Assembly (NCBI GenBank): GCA_945883825.1
Contig: CAMCYF010000006.1
Coordinates: 1-64,000, forward strand
Direction: 5' to 3'
DNA: 64,000 bases
Source of the DNA: Chitinophaga pinensis
GTDB taxonomy: Bacteria > Bacteroidota > Bacteroidia > Flavobacteriales_D > Crocinitomicaceae
The translations under genes and the position numbers were made by a program. This document shows, in pieces, positions 1 to 64,000 of the stretch. Under the pieces are notes generated by a model. It saw only the letters and a program-made list of their open reading frames with translations. It was not told the origin of the DNA and did not search any database. Every line of letters starts with the position of its first letter. Within the stretch, counting starts at the first letter, position 1.

Positions 1-194
1 TCATCATCTTCAATAATAACGATGGTTTTCTTTCCTAATTTAATTCGAGTTGTATCACCACCATTGTCAACTGTTATAGTTTGTCTTAAAGTGTCAATTG
101 TAACGGTTCCTTCTTGAGCTTTGATTGGCTCTGTAACTTGAGCAGTTAAACTAATACAGCTCATTGTTGCGATTGTAAGTAAAATTGTTTTCAT
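1..194 (-). CDS. small secreted protein, 3' end outside window
   Basis: The reading frame opens with ATG at 194 and runs off the left edge. The product begins MKTILLTIATMSCISLTAQV, a clear Sec signal peptide ending at the common Bacteroidota LTAQ cleavage pattern. It continues as a polar segment rich in Thr, Asp and Ile (around TVTIDTLRQTITVDNGGDTT). No domain can be named from about 64 residues. It lies downstream of the sigma/anti-sigma pair on the same strand but has its own ECF-type promoter at 217-241. It is therefore probably a target of that sigma factor, perhaps an envelope stress or outer-membrane protein. Confidence 0.75.
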   Translation of the reverse strand, partial: MKTILLTIATMSCISLTAQVTEPIKAQEGTVTIDTLRQTITVDNGGDTTRIKLGKKTIVIIEDD

Positions 195-216
195 TTTTTT
201 CTCTATTTTGCTGTAG

Positions 217-241
217 GACGAACTCGTCTTTTAAATGTTAC
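217..241 (-). promoter_or_regulatory. ECF-sigma-type promoter, copy A
   Basis: On the minus strand this reads GTAAC, 16 nt, CGTC (-35 at 237-241, -10 at 217-220), about 23 nt before the ATG at 194. The -35 AAC and -10 CGTC elements are typical of ECF sigma promoters. The same elements with the same spacing recur at 1782-1806 before the sigma gene itself, and flanking bases are shared (25 of 32 identical by eye). Confidence 0.65.
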
Positions 242-246
242 GGCGA

Positions 247-1290
247 TTATTTACTTTTTTTTCTGTCGATTGAAAATTTTCCAATTTTTAAATGGAATTC
301 CTTGTTTTTTCTTCTTTTTAAATCAAAAGAAATTCCGGTTGCGGACGAAACTCTTTGAGAAACAGAAGCATATTTTTCGTCTTCATTTGGATCTTTCATT
401 CCATATAATACTTTATTAACTCTTTGAATAAAAAAAGATTTTACTGTCAAGGTTTCTTCTTGCTCTAGATTTTCAATCATTTCTTGAATTGGATTCACTT
501 CAATTGGTGAAACTAAAGCAACATCTTCGTTTTCATTTTTTACATTGTTTATAGTTTCAATTTCCTGAGCCATTAATTCAGTTGAAGATGGGATGACTTT
601 TTTTTGCACGTTTTTATTTGAATCTAATACAATGTTTAAAGACGGTTTTAACGTAATTAATTCTTCTGCAAATTGATAACTTTCTTTAGATTCAGTTGGC
701 GCAATAGATGGTGTTTTTTTATCTTTTTTAAATGCTTTTTTATGAGCTGTTTTTTTATCCGCAGTTCCTCTTGGACTTGATTTGAAAAACAAATAACCTG
801 CAAATAAAACTACACTTGCAGCCGCTGCATAAGAAATAACGCGACGGAAATTGAAAATTGGCGCCAAAGAAGCAGTCCGTTTAAGTTGTTCTTTGTATTC
901 AAATATCAAAGAAATGTCAACAGGTATTATCGTTTTGGTAAAGGCTATAAACTGTACTTCAAAATTTTTATCTGCTTGAAGTGCACGATTGAAATGTAAC
1001 TCTTCTTTTTCGTTTAATTCATTTTCAATTTTAGCAACAATGAAAAGTGCTGTTTCGTTTTCATTTAAGGATTTAAAAACTTTAGGTTTAACGGAGAAAC
1101 CCTTTTTTAAACTTGCTTTATCGGGAAATTGAATAGATACATCAATTGGAACTGATTCCAGCTCTAAATCATTATTATATTCTGGATGTAAGGCAACAAA
1201 ATCCATCAACTCTTTGATTTCAAATTGACTTAGGTTTCCTTCTAGAAAATCAAGTAAATAGGCTTCAATATTTTCTTTTGTTATCATCAT
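247..1290 (-). CDS. probable membrane-bound anti-sigma factor
   Basis: A 347-residue protein with a cytoplasmic N-terminal region (about 1-150), one transmembrane helix near 150-170 (core YAAAASVVLFAGYLFF) and a long, charged periplasmic C-terminus. The first 35 residues (IEAYLLDFLEGNLS) resemble the opening of Bacteroidota anti-sigma-type proteins, but no zinc HxxxCxxC motif is visible. Its start overlaps the stop of the upstream ECF sigma gene by 4 bp, so the two are translationally coupled. The inferred role is sequestering that sigma factor at the inner membrane until an envelope signal arrives. The function is inferred from topology and context; the sequence itself is poorly conserved. 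Confidence 0.65.
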   Translation of the reverse strand: MMITKENIEAYLLDFLEGNLSQFEIKELMDFVALHPEYNNDLELESVPIDVSIQFPDKASLKKGFSVKPKVFKSLNENETALFIVAKIENELNEKEELHFNRALQADKNFEVQFIAFTKTIIPVDISLIFEYKEQLKRTASLAPIFNFRRVISYAAAASVVLFAGYLFFKSSPRGTADKKTAHKKAFKKDKKTPSIAPTESKESYQFAEELITLKPSLNIVLDSNKNVQKKVIPSSTELMAQEIETINNVKNENEDVALVSPIEVNPIQEMIENLEQEETLTVKSFFIQRVNKVLYGMKDPNEDEKYASVSQRVSSATGISFDLKRRKNKEFHLKIGKFSIDRKKSK

Positions 1291-1766
1291 ATTAATGCCT
1301 CTATTGTACCAATGTATTCTTTTAAAAATTTTCGAGCGCGAAAAATATATACTTTCACTTGCTGCTCACTTAAATCTGTTATTTCACCAATTTCTTGGTA
1401 CGAATATCCTTCGTAATCGCGTAATAAAACAACATTGCGTTGAATTTCTGAAAGTTCACTTAATCCTCTACTGAGAATCTCATGTAAATCTAATGATTGT
1501 AGCTCGTGACTTGGGTTCTGTTCCACTTGACTTTCGTAGGTTCTATTGCGCTGTTCTTTTCTAGAATGATCGACAATTGCGTGGTAAACAGTTGTGAATA
1601 AATACGATTTTGCATTTTCCACTGTCTCTAACTTTACCCACAATTTTTCAAAAGCATCTTGCACAAAATCACGGGACTGGTCTGAATCATTAATGCTCTT
1701 TAAAGCAAAACGATACAAACCATCCGAAAACTGGTCAACAGCTTGATTGTAATCTTGAATATTCAT
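1287..1766 (-). CDS. ECF-family RNA polymerase sigma-70 factor
   Basis: At 159 residues this has the length of a minimal ECF sigma factor. Region 2 is visible around residues 8-75 (RDFVQDAFEKLWVKLE, then the SYLFTTVYHAIVDH -10-recognition helix). Region 4 lies at about 100-155 (VVLLRDYEGYSYQEIGEI, then SEQQVKVYIFRARKFL). The gene is followed with a 4-bp overlap by a membrane protein likely to be its anti-sigma factor. An ECF-type promoter lies 16-40 bp upstream of its start and is repeated in front of the secreted gene at 194. Together these suggest a self-activating regulatory loop. The activating signal cannot be read from the sequence. Confidence 0.9.
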   Translation of the reverse strand: MNIQDYNQAVDQFSDGLYRFALKSINDSDQSRDFVQDAFEKLWVKLETVENAKSYLFTTVYHAIVDHSRKEQRNRTYESQVEQNPSHELQSLDLHEILSRGLSELSEIQRNVVLLRDYEGYSYQEIGEITDLSEQQVKVYIFRARKFLKEYIGTIEALI

Positions 1767-1781
1767 CCTAGTTATTCTTAG

Positions 1782-1806
1782 GACGACTTCGTATTAGATA
1801 TGTTAC
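1782..1806 (-). promoter_or_regulatory. ECF-sigma-type promoter, copy B (probable autoregulation)
   Basis: On the minus strand: GTAAC (1802-1806), 16 nt, CGTC (1782-1785), followed by the ECF sigma gene starting at 1766. Spacing and both elements are identical to copy A at 217-241. This supports control of both transcription units by the same sigma factor, most simply the one encoded here. Confidence 0.65.
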
Positions 1807-1820
1807 AGCGTATTTGAAAT

Positions 1821-3110
1821 TTATTTTTGTTTTGATTCATATTTTCGCTTGTACTTGTTGTAAAGCTCTGTTTGAAAGTTGTCTACTGGAACAAATTTCC
1901 CTTGCATCAAGATTGTTGAAACTTGATTTGTACGCATATCTAAAGCGGAACCTTTAGAAACAAATAAAGTAGCATATTTTCCAACTTCTATGGACCCATA
2001 ATTTTTATCAATTCCAAGAATCTCACAAGTGCTCAAGGAAATTGCTCGTATCGCTTCTTCTTCAGATAATCCGTAGGCCATGGCTGTTCCTGCTTGGAAC
2101 GGTAAATTACGTGCATTCATGGCTTCCATTTCTCCAGAATTTTGAAGGCAAAATGGTATTCCTTGAGCTTGCAACAAGGCGGGTAACCGGTAGGGCAGAT
2201 CAACTGCATCTTCTTCGTGCTCAGGCAAGCTGTGAACGCGCATTAACATTACTGGGATTCCTGAATCCTTAAGTCGATTTCCAACTAAGTAAGCATCGTA
2301 TCCTCCAACAATTACGGGCTTCTTTAAATTGTATTTCTTTGAAAATTCAATAATATCAAGTATTTGTTGTAACTCATTTGCGTGAAAATACACCCTTTTT
2401 TCTCCAAGAAAACACTCGTTCATAGCATCTAATCTAATATCCCTATCAAACTCTTTTTTGCTTTTTGAATAAGCGCTTGCCATTTCAAAGAATCCCTCTA
2501 ATTTTTGTTTTTGGGAAACGTAATTATCATTCCGTATTTTTGGTTCGGATTCTGTCCAATGTCCTCCTCCGTGATTTGATTCTGGCCAATTCACATGAAT
2601 TCCATCGTTATTTAGTATCGTTGCCTCTTCCCAATTCCAAGCACTCAAAGACATTATTGAAGATGTCCCAGAGATACTTCCTCCTCTTGGTGTTGCTTGA
2701 GAAATTAGTACACCATTTGTTCTTACAGTTTCAATTACCCGGGATTCTGAATTAAAAGCAATTTGTGTTCTAACATGAGGATTGTATTCGCCAACATCAG
2801 CGTAATCACGCGTGGCACGAACTGCATCAATTTCCGTTAAACCTAAAGTAGAATTTGGCGCAACAAACGCAGGATAAATATGCTGCCCGTTTAACTCGAT
2901 GATTGTATCCCAATCTCCTTTTTTATATGTGCTAGTTAGTACATTTTTGACCAAAGAAATTTTACCATCAACAACACCAAGAAGAGCAGTTTCAAGCACT
3001 TGTCCATTTCCCACGTGAAGATATCCATTGGTAAATAGTATTTTCTTTGCTTGTCCAAATAGCAGGAATGGACATACTATAAATAATAAGATTATATGTC
3101 TATTTTTCAT
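1821..3110 (-). CDS. exported amidohydrolase-fold protein with eroded metal site
   Basis: The start is set at the ATG at 3110, giving a signal peptide (MKNRHIILLFIVCPFLLFGQ) and 429 residues; an upstream in-frame extension lacks one. The protein has the amidohydrolase/imidazolonepropionase-like layout: an N-terminal composite beta region, a TIM-barrel core, and a C-terminal segment around AISLSTCEILGIDKNYGSIEVGKYATLFV. The usual PGFIDxHxH metal motif is replaced by PAFVAPNSTLGL, and the late catalytic Asp region reads QNSGE. Classical metal-dependent hydrolysis therefore looks unlikely. The gene sits 4 bp downstream of a larger relative, suggesting a two-gene operon and perhaps a heteromeric complex. 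Confidence 0.8.
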   Translation of the reverse strand: MKNRHIILLFIVCPFLLFGQAKKILFTNGYLHVGNGQVLETALLGVVDGKISLVKNVLTSTYKKGDWDTIIELNGQHIYPAFVAPNSTLGLTEIDAVRATRDYADVGEYNPHVRTQIAFNSESRVIETVRTNGVLISQATPRGGSISGTSSIMSLSAWNWEEATILNNDGIHVNWPESNHGGGHWTESEPKIRNDNYVSQKQKLEGFFEMASAYSKSKKEFDRDIRLDAMNECFLGEKRVYFHANELQQILDIIEFSKKYNLKKPVIVGGYDAYLVGNRLKDSGIPVMLMRVHSLPEHEEDAVDLPYRLPALLQAQGIPFCLQNSGEMEAMNARNLPFQAGTAMAYGLSEEEAIRAISLSTCEILGIDKNYGSIEVGKYATLFVSKGSALDMRTNQVSTILMQGKFVPVDNFQTELYNKYKRKYESKQK

Positions 3111-3114
3111 AATT

Positions 3115-6100
3115 CTAATGTTGATTTTCTGATTCTTCGCCTTCTTCACCATGGGTATCACAATGATAGAGACGTCTTCCTTTTTTAATAAAAGGTTTTG
3201 TTGCTTCCCCTTTTTCATTTGATTCAAGCATTTTATTAATTAATCTAGCTCTTTCTTTCGTATTTCTTTCTTCAAGAGCTAAATTATTGTTTCTATTGTA
3301 GAGAATTAAGCCATCTATCATTGTAAGTTCAACCTTGCTTTCGATACTTAATGGATTTCCTGTCCACAAAACTAAATCTGCGTCTTTTCCAATTTTTACA
3401 CTTCCCATTCGATCGTCAAGGTGTAATAATTTTGCAGGATTTAAAGTCACCATTTTCCATGCTTCTTCCTCACTCATTCCGCCATATTTCACGCTTTTTG
3501 CTGCTTCTTGGTTCAAACGTCTTCCCATTTCTGCATCGTCGGAATTAATCGCAACAACAAGTCCTTGGTCTTGCATTAATTTTGCATTGTAGGGAATAGC
3601 GTCATTTACTTCAAATTTATAAGCCCACCAATCTGAAAATGTTGATCCTCCTGCACCGTGCTTTTTCATTTTATCAGCGACTTTATAACCTTCTAAAATA
3701 TGGGTAAATGTATTTATTTTAAATCCCATAGAATCTGCTACATGCATTAACATGTTTATTTCTGACTGTACATAAGAATGACAACTGATAAATCTTTTAC
3801 TGTCGAGAATTTCATTTAAGACTTCTAACTCTAAGTCTTTTCTTGGCGCAAAAATAGTAGAAGCACCTATTTTACCAAGATTAACTTGATAATCTTCCCA
3901 TTCCTTTTTGTATGCTTTTGCCCGTGTAAAGCCATCATAAAAAACTTGTTCAACTCCCATTCTTGATTGTGGAAAACGGACAGTGTTAAAATCGCCCCAA
4001 TTTGCTTGTTTTACATTTTCTCCCAACGCACATTTAATAAATTTTGGAGCGTCTTTAATTAACATTTCATCTGGTGAAAACCCCCATTTTAATTTAATCA
4101 ATGCAGACTGCCCACCAATTGGATTTGCAGAGCCGTGAAGTAACTGAGCAGCTGTGACACCGCCAGATAGTTGCCTGTAAATATTTATATCATCAGGATT
4201 TACAACATCTCCGATACTAACTTCTGCAGTAACCGCTTGCCCTCCCTCATTAACACCTCGAGAAATTGCAATATGTGAATGTTCATCAATTATACCGCTT
4301 GTTAAATGCTTTCCTTTTCCATCTATTATGAGCATGTCTTTTGCTAGTTCAACGCTTTTTTTAGGATCAATCTCTACTCTTTTAATTTTTCCGTTTTCGA
4401 TAAAAATTGTAGCATTATTAAGAATGCCTTCTTGTTCATTTGTCCAGACTGTTACATTTTTAATTGCTATACTTTGGAATTTTGGAATTGAATCCATTCC
4501 GTAGGCTAAATTTGGTAACCAAGGTTTAGCAATACTATCTGTGTTTAATTCAATTTCTTTTTCAATTTCTTTTTCACTTTCTTTTTGAGCTCGAATCGCA
4601 GACCATGTAATCCATTTCCCGTTGGGAAGTGTCCCGTCACCTTCTAAAACACTTCCTTTTCCTGCTATTTTTCCATGAAGATTGAAGCTGCCTTTGTATG
4701 CATCGTCATCGCAATTAAATTGAATGGTAACATCATTTTCATTTAATAAAATAAGTGCTTTTTGTTGAATCGTATCCTTTGACTTAAAGGTTTCAACTTT
4801 CCCTGCAGGTTTTTCATTTGATCCTGAAATTTCTATACGGTAACTTTTTCCATTAATATTCATGGTATATTTTCCAATAATTGAGTTTTCTGAAATGCTT
4901 TTTTGTACTTTTTGTTCACCCAATAACCAAGATTCTAGTAAACTTGCATCGCTTGTAAATGGATCAGAACTATAAACCGAAAAACTAGCGATCTTTCCAA
5001 TTTCCAAACTTCCAATTTCAGTATCCATCTTCAGTATTTTTGCTGGCTCCATTGTTAAAGCTCCCAAAGCATCGTCAACTTTTAATCCACGTGTAATAGC
5101 TTTCCTTAAATTTTTCCAAAAATCGTCTGGAGTTTTTGAGCCATTATAAGTTAAGCATATTGTATTCCCATTATTTTTCAGCAAAGAAGGATTAGATGCT
5201 GCAAGCTCCCAATGTTTCATATCACTCAATGGAATCTGGCGAGATAGATATGGGTCTTTAACATTATAAGCTTCAGGAAAATTAAGAGGAATAATTAGTG
5301 ATCCTTTTACTGATTTCAGTGAACTCAAGGCAGCATATTCATTTCCTGATCCAATGTAATTCATTTTCAGTTGAAATTCACTTGCTATTTTCTCTGCGCG
5401 AAGAATTTCCCATTTATCATTGACTTTAAAAAAACTTGGTAAACTAATGTCTTCTTTCCATCTTTCTAATGAGATAGATTGATCGTGTTTTTCATTTTCT
5501 GAATAAAATTTTAAATCATACAAGGATTGTCTAAGTAATGCAATTGATCCCATTTGAGATGAGGGATAACTTTGATTTGAAGAGCCTTTGGAAAAGGAAT
5601 AAAACATTCCTGATTTAAGACTGATTGTATTTTTACTTCTATTTTCATCACCCAAAGAAACCAAAGTTCCACTTCCTCTAACAATTCCATCTTGAACATG
5701 AGAGACTGCAAAACCAAATCCTGACTTCAAATAATTTTCATTTGCTTTCGAATCAACAGTGAAAAAATTATGAGCTTCAATTTCAGGATGAATAGCTTCA
5801 TTCCAATAGTATGCACCTTTTTTACTTGATTCTATTTGTGGTCGTGGGGAATAATTTTGTTCGCTTCCTTTCGGCATACCAATATTAGAATAAAGTTCTA
5901 TAAAAGCCGGAACAATTGTTTTTCCCTCTAAATCATATTCTATTGCGTTTTTAGGAATAGTAATCTTTTTTCCTATGTCAATGATTTTTCCAGAGGAAAT
6001 TAAAATACTTGCTTTTTCAATTTTTAAGCCAGGACGTATGTAAACACTAGCATTTTTTAAAGCAATAAATTCTGGACTTGAAGCTATCGTTCCGTTTTGA

Positions 6101-6168
6101 GGTATTATTTGAGCTTTAATTTGTAATGCAAAAAAACAAATTAAATAGAGGAGTATTTTTTTTTTCAT
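3115..6168 (-). CDS. large exported amidohydrolase, two-part
   Basis: The ATG at 6168 gives a signal peptide (MKKKILLYLICFFALQIKAQ) and 1017 residues. There are two amidohydrolase-like halves. The N-terminal half (about 25-430) has the fold signatures (TIVPAFIELYSNIG, EIGSLEIGKIASFSVY) but no HxH. The C-terminal half (about 600-980) retains HxH in GIIDEHSHIAIS near residue 630, later His residues (SCHSY, NTFTHILEG) and NSDD near 876, so it is the plausible catalytic unit. A beta-rich linker of about 150 residues separates them. It is probably periplasmic or surface-exposed and acts on amide or peptide-like substrates, but the substrate cannot be told. It is followed 4 bp later by the degenerate paralogue. 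Confidence 0.85.
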   Translation of the reverse strand: MKKKILLYLICFFALQIKAQIIPQNGTIASSPEFIALKNASVYIRPGLKIEKASILISSGKIIDIGKKITIPKNAIEYDLEGKTIVPAFIELYSNIGMPKGSEQNYSPRPQIESSKKGAYYWNEAIHPEIEAHNFFTVDSKANENYLKSGFGFAVSHVQDGIVRGSGTLVSLGDENRSKNTISLKSGMFYSFSKGSSNQSYPSSQMGSIALLRQSLYDLKFYSENEKHDQSISLERWKEDISLPSFFKVNDKWEILRAEKIASEFQLKMNYIGSGNEYAALSSLKSVKGSLIIPLNFPEAYNVKDPYLSRQIPLSDMKHWELAASNPSLLKNNGNTICLTYNGSKTPDDFWKNLRKAITRGLKVDDALGALTMEPAKILKMDTEIGSLEIGKIASFSVYSSDPFTSDASLLESWLLGEQKVQKSISENSIIGKYTMNINGKSYRIEISGSNEKPAGKVETFKSKDTIQQKALILLNENDVTIQFNCDDDAYKGSFNLHGKIAGKGSVLEGDGTLPNGKWITWSAIRAQKESEKEIEKEIELNTDSIAKPWLPNLAYGMDSIPKFQSIAIKNVTVWTNEQEGILNNATIFIENGKIKRVEIDPKKSVELAKDMLIIDGKGKHLTSGIIDEHSHIAISRGVNEGGQAVTAEVSIGDVVNPDDINIYRQLSGGVTAAQLLHGSANPIGGQSALIKLKWGFSPDEMLIKDAPKFIKCALGENVKQANWGDFNTVRFPQSRMGVEQVFYDGFTRAKAYKKEWEDYQVNLGKIGASTIFAPRKDLELEVLNEILDSKRFISCHSYVQSEINMLMHVADSMGFKINTFTHILEGYKVADKMKKHGAGGSTFSDWWAYKFEVNDAIPYNAKLMQDQGLVVAINSDDAEMGRRLNQEAAKSVKYGGMSEEEAWKMVTLNPAKLLHLDDRMGSVKIGKDADLVLWTGNPLSIESKVELTMIDGLILYNRNNNLALEERNTKERARLINKMLESNEKGEATKPFIKKGRRLYHCDTHGEEGEESENQH

Positions 6169-6289
6169 TGTCAATTTTATTCGCCCGTGAATATAATAAA
6201 ACTATTTCTATTTCATTAAAATATTTAAAATATACTGTCTTTATTCGTTATAGAAAGATTAGTATATTCGCAATAAAAAATAAAGTACG

Positions 6290-6682
6290 ATGACATTAAA
6301 AGAAACTATTTCTGCTGTTGAAATTTTCCATGATGCTTTTGGGATTAAAAATAATTATGAGCCAACAATTGATTTAACTGAAAAAGATATTGAATTACGA
6401 TATAATTTAATGAATGAGGAGAATTCTGAATACCTTGAAGCTGCAAAAAATGGCGATATTGTCGAAGTTGCAGATGCTTTAGGAGATCAATTATACATTC
6501 TTTGTGGTACTATTTTAAAACATGGCTTACAGCACAAAATAGTTGAGGTTTTTACTGAGATTCAACGCTCAAATATGTCCAAATTAGATATAAGTGGAAA
6601 GCCTATTTACCGTGAAGATGGTAAGGTTTTAAAATCTTCACTTTATTTTCGTCCAAATATTAAAGCAATTCTTGAAAAATAG
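6290..6682 (+). CDS. MazG-like nucleotide/phosphoribosyl-ATP pyrophosphohydrolase-family protein
   Basis: A 130-residue all-alpha NTP pyrophosphatase. Metal-binding acidic motifs are visible: EENSEYLEAAKNGD near residues 43-56, and EVADALGDQLYI near 59-71, matching the ExxE(12-28)ExxD pattern of MazG and HisE-like enzymes. The C-terminal NMSKLDISGKPIYREDGKV segment is typical of the stand-alone Bacteroidota form. It probably hydrolyses a nucleoside triphosphate or related pyrophosphate as housecleaning; the substrate is unknown. It is transcribed divergently from the amidohydrolases. A weak -7-like TATATTCG lies about 15 bp before the start. Confidence 0.85.
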   Translation: MTLKETISAVEIFHDAFGIKNNYEPTIDLTEKDIELRYNLMNEENSEYLEAAKNGDIVEVADALGDQLYILCGTILKHGLQHKIVEVFTEIQRSNMSKLDISGKPIYREDGKVLKSSLYFRPNIKAILEK

Positions 6683-6783
6683 AGTTATTCACGATTTAGT
6701 CTTTAATACTTTATATCAAACAAGCACTTAGATAATTACTTAATAAGTAGTTTTGATTAAATTAATTCTATGCAATCATAAAA

Positions 6784-7932
6784 ATGAAGGATATATCGAT
6801 CTATTTTAGTCCTGTTGATGTTACAGGAGAATGGCACGAAGATCAAATAGGGTCAAAAATCGTCGCAAATCATAGCTCCTTTCCAGAAATTCAAAAAAAT
6901 TCTTGTGCTTTAATTTATGTTCCTGAATTTCGTGGGTTCAAAAATTCTGACATAAAACAAGAAATCCAATCTAAGTTTAGAGAATCATTTTATGAACTGC
7001 AAATAGGCACAAATTGGAAGAGTAATTTATATGATCTAGGTGATATTCTTCCGGGACAAGATTTAAAAGATACCTATTTCGCCCTTTCTCAAGTAGTTTC
7101 AGAATTAGTAAAAATAAATGTAATACCAATTGTAGTTGGTGGAAGTCAAGATCTTATTTTAGCGCTTTATTCAGCTTATGAAAAATTAGAGCAGATGATA
7201 AATATTTGTTCTGTTGATTATGCCCTAGATTTAGGAGCCCCCGAAGATGAGATAAATTCAAATGGTTATGTGAGTCATTTGTTGTTAAAGCGACCTTGTT
7301 ATTTATTCAATCATGCTAATATTGGTTTACAAGTACCTTACTCAAATCCTAAGGAATTAGCACTGTTTGAAAAACTTTACTTTGATATTTGTCGCTTAGG
7401 AGAGTTTAATGCTGACTTTAAGAAAGCTGAACCTCACTTAAGAAATGCAGATATAATTAATATTGATTTTGAATCTATTAAAGCATCTGAAACACTCAAT
7501 AGAAGTGGTCTGCCAAATGGCTTTTATGCCGAACAAATTTGTCAGATCGGAAAATATGCAGGAATATCAGATAAAGTTTCTTCTTTTGGCATATTTAATT
7601 ATCTAAATCAAACACAAGTTTCTGATCAACTTTTAGCGCAGCTGATTTGGTATTTTATTGATGGTGTTGCCTCGCGTTTTGGTGATTTTCCTATTGGAAA
7701 TAAAGTAGATTACAAAAAATTTACTGTTGTCATGGAGGAATCCAATAATGAATTGGTTTTTTTTAAGAGTAATAAGTCATCTCGGTGGTGGATGGAAGTT
7801 CCATTTCCTCCTAGCAATCAAAGTAAATACGAACGTCATTATCTTGTTCCATGTAATAAAGAAGATTACGAAAATGCTATGAAAAATGAGATGCCTGATT
7901 TGTGGTGGAAAACCTACCAAAAACTTTCTTGA
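6784..7932 (+). CDS. arginase/formimidoylglutamase-fold protein, metal site lost
   Basis: A 382-residue protein with the ureohydrolase fold order. The normal Mn-binding motifs are altered at each position: GGDH appears as GGSQD (residues about 119-123), the DAHxD motif appears as VDYALDLG, and the late SxDxDxxDP appears as NIDFESIKAS. It is therefore predicted not to be a working arginase. It lies directly before the porP-gldKLMN group, an association I recall for related Bacteroidota, which suggests a structural or regulatory role tied to secretion or gliding. That role is inference. The C-terminus (KNEMPDLWWKTYQKL) is also characteristic of this subgroup. Confidence 0.8.
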   Translation: MKDISIYFSPVDVTGEWHEDQIGSKIVANHSSFPEIQKNSCALIYVPEFRGFKNSDIKQEIQSKFRESFYELQIGTNWKSNLYDLGDILPGQDLKDTYFALSQVVSELVKINVIPIVVGGSQDLILALYSAYEKLEQMINICSVDYALDLGAPEDEINSNGYVSHLLLKRPCYLFNHANIGLQVPYSNPKELALFEKLYFDICRLGEFNADFKKAEPHLRNADIINIDFESIKASETLNRSGLPNGFYAEQICQIGKYAGISDKVSSFGIFNYLNQTQVSDQLLAQLIWYFIDGVASRFGDFPIGNKVDYKKFTVVMEESNNELVFFKSNKSSRWWMEVPFPPSNQSKYERHYLVPCNKEDYENAMKNEMPDLWWKTYQKLS

Positions 7933-8044
7933 AAAACCTTTTTTTTTAACAATTTTTTATTTTTCAATTAATATGATTATTTTAGCACATTATTTTTACT
8001 CAAGAAACTATTGTTTACTTGTGTAATCTTTATAAAATTTTGTT

Positions 8045-8992
8045 ATGAAATTAAAAAATAGTATATTAGTATTTGTTTATTCTTTTGTCTTTTCTCAGTT
8101 TTTTGCACAACAGGATAAATTAGTAACAAATTTCATGTTTGATAAAATGACTGTTAATCCCGGAAAAACTGGCATTGATATGAATAACAGTATTTGTGCA
8201 ACCTCTATCTACAGAAATCAATGGGATAAAGTTAACGGAGCTCCAAACTCAGCAGTTTTAAATATAGAAGGAAATTTTTCGAGATTTTTCAAAGGTGGTG
8301 TTGGCCTTGCCTTTTATCACGATGCTATTGGTTTTTCTCGTCAAAATAATTTATTGCTTAATTATTCTTATCCAATTAAAATAAGCAATGTAGGAGTTTT
8401 AGGTTTGGGTATAGGTCTAGGTATTATTAATTATGGTTTAGATCCAGACTGGAATCCACCTTCAGCTGCTCCTGATCCATCACTTCCCATTGGTTTTTCT
8501 GCAACTAATTTAGATGTAAATTTAGGGTTCTATTTTAAAGGAAAAGATTATTATGCTGGTCTATCATCTACACATCTATCTGAGTCACTTTTAAAAAAAA
8601 CAGTTGATGGTTTTGACCAGAACTATCAGACAGCTCGACATTATTATTTTATGGGTGGTAAAACTTTTGATAACGTTTTAAATGGTAAGATAGACGCACA
8701 AGTTTTAATGAGAACTGAACTTATTAAGTTTTCTTTTGATGTCAATGCGCGTTATTTTTTTAATATTAATAACAAAGAACTATTTGGAGGAATCACATAT
8801 AGAAATTCAGACGCAGTAGCTGTTTTATTAGGATTTTCTCCAACTGAAAAATTTACAATCGGATACTCTTACGATATTTCAATCAACAAACTATCTTCAG
8901 TTTCAAGAGGTTCTCATGAAATAGTTTTCAAATACTGTTATTTTATTAAGATGCCAAAACCAACAATTTCAAGAAACCCAAGATTTTTATAA
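8045..8992 (+). CDS. porP/sprF: PorP/SprF family type IX secretion outer-membrane protein
   Basis: A 315-residue protein with a signal peptide (MKLKNSILVFVYSFVFSQFFAQ) followed by an alternating beta-strand pattern of an outer-membrane barrel. Family signatures are visible: the early NKFMFDKMTVNPG-like stretch, TSIYRNQWDKVNGAPNSAVLNI, and the late YSYDISINKLSSVSRGSHEIVFKY. PorP/SprF proteins work with the T9SS translocon and, in gliding species, with surface adhesins. Its position before gldKLMN matches the porPKLMN order of Porphyromonas rather than the separate sprF of Flavobacterium johnsoniae (from memory). Several genomes carry many paralogues, so the core-versus-accessory role is inferred from context. 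Confidence 0.92.
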   Translation: MKLKNSILVFVYSFVFSQFFAQQDKLVTNFMFDKMTVNPGKTGIDMNNSICATSIYRNQWDKVNGAPNSAVLNIEGNFSRFFKGGVGLAFYHDAIGFSRQNNLLLNYSYPIKISNVGVLGLGIGLGIINYGLDPDWNPPSAAPDPSLPIGFSATNLDVNLGFYFKGKDYYAGLSSTHLSESLLKKTVDGFDQNYQTARHYYFMGGKTFDNVLNGKIDAQVLMRTELIKFSFDVNARYFFNINNKELFGGITYRNSDAVAVLLGFSPTEKFTIGYSYDISINKLSSVSRGSHEIVFKYCYFIKMPKPTISRNPRFL

Positions 8993-9099
8993 CAATTTTA
9001 AATATGTAACTATATTAATTCATTTTCGTTAATATTAAATTACACAAGAAATATAAATAGCTCATGTTTTTTAGCAATCAAATTACCAAAAACATTACA

Positions 9100-11202
9100 A
9101 TGAAAAAATTAATTTATTTAACTTTTCTTTTTCCAATACTATTTTCTTGTAATAGTGGTGTAGAAGGAAATCTTGTTGGAGTAAGGGGGAGGGAAACATT
9201 TTATCCTGATGTACTCGGTCCGGGAAAATTACCATTAGGTATGGTTTATATTCCATCTGGGGCATATCAAACAGGTGAAGATGATGAAGATATAATGGGT
9301 TTACACACATCAAGGGTAAAAACTGTTTCTGTGCCTGCTTTTTACATGGATCAAACTGAAATTTCTAATAATGAATACCGCCAATTCGTTTATTGGGTAA
9401 GAGATTCAATTGCTAGAGAAAAATTATACCGAAGAAGTTATGATGATGATGCTGAGCGTTGGATAAACGTTCCAGACAATTTCTTTAAAGAACCCTACAG
9501 AACTTTTATCAATATGGGGTCAGATGTTCAGGGTGGTAATACCCCTTTCCAATTATTTATGGATAGTACAAATAATGCTGAGGTTGATAAAACATTACTT
9601 GGTCTTTTGGGAGACATAGAAGGAGCAAAAATGAAGAAAATTAAGTCTGAAAAGCCGTTGGATTTGATTAACGGGTATAAATTAGACCAAAAAAATAATA
9701 TTCCTTCATCTGAAAAAAGACCAGAGGTTGTAATGACAGATGCTGACTTGAGAAGTATTTTTCAACAATATACAAACAAGGAAATAAATAAAGGGGAACG
9801 TAAAGTAAAAGCAGGTAATTCAGATAAGGCATCTAAATCTGGCAAAGTAAACTCCTCGTATGATCAAGGAGGTAGATTAGAAAACAGAAAATACTTCACT
9901 CTTAATTGGGAACAAAAGATTGATTACGAAGATGCAGAAACTTCTTTTCTTTTATCAGACATGTACTATTCAGAATCTGAACAATTTTATAAGAGAAAAG
10001 AGATTGATACTCGTTTATTATTTTTTGACTATTACTGGGTTGATTTCAAAGAAGCTGCCAAGAGAGGAAAAATCATCACTAAATCTGTTGATTCAAGAAA
10101 TAATTTTCATTATGATAGTATTTTACCTACTCGTGATGGAGGTATTTATAAAAAAGGAAGACGTGATCCACTCGGAAAAGATTACAAAGTATCAGATTCT
10201 CATCGTTCTACTTTGTATACCGACAAGGGTGGAGATAAGGTTTGGGTAGATACTACTGTTTTTGGAAAAGGAAAACAATATGGAGATCCTCAAGGTGCTG
10301 AAGTTGACAACACAATATATAGTATTGCTGACACGAATAGTTTATATGGCACGGTTTTACAAAATCCTGGCCAAGATTTGGATTTAGGATTTACAAATAG
10401 CAAAGGTCAACACAACGCTTTACGTGGTCATACTGATAGAAGCAGGTTTATTGTAAAGGAACGAATTAATGTATATCCTGATACTTTATGCTGGATGAGA
10501 GATTTTACATATGCTAATAATGAAGCAATGTCTCAGAATTATTTTTGGAATAGTGCTTATGACAATTATCCAGTTGTTGGGGTTACTTGGCCTCAAGCAA
10601 AAGCATTCTCAGTATGGCGCTCTCAACTATTTCATAGTTGGTTGCAAAGTAACGGTGAAATGTTTGTGAATGACTTTAGATTACCTACGGAAACAGAATG
10701 GGAACGAGGAGCTAGGGGAGATTTAGATTTATCCCAATATCCTTGGGGTGGGCCATACATTCGCAATGCAGCAGGGTGTTTCTTAGCAAATTTTAAACCT
10801 TTGAGAGGCCGCTATTTTGAAGATGGTGGATTTCATACAGTAAAGGTCTACTCTTATAATCCTAATGCTTTTGGTCTTTATTGTATGGCTGGAAATGTTG
10901 CTGAATGGTGTTCTACTACTTTTGATGAATCAATGTATGAATTTGGTCATGATATGAGTGGAGAATATGATTATCAAGCTCAAGACGGAGATCCTGCTGT
11001 AAAAAAGCGAAAAGTAATTAGAGGAGGTTCTTGGAAAGATATAGGTTATTATTTAATGAACAGTACTAGAACTTATGAGTACCAAGATACTGCAAAATCA
11101 TATATAGGATTTAGAAATGTTATGACTCATTTGGGTCGAGGTGGGAAAGATATCGATCAGGAAAATGGTGAAGAAATCCAAAGCGATATTCAATTAAAGT
11201 AG
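9100..11202 (+). CDS. gldK: T9SS/gliding lipoprotein GldK (PorK), enlarged
   Basis: The ATG at 9100 gives a lipoprotein signal (MKKLIYLTFLFPILFSCNSG, Cys at 17); an in-frame ATG 36 bp earlier would bury it. The formylglycine-generating-enzyme/sulfatase-modifying fold is split. The N-terminal part is at about 40-105 (MVYIPSGAYQTGEDDED, FYMDQTEISNNEYRQFV). The C-terminal part is at about 440-680 (NYPVVGVTWPQAKAF, FRLPTETEWERGARG, GNVAEWC, RKVIRGGSW, GFRN). The region between them is about 330 residues, so the protein reaches 700 residues against roughly 460-490 for characterised GldK/PorK. GldK forms outer-membrane rings with GldN in the periplasm. It is followed 27 bp later by gldL. Confidence 0.93.
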   Translation: MKKLIYLTFLFPILFSCNSGVEGNLVGVRGRETFYPDVLGPGKLPLGMVYIPSGAYQTGEDDEDIMGLHTSRVKTVSVPAFYMDQTEISNNEYRQFVYWVRDSIAREKLYRRSYDDDAERWINVPDNFFKEPYRTFINMGSDVQGGNTPFQLFMDSTNNAEVDKTLLGLLGDIEGAKMKKIKSEKPLDLINGYKLDQKNNIPSSEKRPEVVMTDADLRSIFQQYTNKEINKGERKVKAGNSDKASKSGKVNSSYDQGGRLENRKYFTLNWEQKIDYEDAETSFLLSDMYYSESEQFYKRKEIDTRLLFFDYYWVDFKEAAKRGKIITKSVDSRNNFHYDSILPTRDGGIYKKGRRDPLGKDYKVSDSHRSTLYTDKGGDKVWVDTTVFGKGKQYGDPQGAEVDNTIYSIADTNSLYGTVLQNPGQDLDLGFTNSKGQHNALRGHTDRSRFIVKERINVYPDTLCWMRDFTYANNEAMSQNYFWNSAYDNYPVVGVTWPQAKAFSVWRSQLFHSWLQSNGEMFVNDFRLPTETEWERGARGDLDLSQYPWGGPYIRNAAGCFLANFKPLRGRYFEDGGFHTVKVYSYNPNAFGLYCMAGNVAEWCSTTFDESMYEFGHDMSGEYDYQAQDGDPAVKKRKVIRGGSWKDIGYYLMNSTRTYEYQDTAKSYIGFRNVMTHLGRGGKDIDQENGEEIQSDIQLK

Positions 11203-11229
11203 TTTAAATCAATTAAAATTTTAAAAATT

Positions 11230-11994
11230 ATGAGTGCTGAAGTAAATCAAAAAGTAAAATGGAATACACGATTTGGAACACCAAGTTTCAGATCTAGTAC
11301 TCACGTTGTAGCAGGCTTTGGAGCCTCTGTTGTAATTGTTGGAGCATTATTTAAAATAATGCACTGGAAAGGATGTGATACAATGTTAATTATCGGTTTA
11401 TTAACTGAAGCATTCATATTTGGTTTATATGCTATTATGCCTTTAGAAGATGCAGGTCACGACGTAGAAGCTGGAAGTCCAGGGGACTTACTTGCTAAAC
11501 AATTAGAGCAAGCTGGCATAGACCAACCTTTACTTGCTAAATTGAGAGATAGTATGTCTAATTTAGCAGACAATGCCCGATCACTTGGAGCAGTATCTTC
11601 TGCTGCAGGGGCTACTGATTCTTACGTTAAAAGTTTAGAGTCTGCAGCAAGTGGAATTAATAAACTTGCAGATGAATATGCAGCTTCTGGAAAAGCTATA
11701 GCTGGAATTGTAGCGGGTGTTGATGGAAATTTTGGAACAGAAACACATAAATTAGGTCAAAATATATCTGCTTTAAATAATGTTTACGAGCTGCAACTAA
11801 AATCGTCTCAAGACTACTTAAATAGCATTGGTCAGATGAATCAATTACAAGATAGCATCAAAGGCGTAATGAATGATTTGGCTTCTTCCGCTCAAGATAC
11901 ACAAATTTACCGTGAAAACATGTCCATGTTGTCTAAGAACTTAACGGAACTTAATACAGTATATGGTAACATGTTGAAAGCCCTGAAAGGTTAA
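11230..11994 (+). CDS. gldL: T9SS inner-membrane motor protein GldL (PorL)
   Basis: 254 residues. Two closely spaced transmembrane helices occupy about 28-75 (VVAGFGASVVIVGALFKIMH, then TMLIIGLLTEAFIFGLYAIM), with the conserved KIMHW loop and a Glu in the second helix, as in the proton-driven GldLM motor. The rest is a cytoplasmic, Ala/Ser-rich coiled region. GldL and GldM together form the motor that powers secretion and gliding. It lies between gldK and gldM in an uninterrupted same-strand run. Confidence 0.95.
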   Translation: MSAEVNQKVKWNTRFGTPSFRSSTHVVAGFGASVVIVGALFKIMHWKGCDTMLIIGLLTEAFIFGLYAIMPLEDAGHDVEAGSPGDLLAKQLEQAGIDQPLLAKLRDSMSNLADNARSLGAVSSAAGATDSYVKSLESAASGINKLADEYAASGKAIAGIVAGVDGNFGTETHKLGQNISALNNVYELQLKSSQDYLNSIGQMNQLQDSIKGVMNDLASSAQDTQIYRENMSMLSKNLTELNTVYGNMLKALKG

Positions 11995-12042
11995 TTGTAA
12001 CCAAGAAGAAATTTTAATTTATTAAATAAAAAATTAGAAATT

Positions 12043-13818
12043 ATGGCAGGTGGTAAAGAAACCCCAAGACAAAAAATGATTGGGATGATGTACTTGGTAT
12101 TAACGGCGCTTTTAGCATTAAATGTATCCAAACAAGTTTTGGAAGCATTTGCAGCTATTGAAGACAATACCCAAAGATCAAATGAAAATTTATACATAAA
12201 AGGTCAAGAAAATTTAGCAACACTTGCTGAAGATTTTAAAACGTTAAATGACCCAAAAGATCAAGCAAAGAAAGCAAAAATAAAGACATATCTTTCAATT
12301 ATTGATAAGCTGGATAAGGAAACTGGAAAAATGATTCAGTATATTGATGGTATAAAGTTTAAACTTTTAACAGATGCAGATGAAGAGTTTGATAAAAATT
12401 CTCCTAAACTTAAAGATAAGGAATTTATTATCTGGTCAAAATATGATTCTAAGGAACCTGTTAAACCTATACGGTTTAACTTATTTAAAGTAGAGCACAA
12501 AGATAATTTTGATGTGCCAATGCATGCTTTAGTTGGTTCAGAAATCGGTACAATTACTTCTAAAGATGGTATGGAATTATGGAATAATTTTAAGAAACTT
12601 CGTAAAAGCATGGTTGAAATTGCAGGATCGTATTCCGAAGGTATAGGACAAGACGGTAAGAAAAAAATCTGGAAGCTTAAAGTTGGAGATATTAATAAAT
12701 TTGAAGATAGTAAGGATTTGCAAAAACAGTTGAATAAAATGATGAAAGCTAGTGGTAACAAAGTAAATCCTGAAGACTCATCAACTTTACAATTGGTGTA
12801 TGAATTAATGTCTAAAAATGAGTTTGATGAGTACGGAGAGGATAAAGCTAATATTCATTGGTTAGGAAGAACTTTTGATCATGCACCTTTAGTTGGGGCA
12901 TTGGCATCTTTATCATCTTTGCAAAATGATGTTCTTCAAGCTCGTGAAAAATTAATCGCGCTTTTAAAGAGTAAAGTTAGTACCGGTGAATTCTCGTTTA
13001 ACCAAATTGAGGCTTTTGTTGCTGGAGATGCTGTAGTAACAAACGGTGGTGAATTGAATTTAAAAGTTACAATGGCTGCATATGACTCTGATAAAAACCC
13101 AACTGTTGTAATCAATGGTGGAGGATCACAAGAGACAGGTAAAGGGGTTGTAAATATCAAGAAAATAGCTACTGGTAATGGTGAGCAAACTGTTTCTGGA
13201 TCCGTTACAATTTTGAGCAAATCATATATTCCTTATACAAAGAAATGGGAACATAAGTATGTAATTGTAGCTCCACAGGGTTCAATTTCACTTCCAGAAA
13301 TGAGTGTTTTGTATACAGGTTGGGATAATAAAATAGTTCCTGTTGTTGCTGGTTCTGTTAGTTCTGATATAAATGTAATTGGAGGAACTAAAAGAAAAAC
13401 TTCTTGGACTTTGGATGGATCTAAATACGATGGTTATTTTGTCAACGTTGCTTCAGGTACAAAGCAAGTAACAATTCAACTAACCGGAAAGGATAAAGAT
13501 GGCAAAACAAAAAATATGGGTACTTTTAAATATAAAGTAAAATCTTTTCCAAAAGCACAACTAGCAGGTACAACAATTTCAAAAACATCTGGATTTATTG
13601 CTAATGTTAGTCTTGGTGCGGATAGTCCGTTTACAGGTGTTACTTTCAAAGTTGTCGGAGGAAATGTTGATGATATACCTTTTAATGGTACAGTTGTACC
13701 TGCAAGTGTAATTAGTAAAGTGAGAATAGGTAAAAAAGTACCTATCGAAGTCTCATATACTCGCAATGGTTCAGGCAAGGTAGAAATTGCGACCGGAGTT
13801 TTAAAAGTTGTAAATTAA
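12043..13818 (+). CDS. gldM: T9SS motor/periplasmic shaft protein GldM (PorM)
   Basis: 591 residues. The N-terminus (GGKETPRQKMIGMMYLVLTALLALNVSKQVLEAF) is the diagnostic GldM opening with one transmembrane helix, followed by a helical domain and successive beta-sandwich domains (D2-D4) to the end. The early periplasmic domain carries Lys/Glu-rich stretches that make the protein somewhat longer than the roughly 510-520 residues I recall for characterised homologues. It spans the periplasm from the GldL motor to the GldKN ring. It is followed 6 bp later by gldN. Confidence 0.95.
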   Translation: MAGGKETPRQKMIGMMYLVLTALLALNVSKQVLEAFAAIEDNTQRSNENLYIKGQENLATLAEDFKTLNDPKDQAKKAKIKTYLSIIDKLDKETGKMIQYIDGIKFKLLTDADEEFDKNSPKLKDKEFIIWSKYDSKEPVKPIRFNLFKVEHKDNFDVPMHALVGSEIGTITSKDGMELWNNFKKLRKSMVEIAGSYSEGIGQDGKKKIWKLKVGDINKFEDSKDLQKQLNKMMKASGNKVNPEDSSTLQLVYELMSKNEFDEYGEDKANIHWLGRTFDHAPLVGALASLSSLQNDVLQAREKLIALLKSKVSTGEFSFNQIEAFVAGDAVVTNGGELNLKVTMAAYDSDKNPTVVINGGGSQETGKGVVNIKKIATGNGEQTVSGSVTILSKSYIPYTKKWEHKYVIVAPQGSISLPEMSVLYTGWDNKIVPVVAGSVSSDINVIGGTKRKTSWTLDGSKYDGYFVNVASGTKQVTIQLTGKDKDGKTKNMGTFKYKVKSFPKAQLAGTTISKTSGFIANVSLGADSPFTGVTFKVVGGNVDDIPFNGTVVPASVISKVRIGKKVPIEVSYTRNGSGKVEIATGVLKVVN

Positions 13819-13824
13819 ATAATT

Positions 13825-15087
13825 ATGAAAAAAATATTTTTTTGTGCATCATTTTTCTTTTTGATAGCTAATTTATTTTTCTGTCAGGATACGCCATTAA
13901 GAGGACCTTTCAATCAACCATCAAATGGAGTAATTGATGGTGTAGTTTTAAAAGAAGAATTGCCAACTCGTTTAACCGTACCTTACCAGTCTGTTCGTGC
14001 AGCAGATTATGTCTGGTCAAAGCGCTTGTATTCTAGAATTGATGCTCGCGAAAAAATGAATCAACCACTTTTTCTTCCTTTTGATTCTTTTGATGGAACA
14101 ACTGATGGTTCTTTTTATAAACCAACTAAAATTCAAGAAGTTGACGATTATAGTTGGAATAAAGATCAAAGTAGATGGTCTTTGTGGACAATAATATTTA
14201 GACATGTTTTGTTGGGAGACCTGACAGTATACAAAGTTGCATCAGACGCTTATCCGGCTTTGGAGGACGGCTATAGCTTAAAATATCCGATTGCTCAAAA
14301 ACCTAATCTTAATCGATCTGATTATTTTAATGATCAATCATATAGAAAGGAAATAAATGGTATAATTTCTTCAAATGGTGTAGGCGAGTATCTCAGATTG
14401 CCTATGGCATCTGAACCTCTTGATACTTTTGATGTAATAAAAACAAATCAAGCAGCACAAGAATATATTGACTCAATGGTTCTATCTAATAGCGACTATG
14501 CCCTGCTTTCAGGTTTAGATAAAGATAAATTTAAGTTTTGGTGGGATGCAGCAAATGCAAATAGTATTTTACGTAAGGATCCTAAAATTTTATATCTGGC
14601 ATCTAATAGTATTTTCGGTTATAATATTAAGGAAGACTGGTTTTTTGATAAACAACGCTCACTTTTAGATCGAAGAATTATCTCGATTGCGCCTTTAGCT
14701 AGGTACACTATTGATCCTAATTTGGAAATTCCTGAACGTGGAAATCTACTAGTCTATGACAAAGAAGGAAAAGCATTTATTTATGATAATGGAGGTTTTA
14801 TTGAGTATACAGATAACTATGAGGAGAGAGAAGTTTTTTGGTTATATTTCCCTGAACTAAGAAATGTTATTGTTAACTATTTTGTTTACAATGATAAATC
14901 AGATGCTCAATGGATGTCTTTTGACGATTTATTTTGGAAAAGACAATTCAATGCTCAAATCTATAAAACATCTGATAAGTTTGATCGTGAGATTGAAGAT
15001 TACAAATATGGAGTAGATGCTTTGTATGAAGCTGAAAGAATTAAGGATGAAGTTCGTAAATGGGAAATTGATGTATGGAATTATTAA
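13825..15087 (+). CDS. gldN: T9SS/gliding periplasmic ring protein GldN (PorN)
   Basis: 420 residues with a signal peptide (MKKIFFCASFFFLIANLFFCQ). Family signatures are present: VRAADYVWSKRLYSRIDAREKMN near the N-terminus, DWFFDKQRSLLDRRIISIAP mid-protein and EVFWLYFPELRNVIVNY late. GldN/PorN binds GldK/PorK to form the periplasmic ring of the T9SS. It is the last gene of the porP-gldKLMN group; the next gene is convergent, so the operon ends here. An insert around residues 150-240 makes it longer than the 320-360 residues I recall for the family. Confidence 0.94.
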   Translation: MKKIFFCASFFFLIANLFFCQDTPLRGPFNQPSNGVIDGVVLKEELPTRLTVPYQSVRAADYVWSKRLYSRIDAREKMNQPLFLPFDSFDGTTDGSFYKPTKIQEVDDYSWNKDQSRWSLWTIIFRHVLLGDLTVYKVASDAYPALEDGYSLKYPIAQKPNLNRSDYFNDQSYRKEINGIISSNGVGEYLRLPMASEPLDTFDVIKTNQAAQEYIDSMVLSNSDYALLSGLDKDKFKFWWDAANANSILRKDPKILYLASNSIFGYNIKEDWFFDKQRSLLDRRIISIAPLARYTIDPNLEIPERGNLLVYDKEGKAFIYDNGGFIEYTDNYEEREVFWLYFPELRNVIVNYFVYNDKSDAQWMSFDDLFWKRQFNAQIYKTSDKFDREIEDYKYGVDALYEAERIKDEVRKWEIDVWNY

Positions 15088-15100
15088 TTCTGTAAACTTT

Positions 15101-16048
15101 TTAATTTTCCTTACTACTTTTAATCTTTCTTGATTTTAGAAATGGAATAAATCGTGGGGTTCTTTCTTTATAAGCTTTGTATTCCGGATATTTACCTTCT
15201 GTAATCTCCTCAGAAAAATCAGAACTTCCTTTAAAAAGAATTATTAGAAGAACACAACCTGCAATTGACCAGTTAATCCAGGAACCTGTGATATGTACAC
15301 TAAATAAGTAAAAGATAAGCCAGATTGCTTGTTCCATAGCGTAGTTCGGATGGCGAACAATAGCCCATAAACCTGTTGAGATAAATCCTTTTTTATACTC
15401 TCCAAGATCTTCATTATTCGCAATTCTCCTATGTTTTTCTTGTTGAAAGGAATATTGCTGGTTGTCTGCAATAAATTCTATGTAAATACAACTTATCATA
15501 AGCAAAGCAAGAACTCCATCGATCCAATTTAAATTGTGGTCAATATTTGTGTTCAAGCAAACTAGGATTGGTAAAGTAAAAAGGAAGATTAATGTTAATT
15601 GATAAGTGCAGATAAAAAATAAGTTGAATAACATCCAAATGATTGGATTATTAAATCCTTTTCGTTTGCGTAAAACTTCCCAACGGTAATCTTCTTCTCC
15701 AGACCAAAATTTCCAGGAATAGGCTCCTCTTCTTGCAAAATTATAAGTCAGGCGAATACCCCATAGACTTACTAATATTGACATTAAAATCATTCTTGGA
15801 TCCCAAAGCCCCAAAGCTGTCATGTGCCAAACATAATAAATAGGCACAATGCTCCACAGTTTATCTACTTGAGAATTATTTTTTGCTAATTCCCCGATTA
15901 TAAAACAATAAGCAATTACGCCACTTAAAATATAGAGCATCTGATAAAGAATTGCCCATTGTAAGTCAGTGGGCGCGATTCCAAAATTGAAACAAACAAG
16001 TGGAACTATTATGAGTGTAAAAATTAAAAGTAAAATTGTAATGAGCAT
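15101..16048 (-). CDS. DUF1295 / steroid 5-alpha-reductase-like membrane protein
   Basis: 315 residues with about seven hydrophobic segments. The C-terminal motif KGFISTGLWAIVRHPNYAMEQAIWLIFY (about residues 215-243; written here as blocks KGFISTGLWA and RHPNYAMEQ) is diagnostic of the DUF1295/isoprenylcysteine methyltransferase-like superfamily, where it binds cofactor. The earlier YRWEVLRKRKGF segment also fits. The substrate is unknown. It converges on gldN with only 13 bp between and is divergent from ribD. Confidence 0.85.
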   Translation of the reverse strand: MLITILLLIFTLIIVPLVCFNFGIAPTDLQWAILYQMLYILSGVIAYCFIIGELAKNNSQVDKLWSIVPIYYVWHMTALGLWDPRMILMSILVSLWGIRLTYNFARRGAYSWKFWSGEEDYRWEVLRKRKGFNNPIIWMLFNLFFICTYQLTLIFLFTLPILVCLNTNIDHNLNWIDGVLALLMISCIYIEFIADNQQYSFQQEKHRRIANNEDLGEYKKGFISTGLWAIVRHPNYAMEQAIWLIFYLFSVHITGSWINWSIAGCVLLIILFKGSSDFSEEITEGKYPEYKAYKERTPRFIPFLKSRKIKSSKEN

Positions 16049-16173
16049 TGTTAAATCGTTAAATTAATATTTTATTGAACTAAACAAAAATAACAAAAAA
16101 CTGAAATTTTCAAGAATAATAAAACTCAAAATTATACTTCAAATTGTCTATTCTAAGATTACGTTTTATATCT

Positions 16174-16181
16174 TAACTTTG
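16174..16181 (+). promoter_or_regulatory. Bacteroidota -7 element before ribD
   Basis: TAACTTTG matches the TAnnTTTG consensus exactly. Counting the final G as -4 places +1 at 16185, one base before the ribD ATG, so a leaderless or nearly leaderless transcript is predicted. No well-placed -33 TTG is seen. Confidence 0.5.
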
Positions 16182-16185
16182 CAAT

Positions 16186-17217
16186 ATGAATGATTGTGAT
16201 TTCATGCAAAGATGTATTGATCTTGCCCTATTGGGAAAAGGAATGGTAGCTCCTAATCCAATGGTTGGATGCGTAATAGTTCATAATAATCGCATTATCA
16301 GTGAAGCATTTCACATGCATTTTGGAAGTTCACATGCAGAAAATAGTGCGATAGAATTAGTTGAAGATAAATCTTTGCTAGCAGAATCAACAGTTTATAT
16401 TTCTTTAGAGCCTTGTGCTCATTTTGGAAAAACTCCTCCTTGCGTTGACTTACTTATAAAGTATAAGCTCAAAAAAGTTGTCGTTGGCTGTAGGGATTCA
16501 AATCCACTTGTTGCAGGAAAAGGAATTGAAAAACTTATAAAGTCAGGAATTGAAGTGATAGAAGGAGTTTTAGAAGACGAATGTAAAGAGTTAAACAAAC
16601 GTTTTTTTACTTTTCATGAAAAAAAACGACCTTATGTTATTTTAAAATGGGCGCAAACAAATGATGGTTATTTAGATAAGTTGCGAGAAAAGGGAGAAGT
16701 TGGAAGTAACTGGATTTCTGCACCAGAAACAAAAGCATTGGTACACAAATGGCGCAGTGAAGAACAAAGTATTTTAGTTGGTAGAAATACAATTATCAAT
16801 GATAATCCATCTTTAACAGTTAGAGAATATAAAGGTAAAAATCCAATAAGAATTGTTATCGATAGTCAACTACAAATCAGTAGTGATGTAAATATCTATT
16901 CTGAAGAAGCGCCAACCATTGTTTTTAATCGCTTGAAAAATGAACTGAAAGAAAATATCGAGTGGGTGAAAATTTCAGAAACCTCAACAGCAAATATTTT
17001 AGAGGAACTTTACAAAAGGAATATTCTTTCTGTTTTCGTTGAAGGTGGCAGTAGAACGCTACAATATTTTATCATTGATAATGTTTGGGATGAAGCCCGT
17101 GTAATTGTTGGAGACATTAGTTTTGGTGAAGGCATAAAAGCGCCAGTAATTAATAAGGTTCCTTATGATAATTATAAGTTTGGGTCAGATATGATTTATT
17201 ATTACAAGCGAAAATGA
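16186..17217 (+). CDS. ribD: bifunctional pyrimidine deaminase/reductase RibD (riboflavin synthesis)
   Basis: 343 residues. The N-terminal deaminase carries the zinc site HAE (SSHAENSAIE, about residue 50) and EPCAHFGKTPPC (about 77-88). The C-terminal reductase runs from about 150 (YVILKWAQTNDGYLD; SEEQSILVGRNTI; FVEGGSRTLQYFI). It performs the second and third steps from GTP cyclohydrolase product toward lumazine; ribH for a later step is at 24131. The start at 16186 keeps the usual short lead before MQRCIDLA. No FMN riboswitch is present upstream, and the predicted transcript has almost no leader. The stop overlaps the next gene's ATG by 4 bp. Confidence 0.96.
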   Translation: MNDCDFMQRCIDLALLGKGMVAPNPMVGCVIVHNNRIISEAFHMHFGSSHAENSAIELVEDKSLLAESTVYISLEPCAHFGKTPPCVDLLIKYKLKKVVVGCRDSNPLVAGKGIEKLIKSGIEVIEGVLEDECKELNKRFFTFHEKKRPYVILKWAQTNDGYLDKLREKGEVGSNWISAPETKALVHKWRSEEQSILVGRNTIINDNPSLTVREYKGKNPIRIVIDSQLQISSDVNIYSEEAPTIVFNRLKNELKENIEWVKISETSTANILEELYKRNILSVFVEGGSRTLQYFIIDNVWDEARVIVGDISFGEGIKAPVINKVPYDNYKFGSDMIYYYKRK

Positions 17218-18080
17218 CAGATTTATTTCTTGCCATCTTCTTATCAAGTTTAATTTTCGTGCTTTTTAAAGTTTTTCCGCGCTTTAAAATAGATACATTT
17301 CAAGCAATTGTCTTTAATTACATCAGTGCTTTTCTTTGTGGTTACATTCTTTATGGAAGTGACTTAAAAGAAGAAGCTTGGGAAAATACAAACTGGATTT
17401 TCTATGTAGTATTAGCCGCTTTACTCTTTATTTCGCTCTTTGTTTTGATGGGAAAAAGCGCTCAGAAGAATGGAATGGCTATTACATCAGTAGCTGTAAA
17501 AATGAGCATGGCGGTTTCTGTTCTTGGAATGGTTTTTATTTACAATGAACAACTTCCTTTCTTTAAAATTATAGCAATCTTATTGGCATTTTCTGGGGTG
17601 ATTCTTGTTTCATTTTCAAAGAAATCAATTGATTCAAAGCAGCAAACATGGTGGATGTTACTTATCTTATTTTTTGGCAGTGGAATTTTAGATTTACTGC
17701 TTAATTATGTCCAAAAAACACAGGTTGATGTAATCAGTACTGCCCTTTTCTCTGCATTTGGCTTCGGTCTTGCCAGTTTAATTGGCTTGGGGATTCTTAT
17801 TGCTCAGATAATTAGGCGAAGAACACGCATAGAATTCAGGAATGTTATCGGAGGAGTAATTTTAGGCGTACCCAATTTTTTCTCGATATTTCTCTTGATG
17901 CGCGCTTATAATTCAGTTACTTGGTCCGATTCTTCTGTTCTGGCAGTTATTAATGTTGCTATTGTTTGTATATCTACATTCTTAGGAACACTTATTTTCT
18001 CGGAAAAAATATCTTGGGCGAAAGGCCTTGGATTGTGTTGTTCTCTTTTAGCAATTTACCTCTTTTATTTAGTGAATTAA
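17214..18080 (+). CDS. EamA/DMT-superfamily membrane transporter
   Basis: 288 residues with nine or ten hydrophobic helices and two internally similar halves, as in EamA drug/metabolite transporters. Examples are FLAIFLSSLIFVLFKVF at the start and GVILGVPNFFSIFLLMRAY followed by FLGTLIFSEKISWAKGLG near the end, the latter being the family's typical closing pattern. The substrate is unknown. It overlaps ribD by 4 bp, so co-expression is likely, and a flavin or precursor as cargo is possible but speculative. Confidence 0.85.
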   Translation: MTDLFLAIFLSSLIFVLFKVFPRFKIDTFQAIVFNYISAFLCGYILYGSDLKEEAWENTNWIFYVVLAALLFISLFVLMGKSAQKNGMAITSVAVKMSMAVSVLGMVFIYNEQLPFFKIIAILLAFSGVILVSFSKKSIDSKQQTWWMLLILFFGSGILDLLLNYVQKTQVDVISTALFSAFGFGLASLIGLGILIAQIIRRRTRIEFRNVIGGVILGVPNFFSIFLLMRAYNSVTWSDSSVLAVINVAIVCISTFLGTLIFSEKISWAKGLGLCCSLLAIYLFYLVN

Positions 18081-18083
18081 TTG

Positions 18084-18091
18084 TACTTTTG
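18084..18091 (+). promoter_or_regulatory. Bacteroidota -7 element before the DUF4159 gene
   Basis: TACTTTTG is an exact TAnnTTTG match ending 3 nt before the ATG at 18095. With the G at -4, +1 is the A of the ATG, predicting a leaderless mRNA. Confidence 0.45.
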
Positions 18092-18094
18092 ACT

Positions 18095-18742
18095 ATGCGA
18101 ATTCTTATTTTTTGCTTTATTTTTTTTGCTAAAAGCTACATTCAAGCTCAAGGCACATATCAATTAGCAGTTCTAAAATATAGTGGGGGAGGTGATTATT
18201 ACGCAAATCCAACTTCGCTAACAAACCTCATTTCTTTTTGCAACAAAGAATTCGGTACAAATATCTCCAAAGAAGTTCCCTATGTAGAAGTCGGAAGTAA
18301 GGATCTATTCCGCTATCCCTTTATTCATATGACAGGACATGGAAATGTTGTATTTTCAAGAGCAGAAGCTGAAAATTTAAGAACATATTTGCTTTCAGGT
18401 GGATTTTTACACATTGACGATAATTATGGAATGGATGAATATATTCGTGTTGAATTAAAGAAAGTTTTTCCAGACATTTCACTTATTGAGCTGCCTTCAA
18501 ATCATGCGATTTACAATCAAAAATACACCTTCAATGGTCTACCGAAAATACACGAACACGACGAAAAAAAAGCACAAGCTTTTGGCATTGTAGCAAATGG
18601 TAGATTAGTTTGCCTTTATACCTTCCAAACAGATTTAGGTGATGGTTGGGAAGATCCACAAGTTCACAATGATCCGCCTGAAAAACGAAAAATGGCATTG
18701 CAAATGGGCGCCAATATACTTATGTATGCTTTTATGCGCTAG
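18095..18742 (+). CDS. DUF4159 domain protein, exported
   Basis: The ATG at 18095 gives a signal peptide (MRILIFCFIFFAKSYIQAQG) and 215 residues; longer in-frame extension into the transporter gene lacks one. The body is a single DUF4159 domain: QLAVLKYSGGGDYYANPTSL, PFIHMTGHGNVVFS, LLSGGFLHIDDNYG, and WEDPQVHNDPPEKR. The fold resembles class I glutamine-amidotransferase-like proteins; its biochemical role is unknown. The last 46 codons and stop belong to a 153-bp segment that is repeated at 19967-20119 beyond an inserted island. The intact 3' end here therefore appears to have been either kept or regenerated at insertion. Confidence 0.88.
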   Translation: MRILIFCFIFFAKSYIQAQGTYQLAVLKYSGGGDYYANPTSLTNLISFCNKEFGTNISKEVPYVEVGSKDLFRYPFIHMTGHGNVVFSRAEAENLRTYLLSGGFLHIDDNYGMDEYIRVELKKVFPDISLIELPSNHAIYNQKYTFNGLPKIHEHDEKKAQAFGIVANGRLVCLYTFQTDLGDGWEDPQVHNDPPEKRKMALQMGANILMYAFMR

Positions 18743-18757
18743 AATAAGTAATTTTAA
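18605..18757. repeat. 153-bp direct repeat, copy 1 (3' end of DUF4159 gene)
   Basis: Bases 18605-18757 match 19967-20119 at 150 of 153 positions by eye (differences at 18712, 18742 and 18745). Copy 1 is the functional end of the DUF4159 gene with stop TAG. Confidence 0.95.
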
Positions 18758-18869
18758 AAACTTGCATTAGCAATTGAATCTAGTTAATAACATTTGAGAA
18801 GTTAAACTAAAAAATAAAGTTGGTGTTTATTGGTTCATTAGGTATTTCAGTACGCTTGGCAGATGATCA

Positions 18870-19055
18870 TTTGAAGAATGGGAAAAATATCCCGAAAAAA
18901 CATTGGCTCAACTTTATGACACTTATAAAATGCCAAAAGGTTTGAAAGAAGCATTCCGTTTAACTGATGATGCAGTGGTGCGTTGTTACGGCAGTAAACC
19001 TTTAAATAGTGATGCAGAGCGTTTGGAGTACCTTTTAAATTGTATTAAAAGATGA
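18870..19055 (+). pseudogene. C-terminal relic of MmeI-like (type IIG/IIL) DNA methyltransferase
   Basis: An open stretch of 61 codons ends in TGA at 19053-19055. It reads EEWEKYPEKTLAQLYD, TYKMPKGLKEAF, LTDDAVVRCYG and SDAERLEYLLNCI. The pattern LADLYDPLxMPxxLxxAHxxLDxAV...Y...SDxERVxxLF closes MmeI/YeeA-like class I DNA methyltransferase-restriction fusions (family knowledge). The frame is closed upstream by TGA at 18864, there is no start codon, and the catalytic and target-recognition parts are absent. The 388-bp gap between the DUF4159 stop and dinD contains nothing else I can identify; 18758-18869 shows no convincing coding pattern. Confidence 0.6.
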
Positions 19056-19130
19056 TCCAGGAAAAGAAAAGGAGAAAGGCACTTTGTTGCAGTAGAAATA
19101 AAGACACGTAAATAGAAATAGCCATTAACT

Positions 19131-19958
19131 ATGACTAAAGAAATAATTATTTTTGAAAACAGCCAAATCCGTAGGCATTACGATACAGAAAATGAGGTTT
19201 GGTATTTTTCATTGGTTGATATCGTTGGGGCATTGACAGATTCTGTGAACGCCACAGATTACCTAAAAAAAATGCGGAAGAGGGATGCTGAATTAAACGG
19301 CTACATAGGGACAAATTGTCCCCAGGTAGCCATGCTCACCAATGGTAAAAATCGTAAAACATTGGCCGGGAAGGTAGAACAAATTTTCAGGTTAATTCAA
19401 TCCATTCCCTCACCAAAGGCAGAGCCCTTCAAACAATGGCTAGCCAAAGTCGGTTACGAGCGTTTAAAAGAAATTCAAGACCCCAGTTTAAGTATAGACA
19501 GAGCACGTGACACTTGGAAAAACAAGGGGCGAAGCGAAAAATGGATTCAACAACGTATGACGGGACAAGAAACCCGTAATAAATTAACCGATTATTGGAA
19601 AGATAGCGGTGTTACAGAAAAAGATGAGTTTGCCTTGTTGACCAATATTATACATCAGGAATGGACAGGGCTTAGCGTAAAAAAACACAAAGAAATCAAA
19701 GGATTGAAATCGCAGAACCTGCGAGATCACATGAGTGAAGCTGAATTGCTTTTCACTGCATTAGCAGAACTTTCAACACGTCAAATTGCTGAAACAAAAG
19801 AAGCAAAAGGTCTGATAGAAAATGCAAAAGCAAGTAAGAAAGGAGGAGAAATTGCCAAAAATGCCCGTAAAGAATTGGAAGCAAAAACAGGAAAGAGTGT
19901 GGTAACAGGTGAAAACTTTTTACCGCTTAAAAAGACCATAATAAAAGCAAAAAAATAA
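19131..19958 (+). CDS. DinD-like / BRO-N phage antirepressor-family protein
   Basis: 275 residues. The N-terminal BRO domain is clear (IRRHYDTENEVWYFSLVDI, then ALTDSVNATDYLKKM, and KTLAGKVEQIFRLIQSIPS). It is followed by the DinD-type middle (GYERLKEIQDPSLSIDRARD; RMTGQETRNKLTDYW) and a Lys/Ala-rich C-terminus. Length matches E. coli DinD. Family members are DNA-damage-inducible or phage antirepressors, and in Bacteroidota they often lie beside methyltransferase genes, as the upstream relic suggests here. The gene is intact and lies inside the repeat-bounded island, so it is probably horizontally acquired. Its current role is unknown. Confidence 0.85.
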   Translation: MTKEIIIFENSQIRRHYDTENEVWYFSLVDIVGALTDSVNATDYLKKMRKRDAELNGYIGTNCPQVAMLTNGKNRKTLAGKVEQIFRLIQSIPSPKAEPFKQWLAKVGYERLKEIQDPSLSIDRARDTWKNKGRSEKWIQQRMTGQETRNKLTDYWKDSGVTEKDEFALLTNIIHQEWTGLSVKKHKEIKGLKSQNLRDHMSEAELLFTALAELSTRQIAETKEAKGLIENAKASKKGGEIAKNARKELEAKTGKSVVTGENFLPLKKTIIKAKK

Positions 19959-19966
19959 CAACTAAT

Positions 19967-20119
19967 TTAGTTTGCCTTTATACCTTCCAAACAGATTTAG
20001 GTGATGGTTGGGAAGATCCACAAGTTCACAATGATCCGCCTGAAAAACGAAAAATGGCATTGCAAATGGGCGCAAATATACTTATGTATGCTTTTATGCG
20101 CTAAAACAAGTAATTTTAA
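19967..20119. repeat. 153-bp direct repeat, copy 2 (orphan 3' end of DUF4159 gene)
   Basis: This is a copy of 18605-18757. In the DUF4159 frame it encodes the final 45 residues (from VCLYTFQTDLGDGW to YAFMR) and stops with TAA at 20102-20104 instead of TAG. It has no start and is separated from the gene body by the island, so it is a gene remnant. Confidence 0.95.
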
Positions 20120-20143
20120 TACCTTATAAAAGAGATTTTATAT

Positions 20144-20344
20144 TTAATCGGTTTCTTCGAGAGAGAATATTTCATTGACAGTTTTACCAAAGAAATTAGA
20201 TAATTTTAGAGAGAGGACTGTAGAAGGTACATATTTGTTGAGCTCAACGGCATTAATTGCTTGTCTAGTTACTCCGATTTGTTTTGATAATTCTTCTTGG
20301 GTAATATTTTTAATAGCTCTTTCGACTTTGAGATTATTTTTCAT
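20144..20344 (-). CDS. small XRE-family HTH regulator
   Basis: 66 residues made up almost entirely of a Cro/C1-type helix-turn-helix: ITQEELSKQIGVTRQAINAVE, with the recognition helix at TRQAINAVELNKY, and the closing FFGKTVNEIFSLEE. It is of the short YozG-like type that typically pairs with a membrane protein. Here it overlaps the upstream membrane-protein gene by 11 bp on the same strand, so the pair is probably one regulatory unit. Confidence 0.9.
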   Translation of the reverse strand: MKNNLKVERAIKNITQEELSKQIGVTRQAINAVELNKYVPSTVLSLKLSNFFGKTVNEIFSLEETD

Positions 20345-21005
20345 AACTAGCTGATTTTTTAGATTGATATAGAACGTAATAAAATCTTGCTATAAATATT
20401 ACTAAAAATGCAAGCGTACTTAATAGTGGGATTTGGATAAAAAACATGCCATAAATAAAAATAACAGCAAACAAAAAGATTGCATAATTAATATACATTG
20501 CCCAAAGTAATGATTCTAAACGCAATTTGATTGTAAATTCATCTTCTGATTTAAGTTTAGAGAATCCGACCAATAGACATCCTAATACAAATAATGTGAT
20601 ACTTAACTCAAATCGAATGTCATCATATTTAAATCCCATTATCGGACTTTTAATTGTAGAGTCTTGTAAAAAGGGCCCTGAATCATAGACATAAAAGACT
20701 GGAACCTTTGTTAATAATTTGTTTTCACCATTAATGCCAAAGAACAATGTTATTAAGATAGATAGACACAATAGAATCAAGCCAATTCTATTAAATTTGT
20801 TTGGAAAAAGAAATTTTGTTTTCATACGTTTAGATTTAAGATTACGGTACAAATGTAATGTATAAATTACATAAAAGCAATAATAGATTACAAAAAGAAT
20901 TATATAGATTACATTTTTATAATAATTTATTGATAATAAGATAAATAAAACACTGCTGCCAATAAACGCAACAGTAAATGTGGGCTTGCGTTTTCGCTGA
21001 GACAT
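20334..21005 (-). CDS. hypothetical multi-pass membrane protein paired with HTH regulator
   Basis: 223 residues with about six hydrophobic segments (two in the first 50 residues, one near 75-90, one near 128-145, two between 160 and 215). A charged loop follows the second helix, and a short outside loop around FYVYDSGPFLQDS may be extracytoplasmic. I recognise no named domain. Its 3' end overlaps the XRE regulator, an arrangement known for HTH/membrane-protein pairs (for example DUF2975 neighbours) in which the membrane protein may sense an envelope signal. This role is inferred. Confidence 0.75.
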   Translation of the reverse strand: MSQRKRKPTFTVAFIGSSVLFILLSINYYKNVIYIILFVIYYCFYVIYTLHLYRNLKSKRMKTKFLFPNKFNRIGLILLCLSILITLFFGINGENKLLTKVPVFYVYDSGPFLQDSTIKSPIMGFKYDDIRFELSITLFVLGCLLVGFSKLKSEDEFTIKLRLESLLWAMYINYAIFLFAVIFIYGMFFIQIPLLSTLAFLVIFIARFYYVLYQSKKSASYEK

Positions 21006-21093
21006 TTGAAATCTTTATATAAATTTGTAGCGCATATTTATGATTTATGCGGCATTTTAAAATGACAATATTATAGCGAGAAACTTTCAAAAA

Positions 21094-21507
21094 ATGAAGA
21101 TATCAAAGAGTTTATTTTATTGGTTTGCCTTATTTGCACTTTGCTTTATTACATATCAACAAGTGCAAGACAACATTAGACCAGCTTACGCTTATGGAAA
21201 CTTGACAATAAAATATTTATTGGGAATTGCACCTAATTTTTTTTCCGCAATTGGGATACCATCATTGTTTATTGTCATAATTCCACAAATGAAATTGACG
21301 AATAAATGGTTAAACGAAAAGAAACACATTACGGCAAACCTAATTTCTCTTGCTGGACTCATAACCTGGGAGTTTTTGCAAACTTTAACAACAAGAGGAT
21401 ATTTTGATTGGAATGATATTCTTTGGACTCTGATTGGTGCTTTTGTGTTTCAATTAATATGGACTATTAGCCCAAACAGATACAAAGAAAACTATGATGG
21501 AGCATAG
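21094..21507 (+). CDS. small membrane protein, weakly VanZ-like
   Basis: 137 residues with about four hydrophobic helices. The segment WEFLQTLTTRGYFDWNDILWT followed by GAFVF resembles the E(F)LQ...FDxxDxxxNxxG pattern of VanZ-like proteins (shown here in two blocks, WEFLQ and FDWNDILWT). Its function is unknown. It is divergent from the membrane-protein/HTH pair and lies in the accessory stretch after the island. Confidence 0.65.
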   Translation: MKISKSLFYWFALFALCFITYQQVQDNIRPAYAYGNLTIKYLLGIAPNFFSAIGIPSLFIVIIPQMKLTNKWLNEKKHITANLISLAGLITWEFLQTLTTRGYFDWNDILWTLIGAFVFQLIWTISPNRYKENYDGA

Positions 21508-21677
21508 ATAAAAACGACCGTGTAAAAAAGGTTTTTCAAAAGTAACGGTTGAGTGATCCGCATCAATATTTTTGGTCAAAGTTGCCACATCGTCAACCTG
21601 AGTCACCTTACCAAAAAAAATTCCTACACTAAATTACCTTAATTTTACACTATTAAATAAACGCAAAGGTCAAACAG

Positions 21678-21950
21678 ATGAAAAAATTTATGCTTAATAT
21701 CCAACTAGAAGGATTGGACAATGATACAAGAATGAAACTACTCCCAAGAGAGCAGGAGCTTGTAAAAGAACTAGAACAAAATGGGAGTATTGTAGAAACA
21801 TATATTAAACTTGATATGTCTGGTATTTTCATTGTAATGATGGTCAATGATTCTGAAGATGTGCATACTAAACTTTCAATTTTACCTTATTATCCGTATA
21901 TGAAAATTGAAATTATTCCAGTGAGAGTGCTTAACAACATTAATCAATAA
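21678..21950 (+). CDS. small muconolactone-isomerase-like ferredoxin-fold protein
   Basis: 90 residues. The arrangement of an N-terminal strand, an EQELVKELEQNGSIV helix-turn, a hydrophobic strand (GIFIVMMVND), then EDVHTKLSILPYYPYMKIEI resembles muconolactone isomerase-like proteins, where ...HxxLxxLPLxPYMxIEVxP closes the fold. No catabolic genes are near, so a true isomerase role is doubtful. It stands alone. Confidence 0.6.
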   Translation: MKKFMLNIQLEGLDNDTRMKLLPREQELVKELEQNGSIVETYIKLDMSGIFIVMMVNDSEDVHTKLSILPYYPYMKIEIIPVRVLNNINQ

Positions 21951-22028
21951 GTTGGTCATACACCCGAAAATCCCAAAGTTTAGGATTATGAATTCTTAAA
22001 AGAATAATTCGCTCCAAACTAGCATATC

Positions 22029-22595
22029 TTAGCTAATCCGTTTTATTACCAACTCATCTACTTTTTGGAAAAAATGTTGAGGTGCATAAGTTCTCCATTC
22101 AATTTCGTCAAGAGTTCCACCCATTAAAAAATAATTATCGATGTTTACTTTATGAAATTCTGCGGCAACATGCTCATGAAAATTTACGAGTGCAATCCAA
22201 CCATCTTCTACTTCATCGAACCACTCCTCGTAATAGCAATCATCAGAATAATGAAAATTAAGTACATTTTCGCCGATTAAAATAAATTTCGTGATTCCTT
22301 CTTCAATCATAAGTTCTATAAAATCGCGCTTTAACAGCATAATATCATTTTCTATTGCATCGTTCCATTCGCCCATCATTTCAAGAATTGCAAATCCTAG
22401 ATCATAGTCGCAATATAAAATTTTCAGAAATAAGGTTTCAGAGCCAATAGAATCCCATTGCGGATGAATACAATAATTATAGATAGCATTAGTAAATTCA
22501 AACTCGCTATAATTCCGCCCATAAAATGGAGAGCGCTTATCTTCTGAAGCAATGTAATAAGCTCTCCAATTATAAAAAGGTTCAATAGAATGCAC
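22029..22595 (-). CDS. conserved protein of unknown function
   Basis: A start at GTG 22595 gives 188 residues beginning VHSIEPFYNWRAYYIASED. This is preferred over a TTG 57 bp upstream because the exact -7 element TAAATTTG (22599-22606) places +1 on this GTG. The protein is acidic and aromatic-rich, with no signal peptide or membrane helix. Blocks such as RSPFYGRNYSEFEFTNAIYN, LILIGENVLNFHYSDD and EVEDGWIALVNF look strongly constrained, and I recall the same pattern in many Flavobacteriia proteins of unknown function. No catalytic motif can be assigned. Confidence 0.75.
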   Translation of the reverse strand: MHSIEPFYNWRAYYIASEDKRSPFYGRNYSEFEFTNAIYNYCIHPQWDSIGSETLFLKILYCDYDLGFAILEMMGEWNDAIENDIMLLKRDFIELMIEEGITKFILIGENVLNFHYSDDCYYEEWFDEVEDGWIALVNFHEHVAAEFHKVNIDNYFLMGGTLDEIEWRTYAPQHFFQKVDELVIKRIS

Positions 22596-22598
22596 GTG

Positions 22599-22606
22599 CA
22601 AATTTA
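22599..22606 (-). promoter_or_regulatory. Bacteroidota -7 element setting a leaderless GTG start
   Basis: On the minus strand, TAAATTTG ends 3 nt before GTG at 22595. With G at -4, +1 is the G of the start codon. Confidence 0.45.
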
Positions 22607-22692
22607 CATTGGGAATTTCATTATATGAAAAAAAATATATTAAATATGCCAATCAGAATTGACATAAGATATAAAAGCTAAAAATTGTAATG

Positions 22693-22700
22693 TAAATTTG
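22693..22700 (+). promoter_or_regulatory. Bacteroidota -7 element before trmB
   Basis: TAAATTTG, exact consensus match, ends 19 nt before the trmB ATG at 22720. This predicts a leader of about 16 nt. Confidence 0.45.
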
Positions 22701-22719
22701 CCACGACAAATAAAAAAGG

Positions 22720-23388
22720 ATGGGGAAAGATAAATTAAGACGCTTTGCAGCGATAAAATCTTTTGAAAATGTAATTGAAGCAAAACCTGAAGTTGATTTT
22801 TCACTGAAAGGATCTTGGCGAAAAAACTTTTTTAAGAACAACAACCCAATTGTATTAGAATTAGGCTGTGGAAAAGGCGAATATTCGCTAGGATTGGGAA
22901 AACATTACCCAAACAAGAATTTTATTGGACTTGATTTAAAAGGAAATCGAATTTATATTGGAGCCAAAGAAGCTTTAGCATTAAACATGAAAAATGTTGC
23001 TTTTTTAAGAACTAGAATTGATTTTATAACAGATTATTTTGCGGAAAATGAAGTGGATGAAATCTGGCTAACTTTTTCAGATCCTCAGAGAAAAAAACCT
23101 AGAAAAAGATTAACCTCTCCATTATTTATAGAGCGTTATCAGCAGATATTAAAGCCTGGAGGACTTATTCATCTTAAGACTGATAGCGAACTTTTGTTCG
23201 AATTTACACTAGATGAGATAGCGAAAAATAAATATACTTGCCTTGAAAATACATGGGATTTATATGGTGAATTGTCAGCTAAAATGGATGAAGAAACTAA
23301 AGCGATTTTTCATATAAAAACCCATTATGAAAAGTTGTTTACTGCTAAAGGTTTCACTATTAAATACTGTAAATTTCAGATTAATTAA
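22720..23388 (+). CDS. trmB: tRNA (guanine-N7-)-methyltransferase TrmB
   Basis: 222 residues. The SAM-binding motif ELGCGKGEYSLGLG is near residue 46, followed by NFIGLDLKGNRIYIGAKEA. The family signature WLTFSDPQRKKPRKRLTSP is near 118-136 (FSDPQRKKPRKR is the tRNA-binding/catalytic stretch), and IHLKTDSELLFEFT follows. It forms m7G46 in the tRNA variable loop. Length is normal. It is monocistronic with its own promoter. Confidence 0.95.
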   Translation: MGKDKLRRFAAIKSFENVIEAKPEVDFSLKGSWRKNFFKNNNPIVLELGCGKGEYSLGLGKHYPNKNFIGLDLKGNRIYIGAKEALALNMKNVAFLRTRIDFITDYFAENEVDEIWLTFSDPQRKKPRKRLTSPLFIERYQQILKPGGLIHLKTDSELLFEFTLDEIAKNKYTCLENTWDLYGELSAKMDEETKAIFHIKTHYEKLFTAKGFTIKYCKFQIN

Positions 23389-23462
23389 TTCTTCCTTACA
23401 ATACAAATTAGAAAAAGTTACCACCTTAAGCATTTGTTCTTAGAAAATTAGAAAAAAAAGCT

Positions 23463-23470
23463 TATTTTTG
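23463..23470 (+). promoter_or_regulatory. Bacteroidota -7 element before the TPR-ribH-glmM group
   Basis: TATTTTTG, exact consensus match, lies 19 nt before the ATG at 23490. It is the only promoter-like element before the three tightly packed genes. Confidence 0.45.
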
Positions 23471-23489
23471 CCATCTAAATAATTAGAAT

Positions 23490-24128
23490 ATGGATAATTT
23501 AAGTTTTGAGGAGATAAAATCTAAATTTAGTTCAAATAAAAAATTTAAAATTGCAAGTTATGCTTTTGGAGGTTTAATTTTATTGGCTTTGCTTTATTTT
23601 TTATACCGACAGTTTATATGGATGCCGAGTAATGAAAAATCTAACGATAGTTGGTGGGTAGGTCAGAATTTTATTTCTAAAGATTCAACAAATCAAGCAA
23701 TTAAAGCACTAGAGCCTGTCGTAAAAAAATATGATGGTAAGTCAGGTGGCGAAATAAGTCAATTCCTTTTGGCTCGTCAGTACATGGAAAAAGGACAATT
23801 TCAAAAAGCTATTAAAAACTTAGAGGGTGTTGATGTGAATGATACCTATATTCGAATTTATTCAATTGGTTTACAAGGGGATTGCTATTCTGAGTTAAAA
23901 AAATATGATACAGCAATAGAAAAATATTTAGAAGCTGCAGATGAAGAAGAAAATGAGTTTACAACTCCAATGTATCTTTTAAAAGCAGGTTTGTGTGCTG
24001 AAAAAATAAAAGATTACGAAGCAGCAACAACTTATTATACGCGTATTTTAGATGATTATCCTGCCTATGGATCTCAAAAAACTATTGAAAAATACATTGC
24101 AAGAACGAGTACAATTAAAAAGAAATAG
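23490..24128 (+). CDS. TPR-repeat membrane-anchored protein (YfgM-like)
   Basis: 212 residues. A cytoplasmic N-terminus and one transmembrane helix (ASYAFGGLILLALLYFLYR, about 28-46) are followed by three or four tetratricopeptide-like units (QFLLARQYMEKGQFQKAIKN; SIGLQGDCYSELKKYDTAIE; YLLKAGLCAEKIKDYEAATT). The layout is that of YfgM/ancillary SecYEG-type proteins: a helix, then a periplasmic TPR domain. It is followed 2 bp later by ribH in an operon. The role in envelope protein traffic is inferred. Confidence 0.8.
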   Translation: MDNLSFEEIKSKFSSNKKFKIASYAFGGLILLALLYFLYRQFIWMPSNEKSNDSWWVGQNFISKDSTNQAIKALEPVVKKYDGKSGGEISQFLLARQYMEKGQFQKAIKNLEGVDVNDTYIRIYSIGLQGDCYSELKKYDTAIEKYLEAADEEENEFTTPMYLLKAGLCAEKIKDYEAATTYYTRILDDYPAYGSQKTIEKYIARTSTIKKK

Positions 24129-24130
24129 GA

Positions 24131-24625
24131 ATGGCGACAGCCAGTAAAAATCTTTCAAAATATAATAAGGAACTTGTTCCTAATGGTGCCGATTTTAAAA
24201 TCGGCATTGTTGTTTCTGAGTGGAATGAAAGCATTACATTTAAACTCTTAGAGGGTGCACAAAAAGCTTTAGAAGAAAATGGTGTTGCTAAAGAAAATAT
24301 TCATATTCAATACGTTCCAGGAGCTTTTGAACTTGCACTAGGTGCTCAATATTTTTTTAAAGAACAGAAAATAGATGGTGTAATTGCAATTGGCGTAGTT
24401 ATTCAAGGAGAAACAAAACATTTTGATTATGTATGTTCTGGAACTACAAATGGAATTATGGAGGTGATGTTAAAATACAATAAACCTGTAGCATTTTGCG
24501 TATTAACAGATAATAACATTCAGCAGTCTATTGATCGTTCCGGAGGTATTCACGGCAACAAAGGTACAGAAGCGGCAATTGCGTGTCTTAAAATGATTGC
24601 AAATAAGCAGCGATTCATTAAATAA
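24131..24625 (+). CDS. ribH: 6,7-dimethyl-8-ribityllumazine synthase
   Basis: 164 residues. The phosphate/substrate motifs of lumazine synthase are visible: IGIVVSEWNESIT near 25-37, VPGAFELALGAQYF near 62-75, IGVVIQGETKHFDYV near 88-102 and the late AFCVLTDNNIQQSIDRSG. It condenses ribityl-aminouracil with butanone phosphate, the penultimate step of riboflavin synthesis, and complements ribD at 16186. It is packed between the TPR gene (2 bp) and glmM (6 bp). No FMN riboswitch is seen. Confidence 0.96.
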   Translation: MATASKNLSKYNKELVPNGADFKIGIVVSEWNESITFKLLEGAQKALEENGVAKENIHIQYVPGAFELALGAQYFFKEQKIDGVIAIGVVIQGETKHFDYVCSGTTNGIMEVMLKYNKPVAFCVLTDNNIQQSIDRSGGIHGNKGTEAAIACLKMIANKQRFIK

Positions 24626-24631
24626 TAGACC

Positions 24632-26017
24632 ATGACATTAATAAAGTCTATTTCTGGTATTCGAGGAACAATTGGAGGAAAGGTCGGCGAAGGACTTACA
24701 CCCTTAGATGCAGTTTTATTTGCTGCAGCTTATGGAAGCTGGCTAAAAACACAAAACTCCTCAAAAAAATTGAAGGTCGTTATTGGAAGAGATGCACGTA
24801 TTTCAGGTCAAATGATTTCAGATCTTGTATCCTCAACCTTAATTGGCTTGGGAATAGATGTCATAAATTTAGGTTTGTCTACAACTCCAACTGTTGAAAT
24901 TGCAGTTCCCATGGAAAATGCACACGGTGGTATAATTCTGACAGCAAGTCACAATCCAAAACAATGGAATGCACTAAAGTTATTGAATGAAAAGGGAGAA
25001 TTCATTTCTGGAGCAGAAGGCGAAATGCTATTAGAAATAGCAAAAAATCAAGATTTTGAATTCGCAGAAGTCGACGACTTGGGTTCAATAAGAAACGATG
25101 ACTCCTATATGCACAAGCACATTGCTGCAATTTTAGCGCTACCACTTGTGGATTCAAAGCTTATTAAAGAAGCAAATTTTAAGATTGTCGTAGATGCCGT
25201 AAATTCAAGTGGAGGGATTTTTGTCCCAGCTCTTCTAAAAGCGCTTGGTGTTTCACAAATAACAGAAATGTACTGCGAACCAAATGGCGATTTTCCACAC
25301 AATCCTGAACCTTTACCTGAAAACCTGAAAGAATTGTCACAGGCAATGAAAGTTCAAAAAGCAACAATTGGAATTACAGTTGACCCTGATGTTGATCGCT
25401 TAGCATTTGTCTGCGAAGATGGCTCAATGTTTGGAGAAGAATATACCTTAGTTGCAGTTGCTGATTATGTTTTAAAACATACGCCAGGAGCAACTGTATC
25501 AAATTTATCATCCACTCGAGCTTTACGAGATATCACTGAAGAAAAAGGGCAAGTATATGCTGCAGCTGCAGTTGGAGAGGTAAATGTTGTAGCTAAAATG
25601 AAAGAAGTAAATGCCGTAATTGGTGGAGAAGGAAATGGGGGTATAATTTATCCAGATTTGCATTATGGGCGTGATTCCTTGGTTGGAATTGCCTTGTTTC
25701 TTACTCATCTTGCTATAGAAAAAAAGTCGATGACTGCTTTGCGTGATAGTTATCCTAAGTATGTTATCTCTAAAAATAAAATTGAATTAACTCCAGAGAT
25801 AGATGTTGATTTAATTTTAGAGAAAATGGCTTTAAAATATGCTGATAAAGAAGTTGATACAACAGATGGTGTAAAAATTTACATCGAAAAAGAATGGGTA
25901 CATCTACGAAAAAGTAATACAGAGCCAATTATTCGGATTTATTCTGAAGCAAGCGATGAAGAAGAAGCAAATAAACTAGCAAATCGAATTATCTCAGAGA
26001 TAAAGGCGCTAATTTAA
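24632..26017 (+). CDS. glmM: phosphoglucosamine mutase (phosphohexomutase family)
   Basis: 461 residues. The catalytic phosphoserine loop TASHNPKQWN is at about 104-113, the Mg loop DPDVDR near 251, the sugar-binding GEGNGG near 333 and the phosphate-binding loop RKSNTEPIIRIY near 430. The start SISGIRGTIGG is typical of the family. In Bacteroidota this form is annotated GlmM, making glucosamine-1-phosphate for peptidoglycan and LPS. A phosphomannomutase/phosphoglucomutase activity cannot be excluded. Its end overlaps the convergent aroB by 4 bp. Confidence 0.9.
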   Translation: MTLIKSISGIRGTIGGKVGEGLTPLDAVLFAAAYGSWLKTQNSSKKLKVVIGRDARISGQMISDLVSSTLIGLGIDVINLGLSTTPTVEIAVPMENAHGGIILTASHNPKQWNALKLLNEKGEFISGAEGEMLLEIAKNQDFEFAEVDDLGSIRNDDSYMHKHIAAILALPLVDSKLIKEANFKIVVDAVNSSGGIFVPALLKALGVSQITEMYCEPNGDFPHNPEPLPENLKELSQAMKVQKATIGITVDPDVDRLAFVCEDGSMFGEEYTLVAVADYVLKHTPGATVSNLSSTRALRDITEEKGQVYAAAAVGEVNVVAKMKEVNAVIGGEGNGGIIYPDLHYGRDSLVGIALFLTHLAIEKKSMTALRDSYPKYVISKNKIELTPEIDVDLILEKMALKYADKEVDTTDGVKIYIEKEWVHLRKSNTEPIIRIYSEASDEEEANKLANRIISEIKALI

Positions 26018-27105
26018 TTTGGGTTATTAGCCAACAGATTAAGATGAAGCAAGGCTTCGCCAATTTCAGCTTCATTTATTTCGCTATCATAAACGGCAGA
26101 TCCAATGCCCTTTAGTAAGCTACATAAAATTTTTCCAGAATGATTTTTTTTGTCTTGATACATAAAGGAAATTATTTCTGGCACCTCATCGAGTTCAATT
26201 GACACCATCGGAAAACTTGCTGTAATTGTTGCTTCAATATCCCTAAATTCTTCTAAAGAAATAAATTTTCTTTTCATAGAGATATGTGCTTCGGCGCACA
26301 TTCCTAAAGCTACTGCGTGACCATGAGAAATTTGTCTTTTGTTTAATTGGTAGCCCTCAAGCGCATGACCAATTGTGTGTCCAAAATTCAATATTTTTCG
26401 CAATCCTCCTTCTAATGGATCTTTGTCTATAATCTTTGTTTTTATTAAAACAGAACTATGGATAACATCAAGTTGAATTAGATCATTTTCAGAATGAATT
26501 TTTTGAATTTTCAACCATAAATCCTTATCTTGAATTAGCGCATGTTTAAGCATTTCAGCATAGCCATTAAAAATTTCCTCGCCGGGAAGTGTTGCTAAAA
26601 ATAGTGGATCGATAAAAATATGTGAAGGATGAGAGAATGTACCCAATTGATTTTTATAGCCATCTAAATCAATGCCATTTTTACCCCCAATAGCTGCATC
26701 TACCATTCCAAGAAGTGAGGTTGGAACATTTATAAATTTTAATCCTCGTTTGTAAACTGAAGCAATAAATCCACCCATATCTGAAACCATTCCTCCACCT
26801 AGATTGATGATTAAATCTTTTCGAGAAACATTGTACTCTGTAAGTGCTTGCCAAACTTGAAAACACACTTCCATGACTTTATTTGTTTCGCCAGTTGGCA
26901 GCAAAACAATTTCTGCTCGCTCAAGTTTGTTAAACGAAGTAATTAAATAATCTAAGCAATTATCATGGGTGTTTTCATCAACAATTATAATAATTTTATG
27001 CGCTGAGAAGGCAGTTAAGACATTGGAAAATGAACTTTCAAGAATAGAGCCAATTTCTACTTGATAATTAGTAGCCTTTATAATTTTCATTTTCTGATTT
27101 GACAT
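26014..27105 (-). CDS. aroB: 3-dehydroquinate synthase
   Basis: The ATG at 27105 gives 363 residues. Motifs include the NAD site LPTGETNK near 77, LINLGGGMVSDMGGF near 101-115, FINVPTSLLGMVDAAIGGKNG near 124-144 (only part quoted: VPTSLLGMVDAAIGGKNG), metal ligands around NGYAEMLKHALI and GHTIGHALE, and a late HGHAVALGM. It makes 3-dehydroquinate in the shikimate pathway. It is convergent with glmM and divergent from the proline dehydrogenase gene. Confidence 0.96.
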   Translation of the reverse strand: MSNQKMKIIKATNYQVEIGSILESSFSNVLTAFSAHKIIIIVDENTHDNCLDYLITSFNKLERAEIVLLPTGETNKVMEVCFQVWQALTEYNVSRKDLIINLGGGMVSDMGGFIASVYKRGLKFINVPTSLLGMVDAAIGGKNGIDLDGYKNQLGTFSHPSHIFIDPLFLATLPGEEIFNGYAEMLKHALIQDKDLWLKIQKIHSENDLIQLDVIHSSVLIKTKIIDKDPLEGGLRKILNFGHTIGHALEGYQLNKRQISHGHAVALGMCAEAHISMKRKFISLEEFRDIEATITASFPMVSIELDEVPEIISFMYQDKKNHSGKILCSLLKGIGSAVYDSEINEAEIGEALLHLNLLANNPN

Positions 27106-27154
27106 CAAAATTAATTAAACTTTTCTGAACGCAACTTCGTAATAAAAAAGCAAT

Positions 27155-27162
27155 TACTTTTG
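27155..27162 (+). promoter_or_regulatory. Bacteroidota -7 element before proline dehydrogenase
   Basis: TACTTTTG, exact consensus match, ends 4 nt before the ATG at 27167. Predicted +1 is 27166, giving an essentially leaderless transcript. Confidence 0.45.
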
Positions 27163-27166
27163 TGCC

Positions 27167-28336
27167 ATGTTATCCTTCGAAAATACAGAAATTGCCTTTA
27201 AGAGTAAATCTACTTCTGATTTAAAAAAAGCATATTGGTTGTTTAAGATCGTTTCGTCTCCTATCATTGTGAAAATTGGAAAAGTAGCTACTAATTTTGC
27301 CCTAAGTTTGCGTTTACCGATTCGTAAAATTGTTAAAGCAACCATTTTCAAACAATTTTGTGGCGGAGAAAGCATTCAAGATTGCAGAAATAAAATGGAG
27401 GAATTAGCAACTTTTAAAGTTGGGACAATTTTAGATTATTCTATAGAAGGAAAAACGACAGATGAAGATTTCGAGCAAACAGTTGAAATAATTATTCAGA
27501 CAATTCAAGAAGGAATAAACAATAAAAATATTCCTTTTGCCGTGTTTAAAGTGACAGGAATTGGCAGTATAAATTTATTAGAAATGGCTTCCGATGAGAA
27601 TTGTATACTCAATGAATCACAAATACTTGAATTAGAGGGAATAAAGAATAGAATTGATCGAATTTGTGCTGCTGCACATAGTGCAATGATTCCTGTTTTC
27701 ATTGATGCTGAAGAATCGTGGATTCAAGCAATAATTGACACCTGGGCGCTGGAAATGATGCTAAAATACAATCTTGAAAAAGCAATCGTATACAATACAT
27801 TGCAAATGTACCGTCATGACCGCATAGAATTTCTTACAAGTTGCTCTGAAAACGCAAAAAAGCATGGAATAAAATATGGAATAAAATTAGTGCGAGGCGC
27901 ATATATGGAAAAAGAAAGAGCTCGCGCTCAAAAACTAGGATATCCTTCCCCAATTTATCCAGATAAAAATGCAAGTGACGATGCGTACAATACAGCTTTA
28001 AAATTCATCCTAGAACATGAAATGCTTTTTGCGCTTTGTGCAGGCACACACAATGAAGAAAGTTCATTATTGCTAACCCAAGAATTAGAGAGAAAGCAAA
28101 TTTCAAGGGACAATGACAAATTTTACTTTGCCCAATTGCTTGGTATGAGCGATCACATTTCCTTCAACTTATCAAATGCTGGTTTTAAAGTAGCAAAATA
28201 TGTTCCTTTTGGACCTGTAAAAGAAGTGATGCCCTATTTATTGAGGCGTGCAGATGAAAATACTTCAGTTGCTGGTCAAACAGGCAGGGAACTTTCTTTG
28301 ATAATCAAAGAGTTAAATCGAAGAAAGAAGAATTAA
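27167..28336 (+). CDS. proline dehydrogenase (FAD-dependent)
   Basis: 389 residues. The family beta/alpha-barrel motifs are present: FAVFKVTGIG, VFIDAEESWIQ, ALEMMLKYN, YGIKLVRGAYMEKERARAQ with the catalytic Arg-rich loop, ALCAGTHNEES, FAQLLGMSDHISF and PYLLRRADENTS near the end. It oxidises proline to pyrroline-5-carboxylate. It is a stand-alone enzyme without the aldehyde dehydrogenase part of PutA. The stop overlaps the convergent T9SS-sorted gene by 4 bp. Confidence 0.93.
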   Translation: MLSFENTEIAFKSKSTSDLKKAYWLFKIVSSPIIVKIGKVATNFALSLRLPIRKIVKATIFKQFCGGESIQDCRNKMEELATFKVGTILDYSIEGKTTDEDFEQTVEIIIQTIQEGINNKNIPFAVFKVTGIGSINLLEMASDENCILNESQILELEGIKNRIDRICAAAHSAMIPVFIDAEESWIQAIIDTWALEMMLKYNLEKAIVYNTLQMYRHDRIEFLTSCSENAKKHGIKYGIKLVRGAYMEKERARAQKLGYPSPIYPDKNASDDAYNTALKFILEHEMLFALCAGTHNEESSLLLTQELERKQISRDNDKFYFAQLLGMSDHISFNLSNAGFKVAKYVPFGPVKEVMPYLLRRADENTSVAGQTGRELSLIIKELNRRKKN

Positions 28337-29808
28337 TTTACCTTGATTATTTTTTGATAAAAACTATCTCCTAATTTCACAAAATAAGCACCTGGACTCA
28401 AATTACTAGTTTCAATAGTTGTTTCTCCAAAAATATCAAACTTTAAAACCTCTTCTAATAAAGCATTGTAAATAATTCCTTGAATTGGAATTTCAGAAGA
28501 AAGTGAAATGGTTAGTTCCTCATTAAAAGGATTTGGCGAAATTTTAGCTTGGATTGTATTTGCAAGACTTTCGATTTCAACCAACTGATTCAGTGTATTT
28601 ACATTGAATGTAATTGGAAAATCATTATTGGCTCCAACTTTCATTACATAAATATTTGATCCCCCATTACTTGTATTTGCAAAAAGCCCAGTTGAAGAAT
28701 TTGTTCCGACTAGTACATATGCTCCATCATTTGTTACTAATAACTGACCAGCCTCGTCTAATCCCTCATTAATAATACCATGATACTGATTTAACCAATA
28801 AAGGACAATTCCATCAAAATTAGCGACGAAAATATTATAATCTTGTTCTTCAAATCCACTATTTATTTTACCATAGGCAATTACAATTTTATTTTGACTC
28901 GATAAAAATGAAACTTCACTAAAATAAGTAGATACTATTGGATCTAAATTTTCATTAGTATTTTGATAAATTAAATTACTATCTAAGTCAAATATTCCAG
29001 CATATTCATCAAACTTTTCAGGGTTGACCTCTCTAAAACCGATAACATAAATTTTATTAAGTCCTAGTGATAAATCGCTTACACCATATTTTCCAGCTAA
29101 ATCACTTACAGTATTTTCCCAAATAATGGTTCCTTGGGCATTCATTTTTAATATAAATCCTTTTACAAGATTTGAATCAGGGATAAACATTTCTCCCCCA
29201 ATAATAAACAGAGAATCCTGCACACCAATAATTGAATTGGCACGATCTTCACCAATGCTTCCAATGGTTTTAGTCCACAAAGTATCACCATTTTTATCAG
29301 CATGAATAATAAGAATATCAGATGCTTCACCATTTGTAGCTTGAACTTCTCCAACCATTAAAATTGTTGAGTCTTTCGTCCAAATTGCGTCATTAATTCG
29401 TTCCCAATTGCTTGGTTTTCCGTAGGTTTTTTCCCATAATTTATTCCCGTTAAGATCAGTTTTTACAAGATATGCATCAAAATCTCCTACCCCAAAAGAA
29501 TTTGAAAAGCCGGCTATATAATAACCTAAATCAGCATTGTACAAAACCCTTTTTCCTGCTTCTGATTCTGCACCGCCATAACTTTGACTCCATAAATAAT
29601 TTCCTTCAGCATCAATTTTTAATAGGAAAGCTTGTGAACTTTCACTCCAACTACTGGAACTTCCTGTAATAACATAACTTGAATCTTCTAACTGAACAAT
29701 TCCTTCTCCACGATCGTATCCGGATCCTGAGTATAATTTAAAAAAACTATTCTGTCCATAGCTTAGCAATGAAACACATAAAATTATAAAGCTTATTAAA
29801 ATGCGCAT
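28333..29808 (-). CDS. secreted protein with T9SS type A sorting domain
   Basis: 491 residues with a signal peptide (MRILISFIILCVSLLSYGQ). The body consists of repeated blade-like units of about 50 residues with the pattern GGxxxDxxLxKxDxxGNxLWxKTYG (blocks YLWSQSYGGAESEAGKR, GNKLWEKTYGK, GDTLWTKTIGS), typical of beta-propeller surface proteins. The last 75 residues carry a sorting domain (KISPNPFNEELTISL and PGAYFVKLG ... QKIIKVN), marking it for T9SS export. It is the third gene of a surface-protein trio and overlaps the barrel gene by 13 bp. Confidence 0.9.
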   Translation of the reverse strand: MRILISFIILCVSLLSYGQNSFFKLYSGSGYDRGEGIVQLEDSSYVITGSSSSWSESSQAFLLKIDAEGNYLWSQSYGGAESEAGKRVLYNADLGYYIAGFSNSFGVGDFDAYLVKTDLNGNKLWEKTYGKPSNWERINDAIWTKDSTILMVGEVQATNGEASDILIIHADKNGDTLWTKTIGSIGEDRANSIIGVQDSLFIIGGEMFIPDSNLVKGFILKMNAQGTIIWENTVSDLAGKYGVSDLSLGLNKIYVIGFREVNPEKFDEYAGIFDLDSNLIYQNTNENLDPIVSTYFSEVSFLSSQNKIVIAYGKINSGFEEQDYNIFVANFDGIVLYWLNQYHGIINEGLDEAGQLLVTNDGAYVLVGTNSSTGLFANTSNGGSNIYVMKVGANNDFPITFNVNTLNQLVEIESLANTIQAKISPNPFNEELTISLSSEIPIQGIIYNALLEEVLKFDIFGETTIETSNLSPGAYFVKLGDSFYQKIIKVN

Positions 29809-31010
29809 TGTAGACGAAGTATTAAAGATTCACCATTTTTACTTATCAAATTTTCACTCGCTAAAGCAAGATTCCAATTTCGAAGTTTTAATGAAGAGTA
29901 CATTCCTAAGCGATAAGAAGTAAAACCACCATAACTTCCATTTAATCCTATATTTAAATTCTTTCCAAGCCGATAGTTTGCTCCAATGAATAGCATTGGT
30001 GTGTAAATAGAGGAAAGATACATTCGTATGCCATAAAATTCTTGTAGGCGGTTTTTGGAATTTTCATTGATTAATTTAGAAACTTGCAAAAAACCGGGTA
30101 AAAAAACAATAGATTTTTTTTCAGAATTTAAAATGCCAACTGAATCTAAGATATTGGACGGCGAAGATAGAAAATCTCCATTGTTTAATAATTGATCGAA
30201 AGTATATCCTGTAAAAGTATAAACTGAATCAGCTCTGTAGAATGTTTGTGCTTGTGTTAGAGAAACAAGCCCCAGATTACGCCCTAGAAATTGAATGTAA
30301 TTTGATTCATCTGCTTTATAAGTCAAGGGGATTCGAATATCGAAGTCGATTCCTAATCCCAATCCATTAGAAAAACTTGTTGAGTTTATAAAACTAGCTT
30401 CCCCGTCAAAAAGAACAATTAATGTATCTCCCTCATTTGATTGGTATATTCCTCCCGTATTAATTTTTGCAGAAAGTGTATTTGTCAAATTAAAGACATT
30501 TAAACAAACTGACGATTTAGATTTTTTATCTAGCCAACCAAAGCCTAATTTCTCAAAAGAATAAGCTGAAATTTTAGTCCCTGAAAATGAAGCAAGTTGC
30601 CCCTGGTACATTTCATTACCATAAAAAGTTACCCCGAATAAATCTTTTGAATATTGGGCGGCGAGAAAAGTGTAAATCCCTGATTTTATAATAAACCCCC
30701 AATTTTTTTTCTTAAATAAATTTACAGAAAAGTTTCGGTATTCAATTTCAGCACTTACATCAGTCCCAAAGCGATTTAAATCGCCGTGTAACTTAAAACT
30801 TTTGTTTTTAATAGCCTCTGTGATTTCTCCACCATAGAATAATTTTTTTGTGAGAGAATTATTCAATGATGTTGAAGAATAATTTGCACAAGCTGAAAAA
30901 ATAATTTCATTTTTACTTTTAATCAATGTGTCATGTTGAACTGGACACCAATGTTGGGCATTAAATAGAAAGACGACAAAAAGAAAATTAAAAAGAAAAA
31001 AATATTTCAT
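29796..31010 (-). CDS. DUF5723-type outer-membrane beta-barrel protein
   Basis: 404 residues with a signal peptide (MKYFFLFNFLFVVFLFNAQ). The rest alternates hydrophobic/aromatic and polar strands and resembles the DUF5723 family of Bacteroidota barrels related to PorP/SprF (examples FGWLDKKSKSSVCLNVFNLT; NLNIGLNGSYGGFTSYRLG). It probably lies in the outer membrane. Its ATG overlaps the upstream lipoprotein stop by one base (TAATG) and its 3' end overlaps the T9SS-sorted protein. The three are therefore translated together and may form a surface complex. Confidence 0.8.
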   Translation of the reverse strand: MKYFFLFNFLFVVFLFNAQHWCPVQHDTLIKSKNEIIFSACANYSSTSLNNSLTKKLFYGGEITEAIKNKSFKLHGDLNRFGTDVSAEIEYRNFSVNLFKKKNWGFIIKSGIYTFLAAQYSKDLFGVTFYGNEMYQGQLASFSGTKISAYSFEKLGFGWLDKKSKSSVCLNVFNLTNTLSAKINTGGIYQSNEGDTLIVLFDGEASFINSTSFSNGLGLGIDFDIRIPLTYKADESNYIQFLGRNLGLVSLTQAQTFYRADSVYTFTGYTFDQLLNNGDFLSSPSNILDSVGILNSEKKSIVFLPGFLQVSKLINENSKNRLQEFYGIRMYLSSIYTPMLFIGANYRLGKNLNIGLNGSYGGFTSYRLGMYSSLKLRNWNLALASENLISKNGESLILRLQCAF

Positions 31011-32599
31011 TAATAGACAATTTCAGCATTTAATTTTAATCTCAATTTTATACCTAAAAAAGCACCAAATGGAATAGATTGTGCTTCATTTTGACCAGAA
31101 GATGGACTTGGTGTATCAAATTTAGCTTGTACAACAATTTTTTTAATTTTATCAAGATTCTTTACAATATCTTCTGTTAAGACAAAGTCAAGCAAAGAAG
31201 ATTTTTCAAATAATCCAGATTGATTATTTAAAGAACCCAATAAGCTGGAATAAATTTGACTAGTTGCATTAATTGTAAACAAAATAGAACCATTTTCATT
31301 GAGCAAATATAAAATCGGTTCGCAGGCTAAGGGAAAAGCATTCGTTGCACTTAAGCTTAGAAGTCCTGATTTTGCATGTGTCTTATTAGAATTCTGTTTT
31401 AAGTCTATGTTAAAAGTATCTCTGAGAGTTAAGCCATCTGCACCAACTATTAAAGGAATTTGTGATTTAATTTTGATTTTGAGTCGACTATTTGCAAAAA
31501 TCTCATCATTTCCCCCTGAAACATTTCCCCAAGGATTTAACTGTAATTTATATGCCAATTGGTGGGAAGACCCTAAATTCACTAAATAATTTTCAATGTT
31601 GCTATTTGTAGCATTAAAAATCAAATGCTGACTTGAAGATTGCAAACTATTCCAAGAGCCTGTTGCCGGAGAAATCAAAAAATCATTTCCCAAGTTAGAG
31701 GAAACCAATTGAGAAGTGTTTCCGCTAGAATTTGTATTTTCAGCGCTAATTATCTTGCCTTTTATCCCAAATTTCATCCCATTTTCAATTTCAAAATCTA
31801 AATTAGCACTTGGTAAATCCAAATTTCCCGCAACGATAGAATTAAAATAGGGAACAAGGAATTCTGCAGTTTCAGAAATCAAAGTATTACCAAAATAACC
31901 TTTTGCATAACTAAATTTCAAGCCACTCAACTCAGCTGAAAAAGAAAAATCATTGTTTGAAGATATTGCAACTGATGGACCAGTTGGATCAGAGGTAATA
32001 ATTAATTGTGATTGAAGTTTATTATATCCTAAACCATTTACTCCTCTTAAGTCAAAAGAGTATCCAGATATATCTAAGCGTTCCTCTGCGCTTCCTGGTT
32101 GGGTATTTGTGCCAGCATCAACGAAAAAAATTTGCTCAAAAGCAAGGCCATTTTTTGTTATTCCAGGCAAAATAATTTTAAAATAAACTTTGGTGGCAAT
32201 AGAATTATAAACTTTTAACTTTATTGAGCCGGAGGAAACATCTACTTTTTTTAATTGTACGTCATTTAAATTAAAGGAATGTTCTTCGATAGTATTTGCA
32301 AAATTATATCCAGCAGGGACATTGCTTAAACTAAAATTCAGATTAAAACTTTGATTAATTGTTGTATCTGGAAAACCTACAAGGTCAGAAAGACCAAGAT
32401 TTAAAATAGTTCGACTTAAATCTAAATCAATTGAAGTTTGATTACTCGAAACTAGAGTTGAATCGTTATATAAATTGGAAAGACTAATTGTATCTGAAAT
32501 AATAGGTGCAGACCAATCTGTATTCCAAGTCGTCTGTTTCTTTTTACAAGAACAGATTAGAATTGTTAAAAGTAATAAAATAAAAAACTGTCTTTTCAC
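31010..32599 (-). CDS. large beta-rich lipoprotein of unknown function
   Basis: I place the start at GTG 32599, giving VKRQFFILLLLTILICSCKKK, a lipoprotein signal with Cys at 19, and 529 residues. The nearest in-frame ATG at 32668 lies inside the thiolase gene and would bury the signal. An AGAGG sequence just precedes the GTG, unusual in this organism. The mature part is Ser/Asn-rich and beta-rich, with no domain I recognise; stretches such as LDLSRTILNLGLSDLVGFPD suggest repeated strands. The first of three coupled surface genes, it starts 20 bp after the thiolase stop. Confidence 0.75.
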   Translation of the reverse strand: MKRQFFILLLLTILICSCKKKQTTWNTDWSAPIISDTISLSNLYNDSTLVSSNQTSIDLDLSRTILNLGLSDLVGFPDTTINQSFNLNFSLSNVPAGYNFANTIEEHSFNLNDVQLKKVDVSSGSIKLKVYNSIATKVYFKIILPGITKNGLAFEQIFFVDAGTNTQPGSAEERLDISGYSFDLRGVNGLGYNKLQSQLIITSDPTGPSVAISSNNDFSFSAELSGLKFSYAKGYFGNTLISETAEFLVPYFNSIVAGNLDLPSANLDFEIENGMKFGIKGKIISAENTNSSGNTSQLVSSNLGNDFLISPATGSWNSLQSSSQHLIFNATNSNIENYLVNLGSSHQLAYKLQLNPWGNVSGGNDEIFANSRLKIKIKSQIPLIVGADGLTLRDTFNIDLKQNSNKTHAKSGLLSLSATNAFPLACEPILYLLNENGSILFTINATSQIYSSLLGSLNNQSGLFEKSSLLDFVLTEDIVKNLDKIKKIVVQAKFDTPSPSSGQNEAQSIPFGAFLGIKLRLKLNAEIVY

Positions 32600-32619
32600 C
32601 TCTAGATTATCAATTAAAA

Positions 32620-33828
32620 TTAAGTTCTTTCTAGTATAGTAGCATAACCTTGACCAACACCTATACACATTGTTACAAGAGCATAACGCTTTGAGCTTTC
32701 TTGAAGTTGCCTTGCCGCTGTCAAAAGTAATCGAGTTCCTGACATTCCAAGGGGATGACCAAGTGCAATAGCACCTCCGTTTGGATTGATCCGAGGGTCA
32801 TTATCTGCTAATCCTAGCGCACGTGTACAAGCTAAAACTTGTGCTGCAAAAGCCTCGTTTAATTCTAAAATATCCATATCTTCTAGAGTTAAACCCGCCC
32901 GTTTAAGTGCTTTTTGAGATGCAAAAACCGGTCCAATTCCCATAATACTTGGTTCTACACCAGCAACTGCAGCACTAACAATTCTTGCCAATGGTTTTAA
33001 ATTATGATTTACAAGTCCTTCGCCAGAAGAAATCAACAATGCGGCTGCACCATCATTTAAGCCAGAAGAATTTCCAGCGGTAACAGATCCATCTTTTTTA
33101 AATGCCGGTTTTAATCCTGCTAAACTTTCCATGCTCGTATTTGCTCGAGCAAATTCATCTTTTTGAAATATTATTGATTCTTTTTTCTTTTGAGGAATAG
33201 TTAAAGGAGCGATTTCGCCATTAAAAAAACCATTTACTTGTGCTTTCGCTACTTTTTCTTGCGACCAACAAGCAAATTTATCTTGAGCTTCTCTTTCAAT
33301 ACTGTATTTTTCAACTAAATTTTCTGCCGTCATTCCCATAGCATCAACGCCATAAAGTCCCTCCATTTTGGGATTTATAAACCGCCAACCAAAGGCAGAA
33401 TCATACATTTGCGCATCTCTTCCAAATGCAGTTGAAGTTTTTGAAATCACCCATGGACCACGAGTCATATGTTCAACACCACCAGCAATGTACAATTCGC
33501 CTGCTCCATCTTTGATTGCTCTTGCAGCATTAATTGTTGCTGCCATTCCAGATGCACACAAACGGTTCACTGTTTCGCCAGCTACTCCAACTGGAAGTCC
33601 GGCCAATAATCCAGCCATTCTTGCTATATTTCGATTATCTTCACCAGCTTGATTAGCACAACCAAGAATAACATCTTCGATTGCATTAAGATCTAAATTT
33701 GGATGACGATCGATTAAACTTTTGATAGCAAAAGCAGCTAAATCATCTGCTCGCATTGTGGCCAATGTTCCACCCAAACTACCAATTGCTGTTCGAATTC
33801 CGTCAACAATATAAACTTCCTTGGACAT
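32620..33828 (-). CDS. acetyl-CoA C-acyltransferase (thiolase)
   Basis: 402 residues with all thiolase signatures: nucleophile Cys in NRLCASGMAATINAARAI (near 88), NEAFAAQVLACTRALGL with active-site His region GGAIALGHPLGMSGTR (near 350) and the second Cys in VTMCIGVGQGYA (near 390). It cleaves or forms 3-oxoacyl-CoA in fatty-acid or aromatic degradation; which chain length cannot be told. The gene directly precedes the surface trio but shows no functional link to it. Confidence 0.93.
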   Translation of the reverse strand: MSKEVYIVDGIRTAIGSLGGTLATMRADDLAAFAIKSLIDRHPNLDLNAIEDVILGCANQAGEDNRNIARMAGLLAGLPVGVAGETVNRLCASGMAATINAARAIKDGAGELYIAGGVEHMTRGPWVISKTSTAFGRDAQMYDSAFGWRFINPKMEGLYGVDAMGMTAENLVEKYSIEREAQDKFACWSQEKVAKAQVNGFFNGEIAPLTIPQKKKESIIFQKDEFARANTSMESLAGLKPAFKKDGSVTAGNSSGLNDGAAALLISSGEGLVNHNLKPLARIVSAAVAGVEPSIMGIGPVFASQKALKRAGLTLEDMDILELNEAFAAQVLACTRALGLADNDPRINPNGGAIALGHPLGMSGTRLLLTAARQLQESSKRYALVTMCIGVGQGYATILERT

Positions 33829-33921
33829 CTAATTTTAATTTTGCCTTAAAATTACAATTTTCGATTGAATTGCATCAATTCGTAGCGAATTGTTATTTTT
33901 ACAGAATAACTAGTACAAAAA

Positions 33922-35316
33922 ATGCAAATTAGCATTAACTCCACTCAGATTGAACACCTCACTACTCTTTTAAAAGAAAAAGCAATTGTTCTTTATGATA
34001 CGCTTGTTGAATATGGGCACGATGAAACAGAAGATTTAAGTTATCCGCCTGCAATAGTTTTAAAGCCAACGAGTGTAGCAGAAATATCTGAGATCATGCG
34101 TTATTGTCACTCAGAAAAAATTCCAGTAACACCTGCAGGTGCTCGCACAGGACTTAGTGGAGGATCTCTTCCAATTCATGGAGGTGTTTTGCTTTCAATG
34201 GAGAAGTTTAATAAAATTCTAAAAATTGACGAAAAAAATCACCAAGTAATAACCGAACCTGGCGTAATTACTCAAGTTTTACAAGATGCAGTTAAGGAAA
34301 AAGGACTTTTTTATCCACCAGATCCAGCAAGTAAAGGTTCTTGTTTTATCGGTGGAAATGTTTCTGAAAATTCAGGTGGCCCTAAAGCAGTAAAATATGG
34401 CGTGACAAAAGATTATGTATTAAACTTGGAAGTTGTATTGCCAACCGGGGAAGTTATTTGGACTGGCGCGAATGTCTTAAAAAATGCAACGGGTTATAAT
34501 TTAACACAATTAATGGTAGGCTCTGAGGGAACACTAGCAATTATCACAAAAATAGTGTTGAAATTAATTCCGCATCCAACACATGATTTATTAATGCTAG
34601 TTCCATTTTTCGATGCTCAAAAAGCTTGCGAGGCAGTTGCAGCAATATTTCAAGCTGGAATAACACCAAGTGGACTTGAGTTTATGGAACGGGATGCTTT
34701 AATTTGGACAAAAGAATTTATTAGCGAAACTTCAGTTCTTGTTGCCGATAATCATCAATCACATTTATTAATTGAAGTAGACGGATTTGATCACGAGCAA
34801 TTGATGAAAGAATGCGAGAAAATATTTGCGGTTTTAGAAAATTTTGAAACAGACGAAATATTATTTGCCGATTCAGAAGCACAAAAAACAACACTTTGGA
34901 GTTTGAGAAGAAAAGTTGCAGAAGCTGTAAAAGCTCAATCTATTTATAAAGAAGAGGATACCGTTGTCCCTCGATTTGCGCTTCCAGAATTGCTTTATCA
35001 GGTGAAAGAAATTGGCAAAAAGTATGGTTTTAAATCTGTTTGTTATGGCCATGCGGGAGATGGAAATCTACATGTAAACATTATTAAAGGCGATCTAAGT
35101 GATGAATTTTGGGAAAAAGAGTTGTCTCTTGCTATTCGAGAAATATTTACTGAAGTCATAAAACTTGGCGGTACTATATCTGGAGAACATGGCATCGGCT
35201 TGGTTCAAAAACAATATATGGATATTGCCTTTCCGGAAATCACTTTGAATTTAATGCGTCAAATAAAAGGTGTATTTGATCCTAATAGAATTTTAAATCC
35301 AGGAAAAATATTTTAA
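33922..35316 (+). CDS. FAD-linked oxidase (GlcD/D-lactate dehydrogenase family)
   Basis: 464 residues. The N-terminal FAD-binding PCMH domain (about 35-215) contains PVTPAGARTGLSGGSLPIHGG and ENSGGPKAVKYGVTKDYVL. The C-terminal FAD-oxidase domain ends with the signature VCYGHAGDGNLHVNI and GGTISGEHGIGLVQKQYM near 390-435. It oxidises a 2-hydroxy acid such as D-lactate or glycolate; the exact substrate is not evident. A -7-like TATTTTTA lies 21 bp upstream. Confidence 0.92.
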   Translation: MQISINSTQIEHLTTLLKEKAIVLYDTLVEYGHDETEDLSYPPAIVLKPTSVAEISEIMRYCHSEKIPVTPAGARTGLSGGSLPIHGGVLLSMEKFNKILKIDEKNHQVITEPGVITQVLQDAVKEKGLFYPPDPASKGSCFIGGNVSENSGGPKAVKYGVTKDYVLNLEVVLPTGEVIWTGANVLKNATGYNLTQLMVGSEGTLAIITKIVLKLIPHPTHDLLMLVPFFDAQKACEAVAAIFQAGITPSGLEFMERDALIWTKEFISETSVLVADNHQSHLLIEVDGFDHEQLMKECEKIFAVLENFETDEILFADSEAQKTTLWSLRRKVAEAVKAQSIYKEEDTVVPRFALPELLYQVKEIGKKYGFKSVCYGHAGDGNLHVNIIKGDLSDEFWEKELSLAIREIFTEVIKLGGTISGEHGIGLVQKQYMDIAFPEITLNLMRQIKGVFDPNRILNPGKIF

Positions 35317-35370
35317 TAAAAGATCTTATTTTGGAGTGTAAGATTTTAATTTAGTTTGTACTTTTATTTT

Positions 35371-35832
35371 ATGGGACTTCAATTTCAGTTTAAAACATTT
35401 CAAGAACTCAGCACTTCTGAATTTCATGATATTATTGCTCTTCGTATAAAGGTTTTTGTTGTCGAGCAGAATTGTCCATACTTAGAATTAGATGGAAAAG
35501 ATAAAAAATGCTATCATGTGATCTGTAGGACTGGGGTTGGAGATATTGTTGCTACTGCAAGAATTGTCCCTCCAGGCTTATCGTACAAGGAAGCATCAAT
35601 TGGAAGAGTAGTTATGACAGAGGCGCTCAGAGGAAATGGAAACGGACATGAACTTATGAAGCAGTGTCTTGCATTTTCAAAAGCTGAATTTGGTGCTGTT
35701 GCAATTCGTATTTCTGCTCAAAAACATTTAGAGTCTTTTTATATGGCTCATCAATTTTTTTCTACCGGCAAAGAATACTTAGAAGACGGGATTCCACATG
35801 TGGAAATGCTTTTTAACCCAAATCTGAATTGA
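35371..35832 (+). CDS. GNAT N-acetyltransferase, ElaA-like
   Basis: The ATG at 35371 gives 153 residues (MGLQFQFKTFQELST). This is the ElaA form of GNAT: LRIKVFVVEQNCPYLELDGKD near 24-44 (quoted part FVVEQNCPYLELDGKD), then SIGRVVMTEALRGNGNGHELM, the acetyl-CoA loop, and HVEMLFNP at the end. The acceptor is unknown. A -7-like TACTTTTA ends 4 nt before the ATG. Confidence 0.9.
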   Translation: MGLQFQFKTFQELSTSEFHDIIALRIKVFVVEQNCPYLELDGKDKKCYHVICRTGVGDIVATARIVPPGLSYKEASIGRVVMTEALRGNGNGHELMKQCLAFSKAEFGAVAIRISAQKHLESFYMAHQFFSTGKEYLEDGIPHVEMLFNPNLN

Positions 35833-35834
35833 TT

Positions 35835-36113
35835 TTAGTAATGCAGGTATTTTATAGCACAATCCATTAAAATCAGATCGCGACCAGCATCATCTTTTGA
35901 TGCACTATCATTATTTTCATATTTCTTCTCAAGATTAGACAAATAACACTTGAAACAAAGATCTTTGTTTTTTCCTAAAATCTCCAAAGATGAACTATAT
36001 TTTTCAACTTCTTTTTGAGCTTTTTCCTTGTCAGATGAAGTCCAAGAACCTTTTTTGCTTTTGCAAGATGCAAACACTATAGCGACACAAAATAGTAAAG
36101 CAATTTTTTTCAT
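35835..36113 (-). CDS. small lipoprotein of unknown function
   Basis: 92 residues with a lipoprotein signal ([20 protein letters not shown], Cys at 17). The mature part is charged and probably helical with two further Cys residues ([14 protein letters not shown]). Its ATG overlaps the hisS stop by 4 bp, so it is the tail of the gppA-hisS operon. No known domain. Confidence 0.8.
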
Positions 36114-37486
36114 TTAGTTGTTTTAAAATAATTAATAAATGAGGCCTTATCCATTAAAATCTGCTCTCCTGACTCCATATTTTTTAGAATAATTTTTCCA
36201 AGTTTCATTTCTTCTTCTCCAATAATTGCAACAAATTTTACACCACGATCATTGGCGTATTTTAACTGCTTTTGCATTTTTAAAGGAGAGGGGTAGACTT
36301 CACAATCAATTGAATTAGCACGAAGCGAAACTGCTAATTTCAATGCTATTTCAGACTCTTTTTCTCCAAAATTTACAAATAAAACCGTCAATCCTTCAGT
36401 CAAGTATTTTGGGAATAAATCCAATTCTTTTAAAATATCATAAATACGATCTGCACCAAATGAAATACCAACTCCAGATAAATCTTTTAGTCCAAAAAGA
36501 CCAGTTAAATCATCGTATCTTCCACCACCACAAATACTTCCCATTTTAACATCGTGGGCATGCACTTCAAAAATTGCCCCAGTATAGTAATTTAAACCTC
36601 TTGCTAATGTAATATCGAATTCAATTATTTCATGATTAAATTCAATTTTATCGAGTAGTGAAAAGATATTTCTCAACTCCTCAACTCCTTTTAAGCCAAT
36701 TTTAGATTCAGAAAGAAATACCGCTATTTTATCTAACTTTTCTTTATTTGATCCTTGTAAATCGAATAAAGGTTGAATAGCAACAATCGCTTTACTTGAG
36801 ATTCCTTTATTTTCTAATTCAGTAATTACACCTTCTTTACCAATTTTATCCAGTTGGTCAATAGCAACTACGATATCAACTAATTTTCCACTTTCTCCTA
36901 TTAATTCTGCAATTCCTGTAAGTATTTTGCGATTATTGATTTTTATCGTGAATCCTGGTAAATTAAATCGACTTAAAACAGCATCAAAAATTTGAATTAA
37001 TTCTAATTCACAGAGCAATGAATCGCTACCAACAACATCAGCATCGCATTGAAAAAACTCTTGATAACGACCGTGTTGAGGTCGATCAGCACGCCAAACA
37101 GCTTGAATTTGATAACGTTTGAAAGGAAAAGTCAATTCGTTTTGATGTTGGACTACAAAGCGCGCAAAAGGAACAGTTAAATCATATCGTAAAGCTTTTT
37201 CAGAGAGTGAATTTGCAAATCGCGGTAAATTATCCTCTTGAAGAGCAGAAAGATCAGCGCGTTTCATCTTTTCTCCAGAATTTAAAATCCGAAAAATTAA
37301 GCGATCACCTTCTTCGCCATATTTACCCATTAAGGTTGAGGATAATTCAAAACTTGGAGTTTCAATTGGAGCAAAACCATGCATTTTGAAAACAGACTTA
37401 ATTGTATCAAAAATATAATTCCTTCTTGCCACATCCTGTGGTAAAAAATCACGAGTTCCTTTTGGTATTGTCGGTTTTTGTATCAC
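36110..37486 (-). CDS. hisS: histidyl-tRNA synthetase
   Basis: 458 residues starting at GTG 37486 ([18 protein letters not shown], the standard HisRS opening). Class II motifs are visible: motif 1 near ETPSFE, motif 2 in [20 protein letters not shown], the HisA signature [13 protein letters not shown] near 300 and the motif 3 region [12 protein letters not shown]-terminal anticodon-binding domain follows. The GTG overlaps the gppA TAG (TAGTG), pointing to translational coupling. Length is normal for Bacteroidota HisRS. Confidence 0.96.
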
Positions 37487-38367
37487 TATTTTTCTAATTC
37501 TTCTTTGTGCATGGCATAAATCATTCCATCTGAAAGCCCAATATTTGGAACCTGTAAGTTACGAATATTTAGTTCTTTTAAAATATAAATATAAATATCT
37601 AGAGCTGGAACTAGCACATCTGCACGTTCTTCCTTAATTGAAAAGCGTTTCATTCTTTCGGTAAGACTCAAAGGTGCCAATTCAACCTGAAGTTTTTCAA
37701 TTTCAATTAAAGATAAAGAGTCATTTGCTTTTTGAGCAATAATATCATGGGCCTTTTGGATATTTCCACCCGTTCCAAATAGTAAATGATCCTCTAAAAC
37801 ATCAACATTTTCCTTAATCCACATTGTTAAATCGCTCCAAATTTCAGGGCTAGTTTTTCCTTTTAATATGCGAATTGTCCCTAATTCAAAAGACTTTGAT
37901 GCGATGCGTTGACCATTCTCAAAAACACTAATTTCTGTACTCCCTCCTCCAACATCAATTACGATAAAAGCTATTTTTTTTGGGATATTAAGCAATGAAA
38001 ATCCTCCTAAAATTAGTTTTGCTTCTTCATCTCCAGATATTACTTCAATCTTCACACCAGTTTGTGCGTATATTTCGGCTATAACATTTTTGCTGTTTTC
38101 AGCAATTCTCATTGCAGAGGTTGCTACGGCTCTTATATTTTTTACATCATAAATTTGAGCTAAAAGTGAGAATACAGAAATTGTTTTGATAAACATTTCA
38201 AGTTTTGTATTTGAGATTTTTCCATCTTCAAATACATCATCTCCCAAACGCAGTGGTATTCTTAGGTAAGTGATTTTTTTAACTGAAGATTGTCCTTTAT
38301 CTTCAATAAGCTCTCCAATTAAAAGTCGAGCGGCATTTGTACCAATATCTATTGCTGCGTATTTCAT
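37486..38367 (-). CDS. Ppx/GppA-family phosphatase
   Basis: 293 residues. The ASKHA ATPase-like motifs are present: [16 protein letters not shown] at the start (phosphate 1), [17 protein letters not shown] near 136 (phosphate 2), and [14 protein letters not shown] near 200. This is the short form lacking the C-terminal HD region, acting as exopolyphosphatase and/or pppGpp phosphatase. It heads the gppA-hisS-lipoprotein operon. A TATCTTTG element (38375-38382) predicts a leader of about 4 nt. Confidence 0.9.
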
Positions 38368-38374
38368 AAGTTTG

Positions 38375-38382
38375 CAAAGATA
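38375..38382 (-). promoter_or_regulatory. Bacteroidota -7 element before gppA-hisS
   Basis: On the minus strand, TATCTTTG exactly matches TAnnTTTG; +1 would be 38371 with the ATG at 38367. Confidence 0.45.
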
Positions 38383-38549
38383 AAAAAAGAGAGATTATAA
38401 AAAACAAAACAGAATTTAGATTACATTTTAATTTAATCTGTTCATTGCGCTTGAATACAGGAATTCTAAAAATCATATAAGAAAATTAAAAGGCATTAAT
38501 ACATAAAGAAAAAATCTATCTGTTTTCTTTAGTTTATAAAATAATTCAC

Positions 38550-38557
38550 TATCTTTG
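38550..38557 (+). promoter_or_regulatory. Bacteroidota -7 element before rpsA
   Basis: TATCTTTG, exact consensus match. Predicted +1 near 38561 leaves a leader of about 94 nt, long compared with other genes in this window. Confidence 0.5.
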
Positions 38558-38558
38558 C

Positions 38559-38626
38559 ACCCCTTAATTGTGGGGTCAACTCTCTACAAAAGACCTTTTT
38601 ACTAATCTACTTTCATTCGTGTAGAG
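38559..38626 (+). promoter_or_regulatory. structured rpsA leader
   Basis: Two possible stems lie between the promoter and rpsA. ACCCC (38559-38563) pairs with GGGGT (38572-38576) over an 8-nt loop. CTCTACA (38582-38588) pairs with TGTAGAG (38620-38626) across 31 nt. The rest of the gap 38368-38549 shows only AT-rich sequence. A role in S1 autoregulation is plausible but unproven. Confidence 0.4.
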
Positions 38627-38654
38627 GCGATGAAATACAAAACTTATTAGCCAA

Positions 38655-40469
38655 ATGGCAGAAACAATTAACCCGCAGGGAACTGCAGATTTTGATTGGG
38701 AAGCGTTGCAATTAGACGGTTACAATCAAATCCAACGTTCAGAAATGTCTGATCGTTACGAAAAAACCTTAACTTCAATCAACGAGAGAGAAGTAATCCA
38801 AGGAACAGTTGCATTAATCACAAAAAAAGAAGTAATCATCAACATCGGATATAAATCTGAGGGAGTGGTTGCAGCAAATGAATTTCGCTATAATTCTGAT
38901 TTAAAAATTGGTGATTTAGTAGATGTTTATGTTGAATGTCGTGAAGACAAGACTGGTCAATTAGTCGTTTCTCACAAAACTGCACGCATGCACAGTGCTT
39001 GGTTACGTGTAAATGATGTTTTACGTACTGGAGAAATTATTACTGGCTATGTTAAATGCCGCACTAAAGGTGGACTCATAGTTGATGTATTTGGAATTGA
39101 AGCATTTTTACCAGGATCTCAGATTGATGTAAAACCTATTCGCGATTACGACGTGTATGTTGGAAAAAACATGGAATTCAAAGTTGTGAAAATCAACGAA
39201 GAATTTAGAAATGTTGTTGTATCTCACAAAGCATTAATAGAAGCTGAATTAGAAGAACAGAAAAAACAAATTATTTCTGGACTTGAAAAAGGTCAAGTTT
39301 TAGAAGGTATTGTAAAAAATATCACTTCCTACGGTGTATTTATCGATTTAGGAGGTGTTGATGGGTTAATTCATATTACAGATTTATCTTGGGGACGTGT
39401 TTCACATCCTGAAGAGATGTTAGAATTAGATCAAAAAATAAATGTTGTAATCTTAGACTTTGATGATGACAAAAAACGCATCGCACTTGGATTAAAACAA
39501 TTACAACCTCATCCTTGGGATTCTCTAGATATAAACTTAAATGTTGGCGATAAAGTGAGCGGAAAAGTTGTTGTAATGGCTGACTATGGTGCATTTATCG
39601 AATTAGCAACTGGTGTTGAAGGTTTGATACACGTTTCAGAAATGAGCTGGTCTCAACATTTACGTTCTGCACAAGATTTTATGAGTATTGGAGATACTGT
39701 AGAAGCAGTTATTTTGACTTTAGACCGTGAAGACCGAAAAATGTCCCTTGGAATTAAGCAATCAATGCCAGATCCATGGAATGATATTGAATCAAAATAT
39801 GCTGTCGGCTCCAAGCACTCTGCAAAAGTTAGAAATTTCACCAATTTTGGTGTTTTTGTTGAATTAGAAGAAGGTGTTGATGGATTGATTCATATTTCAG
39901 ACTTATCATGGCAAAAGAAAATCAAACATCCTTCTGAGTTCTGCAAAGTTGGAGAAGGAATGGATGTGATTGTTTTAGAAATAGATCGTGAAAATAGAAG
40001 AATTTCTCTAGGTCATAAGCAACTAGAAGAAAATCCATGGGATGTTTTTGAATCTACTTTCTTGGATGGATCTGTTCATAGCGGTACAATTATCGAAATG
40101 AAAGATAAGTCAGGAATTGTTTCATTGCCTTATGGTGTTGAGGGAATTTGTCCTGCAAAACATTTAAAGAAAGAAGATGGTCAGAATGCTAAAGTTGAAG
40201 AAACACTAGAATTTAAAGTAATTGAGTTTAATAAAGAACTAAAGAAAATCGTTGTTTCTCATACACGTACTTTTGAAGAAGGTGAAGATCGTCCAAGCTC
40301 AAGCGCTAAGCCAAGCGCTGCTTCAAAAACAGCTAAAGCTCCTAAAAAAGCAACTGTTTCATCTACAGATCAAGCAGTGAAAGCAGTAAATGAGAATACC
40401 GAAAAATCTACACTAGGTGATTTCGATGCACTTGCTGAATTAAAAGAAAAAATGGAAAAAGGCGAATAA
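38655..40469 (+). CDS. rpsA: 30S ribosomal protein S1
   Basis: 604 residues with six S1 OB-fold repeats, from about residue 45 to 545. Each has the pattern G..(V/I)...YG(V/A)F(I/V)(E/D)L..G(V/I)(E/D)GL(I/V)H(I/V)S(D/E)(L/M)SW, clearest in TSYGVFIDLGGVDGLIHITD, ADYGAFIELATGVEGLIHVS and TNFGVFVELEEGVDGLIHIS. The C-terminal 60 residues are Ala/Lys/Ser-rich and low complexity. S1 binds mRNA at the ribosome, important where Shine-Dalgarno pairing is rare. It is monocistronic, with a structured leader and a rho-independent terminator. Confidence 0.97.
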   Translation: MAETINPQGTADFDWEALQLDGYNQIQRSEMSDRYEKTLTSINEREVIQGTVALITKKEVIINIGYKSEGVVAANEFRYNSDLKIGDLVDVYVECREDKTGQLVVSHKTARMHSAWLRVNDVLRTGEIITGYVKCRTKGGLIVDVFGIEAFLPGSQIDVKPIRDYDVYVGKNMEFKVVKINEEFRNVVVSHKALIEAELEEQKKQIISGLEKGQVLEGIVKNITSYGVFIDLGGVDGLIHITDLSWGRVSHPEEMLELDQKINVVILDFDDDKKRIALGLKQLQPHPWDSLDINLNVGDKVSGKVVVMADYGAFIELATGVEGLIHVSEMSWSQHLRSAQDFMSIGDTVEAVILTLDREDRKMSLGIKQSMPDPWNDIESKYAVGSKHSAKVRNFTNFGVFVELEEGVDGLIHISDLSWQKKIKHPSEFCKVGEGMDVIVLEIDRENRRISLGHKQLEENPWDVFESTFLDGSVHSGTIIEMKDKSGIVSLPYGVEGICPAKHLKKEDGQNAKVEETLEFKVIEFNKELKKIVVSHTRTFEEGEDRPSSSAKPSAASKTAKAPKKATVSSTDQAVKAVNENTEKSTLGDFDALAELKEKMEKGE

Positions 40470-40491
40470 GCTTATTAACCATTAAATAATT

Positions 40492-40519
40492 AAGAGGTCT
40501 CAAGGACCTCTTTTTTTTT
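40492..40519 (+). terminator. rho-independent terminator after rpsA
   Basis: AAGAGGTC (40492-40499), 5-nt loop, GACCTCTT (40505-40512), then an unbroken T run to 40519. It is the only textbook intrinsic terminator I found in the window. Confidence 0.9.
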
Positions 40520-40595
40520 GCTTAATCGTTCATAAAGTGTTGATAAAGTTGCTTTGTGATTTTAAAGCATAAAGTAGTAAAACTAAATAAATACT

Positions 40596-40603
40596 TAATT
40601 TTG
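40596..40603 (+). promoter_or_regulatory. Bacteroidota -7 element before the fur-STAS-purA-OstA group
   Basis: TAATTTTG, exact consensus match, ends 9 nt before the fur-like ATG at 40613. It is the only promoter-like element before four tightly packed genes. Confidence 0.45.
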
Positions 40604-40612
40604 TTTTGCTAA

Positions 40613-41056
40613 ATGACCAGTGAAGAATTACAAAATACTGTAAAAGATATTTTTGCAGCATACCTAGAGCAAAATATGCACCGAAAGACACCGGAACGTT
40701 TTGCTATACTCGTTGAAATATATAACTATGAAGGGCATTTTGATATTGAATCCTTGTATATTAAAATGAAAAATCATAATTACAGAGTTTCCAGGGCCAC
40801 TTTGTACAATACTATTGATTTATTACTTGCTTGTAATCTTGTTCGAAAACATCAATTTGGAAAAAACATAGCACAATTTGAAAAATCCCATGGATCAAAG
40901 CAACATGACCATGTTATCTGTACAGATTCAGGTGAAGTTTTTGAATTTTGTGACCCTCGAATTCAACAAATAAAAGAGACAGTTGAAGAACTATTTGATC
41001 TTAAAATTCAACATCATTCACTTTATTTTTACGGGGTGAAAGAAAAAAAACAATAA
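40613..41056 (+). CDS. Fur-family metal-responsive transcriptional regulator
   Basis: 147 residues. The winged helix is at about 20-85 ([38 protein letters not shown]). The dimerisation/metal region contains [22 protein letters not shown] and a C-terminal HHSLYFYGV. The CxxC zinc pair of Fur is not evident (single Cys residues only). Whether it senses iron, zinc or peroxide cannot be told. It is first of four same-strand genes with almost no spacing (2 bp to the next). Confidence 0.9.
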
Positions 41057-41057
41057 G

Positions 41058-41396
41058 ATGAGTGTTATATTTAATGTAAAAAAAAATACTTCATTCATTA
41101 TTTTTCGATTTGAAGGTAAAATTCTTTCAGATTCTGATTTAACAATAGCAAATGAGGTGTTATCATCTACTAAAAATTGGAACATTGTATTTGACATAAG
41201 CCAACTTACACATACCAATTCTAGTGGAATAGCATTTATGGTAAAAACTTTAACAAAAGCACGTATTAATCAAGGAGATGTTGTATTGCTAAGTCCAAAT
41301 ATTGGATTAAATAGATTATTTGAAATTACTAAAATGCAGGAAGTATTTTCAATAGTAGATTCACTAGCTGCAGTAGAAAATTATTTTAAGAATTGA
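41058..41396 (+). CDS. STAS-domain protein (anti-anti-sigma-like)
   Basis: 112 residues forming one STAS domain. The loop LTHTNSSGIAFMVKTLTKA near 51-69 carries the Ser usually phosphorylated in SpoIIAA/RsbV-type proteins, and the preceding strand WNIVFDISQL fits. No partner kinase or sigma factor lies next to it. It sits between fur and purA and overlaps the end of that spacing with a 2-bp gap to the purA start. Its partner is unknown. Confidence 0.85.
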   Translation: MSVIFNVKKNTSFIIFRFEGKILSDSDLTIANEVLSSTKNWNIVFDISQLTHTNSSGIAFMVKTLTKARINQGDVVLLSPNIGLNRLFEITKMQEVFSIVDSLAAVENYFKN

Positions 41397-41398
41397 GC

Positions 41399-42673
41399 AT
41401 GAAAGTAGATGTATTATTAGGCCTTCAATGGGGCGATGAAGGAAAAGGAAAAATTGTAGATGTCTTAACTCCAAAATATGATATTATTGCACGATTCCAA
41501 GGAGGACCTAATGCAGGGCATACATTGGAATTTGAGGGGATTAAACATGTTTTAAATACTATTCCTTCTGGTATTTTTCATCCTGATGTTATTAATTTAG
41601 TTGGAAATGGAGTTGTAATAGATCCACTAATATTTAAAGGAGAGCTTGATAAACTCGCTCCCTACAACATTGACTTTAAAAAGCGACTTTTTATTTCAAA
41701 AAAAGCACATTTAATTTTACCAACTCATCGTTTACTTGATGCAGCATCTGAAGCAGCAAAGGGGAAAAATAAAATTGGTTCTACTTTAAAAGGAATTGGA
41801 CCAACATACATGGACAAGACTGGCAGAAATGGCTTGCGAGTAGGAGATATATTTTCAGAAAATTTTAAAGAAAAATATCAGGCGCTTGTTGAAAAACACA
41901 TTGGAATTTTATCCCATTATGAAGGTTTTGAGTACGATTTAAATTCACTTGAGGCCCCTTGGTTAGAAAGTCTTGAAACATTAAAAAGTTTAGAAGCTGT
42001 AGACAGCGAACATTTTCTAAACAAAGCCTTGCTTGAAGGAAAAAAAATCCTAGCTGAAGGAGCGCAAGGAACAATGTTAGACATTGATTTTGGAACTTAT
42101 CCCTTTGTTACTTCCTCAAATACTGTAACTGCAGGAACATGTACTGGTCTTGGAATTGCCCCAACTAGAATCGGAAAAGTTGTAGGAATTTTTAAAGCGT
42201 ATTGTACTCGAGTGGGAAGCGGTCCATTTCCAACAGAATTAGATAATGAATTAGGGGAGTTAATCCGAAAAGAAGGCAGTGAATTTGGTGCAACAACAGG
42301 AAGACCAAGACGTTGTGGCTGGTTAGATTTAGTTCAAATGCGTTACGCTATTATGATAAATGGAGTTACAGAACTATCGATGATGAAATCTGATATACTC
42401 AGTATTTTTAATAAAATTAAAGTATGTACGCATTATCTTGTTAATGGTGAAAAAGTATCAGATTTTCCATTTGACGTGAATGATATTGAAATTATACCTT
42501 TTTATGAAGAAATTGACGGTTGGAACTGTGATTTAACTAAGTTACGTGACTATAAAGATGCTCCTCAAGCATTAAAAAATTACGTTTCTTACCTTGAAAA
42601 GCAATTAAGAGTTCCAATTAACGTTATTTCAGTAGGTCCAGATAGAACGCAAACCCTTTCTAAATTATCGTGA
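41399..42673 (+). CDS. purA: adenylosuccinate synthetase
   Basis: The ATG at 41399 gives 424 residues starting MKVDVLLGLQWGDEGKGKIVD, the standard opening with P-loop GDEGKGK (quoted part VLLGLQWGDEGKGK). Further motifs: GGPNAGHTLEFEG near 37-49, GIGPTYMDKTGRNGLRVGD near 128-146, EGAQGTMLDIDFGTYPFVTSS and TTGRPRRCGW near 298. It converts IMP to adenylosuccinate. The stop codon is shared with the GTG start of the next gene (GTGA overlap). Confidence 0.97.
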   Translation: MKVDVLLGLQWGDEGKGKIVDVLTPKYDIIARFQGGPNAGHTLEFEGIKHVLNTIPSGIFHPDVINLVGNGVVIDPLIFKGELDKLAPYNIDFKKRLFISKKAHLILPTHRLLDAASEAAKGKNKIGSTLKGIGPTYMDKTGRNGLRVGDIFSENFKEKYQALVEKHIGILSHYEGFEYDLNSLEAPWLESLETLKSLEAVDSEHFLNKALLEGKKILAEGAQGTMLDIDFGTYPFVTSSNTVTAGTCTGLGIAPTRIGKVVGIFKAYCTRVGSGPFPTELDNELGELIRKEGSEFGATTGRPRRCGWLDLVQMRYAIMINGVTELSMMKSDILSIFNKIKVCTHYLVNGEKVSDFPFDVNDIEIIPFYEEIDGWNCDLTKLRDYKDAPQALKNYVSYLEKQLRVPINVISVGPDRTQTLSKLS

Positions 42674-44214
42674 TAATTAAAATACATCCTACTTTTAAAT
42701 TTGCGCTTATTTTTAGCGCATTTTTTTTACGTGGATTTTTATTTTCTCAAAACAATGTACTTGAGTTGCTTCCTGGATCAGAAAAAATAATTTACGATGA
42801 GAGATCTAAAAAACATCGTTTAATTGGTTCTGTAAATTTTATTTATCAAGGAAATACAATGTATTGCGATTCAGCTCACTATCAAGAAAAAGAAAAAATA
42901 GTTCATGCTTATGGTAGTGTTCAAATACGTAAGAATGATATTAATCTTTTTTGTGATTCGATGTATTATAATGGAGCTCAAAAATATGCAAAACTTTGGG
43001 GTCACGTTAGGGTCCGCGATCAGGAATATAAAATTACTAGTGATTCAATGGATTATGATGCAAAAAATAGCAAGGCAATTTATCGAAATCAAGGGCAAGT
43101 AGAATCGATAGTTTCTGACGAAAAAATAACGAGTAAAGTTGGTTATTTCTTTCCAAAAACAGGTAGTTTTTTCTTTAGTCAAAAAGTCGAATACCGTAAA
43201 AAAGACCTTACGATGACAACTGACACCCTACAATTCTCATATGAAAAGCAAACAGTCTATTTTTTTGGTCCAACAAAAGTGATAAATGATAGTATAACTA
43301 TATTTTGCAAAAATGGTTGGTATCATGTAAATAAGAATGAAGCAACTCTTTATAATAAAGCTGAAATTATTCAAAAAACAAATATCATTCGCGGAGATAC
43401 TATTTATTACAATAAACCCAAACAAATTTTTAAAGGAACAGGAAATGTGTTTATTAAAGATTTGAAACAAAACTTAATATTTCTTGGCAATAAAGGGTTT
43501 GCAAATGATTCTTTGCATACTGCTCATTTATGTGGAAAAGCAGTGGCAGTAAAACTGCAAGAAAAAGATACTGTATATGTTTTTGCAGATAGTTTAATAC
43601 TAAAAAAAGATTCACTTAATCAATTAGAAGTGATTTTTGCTCATGCCAAGGTGCAAATTTTTCAAAATAAATTAGAAGCAATTTCGGATAGTGCCGAGTA
43701 TAGACCAAAGCTGAAGTTATTAAAATTGAGGTCAAACCCAATTGTTTGGTCAGAGAATGTAGAATTAAAAGGCGAAAAGATGGATATAATCATAAATGAT
43801 AGTATAATTGAAAAAATTCAAATAAGTGGAAAAACAAGTGCTTTAATGGAACTAGATTCTGGAAAATTTTACAATCAACTTTCTGGACGCGAGATGATAG
43901 CTTGGCTTAAAAACAATGAATTAATTCATGTTGATTTATTGGGAAATGCTTGGACAATTTTATATCCCGAGGAAGAAGAAAATAAAGATTCACTCATCTC
44001 TAATAAAAGAATGGGGCTAAATCGCCTTTTTGCATCAGAATTGAAGGTATACTTGGATAGTGGGGAAGTTACAGGAATTACTTACTTCGATAAACCTGAC
44101 GGCATTTTTTTTCCAATGGATCAGATTAAACCCGAAGAGCAATTTATAAAAAACTTTGTTTGGAATGCTGCACTAAGACCAAAAAATTCATTTGTTTTCA
44201 GCGATCAAAATTGA
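42670..44214 (+). CDS. OstA/LptA-like exported protein
   Basis: 514 residues starting at GTG 42670, overlapping the purA stop by 4 bp. The signal peptide reads VIIKIHPTFKFALIFSAFF then LFSQ. The body has many short repeated strands of the OstA/LptA jellyroll type (MYCDSAHYQEKEKIVHAYGS; LFCDSMYYNGAQKYAKLWGH; YRNQGQVESIVSDEKITSK). This points to a periplasmic bridge for lipopolysaccharide or a related lipid. In Bacteroidota this is usually annotated OstA-like. Its end overlaps the convergent rel gene by 10 bp. Confidence 0.85.
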   Translation: MIIKIHPTFKFALIFSAFFLRGFLFSQNNVLELLPGSEKIIYDERSKKHRLIGSVNFIYQGNTMYCDSAHYQEKEKIVHAYGSVQIRKNDINLFCDSMYYNGAQKYAKLWGHVRVRDQEYKITSDSMDYDAKNSKAIYRNQGQVESIVSDEKITSKVGYFFPKTGSFFFSQKVEYRKKDLTMTTDTLQFSYEKQTVYFFGPTKVINDSITIFCKNGWYHVNKNEATLYNKAEIIQKTNIIRGDTIYYNKPKQIFKGTGNVFIKDLKQNLIFLGNKGFANDSLHTAHLCGKAVAVKLQEKDTVYVFADSLILKKDSLNQLEVIFAHAKVQIFQNKLEAISDSAEYRPKLKLLKLRSNPIVWSENVELKGEKMDIIINDSIIEKIQISGKTSALMELDSGKFYNQLSGREMIAWLKNNELIHVDLLGNAWTILYPEEEENKDSLISNKRMGLNRLFASELKVYLDSGEVTGITYFDKPDGIFFPMDQIKPEEQFIKNFVWNAALRPKNSFVFSDQN

Positions 44215-46439
44215 CTTTCCTCTTCAGTATCCCATCGTGTAACTCTCTGTACCCCATCTACCTCTCCAAATTTATTAGTTAGTTGTTCTAGGTGTTCTGT
44301 GTCAAAAACAAGTACTTTTATTCTTCCTTCAAAGACACCATCAGTTGTCTCAAATGAAATACTTTTCATATTAATATTATTTTGTTTGGAAATAATATCC
44401 GTCAACTTATTAACAAGTCCAATTTGATCAATTCCAATAATTTTAATAGCCGCAATTCGCTCAACTAACTTATCCTGTTTCCAAGTTGCTTTGATGCAAC
44501 GAAATGCTAATTTTGATAATAAATCTCCAGCATTTGGGCAATTGCCACGGTGTATTTTAATGCCATCATTCATAGTAATAAATCCAAAAACAATATCTCC
44601 TGGAATAGGATTACAGCATTTCGCTAAGTGGTATTCAAAACCTTTAAAATCATCGCCAATTAAAATTGTATCGTGTTTGGTATCAATTCCCTCAAAATTA
44701 TTTTCTACAAGATTTGGCTTTTTTAAATTGTCTTTTCTGGTTAATTTAATATTTCCATCGACAATTTCCTGTTCCCTTAAGATAGCAAGATCTATTTTAC
44801 CTTTTGCAATTCTAAAATACAATTCTGAAGTACTTGACAAATTAAAATAACGTTCTAAAAATGAAATATTATGGTTGGTGCTTCGCAGATTAAATTGTTT
44901 AAATTTACGCAGCAAAATTTCTTTTCCATCTTCGACAATTATATTTCTTTCTTCATTTAAAGATGATTTTATTTTTTGCTTTGCCCTTGCTGTTACGACA
45001 AATCTAAGCCATTCTTCATTTGGTTTTTGTTTTGGAGAAGTTATAATTTCCAGCTGATCTCCATTGATTAACTGATAACTTAGTGGCATCAATCGATTAT
45101 TAACCTTTGCACCGATACATTTATCTCCAATATCAGTATGGATATCGTATGCAAAATCTAATATTGTTGACCCAATTGGTAAAACTCTTAATTCACCTTT
45201 GGGAGTAAAAATATAAATTTCATCATTAAATAAGTTTAGTCGAAAATCATTTACAAAATCCATTGCCGTGGCCTCGGTATTGTCTAAAAGATCTCTGATT
45301 TCTGCAATCCAACGGTCAAACTTATTATCCTCATTATTTATTTCCTTGTATTTGTAATGAGCTGCCAAACCTTTTTCAGCAATTTCATCCATTCTTTTTG
45401 AACGAATTTGAACCTCAATCCATTTGCCATTTGGCGACATTACCGTTGTATGCAATGATTCGTAACCATTAGCACGGGGAGTTGAAATCCAATCTCTCAA
45501 TCGCTCAGGACTCGGTTGATAATAATCAGTAACAATGCTGTAAATTCTCCAACAATCTGGCTTTTCTAATTCCACAGGTGTTTCCAAAATAATTCGAATA
45601 GCAAAAATATCAAAGACCTCCTCAAAAGGAATGTCCTTAAATTGCATTTTTCTCCAAATCGAGGAAATTGACTTTGTACGTGTTTTTATTTCAAATATAT
45701 ATCCTTCATGAAGTAAAGTTTCTTTAATTGGCGACATAAATCGTCGGATAAAACGATTTCGGACATCTGCAGTATTTTTTAATTTCCGAGCTATTTCGTT
45801 GTATATATCGGTTTCACAGTACAACATTGATAAATCTTCTAATTCGGATTTTACAGAATATAATCCTAAGCGATGCGCTAATGGAGCATAGAGAAATTTT
45901 GTTTCAGAAGCAATTTTTAATTGTTTTTCTGGGCGCATACTTCCCAAGGTCCGCATATTGTGCAAGCGATCGGCTAATTTTATAAGAACAACCCTAAAAT
46001 CATCTGAAATTGTTAAAATCATTTTCCGAAAATTCTCAGCTTGAATTGATGCATTTTCATCAAAAACTTCTGGAATTTTTGTCAAGCCATCAATAATAAG
46101 TCGCACTTTCGATCCAAAAAGATCTTCAACATCTTGAAGTGTAATATGTGTATCTTCAACTGTATCATGAAGCAAGGCGCAAACAATTGAAGTAGCTCCA
46201 AGTCCCATTTCCTCAACACAAATTCTCGCTACAGAAATCGGATGGTAAATGTATGGTTCACCAGACTTACGGCGCATATCTTTATGGGCTTCAAGTGAAA
46301 CATCAAAAGCTTTACGAATAAGTCGTGTATCTTCTTTTGAGCGGTCTTTTAGCGCCCGTAATAAGCCTTTGAAAGCATTTAGGATATCTTTTCGCTCTTG
46401 TTCAATATCAATAGGTGTTACTGGACTATATTCCTGCAT
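44205..46439 (-). CDS. bifunctional (p)ppGpp synthetase/hydrolase (Rel/SpoT)
   Basis: 744 residues. The hydrolase HD domain is intact (EPYIYHPISVARICVEEMG; ALLHDTVEDT near 88-97; KLADRLHNMRTL near 155). The synthetase domain is intact (RANGYESLHTTVMSPNGKW near 325; EVQIRSKRMDEIAEKGLAAH). A TGS domain lies near 405-470 (FTPKGELRVLPIGSTILDFA) and an ACT domain at the end. It should therefore both make and degrade the stringent-response alarmone. Its ATG overlaps the fahA stop by one base (TAATG), so it is translated from the fahA transcript. Confidence 0.96.
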   Translation of the reverse strand: MQEYSPVTPIDIEQERKDILNAFKGLLRALKDRSKEDTRLIRKAFDVSLEAHKDMRRKSGEPYIYHPISVARICVEEMGLGATSIVCALLHDTVEDTHITLQDVEDLFGSKVRLIIDGLTKIPEVFDENASIQAENFRKMILTISDDFRVVLIKLADRLHNMRTLGSMRPEKQLKIASETKFLYAPLAHRLGLYSVKSELEDLSMLYCETDIYNEIARKLKNTADVRNRFIRRFMSPIKETLLHEGYIFEIKTRTKSISSIWRKMQFKDIPFEEVFDIFAIRIILETPVELEKPDCWRIYSIVTDYYQPSPERLRDWISTPRANGYESLHTTVMSPNGKWIEVQIRSKRMDEIAEKGLAAHYKYKEINNEDNKFDRWIAEIRDLLDNTEATAMDFVNDFRLNLFNDEIYIFTPKGELRVLPIGSTILDFAYDIHTDIGDKCIGAKVNNRLMPLSYQLINGDQLEIITSPKQKPNEEWLRFVVTARAKQKIKSSLNEERNIIVEDGKEILLRKFKQFNLRSTNHNISFLERYFNLSSTSELYFRIAKGKIDLAILREQEIVDGNIKLTRKDNLKKPNLVENNFEGIDTKHDTILIGDDFKGFEYHLAKCCNPIPGDIVFGFITMNDGIKIHRGNCPNAGDLLSKLAFRCIKATWKQDKLVERIAAIKIIGIDQIGLVNKLTDIISKQNNINMKSISFETTDGVFEGRIKVLVFDTEHLEQLTNKFGEVDGVQRVTRWDTEEESQF

Positions 46440-47710
46440 TATTTTGCGGGTAATAATTTAGATTTCAATTCACCAAAACCAATACGAACACCATTTAATT
46501 CAGAATGACCACGCATTACAACGCTGTCTCCATCATTTATAAACTTGCGTTCCGAGCCATCTTTTACTTTTAGAGGTTTTGTTCCTCGCCAAGTTAATTC
46601 GAGCATTGAGCCAAAAGAGTCTTCACTTTTTCCTGATATTGTTCCGGAACCCAATAAGTCGCCACAACGAATATTACAACCATTTGAAGTGTGATGGGCC
46701 AATTGCTGCGCCATATTCCAGTACATGTATTTGAAATTAGAATTGCATACCACTGTTTCATCTTTGTTATTTGTAAGAATTCCTACTTGAAGTTGAATAT
46801 CATACGATTTTTTTCCATCGAATTCTAAATAAGGCAAAACCTTAGGATTTTGTTCAGGCGATTCCACCGCAAAAGGTTCGAGGGCATCTAAAGTTACAAT
46901 CCAAGCAGAAACAGATGATGCGAAATTTTTTCCTAGAAATGGACCTAAAGGAACATATTCCCAAGCTTGAATATCGCGCGCCGACCAATCATTAAAAAGA
47001 CAGAGCCCAAAAATATAGGAATCTGCTTCTTCAGTTGAAATTGAATCTCCAAGTGGTTTTCCATCGAAAGTTATAAAAGCCATTTCTAATTCAAAATCAA
47101 CTTGTCGTGAAGGAGTGAAAATTGGGTCTTCTTCAGCACTTGGTTTTATTTGGCCCTTTGGTCTGTGAATATCTTGACCAGAAAGCACAATCGAAGATGC
47201 TCGCCCATGATAAGCAACTGGAATCCACAACCAATTTGGCAAGAGTGCATTTGAAGGATCCCGAAACATCATTCCAATATTTGTAGCATGTTCTTTGCTT
47301 GAATAAAAATCTGTGTAATCACCAATTTCGACAGGCATTGACACTTCTACAGTTGAAATTAAATGAAGTACTTGTTCAATTTGAGAAGGATTATTTTGAA
47401 GAGAAGTTGAGGAATCAAGTAATAATTCAGAAATCCTATTTCGCAATTTTCGAACTGCAAGTTTTCCTTTTTTCATCATCGGATTTAAAAAAGGTGCATC
47501 AAAATCACTGCTATCAAAACTTGTTTCTTTCAAATATCCCAGTTCAGCTAATACTTTTAAATCGAGTGCATAATCTCCAATTCTCACAGAAACTCTTTTT
47601 GAAAGAATGTGGTTTCCAATAATTCCAAAAGGCAAATTTTGAATGGGAAAATCAGAATTTTCAGGAACGCTTACCCACGATTTTAAATTTGGATTATTTG
47701 CTGCTATCAT
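46439..47710 (-). CDS. fahA: fumarylacetoacetase (tyrosine degradation)
   Basis: 423 residues. It has the N-terminal FAA domain (NLPFGIIGNHILSKRVSVRIG) and catalytic core: DYTDFYSSKEHATNIGMMFR near 128-147, PVAYHGRASSIVLSG, FELEMAFITFDGKPLG with metal-binding Glu, LFNDWSARDIQAWEYVPLGP near 235 and GDLLGSGTISG near 345. It hydrolyses fumarylacetoacetate, the last step of tyrosine breakdown. No other tyrosine-catabolic genes are nearby. It is coupled to rel by a TAATG overlap. Confidence 0.96.
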   Translation of the reverse strand: MIAANNPNLKSWVSVPENSDFPIQNLPFGIIGNHILSKRVSVRIGDYALDLKVLAELGYLKETSFDSSDFDAPFLNPMMKKGKLAVRKLRNRISELLLDSSTSLQNNPSQIEQVLHLISTVEVSMPVEIGDYTDFYSSKEHATNIGMMFRDPSNALLPNWLWIPVAYHGRASSIVLSGQDIHRPKGQIKPSAEEDPIFTPSRQVDFELEMAFITFDGKPLGDSISTEEADSYIFGLCLFNDWSARDIQAWEYVPLGPFLGKNFASSVSAWIVTLDALEPFAVESPEQNPKVLPYLEFDGKKSYDIQLQVGILTNNKDETVVCNSNFKYMYWNMAQQLAHHTSNGCNIRCGDLLGSGTISGKSEDSFGSMLELTWRGTKPLKVKDGSERKFINDGDSVVMRGHSELNGVRIGFGELKSKLLPAK

Positions 47711-47751
47711 ATCCTTAAAATTATACTACTTAACTAAAAATCAAAATAAAA

Positions 47752-48849
47752 TTAGACATTGAATCTAAAATGCATTAAATCGCCATCTTCAACAATGTAT
47801 TCTTTTCCTTCTACTTTAAACTTCCCTGCTTCCTTCAATGCCAATTCAGAGCCAAAAGAAATAAAATCTGAATATTTCATTACTTCAGCACGTATAAAAC
47901 CTTTTTCAAAATCTGTATGAATTACACTTGCTGCTTGTGGTGCTGTCATACCTTTTCGGATTGTCCATGCACGAACTTCCTTAACTCCTGCCGTAAAATA
48001 GGTTTGTAAATTTAATAAGGAATAAGCAGATCGAATCAAGCGATTTACACCGGGCTCGTCTAATCCCAACTCGTCTAAAAATAGCTGACGTTCTTCATAC
48101 GTATCTAATTCGGTAATATCTGCTTCAATTTTTGCGCCAATCATTAACACTTGTGATTTTTCATTTGCCACTGATTTTATAACACTTTCAACATGATGAT
48201 TTCCTGTTTTTACGGATGCTTCATCAACATTACAAACATATAAAACAGGTTTTGAAGTTATTAAATTAAAACGGTGAACAATGTCGCGTTCTTCTTGTGT
48301 AAAATCTAAAGCGCGTGTTGAAATACCTTTTTCTAGACCTTCTTTTATTTTTAGTGCTAATTCATTTTCTTTCAATGAATCTTTGTCACCAGATTTTATA
48401 ATTCGGGATAAGCTACTTATTTTTTTTTCAATTGTATCTAAATCCTTAAGTTGTAATTCAATATCAATAATTTCTTTATCGCGAATAGGATTTACATTTC
48501 CATCAACGTGAATAATATTATCATCGTCAAAACAACGCAATACATGTAAAATTGCATCTGTTTCCCTAATATTTGCTAAAAATTGATTGCCAAGCCCTTC
48601 ACCTTTTGAAGCTCCTTTCACAAGTCCTGCGATATCAACAATTTCCATGGTAGTTGGAACAACTCGCTCAGGCTTAACCAAGACTTCTAATTTTTCCAGA
48701 CGTACGTCGGGAATAGAAATCGTACCGATATTTGGTTCAATAGTACAAAAAGGGAAGTTCGCTGCTTGTGCTTTTGCGTTCGACAAACAATTAAAAAGTG
48801 TAGATTTTCCAACATTCGGTAATCCAACAATTCCACATTTTAAGGCCAT
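47752..48849 (-). CDS. ychF: redox-regulated ATPase YchF (Obg-related)
   Basis: 365 residues. The P-loop GLPNVGKSTLFNCLSNAKAQ is at 8-27, switch II DIAGLVKGASKGEGLGNQFL near 71-90 and the NVDE motif (YVCNVDEASV) near 205 that favours ATP over GTP. A coiled coil follows, then the TGS-like C-terminal domain (ARAWTIRKGMTAPQAASVIH; KYSDFISFGSELALKEAGKF). It is a ribosome-associated P-loop ATPase. An exact -7 element TATCTTTG (48867-48874) lies upstream with a predicted 13-nt leader. Confidence 0.97.
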   Translation of the reverse strand: MALKCGIVGLPNVGKSTLFNCLSNAKAQAANFPFCTIEPNIGTISIPDVRLEKLEVLVKPERVVPTTMEIVDIAGLVKGASKGEGLGNQFLANIRETDAILHVLRCFDDDNIIHVDGNVNPIRDKEIIDIELQLKDLDTIEKKISSLSRIIKSGDKDSLKENELALKIKEGLEKGISTRALDFTQEERDIVHRFNLITSKPVLYVCNVDEASVKTGNHHVESVIKSVANEKSQVLMIGAKIEADITELDTYEERQLFLDELGLDEPGVNRLIRSAYSLLNLQTYFTAGVKEVRAWTIRKGMTAPQAASVIHTDFEKGFIRAEVMKYSDFISFGSELALKEAGKFKVEGKEYIVEDGDLMHFRFNV

Positions 48850-48866
48850 TTTTTTTAATTTAGATG

Positions 48867-48874
48867 CAAAGATA
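48867..48874 (-). promoter_or_regulatory. Bacteroidota -7 element before ychF
   Basis: On the minus strand TATCTTTG matches TAnnTTTG; +1 near 48863, ATG at 48849. Confidence 0.45.
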
Positions 48875-48912
48875 CTAAATTGAACATTGAATAGTTCATT
48901 TTGTATAAAGGC

Positions 48913-49614
48913 TTACTCTCTGATAATTGATACAATTCGATTTACTTTTTTTGGATCAACCTTCAAGACTTTTTCTGAAAAAGCAGAATCTTCATCCAAA
49001 AGTGTATTTGTGGTGGCTGAAAAATGTATTCCCTTTGGTTTTAATTCACGAATAATTTTTTGTGCATTTGAAGCACTTACACCTCCACCCGGCATAATTT
49101 CAATTCGATTATTTGAATAAGCTATCATTTCTTTTAAGACCGTAAATCCATTGTCTACATTGGAACTAAAGCCAGATGTTAGAATTCTTTTAAAGTGGTG
49201 TTTAATCAATATATCCATTGATTTTTTCCAGTCTATTGTTTCATCAAAAGCACGATGAAATGTTAAAACCAAATCGCCAGTAATTGCATTTATTTGCTTT
49301 AAAACATCTTGGTCGATTTCAAAATTATTTTTTAGAACGCCAACTACAACTCCATGAACGCCAAGTTTCTTACAGGAGATAATATCCTTAAAAATAACTT
49401 TTAGTTCTTCTTTAGAATAACAAAATCCTCCGGCTCTTGGGCGAATTAACACATGCGTTTCAAGCCCTAAATCCATTGCATATTCAATCATGCCAAAAGA
49501 TGGTGTAAGTCCTCCTTGTTCAAGATTTTGACAAAGTTCAATTCTGTCTAATCCCTTTTCTTTTGCTAATAAAACTGCCTCTTGGGTGGCTGCACACAAT
49601 TCAATTTTTACCAT
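48913..49614 (-). CDS. cutC: CutC-family copper homeostasis-type protein
   Basis: 233 residues forming a TIM barrel with all CutC signatures: ELCAATQEAVLLAKEKGLDR, ELCQNLEQGGLTPSFGMIEY, HVLIRPRAGGFCYSKEEL, GVHGVVVGVLKNNFEID, LTFHRAFDET, KRILTSGF and IMPGGGVSASNAQKI. The link to copper comes from E. coli cutC, and its biochemical activity is uncertain. It is divergent from the E1 dehydrogenase gene. Confidence 0.94.
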   Translation of the reverse strand: MVKIELCAATQEAVLLAKEKGLDRIELCQNLEQGGLTPSFGMIEYAMDLGLETHVLIRPRAGGFCYSKEELKVIFKDIISCKKLGVHGVVVGVLKNNFEIDQDVLKQINAITGDLVLTFHRAFDETIDWKKSMDILIKHHFKRILTSGFSSNVDNGFTVLKEMIAYSNNRIEIMPGGGVSASNAQKIIRELKPKGIHFSATTNTLLDEDSAFSEKVLKVDPKKVNRIVSIIRE

Positions 49615-49667
49615 TTAAAATAATTTATTCAAAATTCGTGATTTTTCTCTTACAAACGACTTTTCCG

Positions 49668-49675
49668 TATATTTG
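49668..49675 (+). promoter_or_regulatory. Bacteroidota -7 element before the E1 dehydrogenase gene
   Basis: TATATTTG, exact consensus match. Predicted +1 near 49679 leaves a 14-nt leader before ATG 49693. Confidence 0.45.
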
Positions 49676-49692
49676 TCTCTGATTTCAAAAAT

Positions 49693-52137
49693 ATGACTGA
49701 AAGCTCAACAATTAGTGAACATACAGCAATTGACTTTAATACATTTAAGGATCAAATCTTAGCTGATTATCGCTTGGCTTGTGAATCTCGTGAAACATCC
49801 CTCTTAGGAAGAAAAGAAGTTCTTACGGGAAAAGCAAAATTTGGAATTTTTGGAGATGGAAAAGAACTAGCTCAAATTGCACTTGCTAAACAATTCCAAA
49901 ATGGCGATTTTCGTTCTGGATATTACCGTGATCAAACAATCATGATGGCAATCGAGGAATTAACAATTGAACAATATTTTGCCAGTTTATATGCACATAC
50001 TGATTTAGAATTCGAACCTCAATCAGCTGGGCGGCAGATGGGCGGTCATTTTTCTACAAGGAATCTCGATGAAAATGGTGAGTGGCAAAATTTAATGTCA
50101 AAAAAAAATAGCGCTGCAGATATTTCGCCAACAGCAGGACAAATGCCCCGATTACTTGGTTTAGCATTGGCATCAAAAATGTATCGTAACAATTCTCAAT
50201 TACGGGATTTATCGGAATTTAAAAATTTTAGTAACGAAGGAAATGAAGTAGCATTTGGAACAATAGGCGATGCATCTACCTCAGAAGGACCATTTTGGGA
50301 AACAATTAATGCAGCAGGTGTTCTTCAAGTTCCAATGGTTATGTCGATTTGGGACGACGGATTTGGAATTTCCGTGCCTAGAGAATTTCAAACTACAAAA
50401 GGAAGTATTTCAGAAGCATTAGCAGGAATGCAGCGTACAAAAGAAAAATCTGGTTACGAAATTTTCGTTACAAAAGGTTGGGATTATGCAGATCTCTGTG
50501 AAACATATGAAAAAGCTGTTCACTTAGCACGTACAGAACATGTTCCAGTTTTAGTTCATGTAATGGAGGTTAATCAACCGCAAGGTCATTCAACTTCAGG
50601 TTCACACGAACGTTATAAATCTGAAGAACGCTTAAAATGGGAAACAGATTTCGACTGTATTCAAAAATTTAAAGAATGGATATTAGCTTTTAATGTAAAT
50701 GGCTTAGCCCTCGCAAGTTTAGAAGATTTAGAAAAAATTCAGAGCGAAGCAAAGGAAAAGGTGCGACTTGCAAAAAATACCGCATGGAAATCTTTTAACG
50801 ATTCTATAAAAAAAGATTATTCAGCGCTAATTGCTATCCTGAAATCTTTGGCAGATGAGAGTCCAAATGGCATATTTATTACCAAAGAAATTGAAGGACT
50901 TGAAAAAACAATTGAACCAATTCGCAAAGATATTGTAAGCTTAGCTAGAAAAGTATTACGCATGGTAAGAGCGGAGAATTCTCCTGCAAAAATAAGATTA
51001 TCAGAGTGGATTAGCCGAAATATTAAAGAGAATTTTGATCGTTATAGCTCACATCTTCATTCTGAATCAGCTAAATCAGCATTAAAAATCGAAGCTATTC
51101 CTCCTGAATACGATCAAGAAATTTCTATGGAAGATGGTAGAATTATTCTTCGAGACAATTACAGAAAATTATTAGAAAAGTTTCCTGAATTTTTAGTTTT
51201 TGGAGAAGATGCTGGAAAAATTGGTGGTGTTAATCAAACCTTGGAAGGACTTCAAGAGCAATTTGGTGATTTGAGGGTTTTTGATACAGGCATTCGTGAA
51301 TGTACGATTATCGGTCAGGGAATTGGTTTAGCGATGCGAGGTTTACGCCCAATTGCAGAAATTCAATACTTGGATTATCTTTTGTATGCAATCCAAATTT
51401 TATCAGACGATCTTGCCACACTTCAATACCGCACAAAAGGCGGACAAAAAGCACCATTAATAATTAGTACACGAGGACATCGTTTGGAAGGAATTTGGCA
51501 CAGCGGTTCTCCTATGGGAATGATTGTTAATTCATTGCGTGGTATGCATATTTGTGTGCCTCGAAATATGACAAAAGCTGCAGGATTTTACAATACATTG
51601 ATGCAAGCAGATGAACCCGCTCTTGTTATAGAACCTTTGAATGGCTATAGAACTAAAGAGCGCTTACCGATTAATATTGGAGAGTTCAGAGAGCCCTTAG
51701 GAATTCCTGAAATCACACAAAATGGCACAGATTTAACGATCGTTTCTTATGGTTCCACCTTTAATTTATGTGAAGTTGCAGGAAAAACGTTAGAAGAAAT
51801 GGGTATTTCTGTCGAATTAATAGATGTGCAGACACTTTTACCCTTTGACATTCATCATGTTATTGCTAAATCATTGGAGAAAACAAATCGTTTATTACTT
51901 GTTGATGAAGATGTTAGCAGCGGTGCAACAGCTTTTATGCTTGATAAAATCCTAGTTGAACAAAAAGCATATAATTTCTTAGACTCAGCACCTGAAACAT
52001 TAAGTGCTAAAGATCATAGACCTGCATACGGATCAGATGGCGATTATTTCTCAAAACCGAGTATAGATGACATTGTTGAGAAAGCATACGGAATTTTAAC
52101 AGAGGAAAATCCAATTAAATTTCCGAAATTATTTTAA
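49693..52137 (+). CDS. 2-oxoacid dehydrogenase E1, fused alpha and beta subunits
   Basis: 814 residues. The alpha part (about 20-430) has the thiamine diphosphate site GDASTSEGPFWETINAAGVL near 191-210 with WDDGFGISVPREFQTTKG following, and HERYKSEERLKWE. The beta part (about 470-805) has FGEDAGKIGGVNQTLEGLQE near 506, FDTGIRECTIIGQGIGLAM, EIQYLDYLLYA and a transketolase C-terminal domain (LTIVSYGSTFNLC, LLVDEDVSSGATAFML). It decarboxylates branched-chain 2-oxoacids or pyruvate; branched-chain use is the usual annotation. No E2 or E3 genes are in the window. Confidence 0.92.
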   Translation: MTESSTISEHTAIDFNTFKDQILADYRLACESRETSLLGRKEVLTGKAKFGIFGDGKELAQIALAKQFQNGDFRSGYYRDQTIMMAIEELTIEQYFASLYAHTDLEFEPQSAGRQMGGHFSTRNLDENGEWQNLMSKKNSAADISPTAGQMPRLLGLALASKMYRNNSQLRDLSEFKNFSNEGNEVAFGTIGDASTSEGPFWETINAAGVLQVPMVMSIWDDGFGISVPREFQTTKGSISEALAGMQRTKEKSGYEIFVTKGWDYADLCETYEKAVHLARTEHVPVLVHVMEVNQPQGHSTSGSHERYKSEERLKWETDFDCIQKFKEWILAFNVNGLALASLEDLEKIQSEAKEKVRLAKNTAWKSFNDSIKKDYSALIAILKSLADESPNGIFITKEIEGLEKTIEPIRKDIVSLARKVLRMVRAENSPAKIRLSEWISRNIKENFDRYSSHLHSESAKSALKIEAIPPEYDQEISMEDGRIILRDNYRKLLEKFPEFLVFGEDAGKIGGVNQTLEGLQEQFGDLRVFDTGIRECTIIGQGIGLAMRGLRPIAEIQYLDYLLYAIQILSDDLATLQYRTKGGQKAPLIISTRGHRLEGIWHSGSPMGMIVNSLRGMHICVPRNMTKAAGFYNTLMQADEPALVIEPLNGYRTKERLPINIGEFREPLGIPEITQNGTDLTIVSYGSTFNLCEVAGKTLEEMGISVELIDVQTLLPFDIHHVIAKSLEKTNRLLLVDEDVSSGATAFMLDKILVEQKAYNFLDSAPETLSAKDHRPAYGSDGDYFSKPSIDDIVEKAYGILTEENPIKFPKLF

Positions 52138-52142
52138 TCTGA

Positions 52143-53951
52143 TTATTTGATTGTTAAATCATAGGGCAATCTCATTTGAATTCCAGACATTCCTTCAATT
52201 TTCTTCAATTTCTCGTAATATTCCATAAATTCTTTGGGCATAGCATTTGATTTTATACGGACATCATTTTCTGTTTCTTCTTCAATTAATTCAATGAGTT
52301 GTGAAAATGAATCATCTTCCTTAAGTGGGTAATATATAACTTTAGGATTTTTTAATTTAGCATTATTTGTTGCAAAAGCGATAGCATCAGGCAAGCCACC
52401 CAATTGATCTACTAAACCGATTCGCAATGCATCTCGCCCTGTCCAAACTCGACCTCGAGCAATAACATTTACTTCCTCTTTTGTCATCTTGCGACCATCT
52501 GCAACACGCTTTAAAAATTGATCGTAAATCTGATCTAATTCAGTTTGTGTAATAGCCAATTCTTCAGGGCTTAATTTGCGATTAGTGGAAAGCACAGAAT
52601 GTTTGTTTGTACTTACTTGGTCGAATGTAATGCCCAATTTGTTTTGAAGCATCTTTCCAGTATAAGGAATCATTCCAAAGACACCAATTGACCCTGTAAT
52701 TGTTGTTGCCTCGGCAAATATCTTATATGCTGGACTTGCAATGTAATAGCCTCCAGAAGCTGCAACATCTCCCATAGAAACAATTACCTTTTTTACTTTA
52801 TTTGTTAAAGCGACCTCGCGCCAAATTTCTTCGCTTGCCAAAGCGCTTCCTCCAGGACTATTTATACGAAAAACAACAGTTTTAATTGATTTTTCATTTC
52901 TAACATCTTTAAAAAGCTTGCAGATATCGAAAGAACTCAAGCCATCTCCGTCAGTAGAAACCTCACCTTCTGCTAAAATTACTGCAATAGAAGGATCTTG
53001 ATTTTTTACGATATCCTGTTCATTGGAAAATGTTCTTTTTGCATATTTCTCAAAATTCTGAAATTCTAGCTTATCTTCTGACTTCTCAGAAACTTTTTTC
53101 ATTAAATAGTCCATCATTTCATCTCGGTATTTCACACCATCTAAAAGTCCAAAAGAAACAGCATCCTCAGCGCGCGTAATTTTTAACTCATCGGCAATAA
53201 GATTTAAATCTTCCGTTTTTATGTTACGGTCAAGCGCAATGTCGTTGCACATATCTTCCCAAATAGATGTGATGTAGCGCTGAACTTGTACACGACTAGA
53301 ATCACTCATGTTTGTTCTAAAAAATGGTTCAACAGCACTTTTAAAATCATTATTTTTTCCACGAATTATTTCCACTTCTAAATCTAATTTATCCAACATT
53401 CCTTTGTAATACATCATTTCACCACCCAATCCAGTTAATTGAAAAGCAGAAGTTGGAAATCCAAAAGCTTCTTTTGCAGCAGAGCTTATGTAATATGCTT
53501 TTTGTGAAATATACTCTCCTGAGTTATATGCTACAACAAACTTTCCGCTTTTCTGAAAATCTTTAAGTGCATTTCTTATCTCACGTGCCGTTGCCATGCC
53601 ACAATCTACATCCGAAACATCAATAAAAAGCCCTTTAATCATTTTATCTTCTTTCGCTTTTGATAAGCCATATAAAATATCAGGAAGTCCAATACTTTTA
53701 GAAATTGTAAATGTTGTAGGATCAATTTCAGTATCAGCTTTTTCTAAAATAGTGCCCTTTAATTGCATGTGCAGGATTGTTTTTTCTTTAAGTGCGAGAG
53801 GTTCAGGTCCGAAATCACTAAAAGCACCAATAATCCCTCCTAAAATCAAAAAGAAAAATACAAGACCTGCAATACTTGCAATCATAATTGCTACTAAACT
53901 TGGCCAAAATACTTTTCCGAATGATACTTTTGATTCAGTTGATTCAGTCAT
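52143..53951 (-). CDS. sppA: signal peptide peptidase SppA, 67-kDa type
   Basis: 602 residues. One N-terminal membrane anchor (WPSLVAIMIASIAGLVFFFL, about 16-35) is followed by two tandem S49 domains. The general-base Lys lies in EYISQKAYYIS near 150 and the nucleophile Ser in GDVAASGGYYIASP near 398, as in E. coli SppA. INSPGGSALASEEIWREV precedes it, and FGMIPYTGKMLQNKLGI is typical. It degrades cleaved signal peptides in the inner membrane. It is convergent with the E1 gene by 5 bp and 22 bp downstream of the M1 peptidase. Confidence 0.96.
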   Translation of the reverse strand: MTESTESKVSFGKVFWPSLVAIMIASIAGLVFFFLILGGIIGAFSDFGPEPLALKEKTILHMQLKGTILEKADTEIDPTTFTISKSIGLPDILYGLSKAKEDKMIKGLFIDVSDVDCGMATAREIRNALKDFQKSGKFVVAYNSGEYISQKAYYISSAAKEAFGFPTSAFQLTGLGGEMMYYKGMLDKLDLEVEIIRGKNNDFKSAVEPFFRTNMSDSSRVQVQRYITSIWEDMCNDIALDRNIKTEDLNLIADELKITRAEDAVSFGLLDGVKYRDEMMDYLMKKVSEKSEDKLEFQNFEKYAKRTFSNEQDIVKNQDPSIAVILAEGEVSTDGDGLSSFDICKLFKDVRNEKSIKTVVFRINSPGGSALASEEIWREVALTNKVKKVIVSMGDVAASGGYYIASPAYKIFAEATTITGSIGVFGMIPYTGKMLQNKLGITFDQVSTNKHSVLSTNRKLSPEELAITQTELDQIYDQFLKRVADGRKMTKEEVNVIARGRVWTGRDALRIGLVDQLGGLPDAIAFATNNAKLKNPKVIYYPLKEDDSFSQLIELIEEETENDVRIKSNAMPKEFMEYYEKLKKIEGMSGIQMRLPYDLTIK

Positions 53952-53973
53952 AATAATTTTTATTTGTATAAAG

Positions 53974-56949
53974 TTAGTTTAATATCTGATTTAAAATTCC
54001 CTTATTAACAGGATTTAATCTTAATGTAAATCGGATTTTATTTTGATAGTTAGTAAATATATCTGTACCCATATTCGAACTTTGAACAAAAGGAAACGAG
54101 ATGCTTAAAATACCTGAAAGCCTTATTCCAATACCTGCATTATACATAGAATGAACAGTAGCTCCATCGTAAAATGTACCAAAATCAGCAAAAACACCAA
54201 TAATTTTTGGAATTTTTGGAATTTGAGTAAACAGATTAGTTGAAGCCATCCAAAAAGAAGAGCTTCCAAAATCAGAAGTGCTAGCGAAATTGCCAAAATT
54301 ACTCATACGTTGCTGCGACCATATTCCTGAAGTTTCATAGCGACCGAAGTTATAGTCCTCCATGAATAAATCTTGATTTCCCCGAGCGCCACTCATTGAC
54401 ATACGGTAATTATTCCCTACACCGGTTGAATTATTATATAAAAATATATTTCCAAAATTTGCTCGTAATTCGATCCATCTATCTGATTTATTTTTAAGAA
54501 AACGGTATTTGTAAGTACTTGATGCTAATAATCTTGCAACATTATCAGAATTAGATTTCGTTTGCATGTATTCACCTCTTAACTTAAAATTAAAAATATG
54601 ATCCGGCAGATTTACATTATAAATATATTCTCCAAAAGCACCAATTTGCTCAGTTAAATTAGCTTCTTGGTTTAAACTAGAATAGATGGTTTGAATAAGA
54701 ATAGTATGACTTGTTGGTTTTGCATTACCACGCTCTCCTAATTTTAATGACCAATAAGGTGCGATTGTCAAAAACGAACCAGTTGAATCATCTAAGCCAA
54801 AGTTTTTTAGAGAAAGTCCGATTCTTGTATTTCTAAAATTCTGTTTTGGCAGGAAAGAATAACTGAATTCGCTCATGCCCGCAATATTTTTTCTTCCGAA
54901 AGAAAATTGCGGCGCAACAAAATATTGGAAAGGCTTGAAAGGAATACCCATATTATGGAAAGCAGCACCAATAAGTAATCCATCGTATACATTTCCACCA
55001 ATTGAAGGTAACCAAAAAATATTTGTCTTTTTTGTTTCATTATCACCGATTAATAACTCAAATTTCAAGGGCTCTATTTTTGGAAAAAGAAACTTATTAG
55101 TCCAAGTATTATTTCCACGGTTAATCTCGGGAATATTCCTCGCATCATCGATTACCAATCGTGTGAATTGAGAACGATTAGAATTAATTTTAATTTCTTC
55201 CACACCCGGTTCCACCCAAACAGTTTCAATTAAAATTGAATCTTTGAATACATTTATGGTTATGGGGCCATTTACCTGCCCAACATTTTTTACTTTCACT
55301 ATGGATCCTACTTTCATTGAACGAACGTTCATTATTTTATAATCGATATGGTTTGTTGTTTGGATTAAATCATCGAACAACCATGATAAATTTTTACCCG
55401 AGCTTGCTTCCATTGTTTTGCGCATATCTTCAGGTTGAGGATGTTTGAATTTCCATGTCTCAAAATAATCATGCATAACCTTGTTAAATAATTCTTCCCC
55501 AAGATAATCTTTCAGGTATAAAAAAACCAAGCCTGTTTTTTGATACATTATTAAGCCATAATTAGTTGGTGTAAAATCTTCCGAGTGTGTTTCAATAGGT
55601 TGATCAGCACCAAAGCCGGAAATTGTCCGATAAGAAACATCTCCCATGTCGTGGTGATCTAAATCATTAAAATGTAAGCGCCCATTTAAAATCATATCGG
55701 AGAATGATGTATTTTTAGGATATTTTGTTTGCATGTAACGCATTTCGTTTAGCGTATTCATTCCTTCGTCCATCCAACCATGAACACGCTCGTTTGTCCC
55801 TAAAATTCCATAAAACCAATTGTGTCCAACTTCGTGCACAATAACTACCTCCAACTCTTCTTTTGAACTAGCATTTCCGATTACAGTAACGTTTGGGTAT
55901 TCCATTCCTCCTCCGGCGCTTATTGTTCCATCTACAGCTGTAACTTGATTATAGGGGTAATCTCCATTCCATAATGAATAATAATAAGTTCCGTCATTGA
56001 TATATTCTATAGCATTCTGCCAATAAATCGCATTATGCGGAACAAACATTGCCCAAGAAGTAACTTTTCGTTTTCCTTGAGGTAATTCTACTTCGCCTTT
56101 CAATACAGCGTAACGTTTATCTGCAAACCAAGCAAAATCATGCACTTTTTCCTGCGTATAACGAATCGTTTTCCATTCACTATCTGAGGGTGGAAAAGGG
56201 GTTTTTCCATTTCTACCTTGTTTTTGAGATAAATAATCGGGAAGTCTTTTTTGTGATTCTGCCACTTTTTCGTCGAGAAATAGTTTTTCACTTTCGGTTT
56301 GTAAATCGCCTGTTGCACCAATTACATAATTTTTAGGTAGTGTAATACTTACGTCAAAGGATCCAAATTCAGAATAAAATTCTCCTTGATTCAAATATGG
56401 CATTTGATTCCACCCATTTTTATCGTAAACAGCTGGTTTTGGATACCATTGTGTGATTTGATAGGATTGCCCGACATGTCCTAATCTAGATATTTCGCCA
56501 GAAGGAATTTTCACTTTAAAAGGTGTAGAAATTTGAATTCTATCTCCAGATTTTAGGGGATTTTGGAGCTGTAAAATACAGATGTCACTATTCTTAGCAT
56601 CATATTCCCATTTTAAACGAATACCATTTGACTGAAAATCCAGGGAATCGATACCACCTTTTAAACTATCATTACCAAAACTCAAGATATTATTCCCGCT
56701 TTTATATTGTTGTTTTGCCAGAGCTGTATTTCCATTTCTATATGCATTTGGCCATAAATGGATGTATATTTTATCCAAAGAATTTGGTGAATTATTTACA
56801 TATTCAAAAACCTCAAATGCTGAAATCTCATGCTTTTTGTCATCCAAACGAGCTACAATTGTATAGTTAACTTCCTGTTGCCAATATGATTGAGCTGTTC
56901 CTATCGACACAAAAGAAAAAACAAATATAAATTTAAGGACTTGCTTCAC
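53974..56949 (-). CDS. exported M1-family metallopeptidase
   Basis: 991 residues beginning at GTG 56949 (VKQVLKFIFVFSFVSIGTAQ, a signal peptide). The aminopeptidase domain has the exopeptidase motif GGMEYPNV near 343 and zinc site HEVGHNWFYGILGTNERVHG near 375 with the third ligand in WMDEGMN. The last 380 residues are beta-rich with aromatic strands and look like an outer-membrane or surface domain (IRLSGILSISFPFVQSSNMG). It is probably a surface or periplasmic peptidase. A -7 element TAATTTTG lies at 56970-56977. Confidence 0.9.
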   Translation of the reverse strand: MKQVLKFIFVFSFVSIGTAQSYWQQEVNYTIVARLDDKKHEISAFEVFEYVNNSPNSLDKIYIHLWPNAYRNGNTALAKQQYKSGNNILSFGNDSLKGGIDSLDFQSNGIRLKWEYDAKNSDICILQLQNPLKSGDRIQISTPFKVKIPSGEISRLGHVGQSYQITQWYPKPAVYDKNGWNQMPYLNQGEFYSEFGSFDVSITLPKNYVIGATGDLQTESEKLFLDEKVAESQKRLPDYLSQKQGRNGKTPFPPSDSEWKTIRYTQEKVHDFAWFADKRYAVLKGEVELPQGKRKVTSWAMFVPHNAIYWQNAIEYINDGTYYYSLWNGDYPYNQVTAVDGTISAGGGMEYPNVTVIGNASSKEELEVVIVHEVGHNWFYGILGTNERVHGWMDEGMNTLNEMRYMQTKYPKNTSFSDMILNGRLHFNDLDHHDMGDVSYRTISGFGADQPIETHSEDFTPTNYGLIMYQKTGLVFLYLKDYLGEELFNKVMHDYFETWKFKHPQPEDMRKTMEASSGKNLSWLFDDLIQTTNHIDYKIMNVRSMKVGSIVKVKNVGQVNGPITINVFKDSILIETVWVEPGVEEIKINSNRSQFTRLVIDDARNIPEINRGNNTWTNKFLFPKIEPLKFELLIGDNETKKTNIFWLPSIGGNVYDGLLIGAAFHNMGIPFKPFQYFVAPQFSFGRKNIAGMSEFSYSFLPKQNFRNTRIGLSLKNFGLDDSTGSFLTIAPYWSLKLGERGNAKPTSHTILIQTIYSSLNQEANLTEQIGAFGEYIYNVNLPDHIFNFKLRGEYMQTKSNSDNVARLLASSTYKYRFLKNKSDRWIELRANFGNIFLYNNSTGVGNNYRMSMSGARGNQDLFMEDYNFGRYETSGIWSQQRMSNFGNFASTSDFGSSSFWMASTNLFTQIPKIPKIIGVFADFGTFYDGATVHSMYNAGIGIRLSGILSISFPFVQSSNMGTDIFTNYQNKIRFTLRLNPVNKGILNQILN

Positions 56950-56969
56950 ACTTTAATTTTTAGATTATT

Positions 56970-56977
56970 CAAAATTA
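56970..56977 (-). promoter_or_regulatory. Bacteroidota -7 element before the M1 peptidase
   Basis: On the minus strand TAATTTTG matches the consensus, with a TTG 16 nt further upstream (56994-56996). This predicts +1 near 56966 and GTG at 56949. Confidence 0.45.
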
Positions 56978-57062
56978 AAAAATTAAACTATTTCAAAATT
57001 GTCAATAGTTGCTATTTTTAAAAACAATAAAAAAAGCCTTGCAATTAATACAAGACTTTAAG

Positions 57063-57147
57063 CGGAGAATGTAGGATTCGAACCTACGGTACCTCTCGGT
57101 ACAACAGTTTTCAAGACTGCCGCAATCGACCACTCTGCCAATTCTCC
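57063..57147 (-). tRNA. tRNA-Ser (UGA)
   Basis: An 85-nt type II tRNA. The acceptor arm GGAGAAT (57141-57147) pairs with ATTCTCC (57064-57070), with discriminator G at 57063. The anticodon loop CTTGAAAAC has anticodon UGA. A long variable arm (TACCGAGAGGTA core) and the T-loop GGTTCGAATCC are present. CCA is not encoded. The remainder of 56950-57281 is promoter and AT-rich sequence. Confidence 0.97.
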
Positions 57148-57152
57148 GTGCA

Positions 57153-57183
57153 CAAAAATAGTAATACTTTAGTTATCTGTCAA
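57153..57183 (-). promoter_or_regulatory. promoter of tRNA-Ser
   Basis: On the minus strand: TTG (57181-57183, within TTGACA), 20 nt, TATTTTTG (57153-57160), then the tRNA 5' end at 57147. Both elements of the Bacteroidota housekeeping promoter are present with normal spacing, the best match in the window. Confidence 0.8.
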
Positions 57184-57281
57184 GAGAAACTAAAAAAAAG
57201 TAGTTTTAATAGTTAATTTACAATTCAAAGAATAAAATAATTTAATATTTTATACTTTTACCCCAAGCATAAAAAATTTAA

Positions 57282-57917
57282 ATGAAATATTTAACTCTGT
57301 TTTTAGCTATCATTTTTAGTTTTCAGTACGTATTTTCACAAAAAAACGATGTTTTTTCTGGAGAATTAACGTATGAAATTGAACGCGTAGATAAGAAAGA
57401 CACGAATCGTACTTTTATGATTATTTATGCAAAAGACTCCTTGCTAAAAGTGGTTAATTTTAATTCTAATTCCGGAAAGCAACAACTTATTAAGCACTTA
57501 AGGCTAAATAGATCGTATATCTTGTTAGAAACCCCCAAACAAAATTTTGCGGTTCGCACGAATGAGCATTTAGTCATCGATTCTATTGAAAATTATACAT
57601 TTAAAAAACAAATGGGCATGCGTAAAATCGCTGGAATACCTGTTAAAAAATTACTTGTTCATCACAAAGAAATCTCAGAAGCGGTTACCTTTTATTATAC
57701 GAAAAGCATCTCTGCTAAATATGCCAATGTCTATAAAAATCTTCCTGGACTTCCACTTCTTTTTTATATACCAACAAAAGATGGTTTATTCAAATACACG
57801 CTTAAAGAACTGAAAAACAACAACCCTCCTTTAGAACTATTTATGATTCCAAAAGAATTTAAAATTGTAAGTTTTGAGGATTTTTCTAATGAATTCTTAA
57901 AGTCATCTGAGGAATAA
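57282..57917 (+). CDS. secreted protein, GLPGLI/DUF4412-like
   Basis: 211 residues with a signal peptide (MKYLTLFLAIIFSFQYVFSQ). The beginning of the mature part (GELTYEIERVDKKDTNRTFM) and the late YKNLPGLPLLFYIPTKDG resemble GLPGLI and DUF4412-type secreted Bacteroidota proteins. The repeated strands suggest a beta-sheet protein of the periplasm or outer surface. No enzyme motif. It is a single gene before ftsK. Confidence 0.7.
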   Translation: MKYLTLFLAIIFSFQYVFSQKNDVFSGELTYEIERVDKKDTNRTFMIIYAKDSLLKVVNFNSNSGKQQLIKHLRLNRSYILLETPKQNFAVRTNEHLVIDSIENYTFKKQMGMRKIAGIPVKKLLVHHKEISEAVTFYYTKSISAKYANVYKNLPGLPLLFYIPTKDGLFKYTLKELKNNNPPLELFMIPKEFKIVSFEDFSNEFLKSSEE

Positions 57918-58043
57918 GACAAAAATTAAGAAATAAAGAGTTTTTTTAAACCCCTGCTAACAATACGCTGTTTATACTTCCTAATAAATTAACTCTCTCT
58001 TGTTGCTTATTCGTATACCTTCGTTAAATATACTTTATCTAAC

Positions 58044-60557
58044 ATGGAAGAAAACCATTTTATACCAAATTCTCCAGATCAAATTATCGAAAAGACATCG
58101 AAATCAGTTAGAGAAAATAAATCTAAAGATAGCAAAGCTGAAGCTGTTGACAACTTAAAAAAATCAGGTGTAAAAATAAAATTTGATTGGTCGAAATTTA
58201 AAATTAGTATTGGTTCTGCTTTTACTTTGTTATCACTTTATCTTTTTTTAGCTTGTGTTTCGTATTTATTTACTTGGACACTAGACCAAGATAAAGTCTT
58301 TAATCGATCATTATTTGAATTACTTTTTAATTCTTCTCAAGAACCAGTTGAAAATTGGTTAGGAAAATTTGGCGCTTGGTCATCCCACCTCTTAATCTAT
58401 CGACTCTTTGGAATTTCTTCTTTTATTCTTTGTTTCCTGCTTTTTATTTCAGGTATAAAAATTCTATTTGGAAAAAGTATTCTGAACATTGGAAGGGCAT
58501 TTACTATTGGTTTAACATATATGATTTGGTCATCAATTTTTTTAGGATATTTCTCTTATTCAGTAAATTATCTAGGAGGTACTTTTGGATTTTATTTGAA
58601 CGAATGGATGATTTTAACAATCGGGAAAATAGGAACTATTTCATTACTTATCATGTCGTTTTATGTTTTAACTGCAATTCAATTTAATCCAAATTTTGCT
58701 GCTTTATTTTCCTATTTTAAAAACGATAAAAGTAATGATTCTGATATAGAGAATGAAGAACAGAAAAACACAAATGAGTTTGAAGACATCTTAGTCGTTA
58801 ACACGATAAAAGAAGAGCAGATAAAAAAAGATGCCGTCTCAGAAACTGTTGATTTTTCAGATGAAGATGATGCAGAATTTGATGAAAGTGAATTAATTGT
58901 TACAATAAAGGAAGATGATGATTTTGAAATTGAGATTGGCCAGGAACCAGATGAAAAACCAATAAAAAGTGATTCAATTACTGAAAAAGTAACGAGTAAA
59001 CATGGAGAAGAAGATGTTTTGGCAGCTGGACTAGTAGCAGAATTTGGTGAGTATGATCCAAAAAAAGACTTAGATGGGTATATTTTACCTCCTATTGATT
59101 TACTAAGAGATTTTGGGAATAAGGATATTTCGATTAATAAAGAAGAACTTGAATCCAATAAAAATAAAATTGTACAAACGCTTTCACATTACAAAATTGA
59201 CATTGCAAAAATCAAAGCCACTGTTGGTCCAACTGTTACCTTGTATGAAATTGTACCAGCGCCAGGAGTTCGGATTTCAAAAATAAAAAATCTAGAAGAC
59301 GATATCGCCTTGAGTTTAAGCGCACTTGGAATTAGAATAATTGCACCTATTCCAGGAAAAGGAACTATTGGAATAGAAGTACCAAACTCAAATCCTGAAA
59401 TGGTTAGCATGCACTCCCTAATTTCTTCTGATAAATTCCAGAATTTTGACGGTGAATTACCCGTTGTTTTAGGAAGAACAATAACCAATGAAACTTATGT
59501 ATTTGACTTAACAAAACTGCCGCATTTATTAGTTGCTGGTTCTACGGGACAAGGAAAATCAGTTGGATTAAATGCTATTTTAGTTTCTATTTTATATAAA
59601 AAACATCCTGCACAGGTAAAATTTGTATTAGTTGATCCTAAAAAAGTAGAATTAACGCTTTATAACAAAATAGAGCGCCACTTCTTAGCAAAATTACCTG
59701 GAGAAGAAGATGCAATTATTACAGATACATCGAAAGTAGTGAATACCTTAAATTCTTTGTGTGTAGAAATGGATAATCGCTACGAATTACTTAAGGATGC
59801 AGGAGTTAGGACAATTAAAGAATATAATGCTAAGTTCATATCTCGTAGATTAAATCCTGAAAAAGGTCATTATTTTATGCCCTATATAGTTGTTCTAATT
59901 GACGAATTTGCAGATTTAATAATGACTGCTGGTAAAGAAATAGAACATCCAATAGCTAGAATTGCACAGTTAGCCAGAGCGATTGGAATACATTTAATTG
60001 TAGCAACTCAACGACCTTCTGTTAATGTAATTACTGGAATGATAAAAGCTAATTTCCCTGCTAGGATTGCATTTAGGGTATTGTCTAAAATAGATTCTAG
60101 AACAATTCTTGACGCATCAGGAGCCGACCAATTGATTGGAAGAGGAGATATGCTTATTTCAACTGGTTCAGATATTATTCGACTCCAATGTGGTTTTGTA
60201 GACACAGCAGAAGTTGAAGATATTTGCAGTTTTATTGGAGAGCAGCGGGCATTTCCTGAAGCACTTATATTACCAGAATACACAGCAGAAGGTGGAGATA
60301 ATATTGGAGAAGTAGACATGAATGAAATCGATTCTATGTTTGTCGATTCAGCAAGAATCATTGTAATAAACCAACAAGGTTCGGCAAGCTTGCTTCAAAG
60401 GAAATTAAAGTTAGGTTACAATCGTGCTGGACGAATTGTAGATCAATTAGAAGCTATGGGAATAATTGGCACTTTTCAAGGAAGTAAACCACGAGATGTT
60501 CTTTACACTGACATTGAATCTCTTGATGAGTTATTGAGATCAAGAGGATTAATTTAA
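58044..60557 (+). CDS. ftsK: DNA translocase FtsK/SpoIIIE
   Basis: 837 residues. Four transmembrane helices lie in the first 230 residues, followed by an acidic linker (about 235-330). The motor domain has Walker A GSTGQGKSVGLNA near 499, FVLVDPKKVELTLYN near 530, Walker B VVLIDEFADLIMTAG near 617 and ATQRPSVNVITGMIKANFPA near 653. The C-terminal gamma winged-helix (SASLLQRKLKLGYNRAGRIV) reads KOPS-like sites. It moves chromosome DNA at the division septum. A near-consensus TACCTTCG lies at 58016-58023. It is convergent with the patatin gene by a 4-bp overlap. Confidence 0.96.
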   Translation: MEENHFIPNSPDQIIEKTSKSVRENKSKDSKAEAVDNLKKSGVKIKFDWSKFKISIGSAFTLLSLYLFLACVSYLFTWTLDQDKVFNRSLFELLFNSSQEPVENWLGKFGAWSSHLLIYRLFGISSFILCFLLFISGIKILFGKSILNIGRAFTIGLTYMIWSSIFLGYFSYSVNYLGGTFGFYLNEWMILTIGKIGTISLLIMSFYVLTAIQFNPNFAALFSYFKNDKSNDSDIENEEQKNTNEFEDILVVNTIKEEQIKKDAVSETVDFSDEDDAEFDESELIVTIKEDDDFEIEIGQEPDEKPIKSDSITEKVTSKHGEEDVLAAGLVAEFGEYDPKKDLDGYILPPIDLLRDFGNKDISINKEELESNKNKIVQTLSHYKIDIAKIKATVGPTVTLYEIVPAPGVRISKIKNLEDDIALSLSALGIRIIAPIPGKGTIGIEVPNSNPEMVSMHSLISSDKFQNFDGELPVVLGRTITNETYVFDLTKLPHLLVAGSTGQGKSVGLNAILVSILYKKHPAQVKFVLVDPKKVELTLYNKIERHFLAKLPGEEDAIITDTSKVVNTLNSLCVEMDNRYELLKDAGVRTIKEYNAKFISRRLNPEKGHYFMPYIVVLIDEFADLIMTAGKEIEHPIARIAQLARAIGIHLIVATQRPSVNVITGMIKANFPARIAFRVLSKIDSRTILDASGADQLIGRGDMLISTGSDIIRLQCGFVDTAEVEDICSFIGEQRAFPEALILPEYTAEGGDNIGEVDMNEIDSMFVDSARIIVINQQGSASLLQRKLKLGYNRAGRIVDQLEAMGIIGTFQGSKPRDVLYTDIESLDELLRSRGLI

Positions 60558-62842
60558 CGAATTGCTCGCTCATTAAATAATACATAGCCATAGCTGACCT
60601 GAAATTGAAAAGGTTTATCTTGTTTTGGGAAATAATTTAAAGTTGCCCTTAGCGGTCCAATTGGCGTTTGAAAAACGAATGAACTAGACCCCAAAAAAGT
60701 ATTTCCTTTAAGAGGCTTTGTAAATTGACTTGAACCATTTTCATTTTTTTGTAATAAAATAATCGGTTGATAAAAATAGGCATCTATTCGAAAATCAATA
60801 TTCTTTTTAAGGGTAAAAACTAGATTAAGTCCACCACCAAAATGCTGATGAGAACGGTATTCAGATAAAAAATAAGTTTCTGCATCTACAACTGGTGAAA
60901 AAGCTGGCAATGATAATAAAGTAGCAGTATAATTTGAAAATAGTGATTGAGAATTTAATTGTCCTCTTAAATGAATCCCAACATGAAGAAGTTTTTTTAA
61001 ACTGAAATAATTTTGAAATTCTGCATTTAAATTTATCCATTGGTGATTTATATTAAAAATACTATCGTAAAAAGAAGTAGATCCAGCGAAAGACTTTTCG
61101 AATCCATCGACTAATCTAACCTTAAACAAAAATAAATTACCTCTATTAGCAAATTGTTTTCGATTTAATGTGCTTTTTTTAAGTTCCCAACTTGCAGAAA
61201 AACCTCTAAAAATTGTCATGTCTGCAGTATCGGTATTTGTAAAATTAGTCGATTGATAATATGAATCCTCGAGCCTAAAAAATCTTGCATCAAAAGTAGA
61301 TTTTATACTATTTGTAACGGAATGTTTTATTTTAATTCCATAATAAATCTCATTTTGAATTAAAAATGATGGTTGAACCTCTTCAAAGAAAGTAGCGAAA
61401 CTTCTAAAATAATCCCAGCGATTTAAAACGAAATAGGTCGAAAAAGTAGCTGGTATAATGGCAGGAATGTCAATACTAATATCAGCCTTTGCTGAGCTAT
61501 AAAATTTACCAAAATAGGATTCAGCATGTATACTTGATGCAACACTATTAATACTTCTATATGTTATTCCAACATAAGCCATGTTTACAGCGCGCGAAGA
61601 AACGTGACCTCCAATATCAAATTTAAAATTACGTGCTTTTTTTAGGTTTAAATTTAACGCATAGCTTGAATCACTTTTTAATTTTAATGTTGGAAAAATA
61701 TAATCAATTTGTTGAGCTTCATACAGTCTAAAAAAACGTTTTTCGAAGGTTAATTCTGATAAGACTTCATTCTTTTTTTCTCTAATCATAGTTTTTTTAA
61801 CAAAATTTAACTCCGAGTTATTTTCATTTCTTGATTTTATCTCTGAAATTCTCAATGTAGGAATTGAAGATCTAAATAATAATCTTTTTTTATTTACAAA
61901 CTCTTTAGGAACTTTATTTTTAACAAATAATTCTATTGAGTCCAAATACAATAATGTTGAATTATAACCATCTTCAATTGCTTGTTTAATATTATTAAAA
62001 TCAAAGGTTTCAACTTTGGTATTTGGCCTAATTACAAGTCCATTTTTGCAGGGCATCTCATAATTTGTTGGTTTGGTCATCATCGTATTTAATAAGCCAA
62101 TAAAATCTTGTTCGTCTACAACACTTGAATTATTTGTTACATTACTTCCAATAATAAAATCTGGGCTGAATTCATTGTACATAACATCAAGAGGAAAGTT
62201 ATTGTACAAACCACCATCAAAGTAAATTTTACCATCAATTTTTATAGGATTAATATACAGAGGATAAGTAATGGATGCTCTGATTGCTTCATTCAAATTA
62301 CCAGATCGAAAAACAACACTTTTTTTATTTAAAACATCCGATGCAACAGAACGAAATGGCACAAAAAGGGCATCAAAATCTTCTTTATAAGCTGCACTGG
62401 TAATTCCCAAGGAACGCAGCATTTCAAAATCCATCAATATAGGAGTAATGATACTCAATGGAATTGATTTTCGTAAAATACTATCGCGTGAAATTGAAAA
62501 ATTAAAGGTGCTAGCATTTGCATCTTCTTGGCGGTATAAAAAGTGATGTTTTGCATCTAAATCACCTGAAGTCATATATTTAAATTCTTGACTTAATACA
62601 AATGCTTCAATTTCTTCCGGAGAATAACCGCATGCATACAAACTTCCAACTAAAGCTCCAGACGAACTTCCTGCAATAAAATCTATAGGAATGCCTCTTT
62701 CCTCTAGTGCTTTGAGAACGCCAACATGCGCAATTCCAGAAGCGCCACCACCACTTAATACTAATCCAACGCGCTGCTGAGCACTTGTAAAGAATGCAAT
62801 GATGATAAATAATGGGGCTAACAGGTAGCTGAGTCTGGGCAA
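60554..62842 (-). CDS. patatin-like phospholipase with outer-membrane barrel (PlpD-like)
   Basis: 762 residues from TTG 62842, chosen because an exact TAACTTTG -7 element (62858-62865) puts +1 near 62854; longer starts would lie upstream of it. A signal peptide follows (SYLLAPLFIIIAFFTSAQQ). The patatin domain has oxyanion loop GGGASGIAH, nucleophile GSSSG near 59 and catalytic Asp in DGGLYNNFP near 209. A POTRA-like region and a 16-strand-type barrel ending FQFQVSYGYVLFNERAIR complete a PlpD-like autotransporter layout. A lipid hydrolase role at the cell surface is inferred. The start codon is uncertain. Confidence 0.88.
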   Translation of the reverse strand: MPRLSYLLAPLFIIIAFFTSAQQRVGLVLSGGGASGIAHVGVLKALEERGIPIDFIAGSSSGALVGSLYACGYSPEEIEAFVLSQEFKYMTSGDLDAKHHFLYRQEDANASTFNFSISRDSILRKSIPLSIITPILMDFEMLRSLGITSAAYKEDFDALFVPFRSVASDVLNKKSVVFRSGNLNEAIRASITYPLYINPIKIDGKIYFDGGLYNNFPLDVMYNEFSPDFIIGSNVTNNSSVVDEQDFIGLLNTMMTKPTNYEMPCKNGLVIRPNTKVETFDFNNIKQAIEDGYNSTLLYLDSIELFVKNKVPKEFVNKKRLLFRSSIPTLRISEIKSRNENNSELNFVKKTMIREKKNEVLSELTFEKRFFRLYEAQQIDYIFPTLKLKSDSSYALNLNLKKARNFKFDIGGHVSSRAVNMAYVGITYRSINSVASSIHAESYFGKFYSSAKADISIDIPAIIPATFSTYFVLNRWDYFRSFATFFEEVQPSFLIQNEIYYGIKIKHSVTNSIKSTFDARFFRLEDSYYQSTNFTNTDTADMTIFRGFSASWELKKSTLNRKQFANRGNLFLFKVRLVDGFEKSFAGSTSFYDSIFNINHQWINLNAEFQNYFSLKKLLHVGIHLRGQLNSQSLFSNYTATLLSLPAFSPVVDAETYFLSEYRSHQHFGGGLNLVFTLKKNIDFRIDAYFYQPIILLQKNENGSSQFTKPLKGNTFLGSSSFVFQTPIGPLRATLNYFPKQDKPFQFQVSYGYVLFNERAIR

Positions 62843-62857
62843 TTTTGTTATTTTGCA

Positions 62858-62865
62858 CAAAGTTA
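62858..62865 (-). promoter_or_regulatory. Bacteroidota -7 element before the patatin gene
   Basis: On the minus strand TAACTTTG is an exact TAnnTTTG match, 17 bp before the divergent RlmL-like ATG at 62883. The two genes share a 40-bp intergenic region. Confidence 0.5.
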
Positions 62866-62882
62866 GAGTATAAAAATTTAAA

Positions 62883-64000
62883 ATGAAATCAAAAGAAACG
62901 ACAAGCGAAAGTGAACTCAAAATAACACTAAAATGTTTTTTTGGATTTGAACAAACATTAGGAGAGGAACTAATTGAATTGGGTTACGATAAAATAGAAT
63001 TTTTAAATCGAGCTGTAAGAATAAATGGCTCATGGGAAGACGTTTATTTTCTCAATCTATATATTCGCTGTGCAATTTCTATTTTAGTAGAAATAGAACA
63101 TTTCTTTATAAAATCTGAAGATGACTTATATAAAAAAGCGTCTGGTATTTATTGGAATGAGATTTTTTCTGCAAACAAAACATTTGCTATTAAAGGCGCA
63201 GTTTTTTCGACTCTTTTTAAAAATACGCACTATCCATTTTTAGTTCTTAAGGATGCAATTGTAGATTGTTTTAGAGAAACACAAAACGAACGACCAAATA
63301 TTGATCTTAAAAAACCTCAAGTTCTTTTTGACTTGTACATAAAAGAAAATGAAGTTACGATATCCGTTAATACAAGCGGACTTCCATTGTTTCAACGTGG
63401 CTACCGTGAAGAAGTTGGAGAAGCACCTCTAAATGAAGTGGTTGCAGCAAGTCTCATTCGTCAATCAGGATGGGATAGAACAACAACATTCATGGATCCA
63501 TTTTGTGGGTCTGGGACAATTTTAATAGAAGCTGCATTTTTAGCAACTGGAATACCCTCAAATATTGAGCGACAGCATTACGCATTCAAAAATTTAAATA
63601 ATTACGATGAAAAGCTTTGGAATGAGATTTTTGAAAGTGCACCGCGTATCGTAAGATCTTTGCCCTGTGAAATTATTGGTTCAGATATTTCAGATGAAAT
63701 GATTCTAAAAACAAGAAGAAATCTTCGCAGTATGAGTTTTGGGCGCTTTGTAAAAACTTCTGTGCTTCCCTTTGATCAAGTTACAAAAACAGAAGAAAAA
63801 CTCTTTATTCTAACTAATCCTCCATATGGTGAACGTATGGAAACAGATATTCCTGAATTATATGATACTTTAGGTACATGGATGAAACATTCAATGACAA
63901 ATTCTGAAGCATGGATTATTTCTTCAAGTGAGGAGGGTTGGAAAAGTATTGGCTTAAAACCTACGAAAAAAATAAAAGTTTTTAATGGCGATTTAGAATG
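62883..64000 (+). CDS. rlmL: THUMP-domain RNA methyltransferase (RlmL-like), 3' end outside window
   Basis: An open frame from ATG 62883 to the right edge, 372 codons. The N-terminal THUMP region (TLKCFFGFEQTLGEELIELG; FAIKGAVFSTLFKNTHYPFL) is followed by the methyltransferase signature MDPFCGSGTILIEAAFLATG near 205 and catalytic TNPPYGERM near 312. This is the RlmL/YcbY N-terminal type that makes m2G in 23S rRNA. Whether the second RlmK half follows lies outside the window. Confidence 0.92.
   Translation, partial: MKSKETTSESELKITLKCFFGFEQTLGEELIELGYDKIEFLNRAVRINGSWEDVYFLNLYIRCAISILVEIEHFFIKSEDDLYKKASGIYWNEIFSANKTFAIKGAVFSTLFKNTHYPFLVLKDAIVDCFRETQNERPNIDLKKPQVLFDLYIKENEVTISVNTSGLPLFQRGYREEVGEAPLNEVVAASLIRQSGWDRTTTFMDPFCGSGTILIEAAFLATGIPSNIERQHYAFKNLNNYDEKLWNEIFESAPRIVRSLPCEIIGSDISDEMILKTRRNLRSMSFGRFVKTSVLPFDQVTKTEEKLFILTNPPYGERMETDIPELYDTLGTWMKHSMTNSEAWIISSSEEGWKSIGLKPTKKIKVFNGDLE

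Follow-up and report, generated by a model that had tools for sequence, protein, structure and literature searches.

The question of how small defence genes spread when no transposase accompanies them is raised in concrete form by one locus in the 64,000-nucleotide stretch of DNA analysed here (the window, in what follows), where a single gene and a scrap of another lie between two copies of the 3' end of a third: how did this cargo come to be there, and what made the repeat that surrounds it?

A one-gene insert at the end of a DUF4159 gene

The features of the locus are as follows.

18095..18742, + strand: DUF4159 gene, the target, intact including its 3' end (PF13709, E 3.8e-70; matched in 37 of 40 genomes, the window's own genome counted)
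18605..18757, + strand: left repeat copy, consisting of the DUF4159 3' end and 15 bp past the stop codon (pairwise alignment of the copies)
18758..19966, + strand: inserted segment of 1,209 bp, missing in the sister genome G018 (empty site in L032)
18864..19055, + strand: remnant of an MmeI-type restriction-modification gene, its final ~62 codons (PF20467 MmeI_C, E 2.5e-14; PADLOC REase_MTase_IIG, E 5.8e-12; 68% identity over 56 aa to L207)
19131..19958, + strand: intact Bro-N gene of 275 aa, the cargo (PF02498, E 1.1e-8; PADLOC PDC-S13, E 7.1e-116; PHROG 15286, E 1.3e-96)
19967..20119, + strand: right repeat copy, an orphan, joined to the native downstream flank (copy comparison and G018 alignment)
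20144..20344, - strand: HTH gene, the native downstream neighbour, immediately behind DUF4159 in G018 (comparison with G018)

An earlier note on this DNA had described a doubled DUF4159 3' end with about 1.2 kb between the copies, a full gene that keeps its own end, and an orphan end beyond it. This description was confirmed: the copies at 18605-18757 and 19967-20119 are identical at 150 of 153 positions with a spacing of 1,362 bp, the gene at 18095-18742 is intact, and the right copy is the orphan. A repeat of this kind around a gene exceeds what chance would produce, judging by the control counts given below. The absence of a recombinase from the island was also borne out, the Bro-N gene being the only ORF of at least 60 aa in the insert. 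The note had further called the inserted DNA foreign-looking, and this stands as well. The GC content reaches up to 0.416 in the insert, against 0.26-0.36 in 500-bp windows outside it (14-24 kb), and the Bro-N DNA is 94.7% identical to the copy in genome G096, against 76.9% in the one further long match that the window has with the G096 stretches compared (n = 1 stretch), a difference that, as far as sequence identity can tell, indicates recent horizontal transfer of the Bro-N gene.

The empty site with one repeat copy that the note had named as support for an insertion is present in G018 (L032), with native flanks: the gene order is the same, and a single repeat copy runs straight into the HTH flank with no insert. 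G018 and window DNA are 92-98% identical near the site and 86% identical further upstream (the G018 assembly, of about 160 contigs, has a completeness of 81%). At four sites both window copies have one base and G018 another; at three sites they mismatch each other, and there comparison with G018 assigns one change to the left copy and two to the right one. Barring gene conversion, this pattern dates the duplication to after the lineages of the window and G018 separated; the choice of ancestral state between the two depends on few sites, which counts against reading the repeat as a duplication made at insertion.

Two minor features were seen around this site. The DUF4159 gene of G018 (L032 2765-3269) is missing about 47 internal codons. 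In addition, the HTH gene and a 223-aa protein that follow DUF4159 in the window (20144-21005) were found, among 20 relatives' loci, only in G018, and are possibly an older insertion at the same DUF4159 gene end.

A repeat at DUF4159 in one genome only is what might be seen if the gene end had undergone a plain tandem duplication, with a later and unrelated insertion into the duplicate, or if the assembly were in error. Bracketing repeats were present at none of the 26 DUF4159 loci of other genomes (3 of 29 having been dropped beforehand). However, the insert fills precisely the space between the copies, which mismatch each other at three sites, and the G096 and G097 assemblies show a like layout with related cargo, and we consider these explanations decidedly unlikely. 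On balance, we lean towards reading the window island as a recently acquired single-gene insertion with a long, variable target duplication, carrying a candidate defence gene.

Related inserts and the gmhA-like locus

The G096 Bro-N gene lies at an unrelated genomic site, and within the stretch compared its matching DNA covers window positions 19100-19964 only, so these inserts are without fixed ends. The G096 insert is 1,336 bp long and is accompanied by an 18-bp duplication; G097 has a single 18-bp copy there and no insert. G097 in turn holds another Bro-N gene (46% identical at the protein level) as the sole gene of a 919-bp insert behind a gmhA-like gene, bracketed by a repeat identical at 65 of 65 bp, of which G096 has one copy and no insert. 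Three Bro-N insertions can thus be compared with an insert-free sister, and they have repeats of 153, 65 and 18 bp in unrelated targets (compared by eye). None of the three inserts (window, G096, G097) contains a recombinase, and no constant att core was found across the three sites, where the repeats are unrelated by eye. Over the alignable portions of 104 kb of G097, four differences from G096 reach 250 bp or more: two are the Bro-N inserts, and the other two are replacements in which nothing is duplicated. Because the contig pairs had been picked for holding Bro-N, these four differences give no rate.

The G097 target has a SIS domain match and is referred to here as gmhA. In G097 and G076 the intact genes end in the same codons followed by about 42 bp, a stretch of 61 bp altogether with 95% identity between the two, unlike the ends of their own lineages, and this 61-bp foreign end was found at none of 23 other gmhA loci examined, though some of these end in similar residues. 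The native gmhA end has been pushed beyond the cargo, so that the G097 orphan ends like the genes of G096 and G006 and the G076 orphan is like those of G064 and G058; the 10 bp ahead of the G097 orphan match gmhA of G076 and G064, not that of G097 itself. Behind the common foreign end, G097 carries the Bro-N gene, whereas G076 carries an unrelated 248-aa ORF without a Pfam match, enclosed by a 35-bp repeat (34/35) of the gmhA-like end (L311, G076:C37:31000-36000, positions 1919-2906). To judge from the sequences, this layout would be expected if a resident gmhA had undergone one crossover with a circle bearing a gmhA end. Because the foreign end is on the intact gene and the native end on the orphan, the G097 repeat is not a plain insertion-made copy of the host target, and its 65 bp may derive from recombination rather than fresh duplication. 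That the last codons of the intact gene and the DNA downstream of it are foreign in G097, with the orphan as the native end, counts against the favoured reading.

These observations bear on the proposal of the earlier note that cargo is exchanged by homologous recombination at a conserved gene end. Exchange at gene ends also happens, as seen at gmhA with its two cargoes behind one foreign end, but as a general rule the proposal was dropped, since the targets are unrelated and the repeat lengths differ (153, 65 and 18 bp). Similarly, the different cargo between copies of one gene end that the note had looked to as a sign of an insertion hotspot was found at gmhA (Bro-N in G097, the 248-aa ORF in G076); at DUF4159 it was found in no relative, none of the 26 loci of other genomes having repeats.

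The gmhA architecture makes a second origin of the window island possible, though doubtful: a circular cassette with its own DUF4159 3' end would have entered by a single homologous crossover, the left end coming from the element and the right copy being the host original. The 61-bp foreign end, displaced native end and different cargo in G097 and G076, together with the 10 bp of G076-type gmhA before the G097 orphan, are precedents for an element-borne end, and the three differences between the DUF4159 copies, all within the last 46 bp of the repeat, are consistent with one. However, the sequence that follows the repeat in the window insert occurs in no other examined locus and in none of 30 DUF4159 downstream flanks, so that a donor-type DUF4159 flank, though sought, was not found among the loci examined; the donor would have to be very close, given that both copies carry the same base at the four sites that set G018 apart; and the 18-bp repeat of G096 is short for RecA recombination. 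It is because of this agreement between the copies, the lack of a donor flank among the examined loci and the 18-bp repeat of G096 that duplication at insertion is preferred for the window.

A site-specific integrative element, served by a recombinase in trans at the 3' ends of protein genes, was also considered. Gene 3' ends recur as targets, at 8 of the 57 Bro-N loci described below, and the foreign gmhA end contains a 24-bp near-palindrome (22/24 in G097, at L184 3391-3414, where it overlaps the foreign stop codon, and 21/24 in G076). Yet the targets are unrelated, the repeats range from 18 to more than 150 bp, and the three inserts are without a recombinase; among the loci examined, the stretch with the palindrome is confined to these two gmhA loci, and a search of IMG/VR contigs for an exact 22-base piece of it gave no match. 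We therefore hold such an element to be very unlikely.

If the favoured reading of insertion with target duplication is correct, a fragment with the Bro-N gene and the MmeI-type scrap, its neighbour in an earlier home, would have been joined into the DUF4159 3' end, leaving 153 bp of target on both sides. The joining could most simply have used a nick on each strand, the two lying 18-153 bp apart at the different sites, with fill-in doubling the stretch between them, and would have proceeded without Ku. Ku-dependent end joining was set aside because no Ku turned up in the 15 genomes searched (two of them 81-82% complete), and another joining route would be needed. At a later stage, the repeats flanking the cassette would allow it to be looped out and, by homologous recombination, to enter the corresponding gene end of another species, and it is proposed that these two steps, looping out and recombination between gene ends, explain the hybrid gmhA ends.

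Bracketing repeats around Bro-N genes and control loci

A direct repeat was counted as bracketing when it had a score of at least 22 and lay within 1,500 bp. The Bro-N loci of the order number 57, made up of the 37 loci first gathered and 20 other near-full matches, with fragments and weak matches excluded; 9 of the 57 are near a contig end, and L056 and L183 are neighbouring genes. Bracketing repeats were present at 14 of the 57, and in 8 the repeat is a gene's 3' end, compared with a single bracketed case among 104 ORFs of 200-400 aa (p 1.7e-6 for all repeats, p 0.0011 for gene ends). When controls were pooled, gene-end repeats were again more frequent at Bro-N loci (8/57 vs 4/179, p 0.0017). 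The 104 ORFs, as well as 4,000 random intervals, were drawn from 20 stretches of 20 kb (400 kb) in 13 genomes of the order with Bro-N hits, the window's own genome excluded. At a stricter score of 26, 70 of the 4,000 random 820-bp intervals were bracketed, by 10 distinct repeat pairs in 5 stretches; of 2,000 random intervals placed in the window and the examined loci, the 10 that were bracketed all reflect the repeats at the Bro-N genes themselves.

Other classes of small gene were examined in the same way. ORF6N loci had repeats in 6 of 26 cases (p 1.0 vs Bro-N; 4 of 30 dropped beforehand), three of them gene ends, of which two are tandem paralogues, and ParE loci in 4 of 23 (p 0.57 vs Bro-N; 7 of 30 dropped beforehand), with no gene ends. 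That ORF6N genes are bracketed as often as Bro-N genes, and ParE genes nearly so, counts against the favoured reading. Among 10 MmeI_C loci, with 1.5 kb around the C-terminal domain examined, the one repeat is the window's own. In named genomes of many phyla, 7 of 80 Bro-N loci (80 of 574 relatives were listed) had repeats, one of them a gene end, and at the stricter score the count was 6 of these 80 loci against 79 of 2,015 random intervals from them; within this set L104 and L068 seem to represent a single place. The MmeI_C count and the counts from the named genomes also weigh against the favoured reading. The repeat-bracketed mode is thus enriched for Bro-N genes over ordinary genes, and is not shown to be special relative to other mobile small genes.

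Several individual repeats deserve comment. Those at L063, L190 and L198 may be the ends of paralogues, L190 and L198 having one target in common in one genus, and by eye those at L067 and L196 resemble dispersed repeats, all of which tells against the favoured reading. At L153 (3862-4941), a Bro-N gene is accompanied by a 93-bp repeat (82/93) of the start of the following gene, which is a duplication of a 5' end; by eye, the Bro-N gene looks to be flanked by hsdS and hsdR genes. The same architecture as in the window, with other cargo, is seen at L221 (G082:C13:20000-39999, positions 6569-8381), where a 184-bp repeat (162/184), copying the 3' end of a gene for 560 aa that by eye resembles an ABC-F ATPase, surrounds a 304-aa ORF without a Pfam match.

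The cargo and its relation to known systems

Long and variable target duplication upon insertion has been described for restriction-modification genes by comparison of related genomes (Nobusato et al., 2000; Furuta et al., 2010, as cited in passages of PMC3031569 and PMC1643837). As in the cases reported in those passages (PMC3031569, PMC1643837), the window insertion is gene-sized, lacks a recombinase of its own, has a target repeat of variable length and is seen between close relatives; in addition, a restriction-enzyme scrap travels along with it. The features that agree are the 153-bp target repeat, the empty site in G018 and the variable lengths of 153, 65 and 18 bp. The cargo differs, being a solitary Bro-N/PDC-S13 gene and not a restriction-modification system, and at gmhA the repeats bear a foreign gene end. 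The window therefore fits a known type of insertion with long target duplication except for its cargo, which is a candidate defence gene. In the literature searched (titles and abstract openings), solitary Bro-N genes with such repeats were not found.

Other systems show part of this pattern. Integrative elements and prophages can rebuild the 3' end of a protein gene upon insertion, as e14 does in icd. The Bro-N inserts resemble such elements in having an intact gene on one side and a displaced end on the other, with a foreign end on the intact gene at gmhA, but they differ in having no recombinase, no constant core, unrelated targets and the size of one gene. Homology-facilitated illegitimate recombination during natural transformation, in which one junction is homologous and the other illegitimate, could also yield such products.

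The MmeI-type scrap directly before the Bro-N gene suggests, as judged from its sequence, an earlier stay beside a restriction gene. At L081 a gene for an Eco57I-type methylase has its end duplicated, with a Bro-N gene following, and in G167, which belongs to the family of the window genome and to a different genus, an MmeI-like gene and a Bro-N gene lie a few kb apart. Elsewhere, at L211 (G084:C10), another short orphan MmeI C-terminal piece was seen next to an ORF6N-type gene, without bracketing repeats.

The Bro-N gene of the window is a candidate single-gene phage defence by its match to PDC-S13, a PADLOC candidate model that covers its residues 2-270; PDC-S13 was not found by name in the literature searched, and PHROG 15286 has no function assigned. 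A match to DinD (NCBIfam PRK11525) is weak (E 0.00036, 20 bits vs a cut-off of 242, residues 134-251). Comparison of the window and G096 genes gives a dN of 0.016 against a dS of 0.22, from which it follows that the gene has been kept under purifying selection. Searches for a close relative carried by a phage or plasmid turned up no more than 4 phage and 11 plasmid records, none of which reached 60% identity.

Among sequence relatives of known structure there was a single match, at chance level (E 0.48). For the predicted structure of the protein (pLDDT 83, pTM 0.52), the nearest structure is DdrC of Deinococcus radiodurans (Foldseek E 8.5e-7), with a Z of 13.6 and an rmsd of 12.6 over 198 residues for the whole predicted chain, and a Z of 7.5 and an rmsd of 4.1 for the N-terminal domain; the next match, to a designed helical protein, has a Z of 6.0. 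DdrC binds and bridges DNA breaks. Although it is the top structural match of the cargo protein, identity is 14% and the domain arrangement is different, and the predicted DdrC-like fold, if shared, does not show a common function. One could imagine that the Bro-N/DdrC-like protein is itself the mobility factor, holding paired nicks or breaks together and capturing DNA with its own gene, which would make a one-gene element that has neither nuclease nor transposase, produces target duplications of great and variable length, and afterwards passes in circular form from one species to another at matching gene ends; we rate this idea as unlikely.

Under the favoured reading, in which a candidate defence gene entered with duplication of its target, PDC-S13-type genes gain a recognisable mode of spread, and one-gene insertions that separate sister genomes, variable duplications, the finding of no Ku and a gmhA locus with two cargoes together make the mechanism testable. 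In three species of one genus (L313, L314 and L315), the Bro-N proteins are near-identical save for a segment of the N-terminal domain, in which that of G192 (L314) deviates from those of G343 and G140, and on comparison of these sequences the difference looks like a swapped recognition segment.
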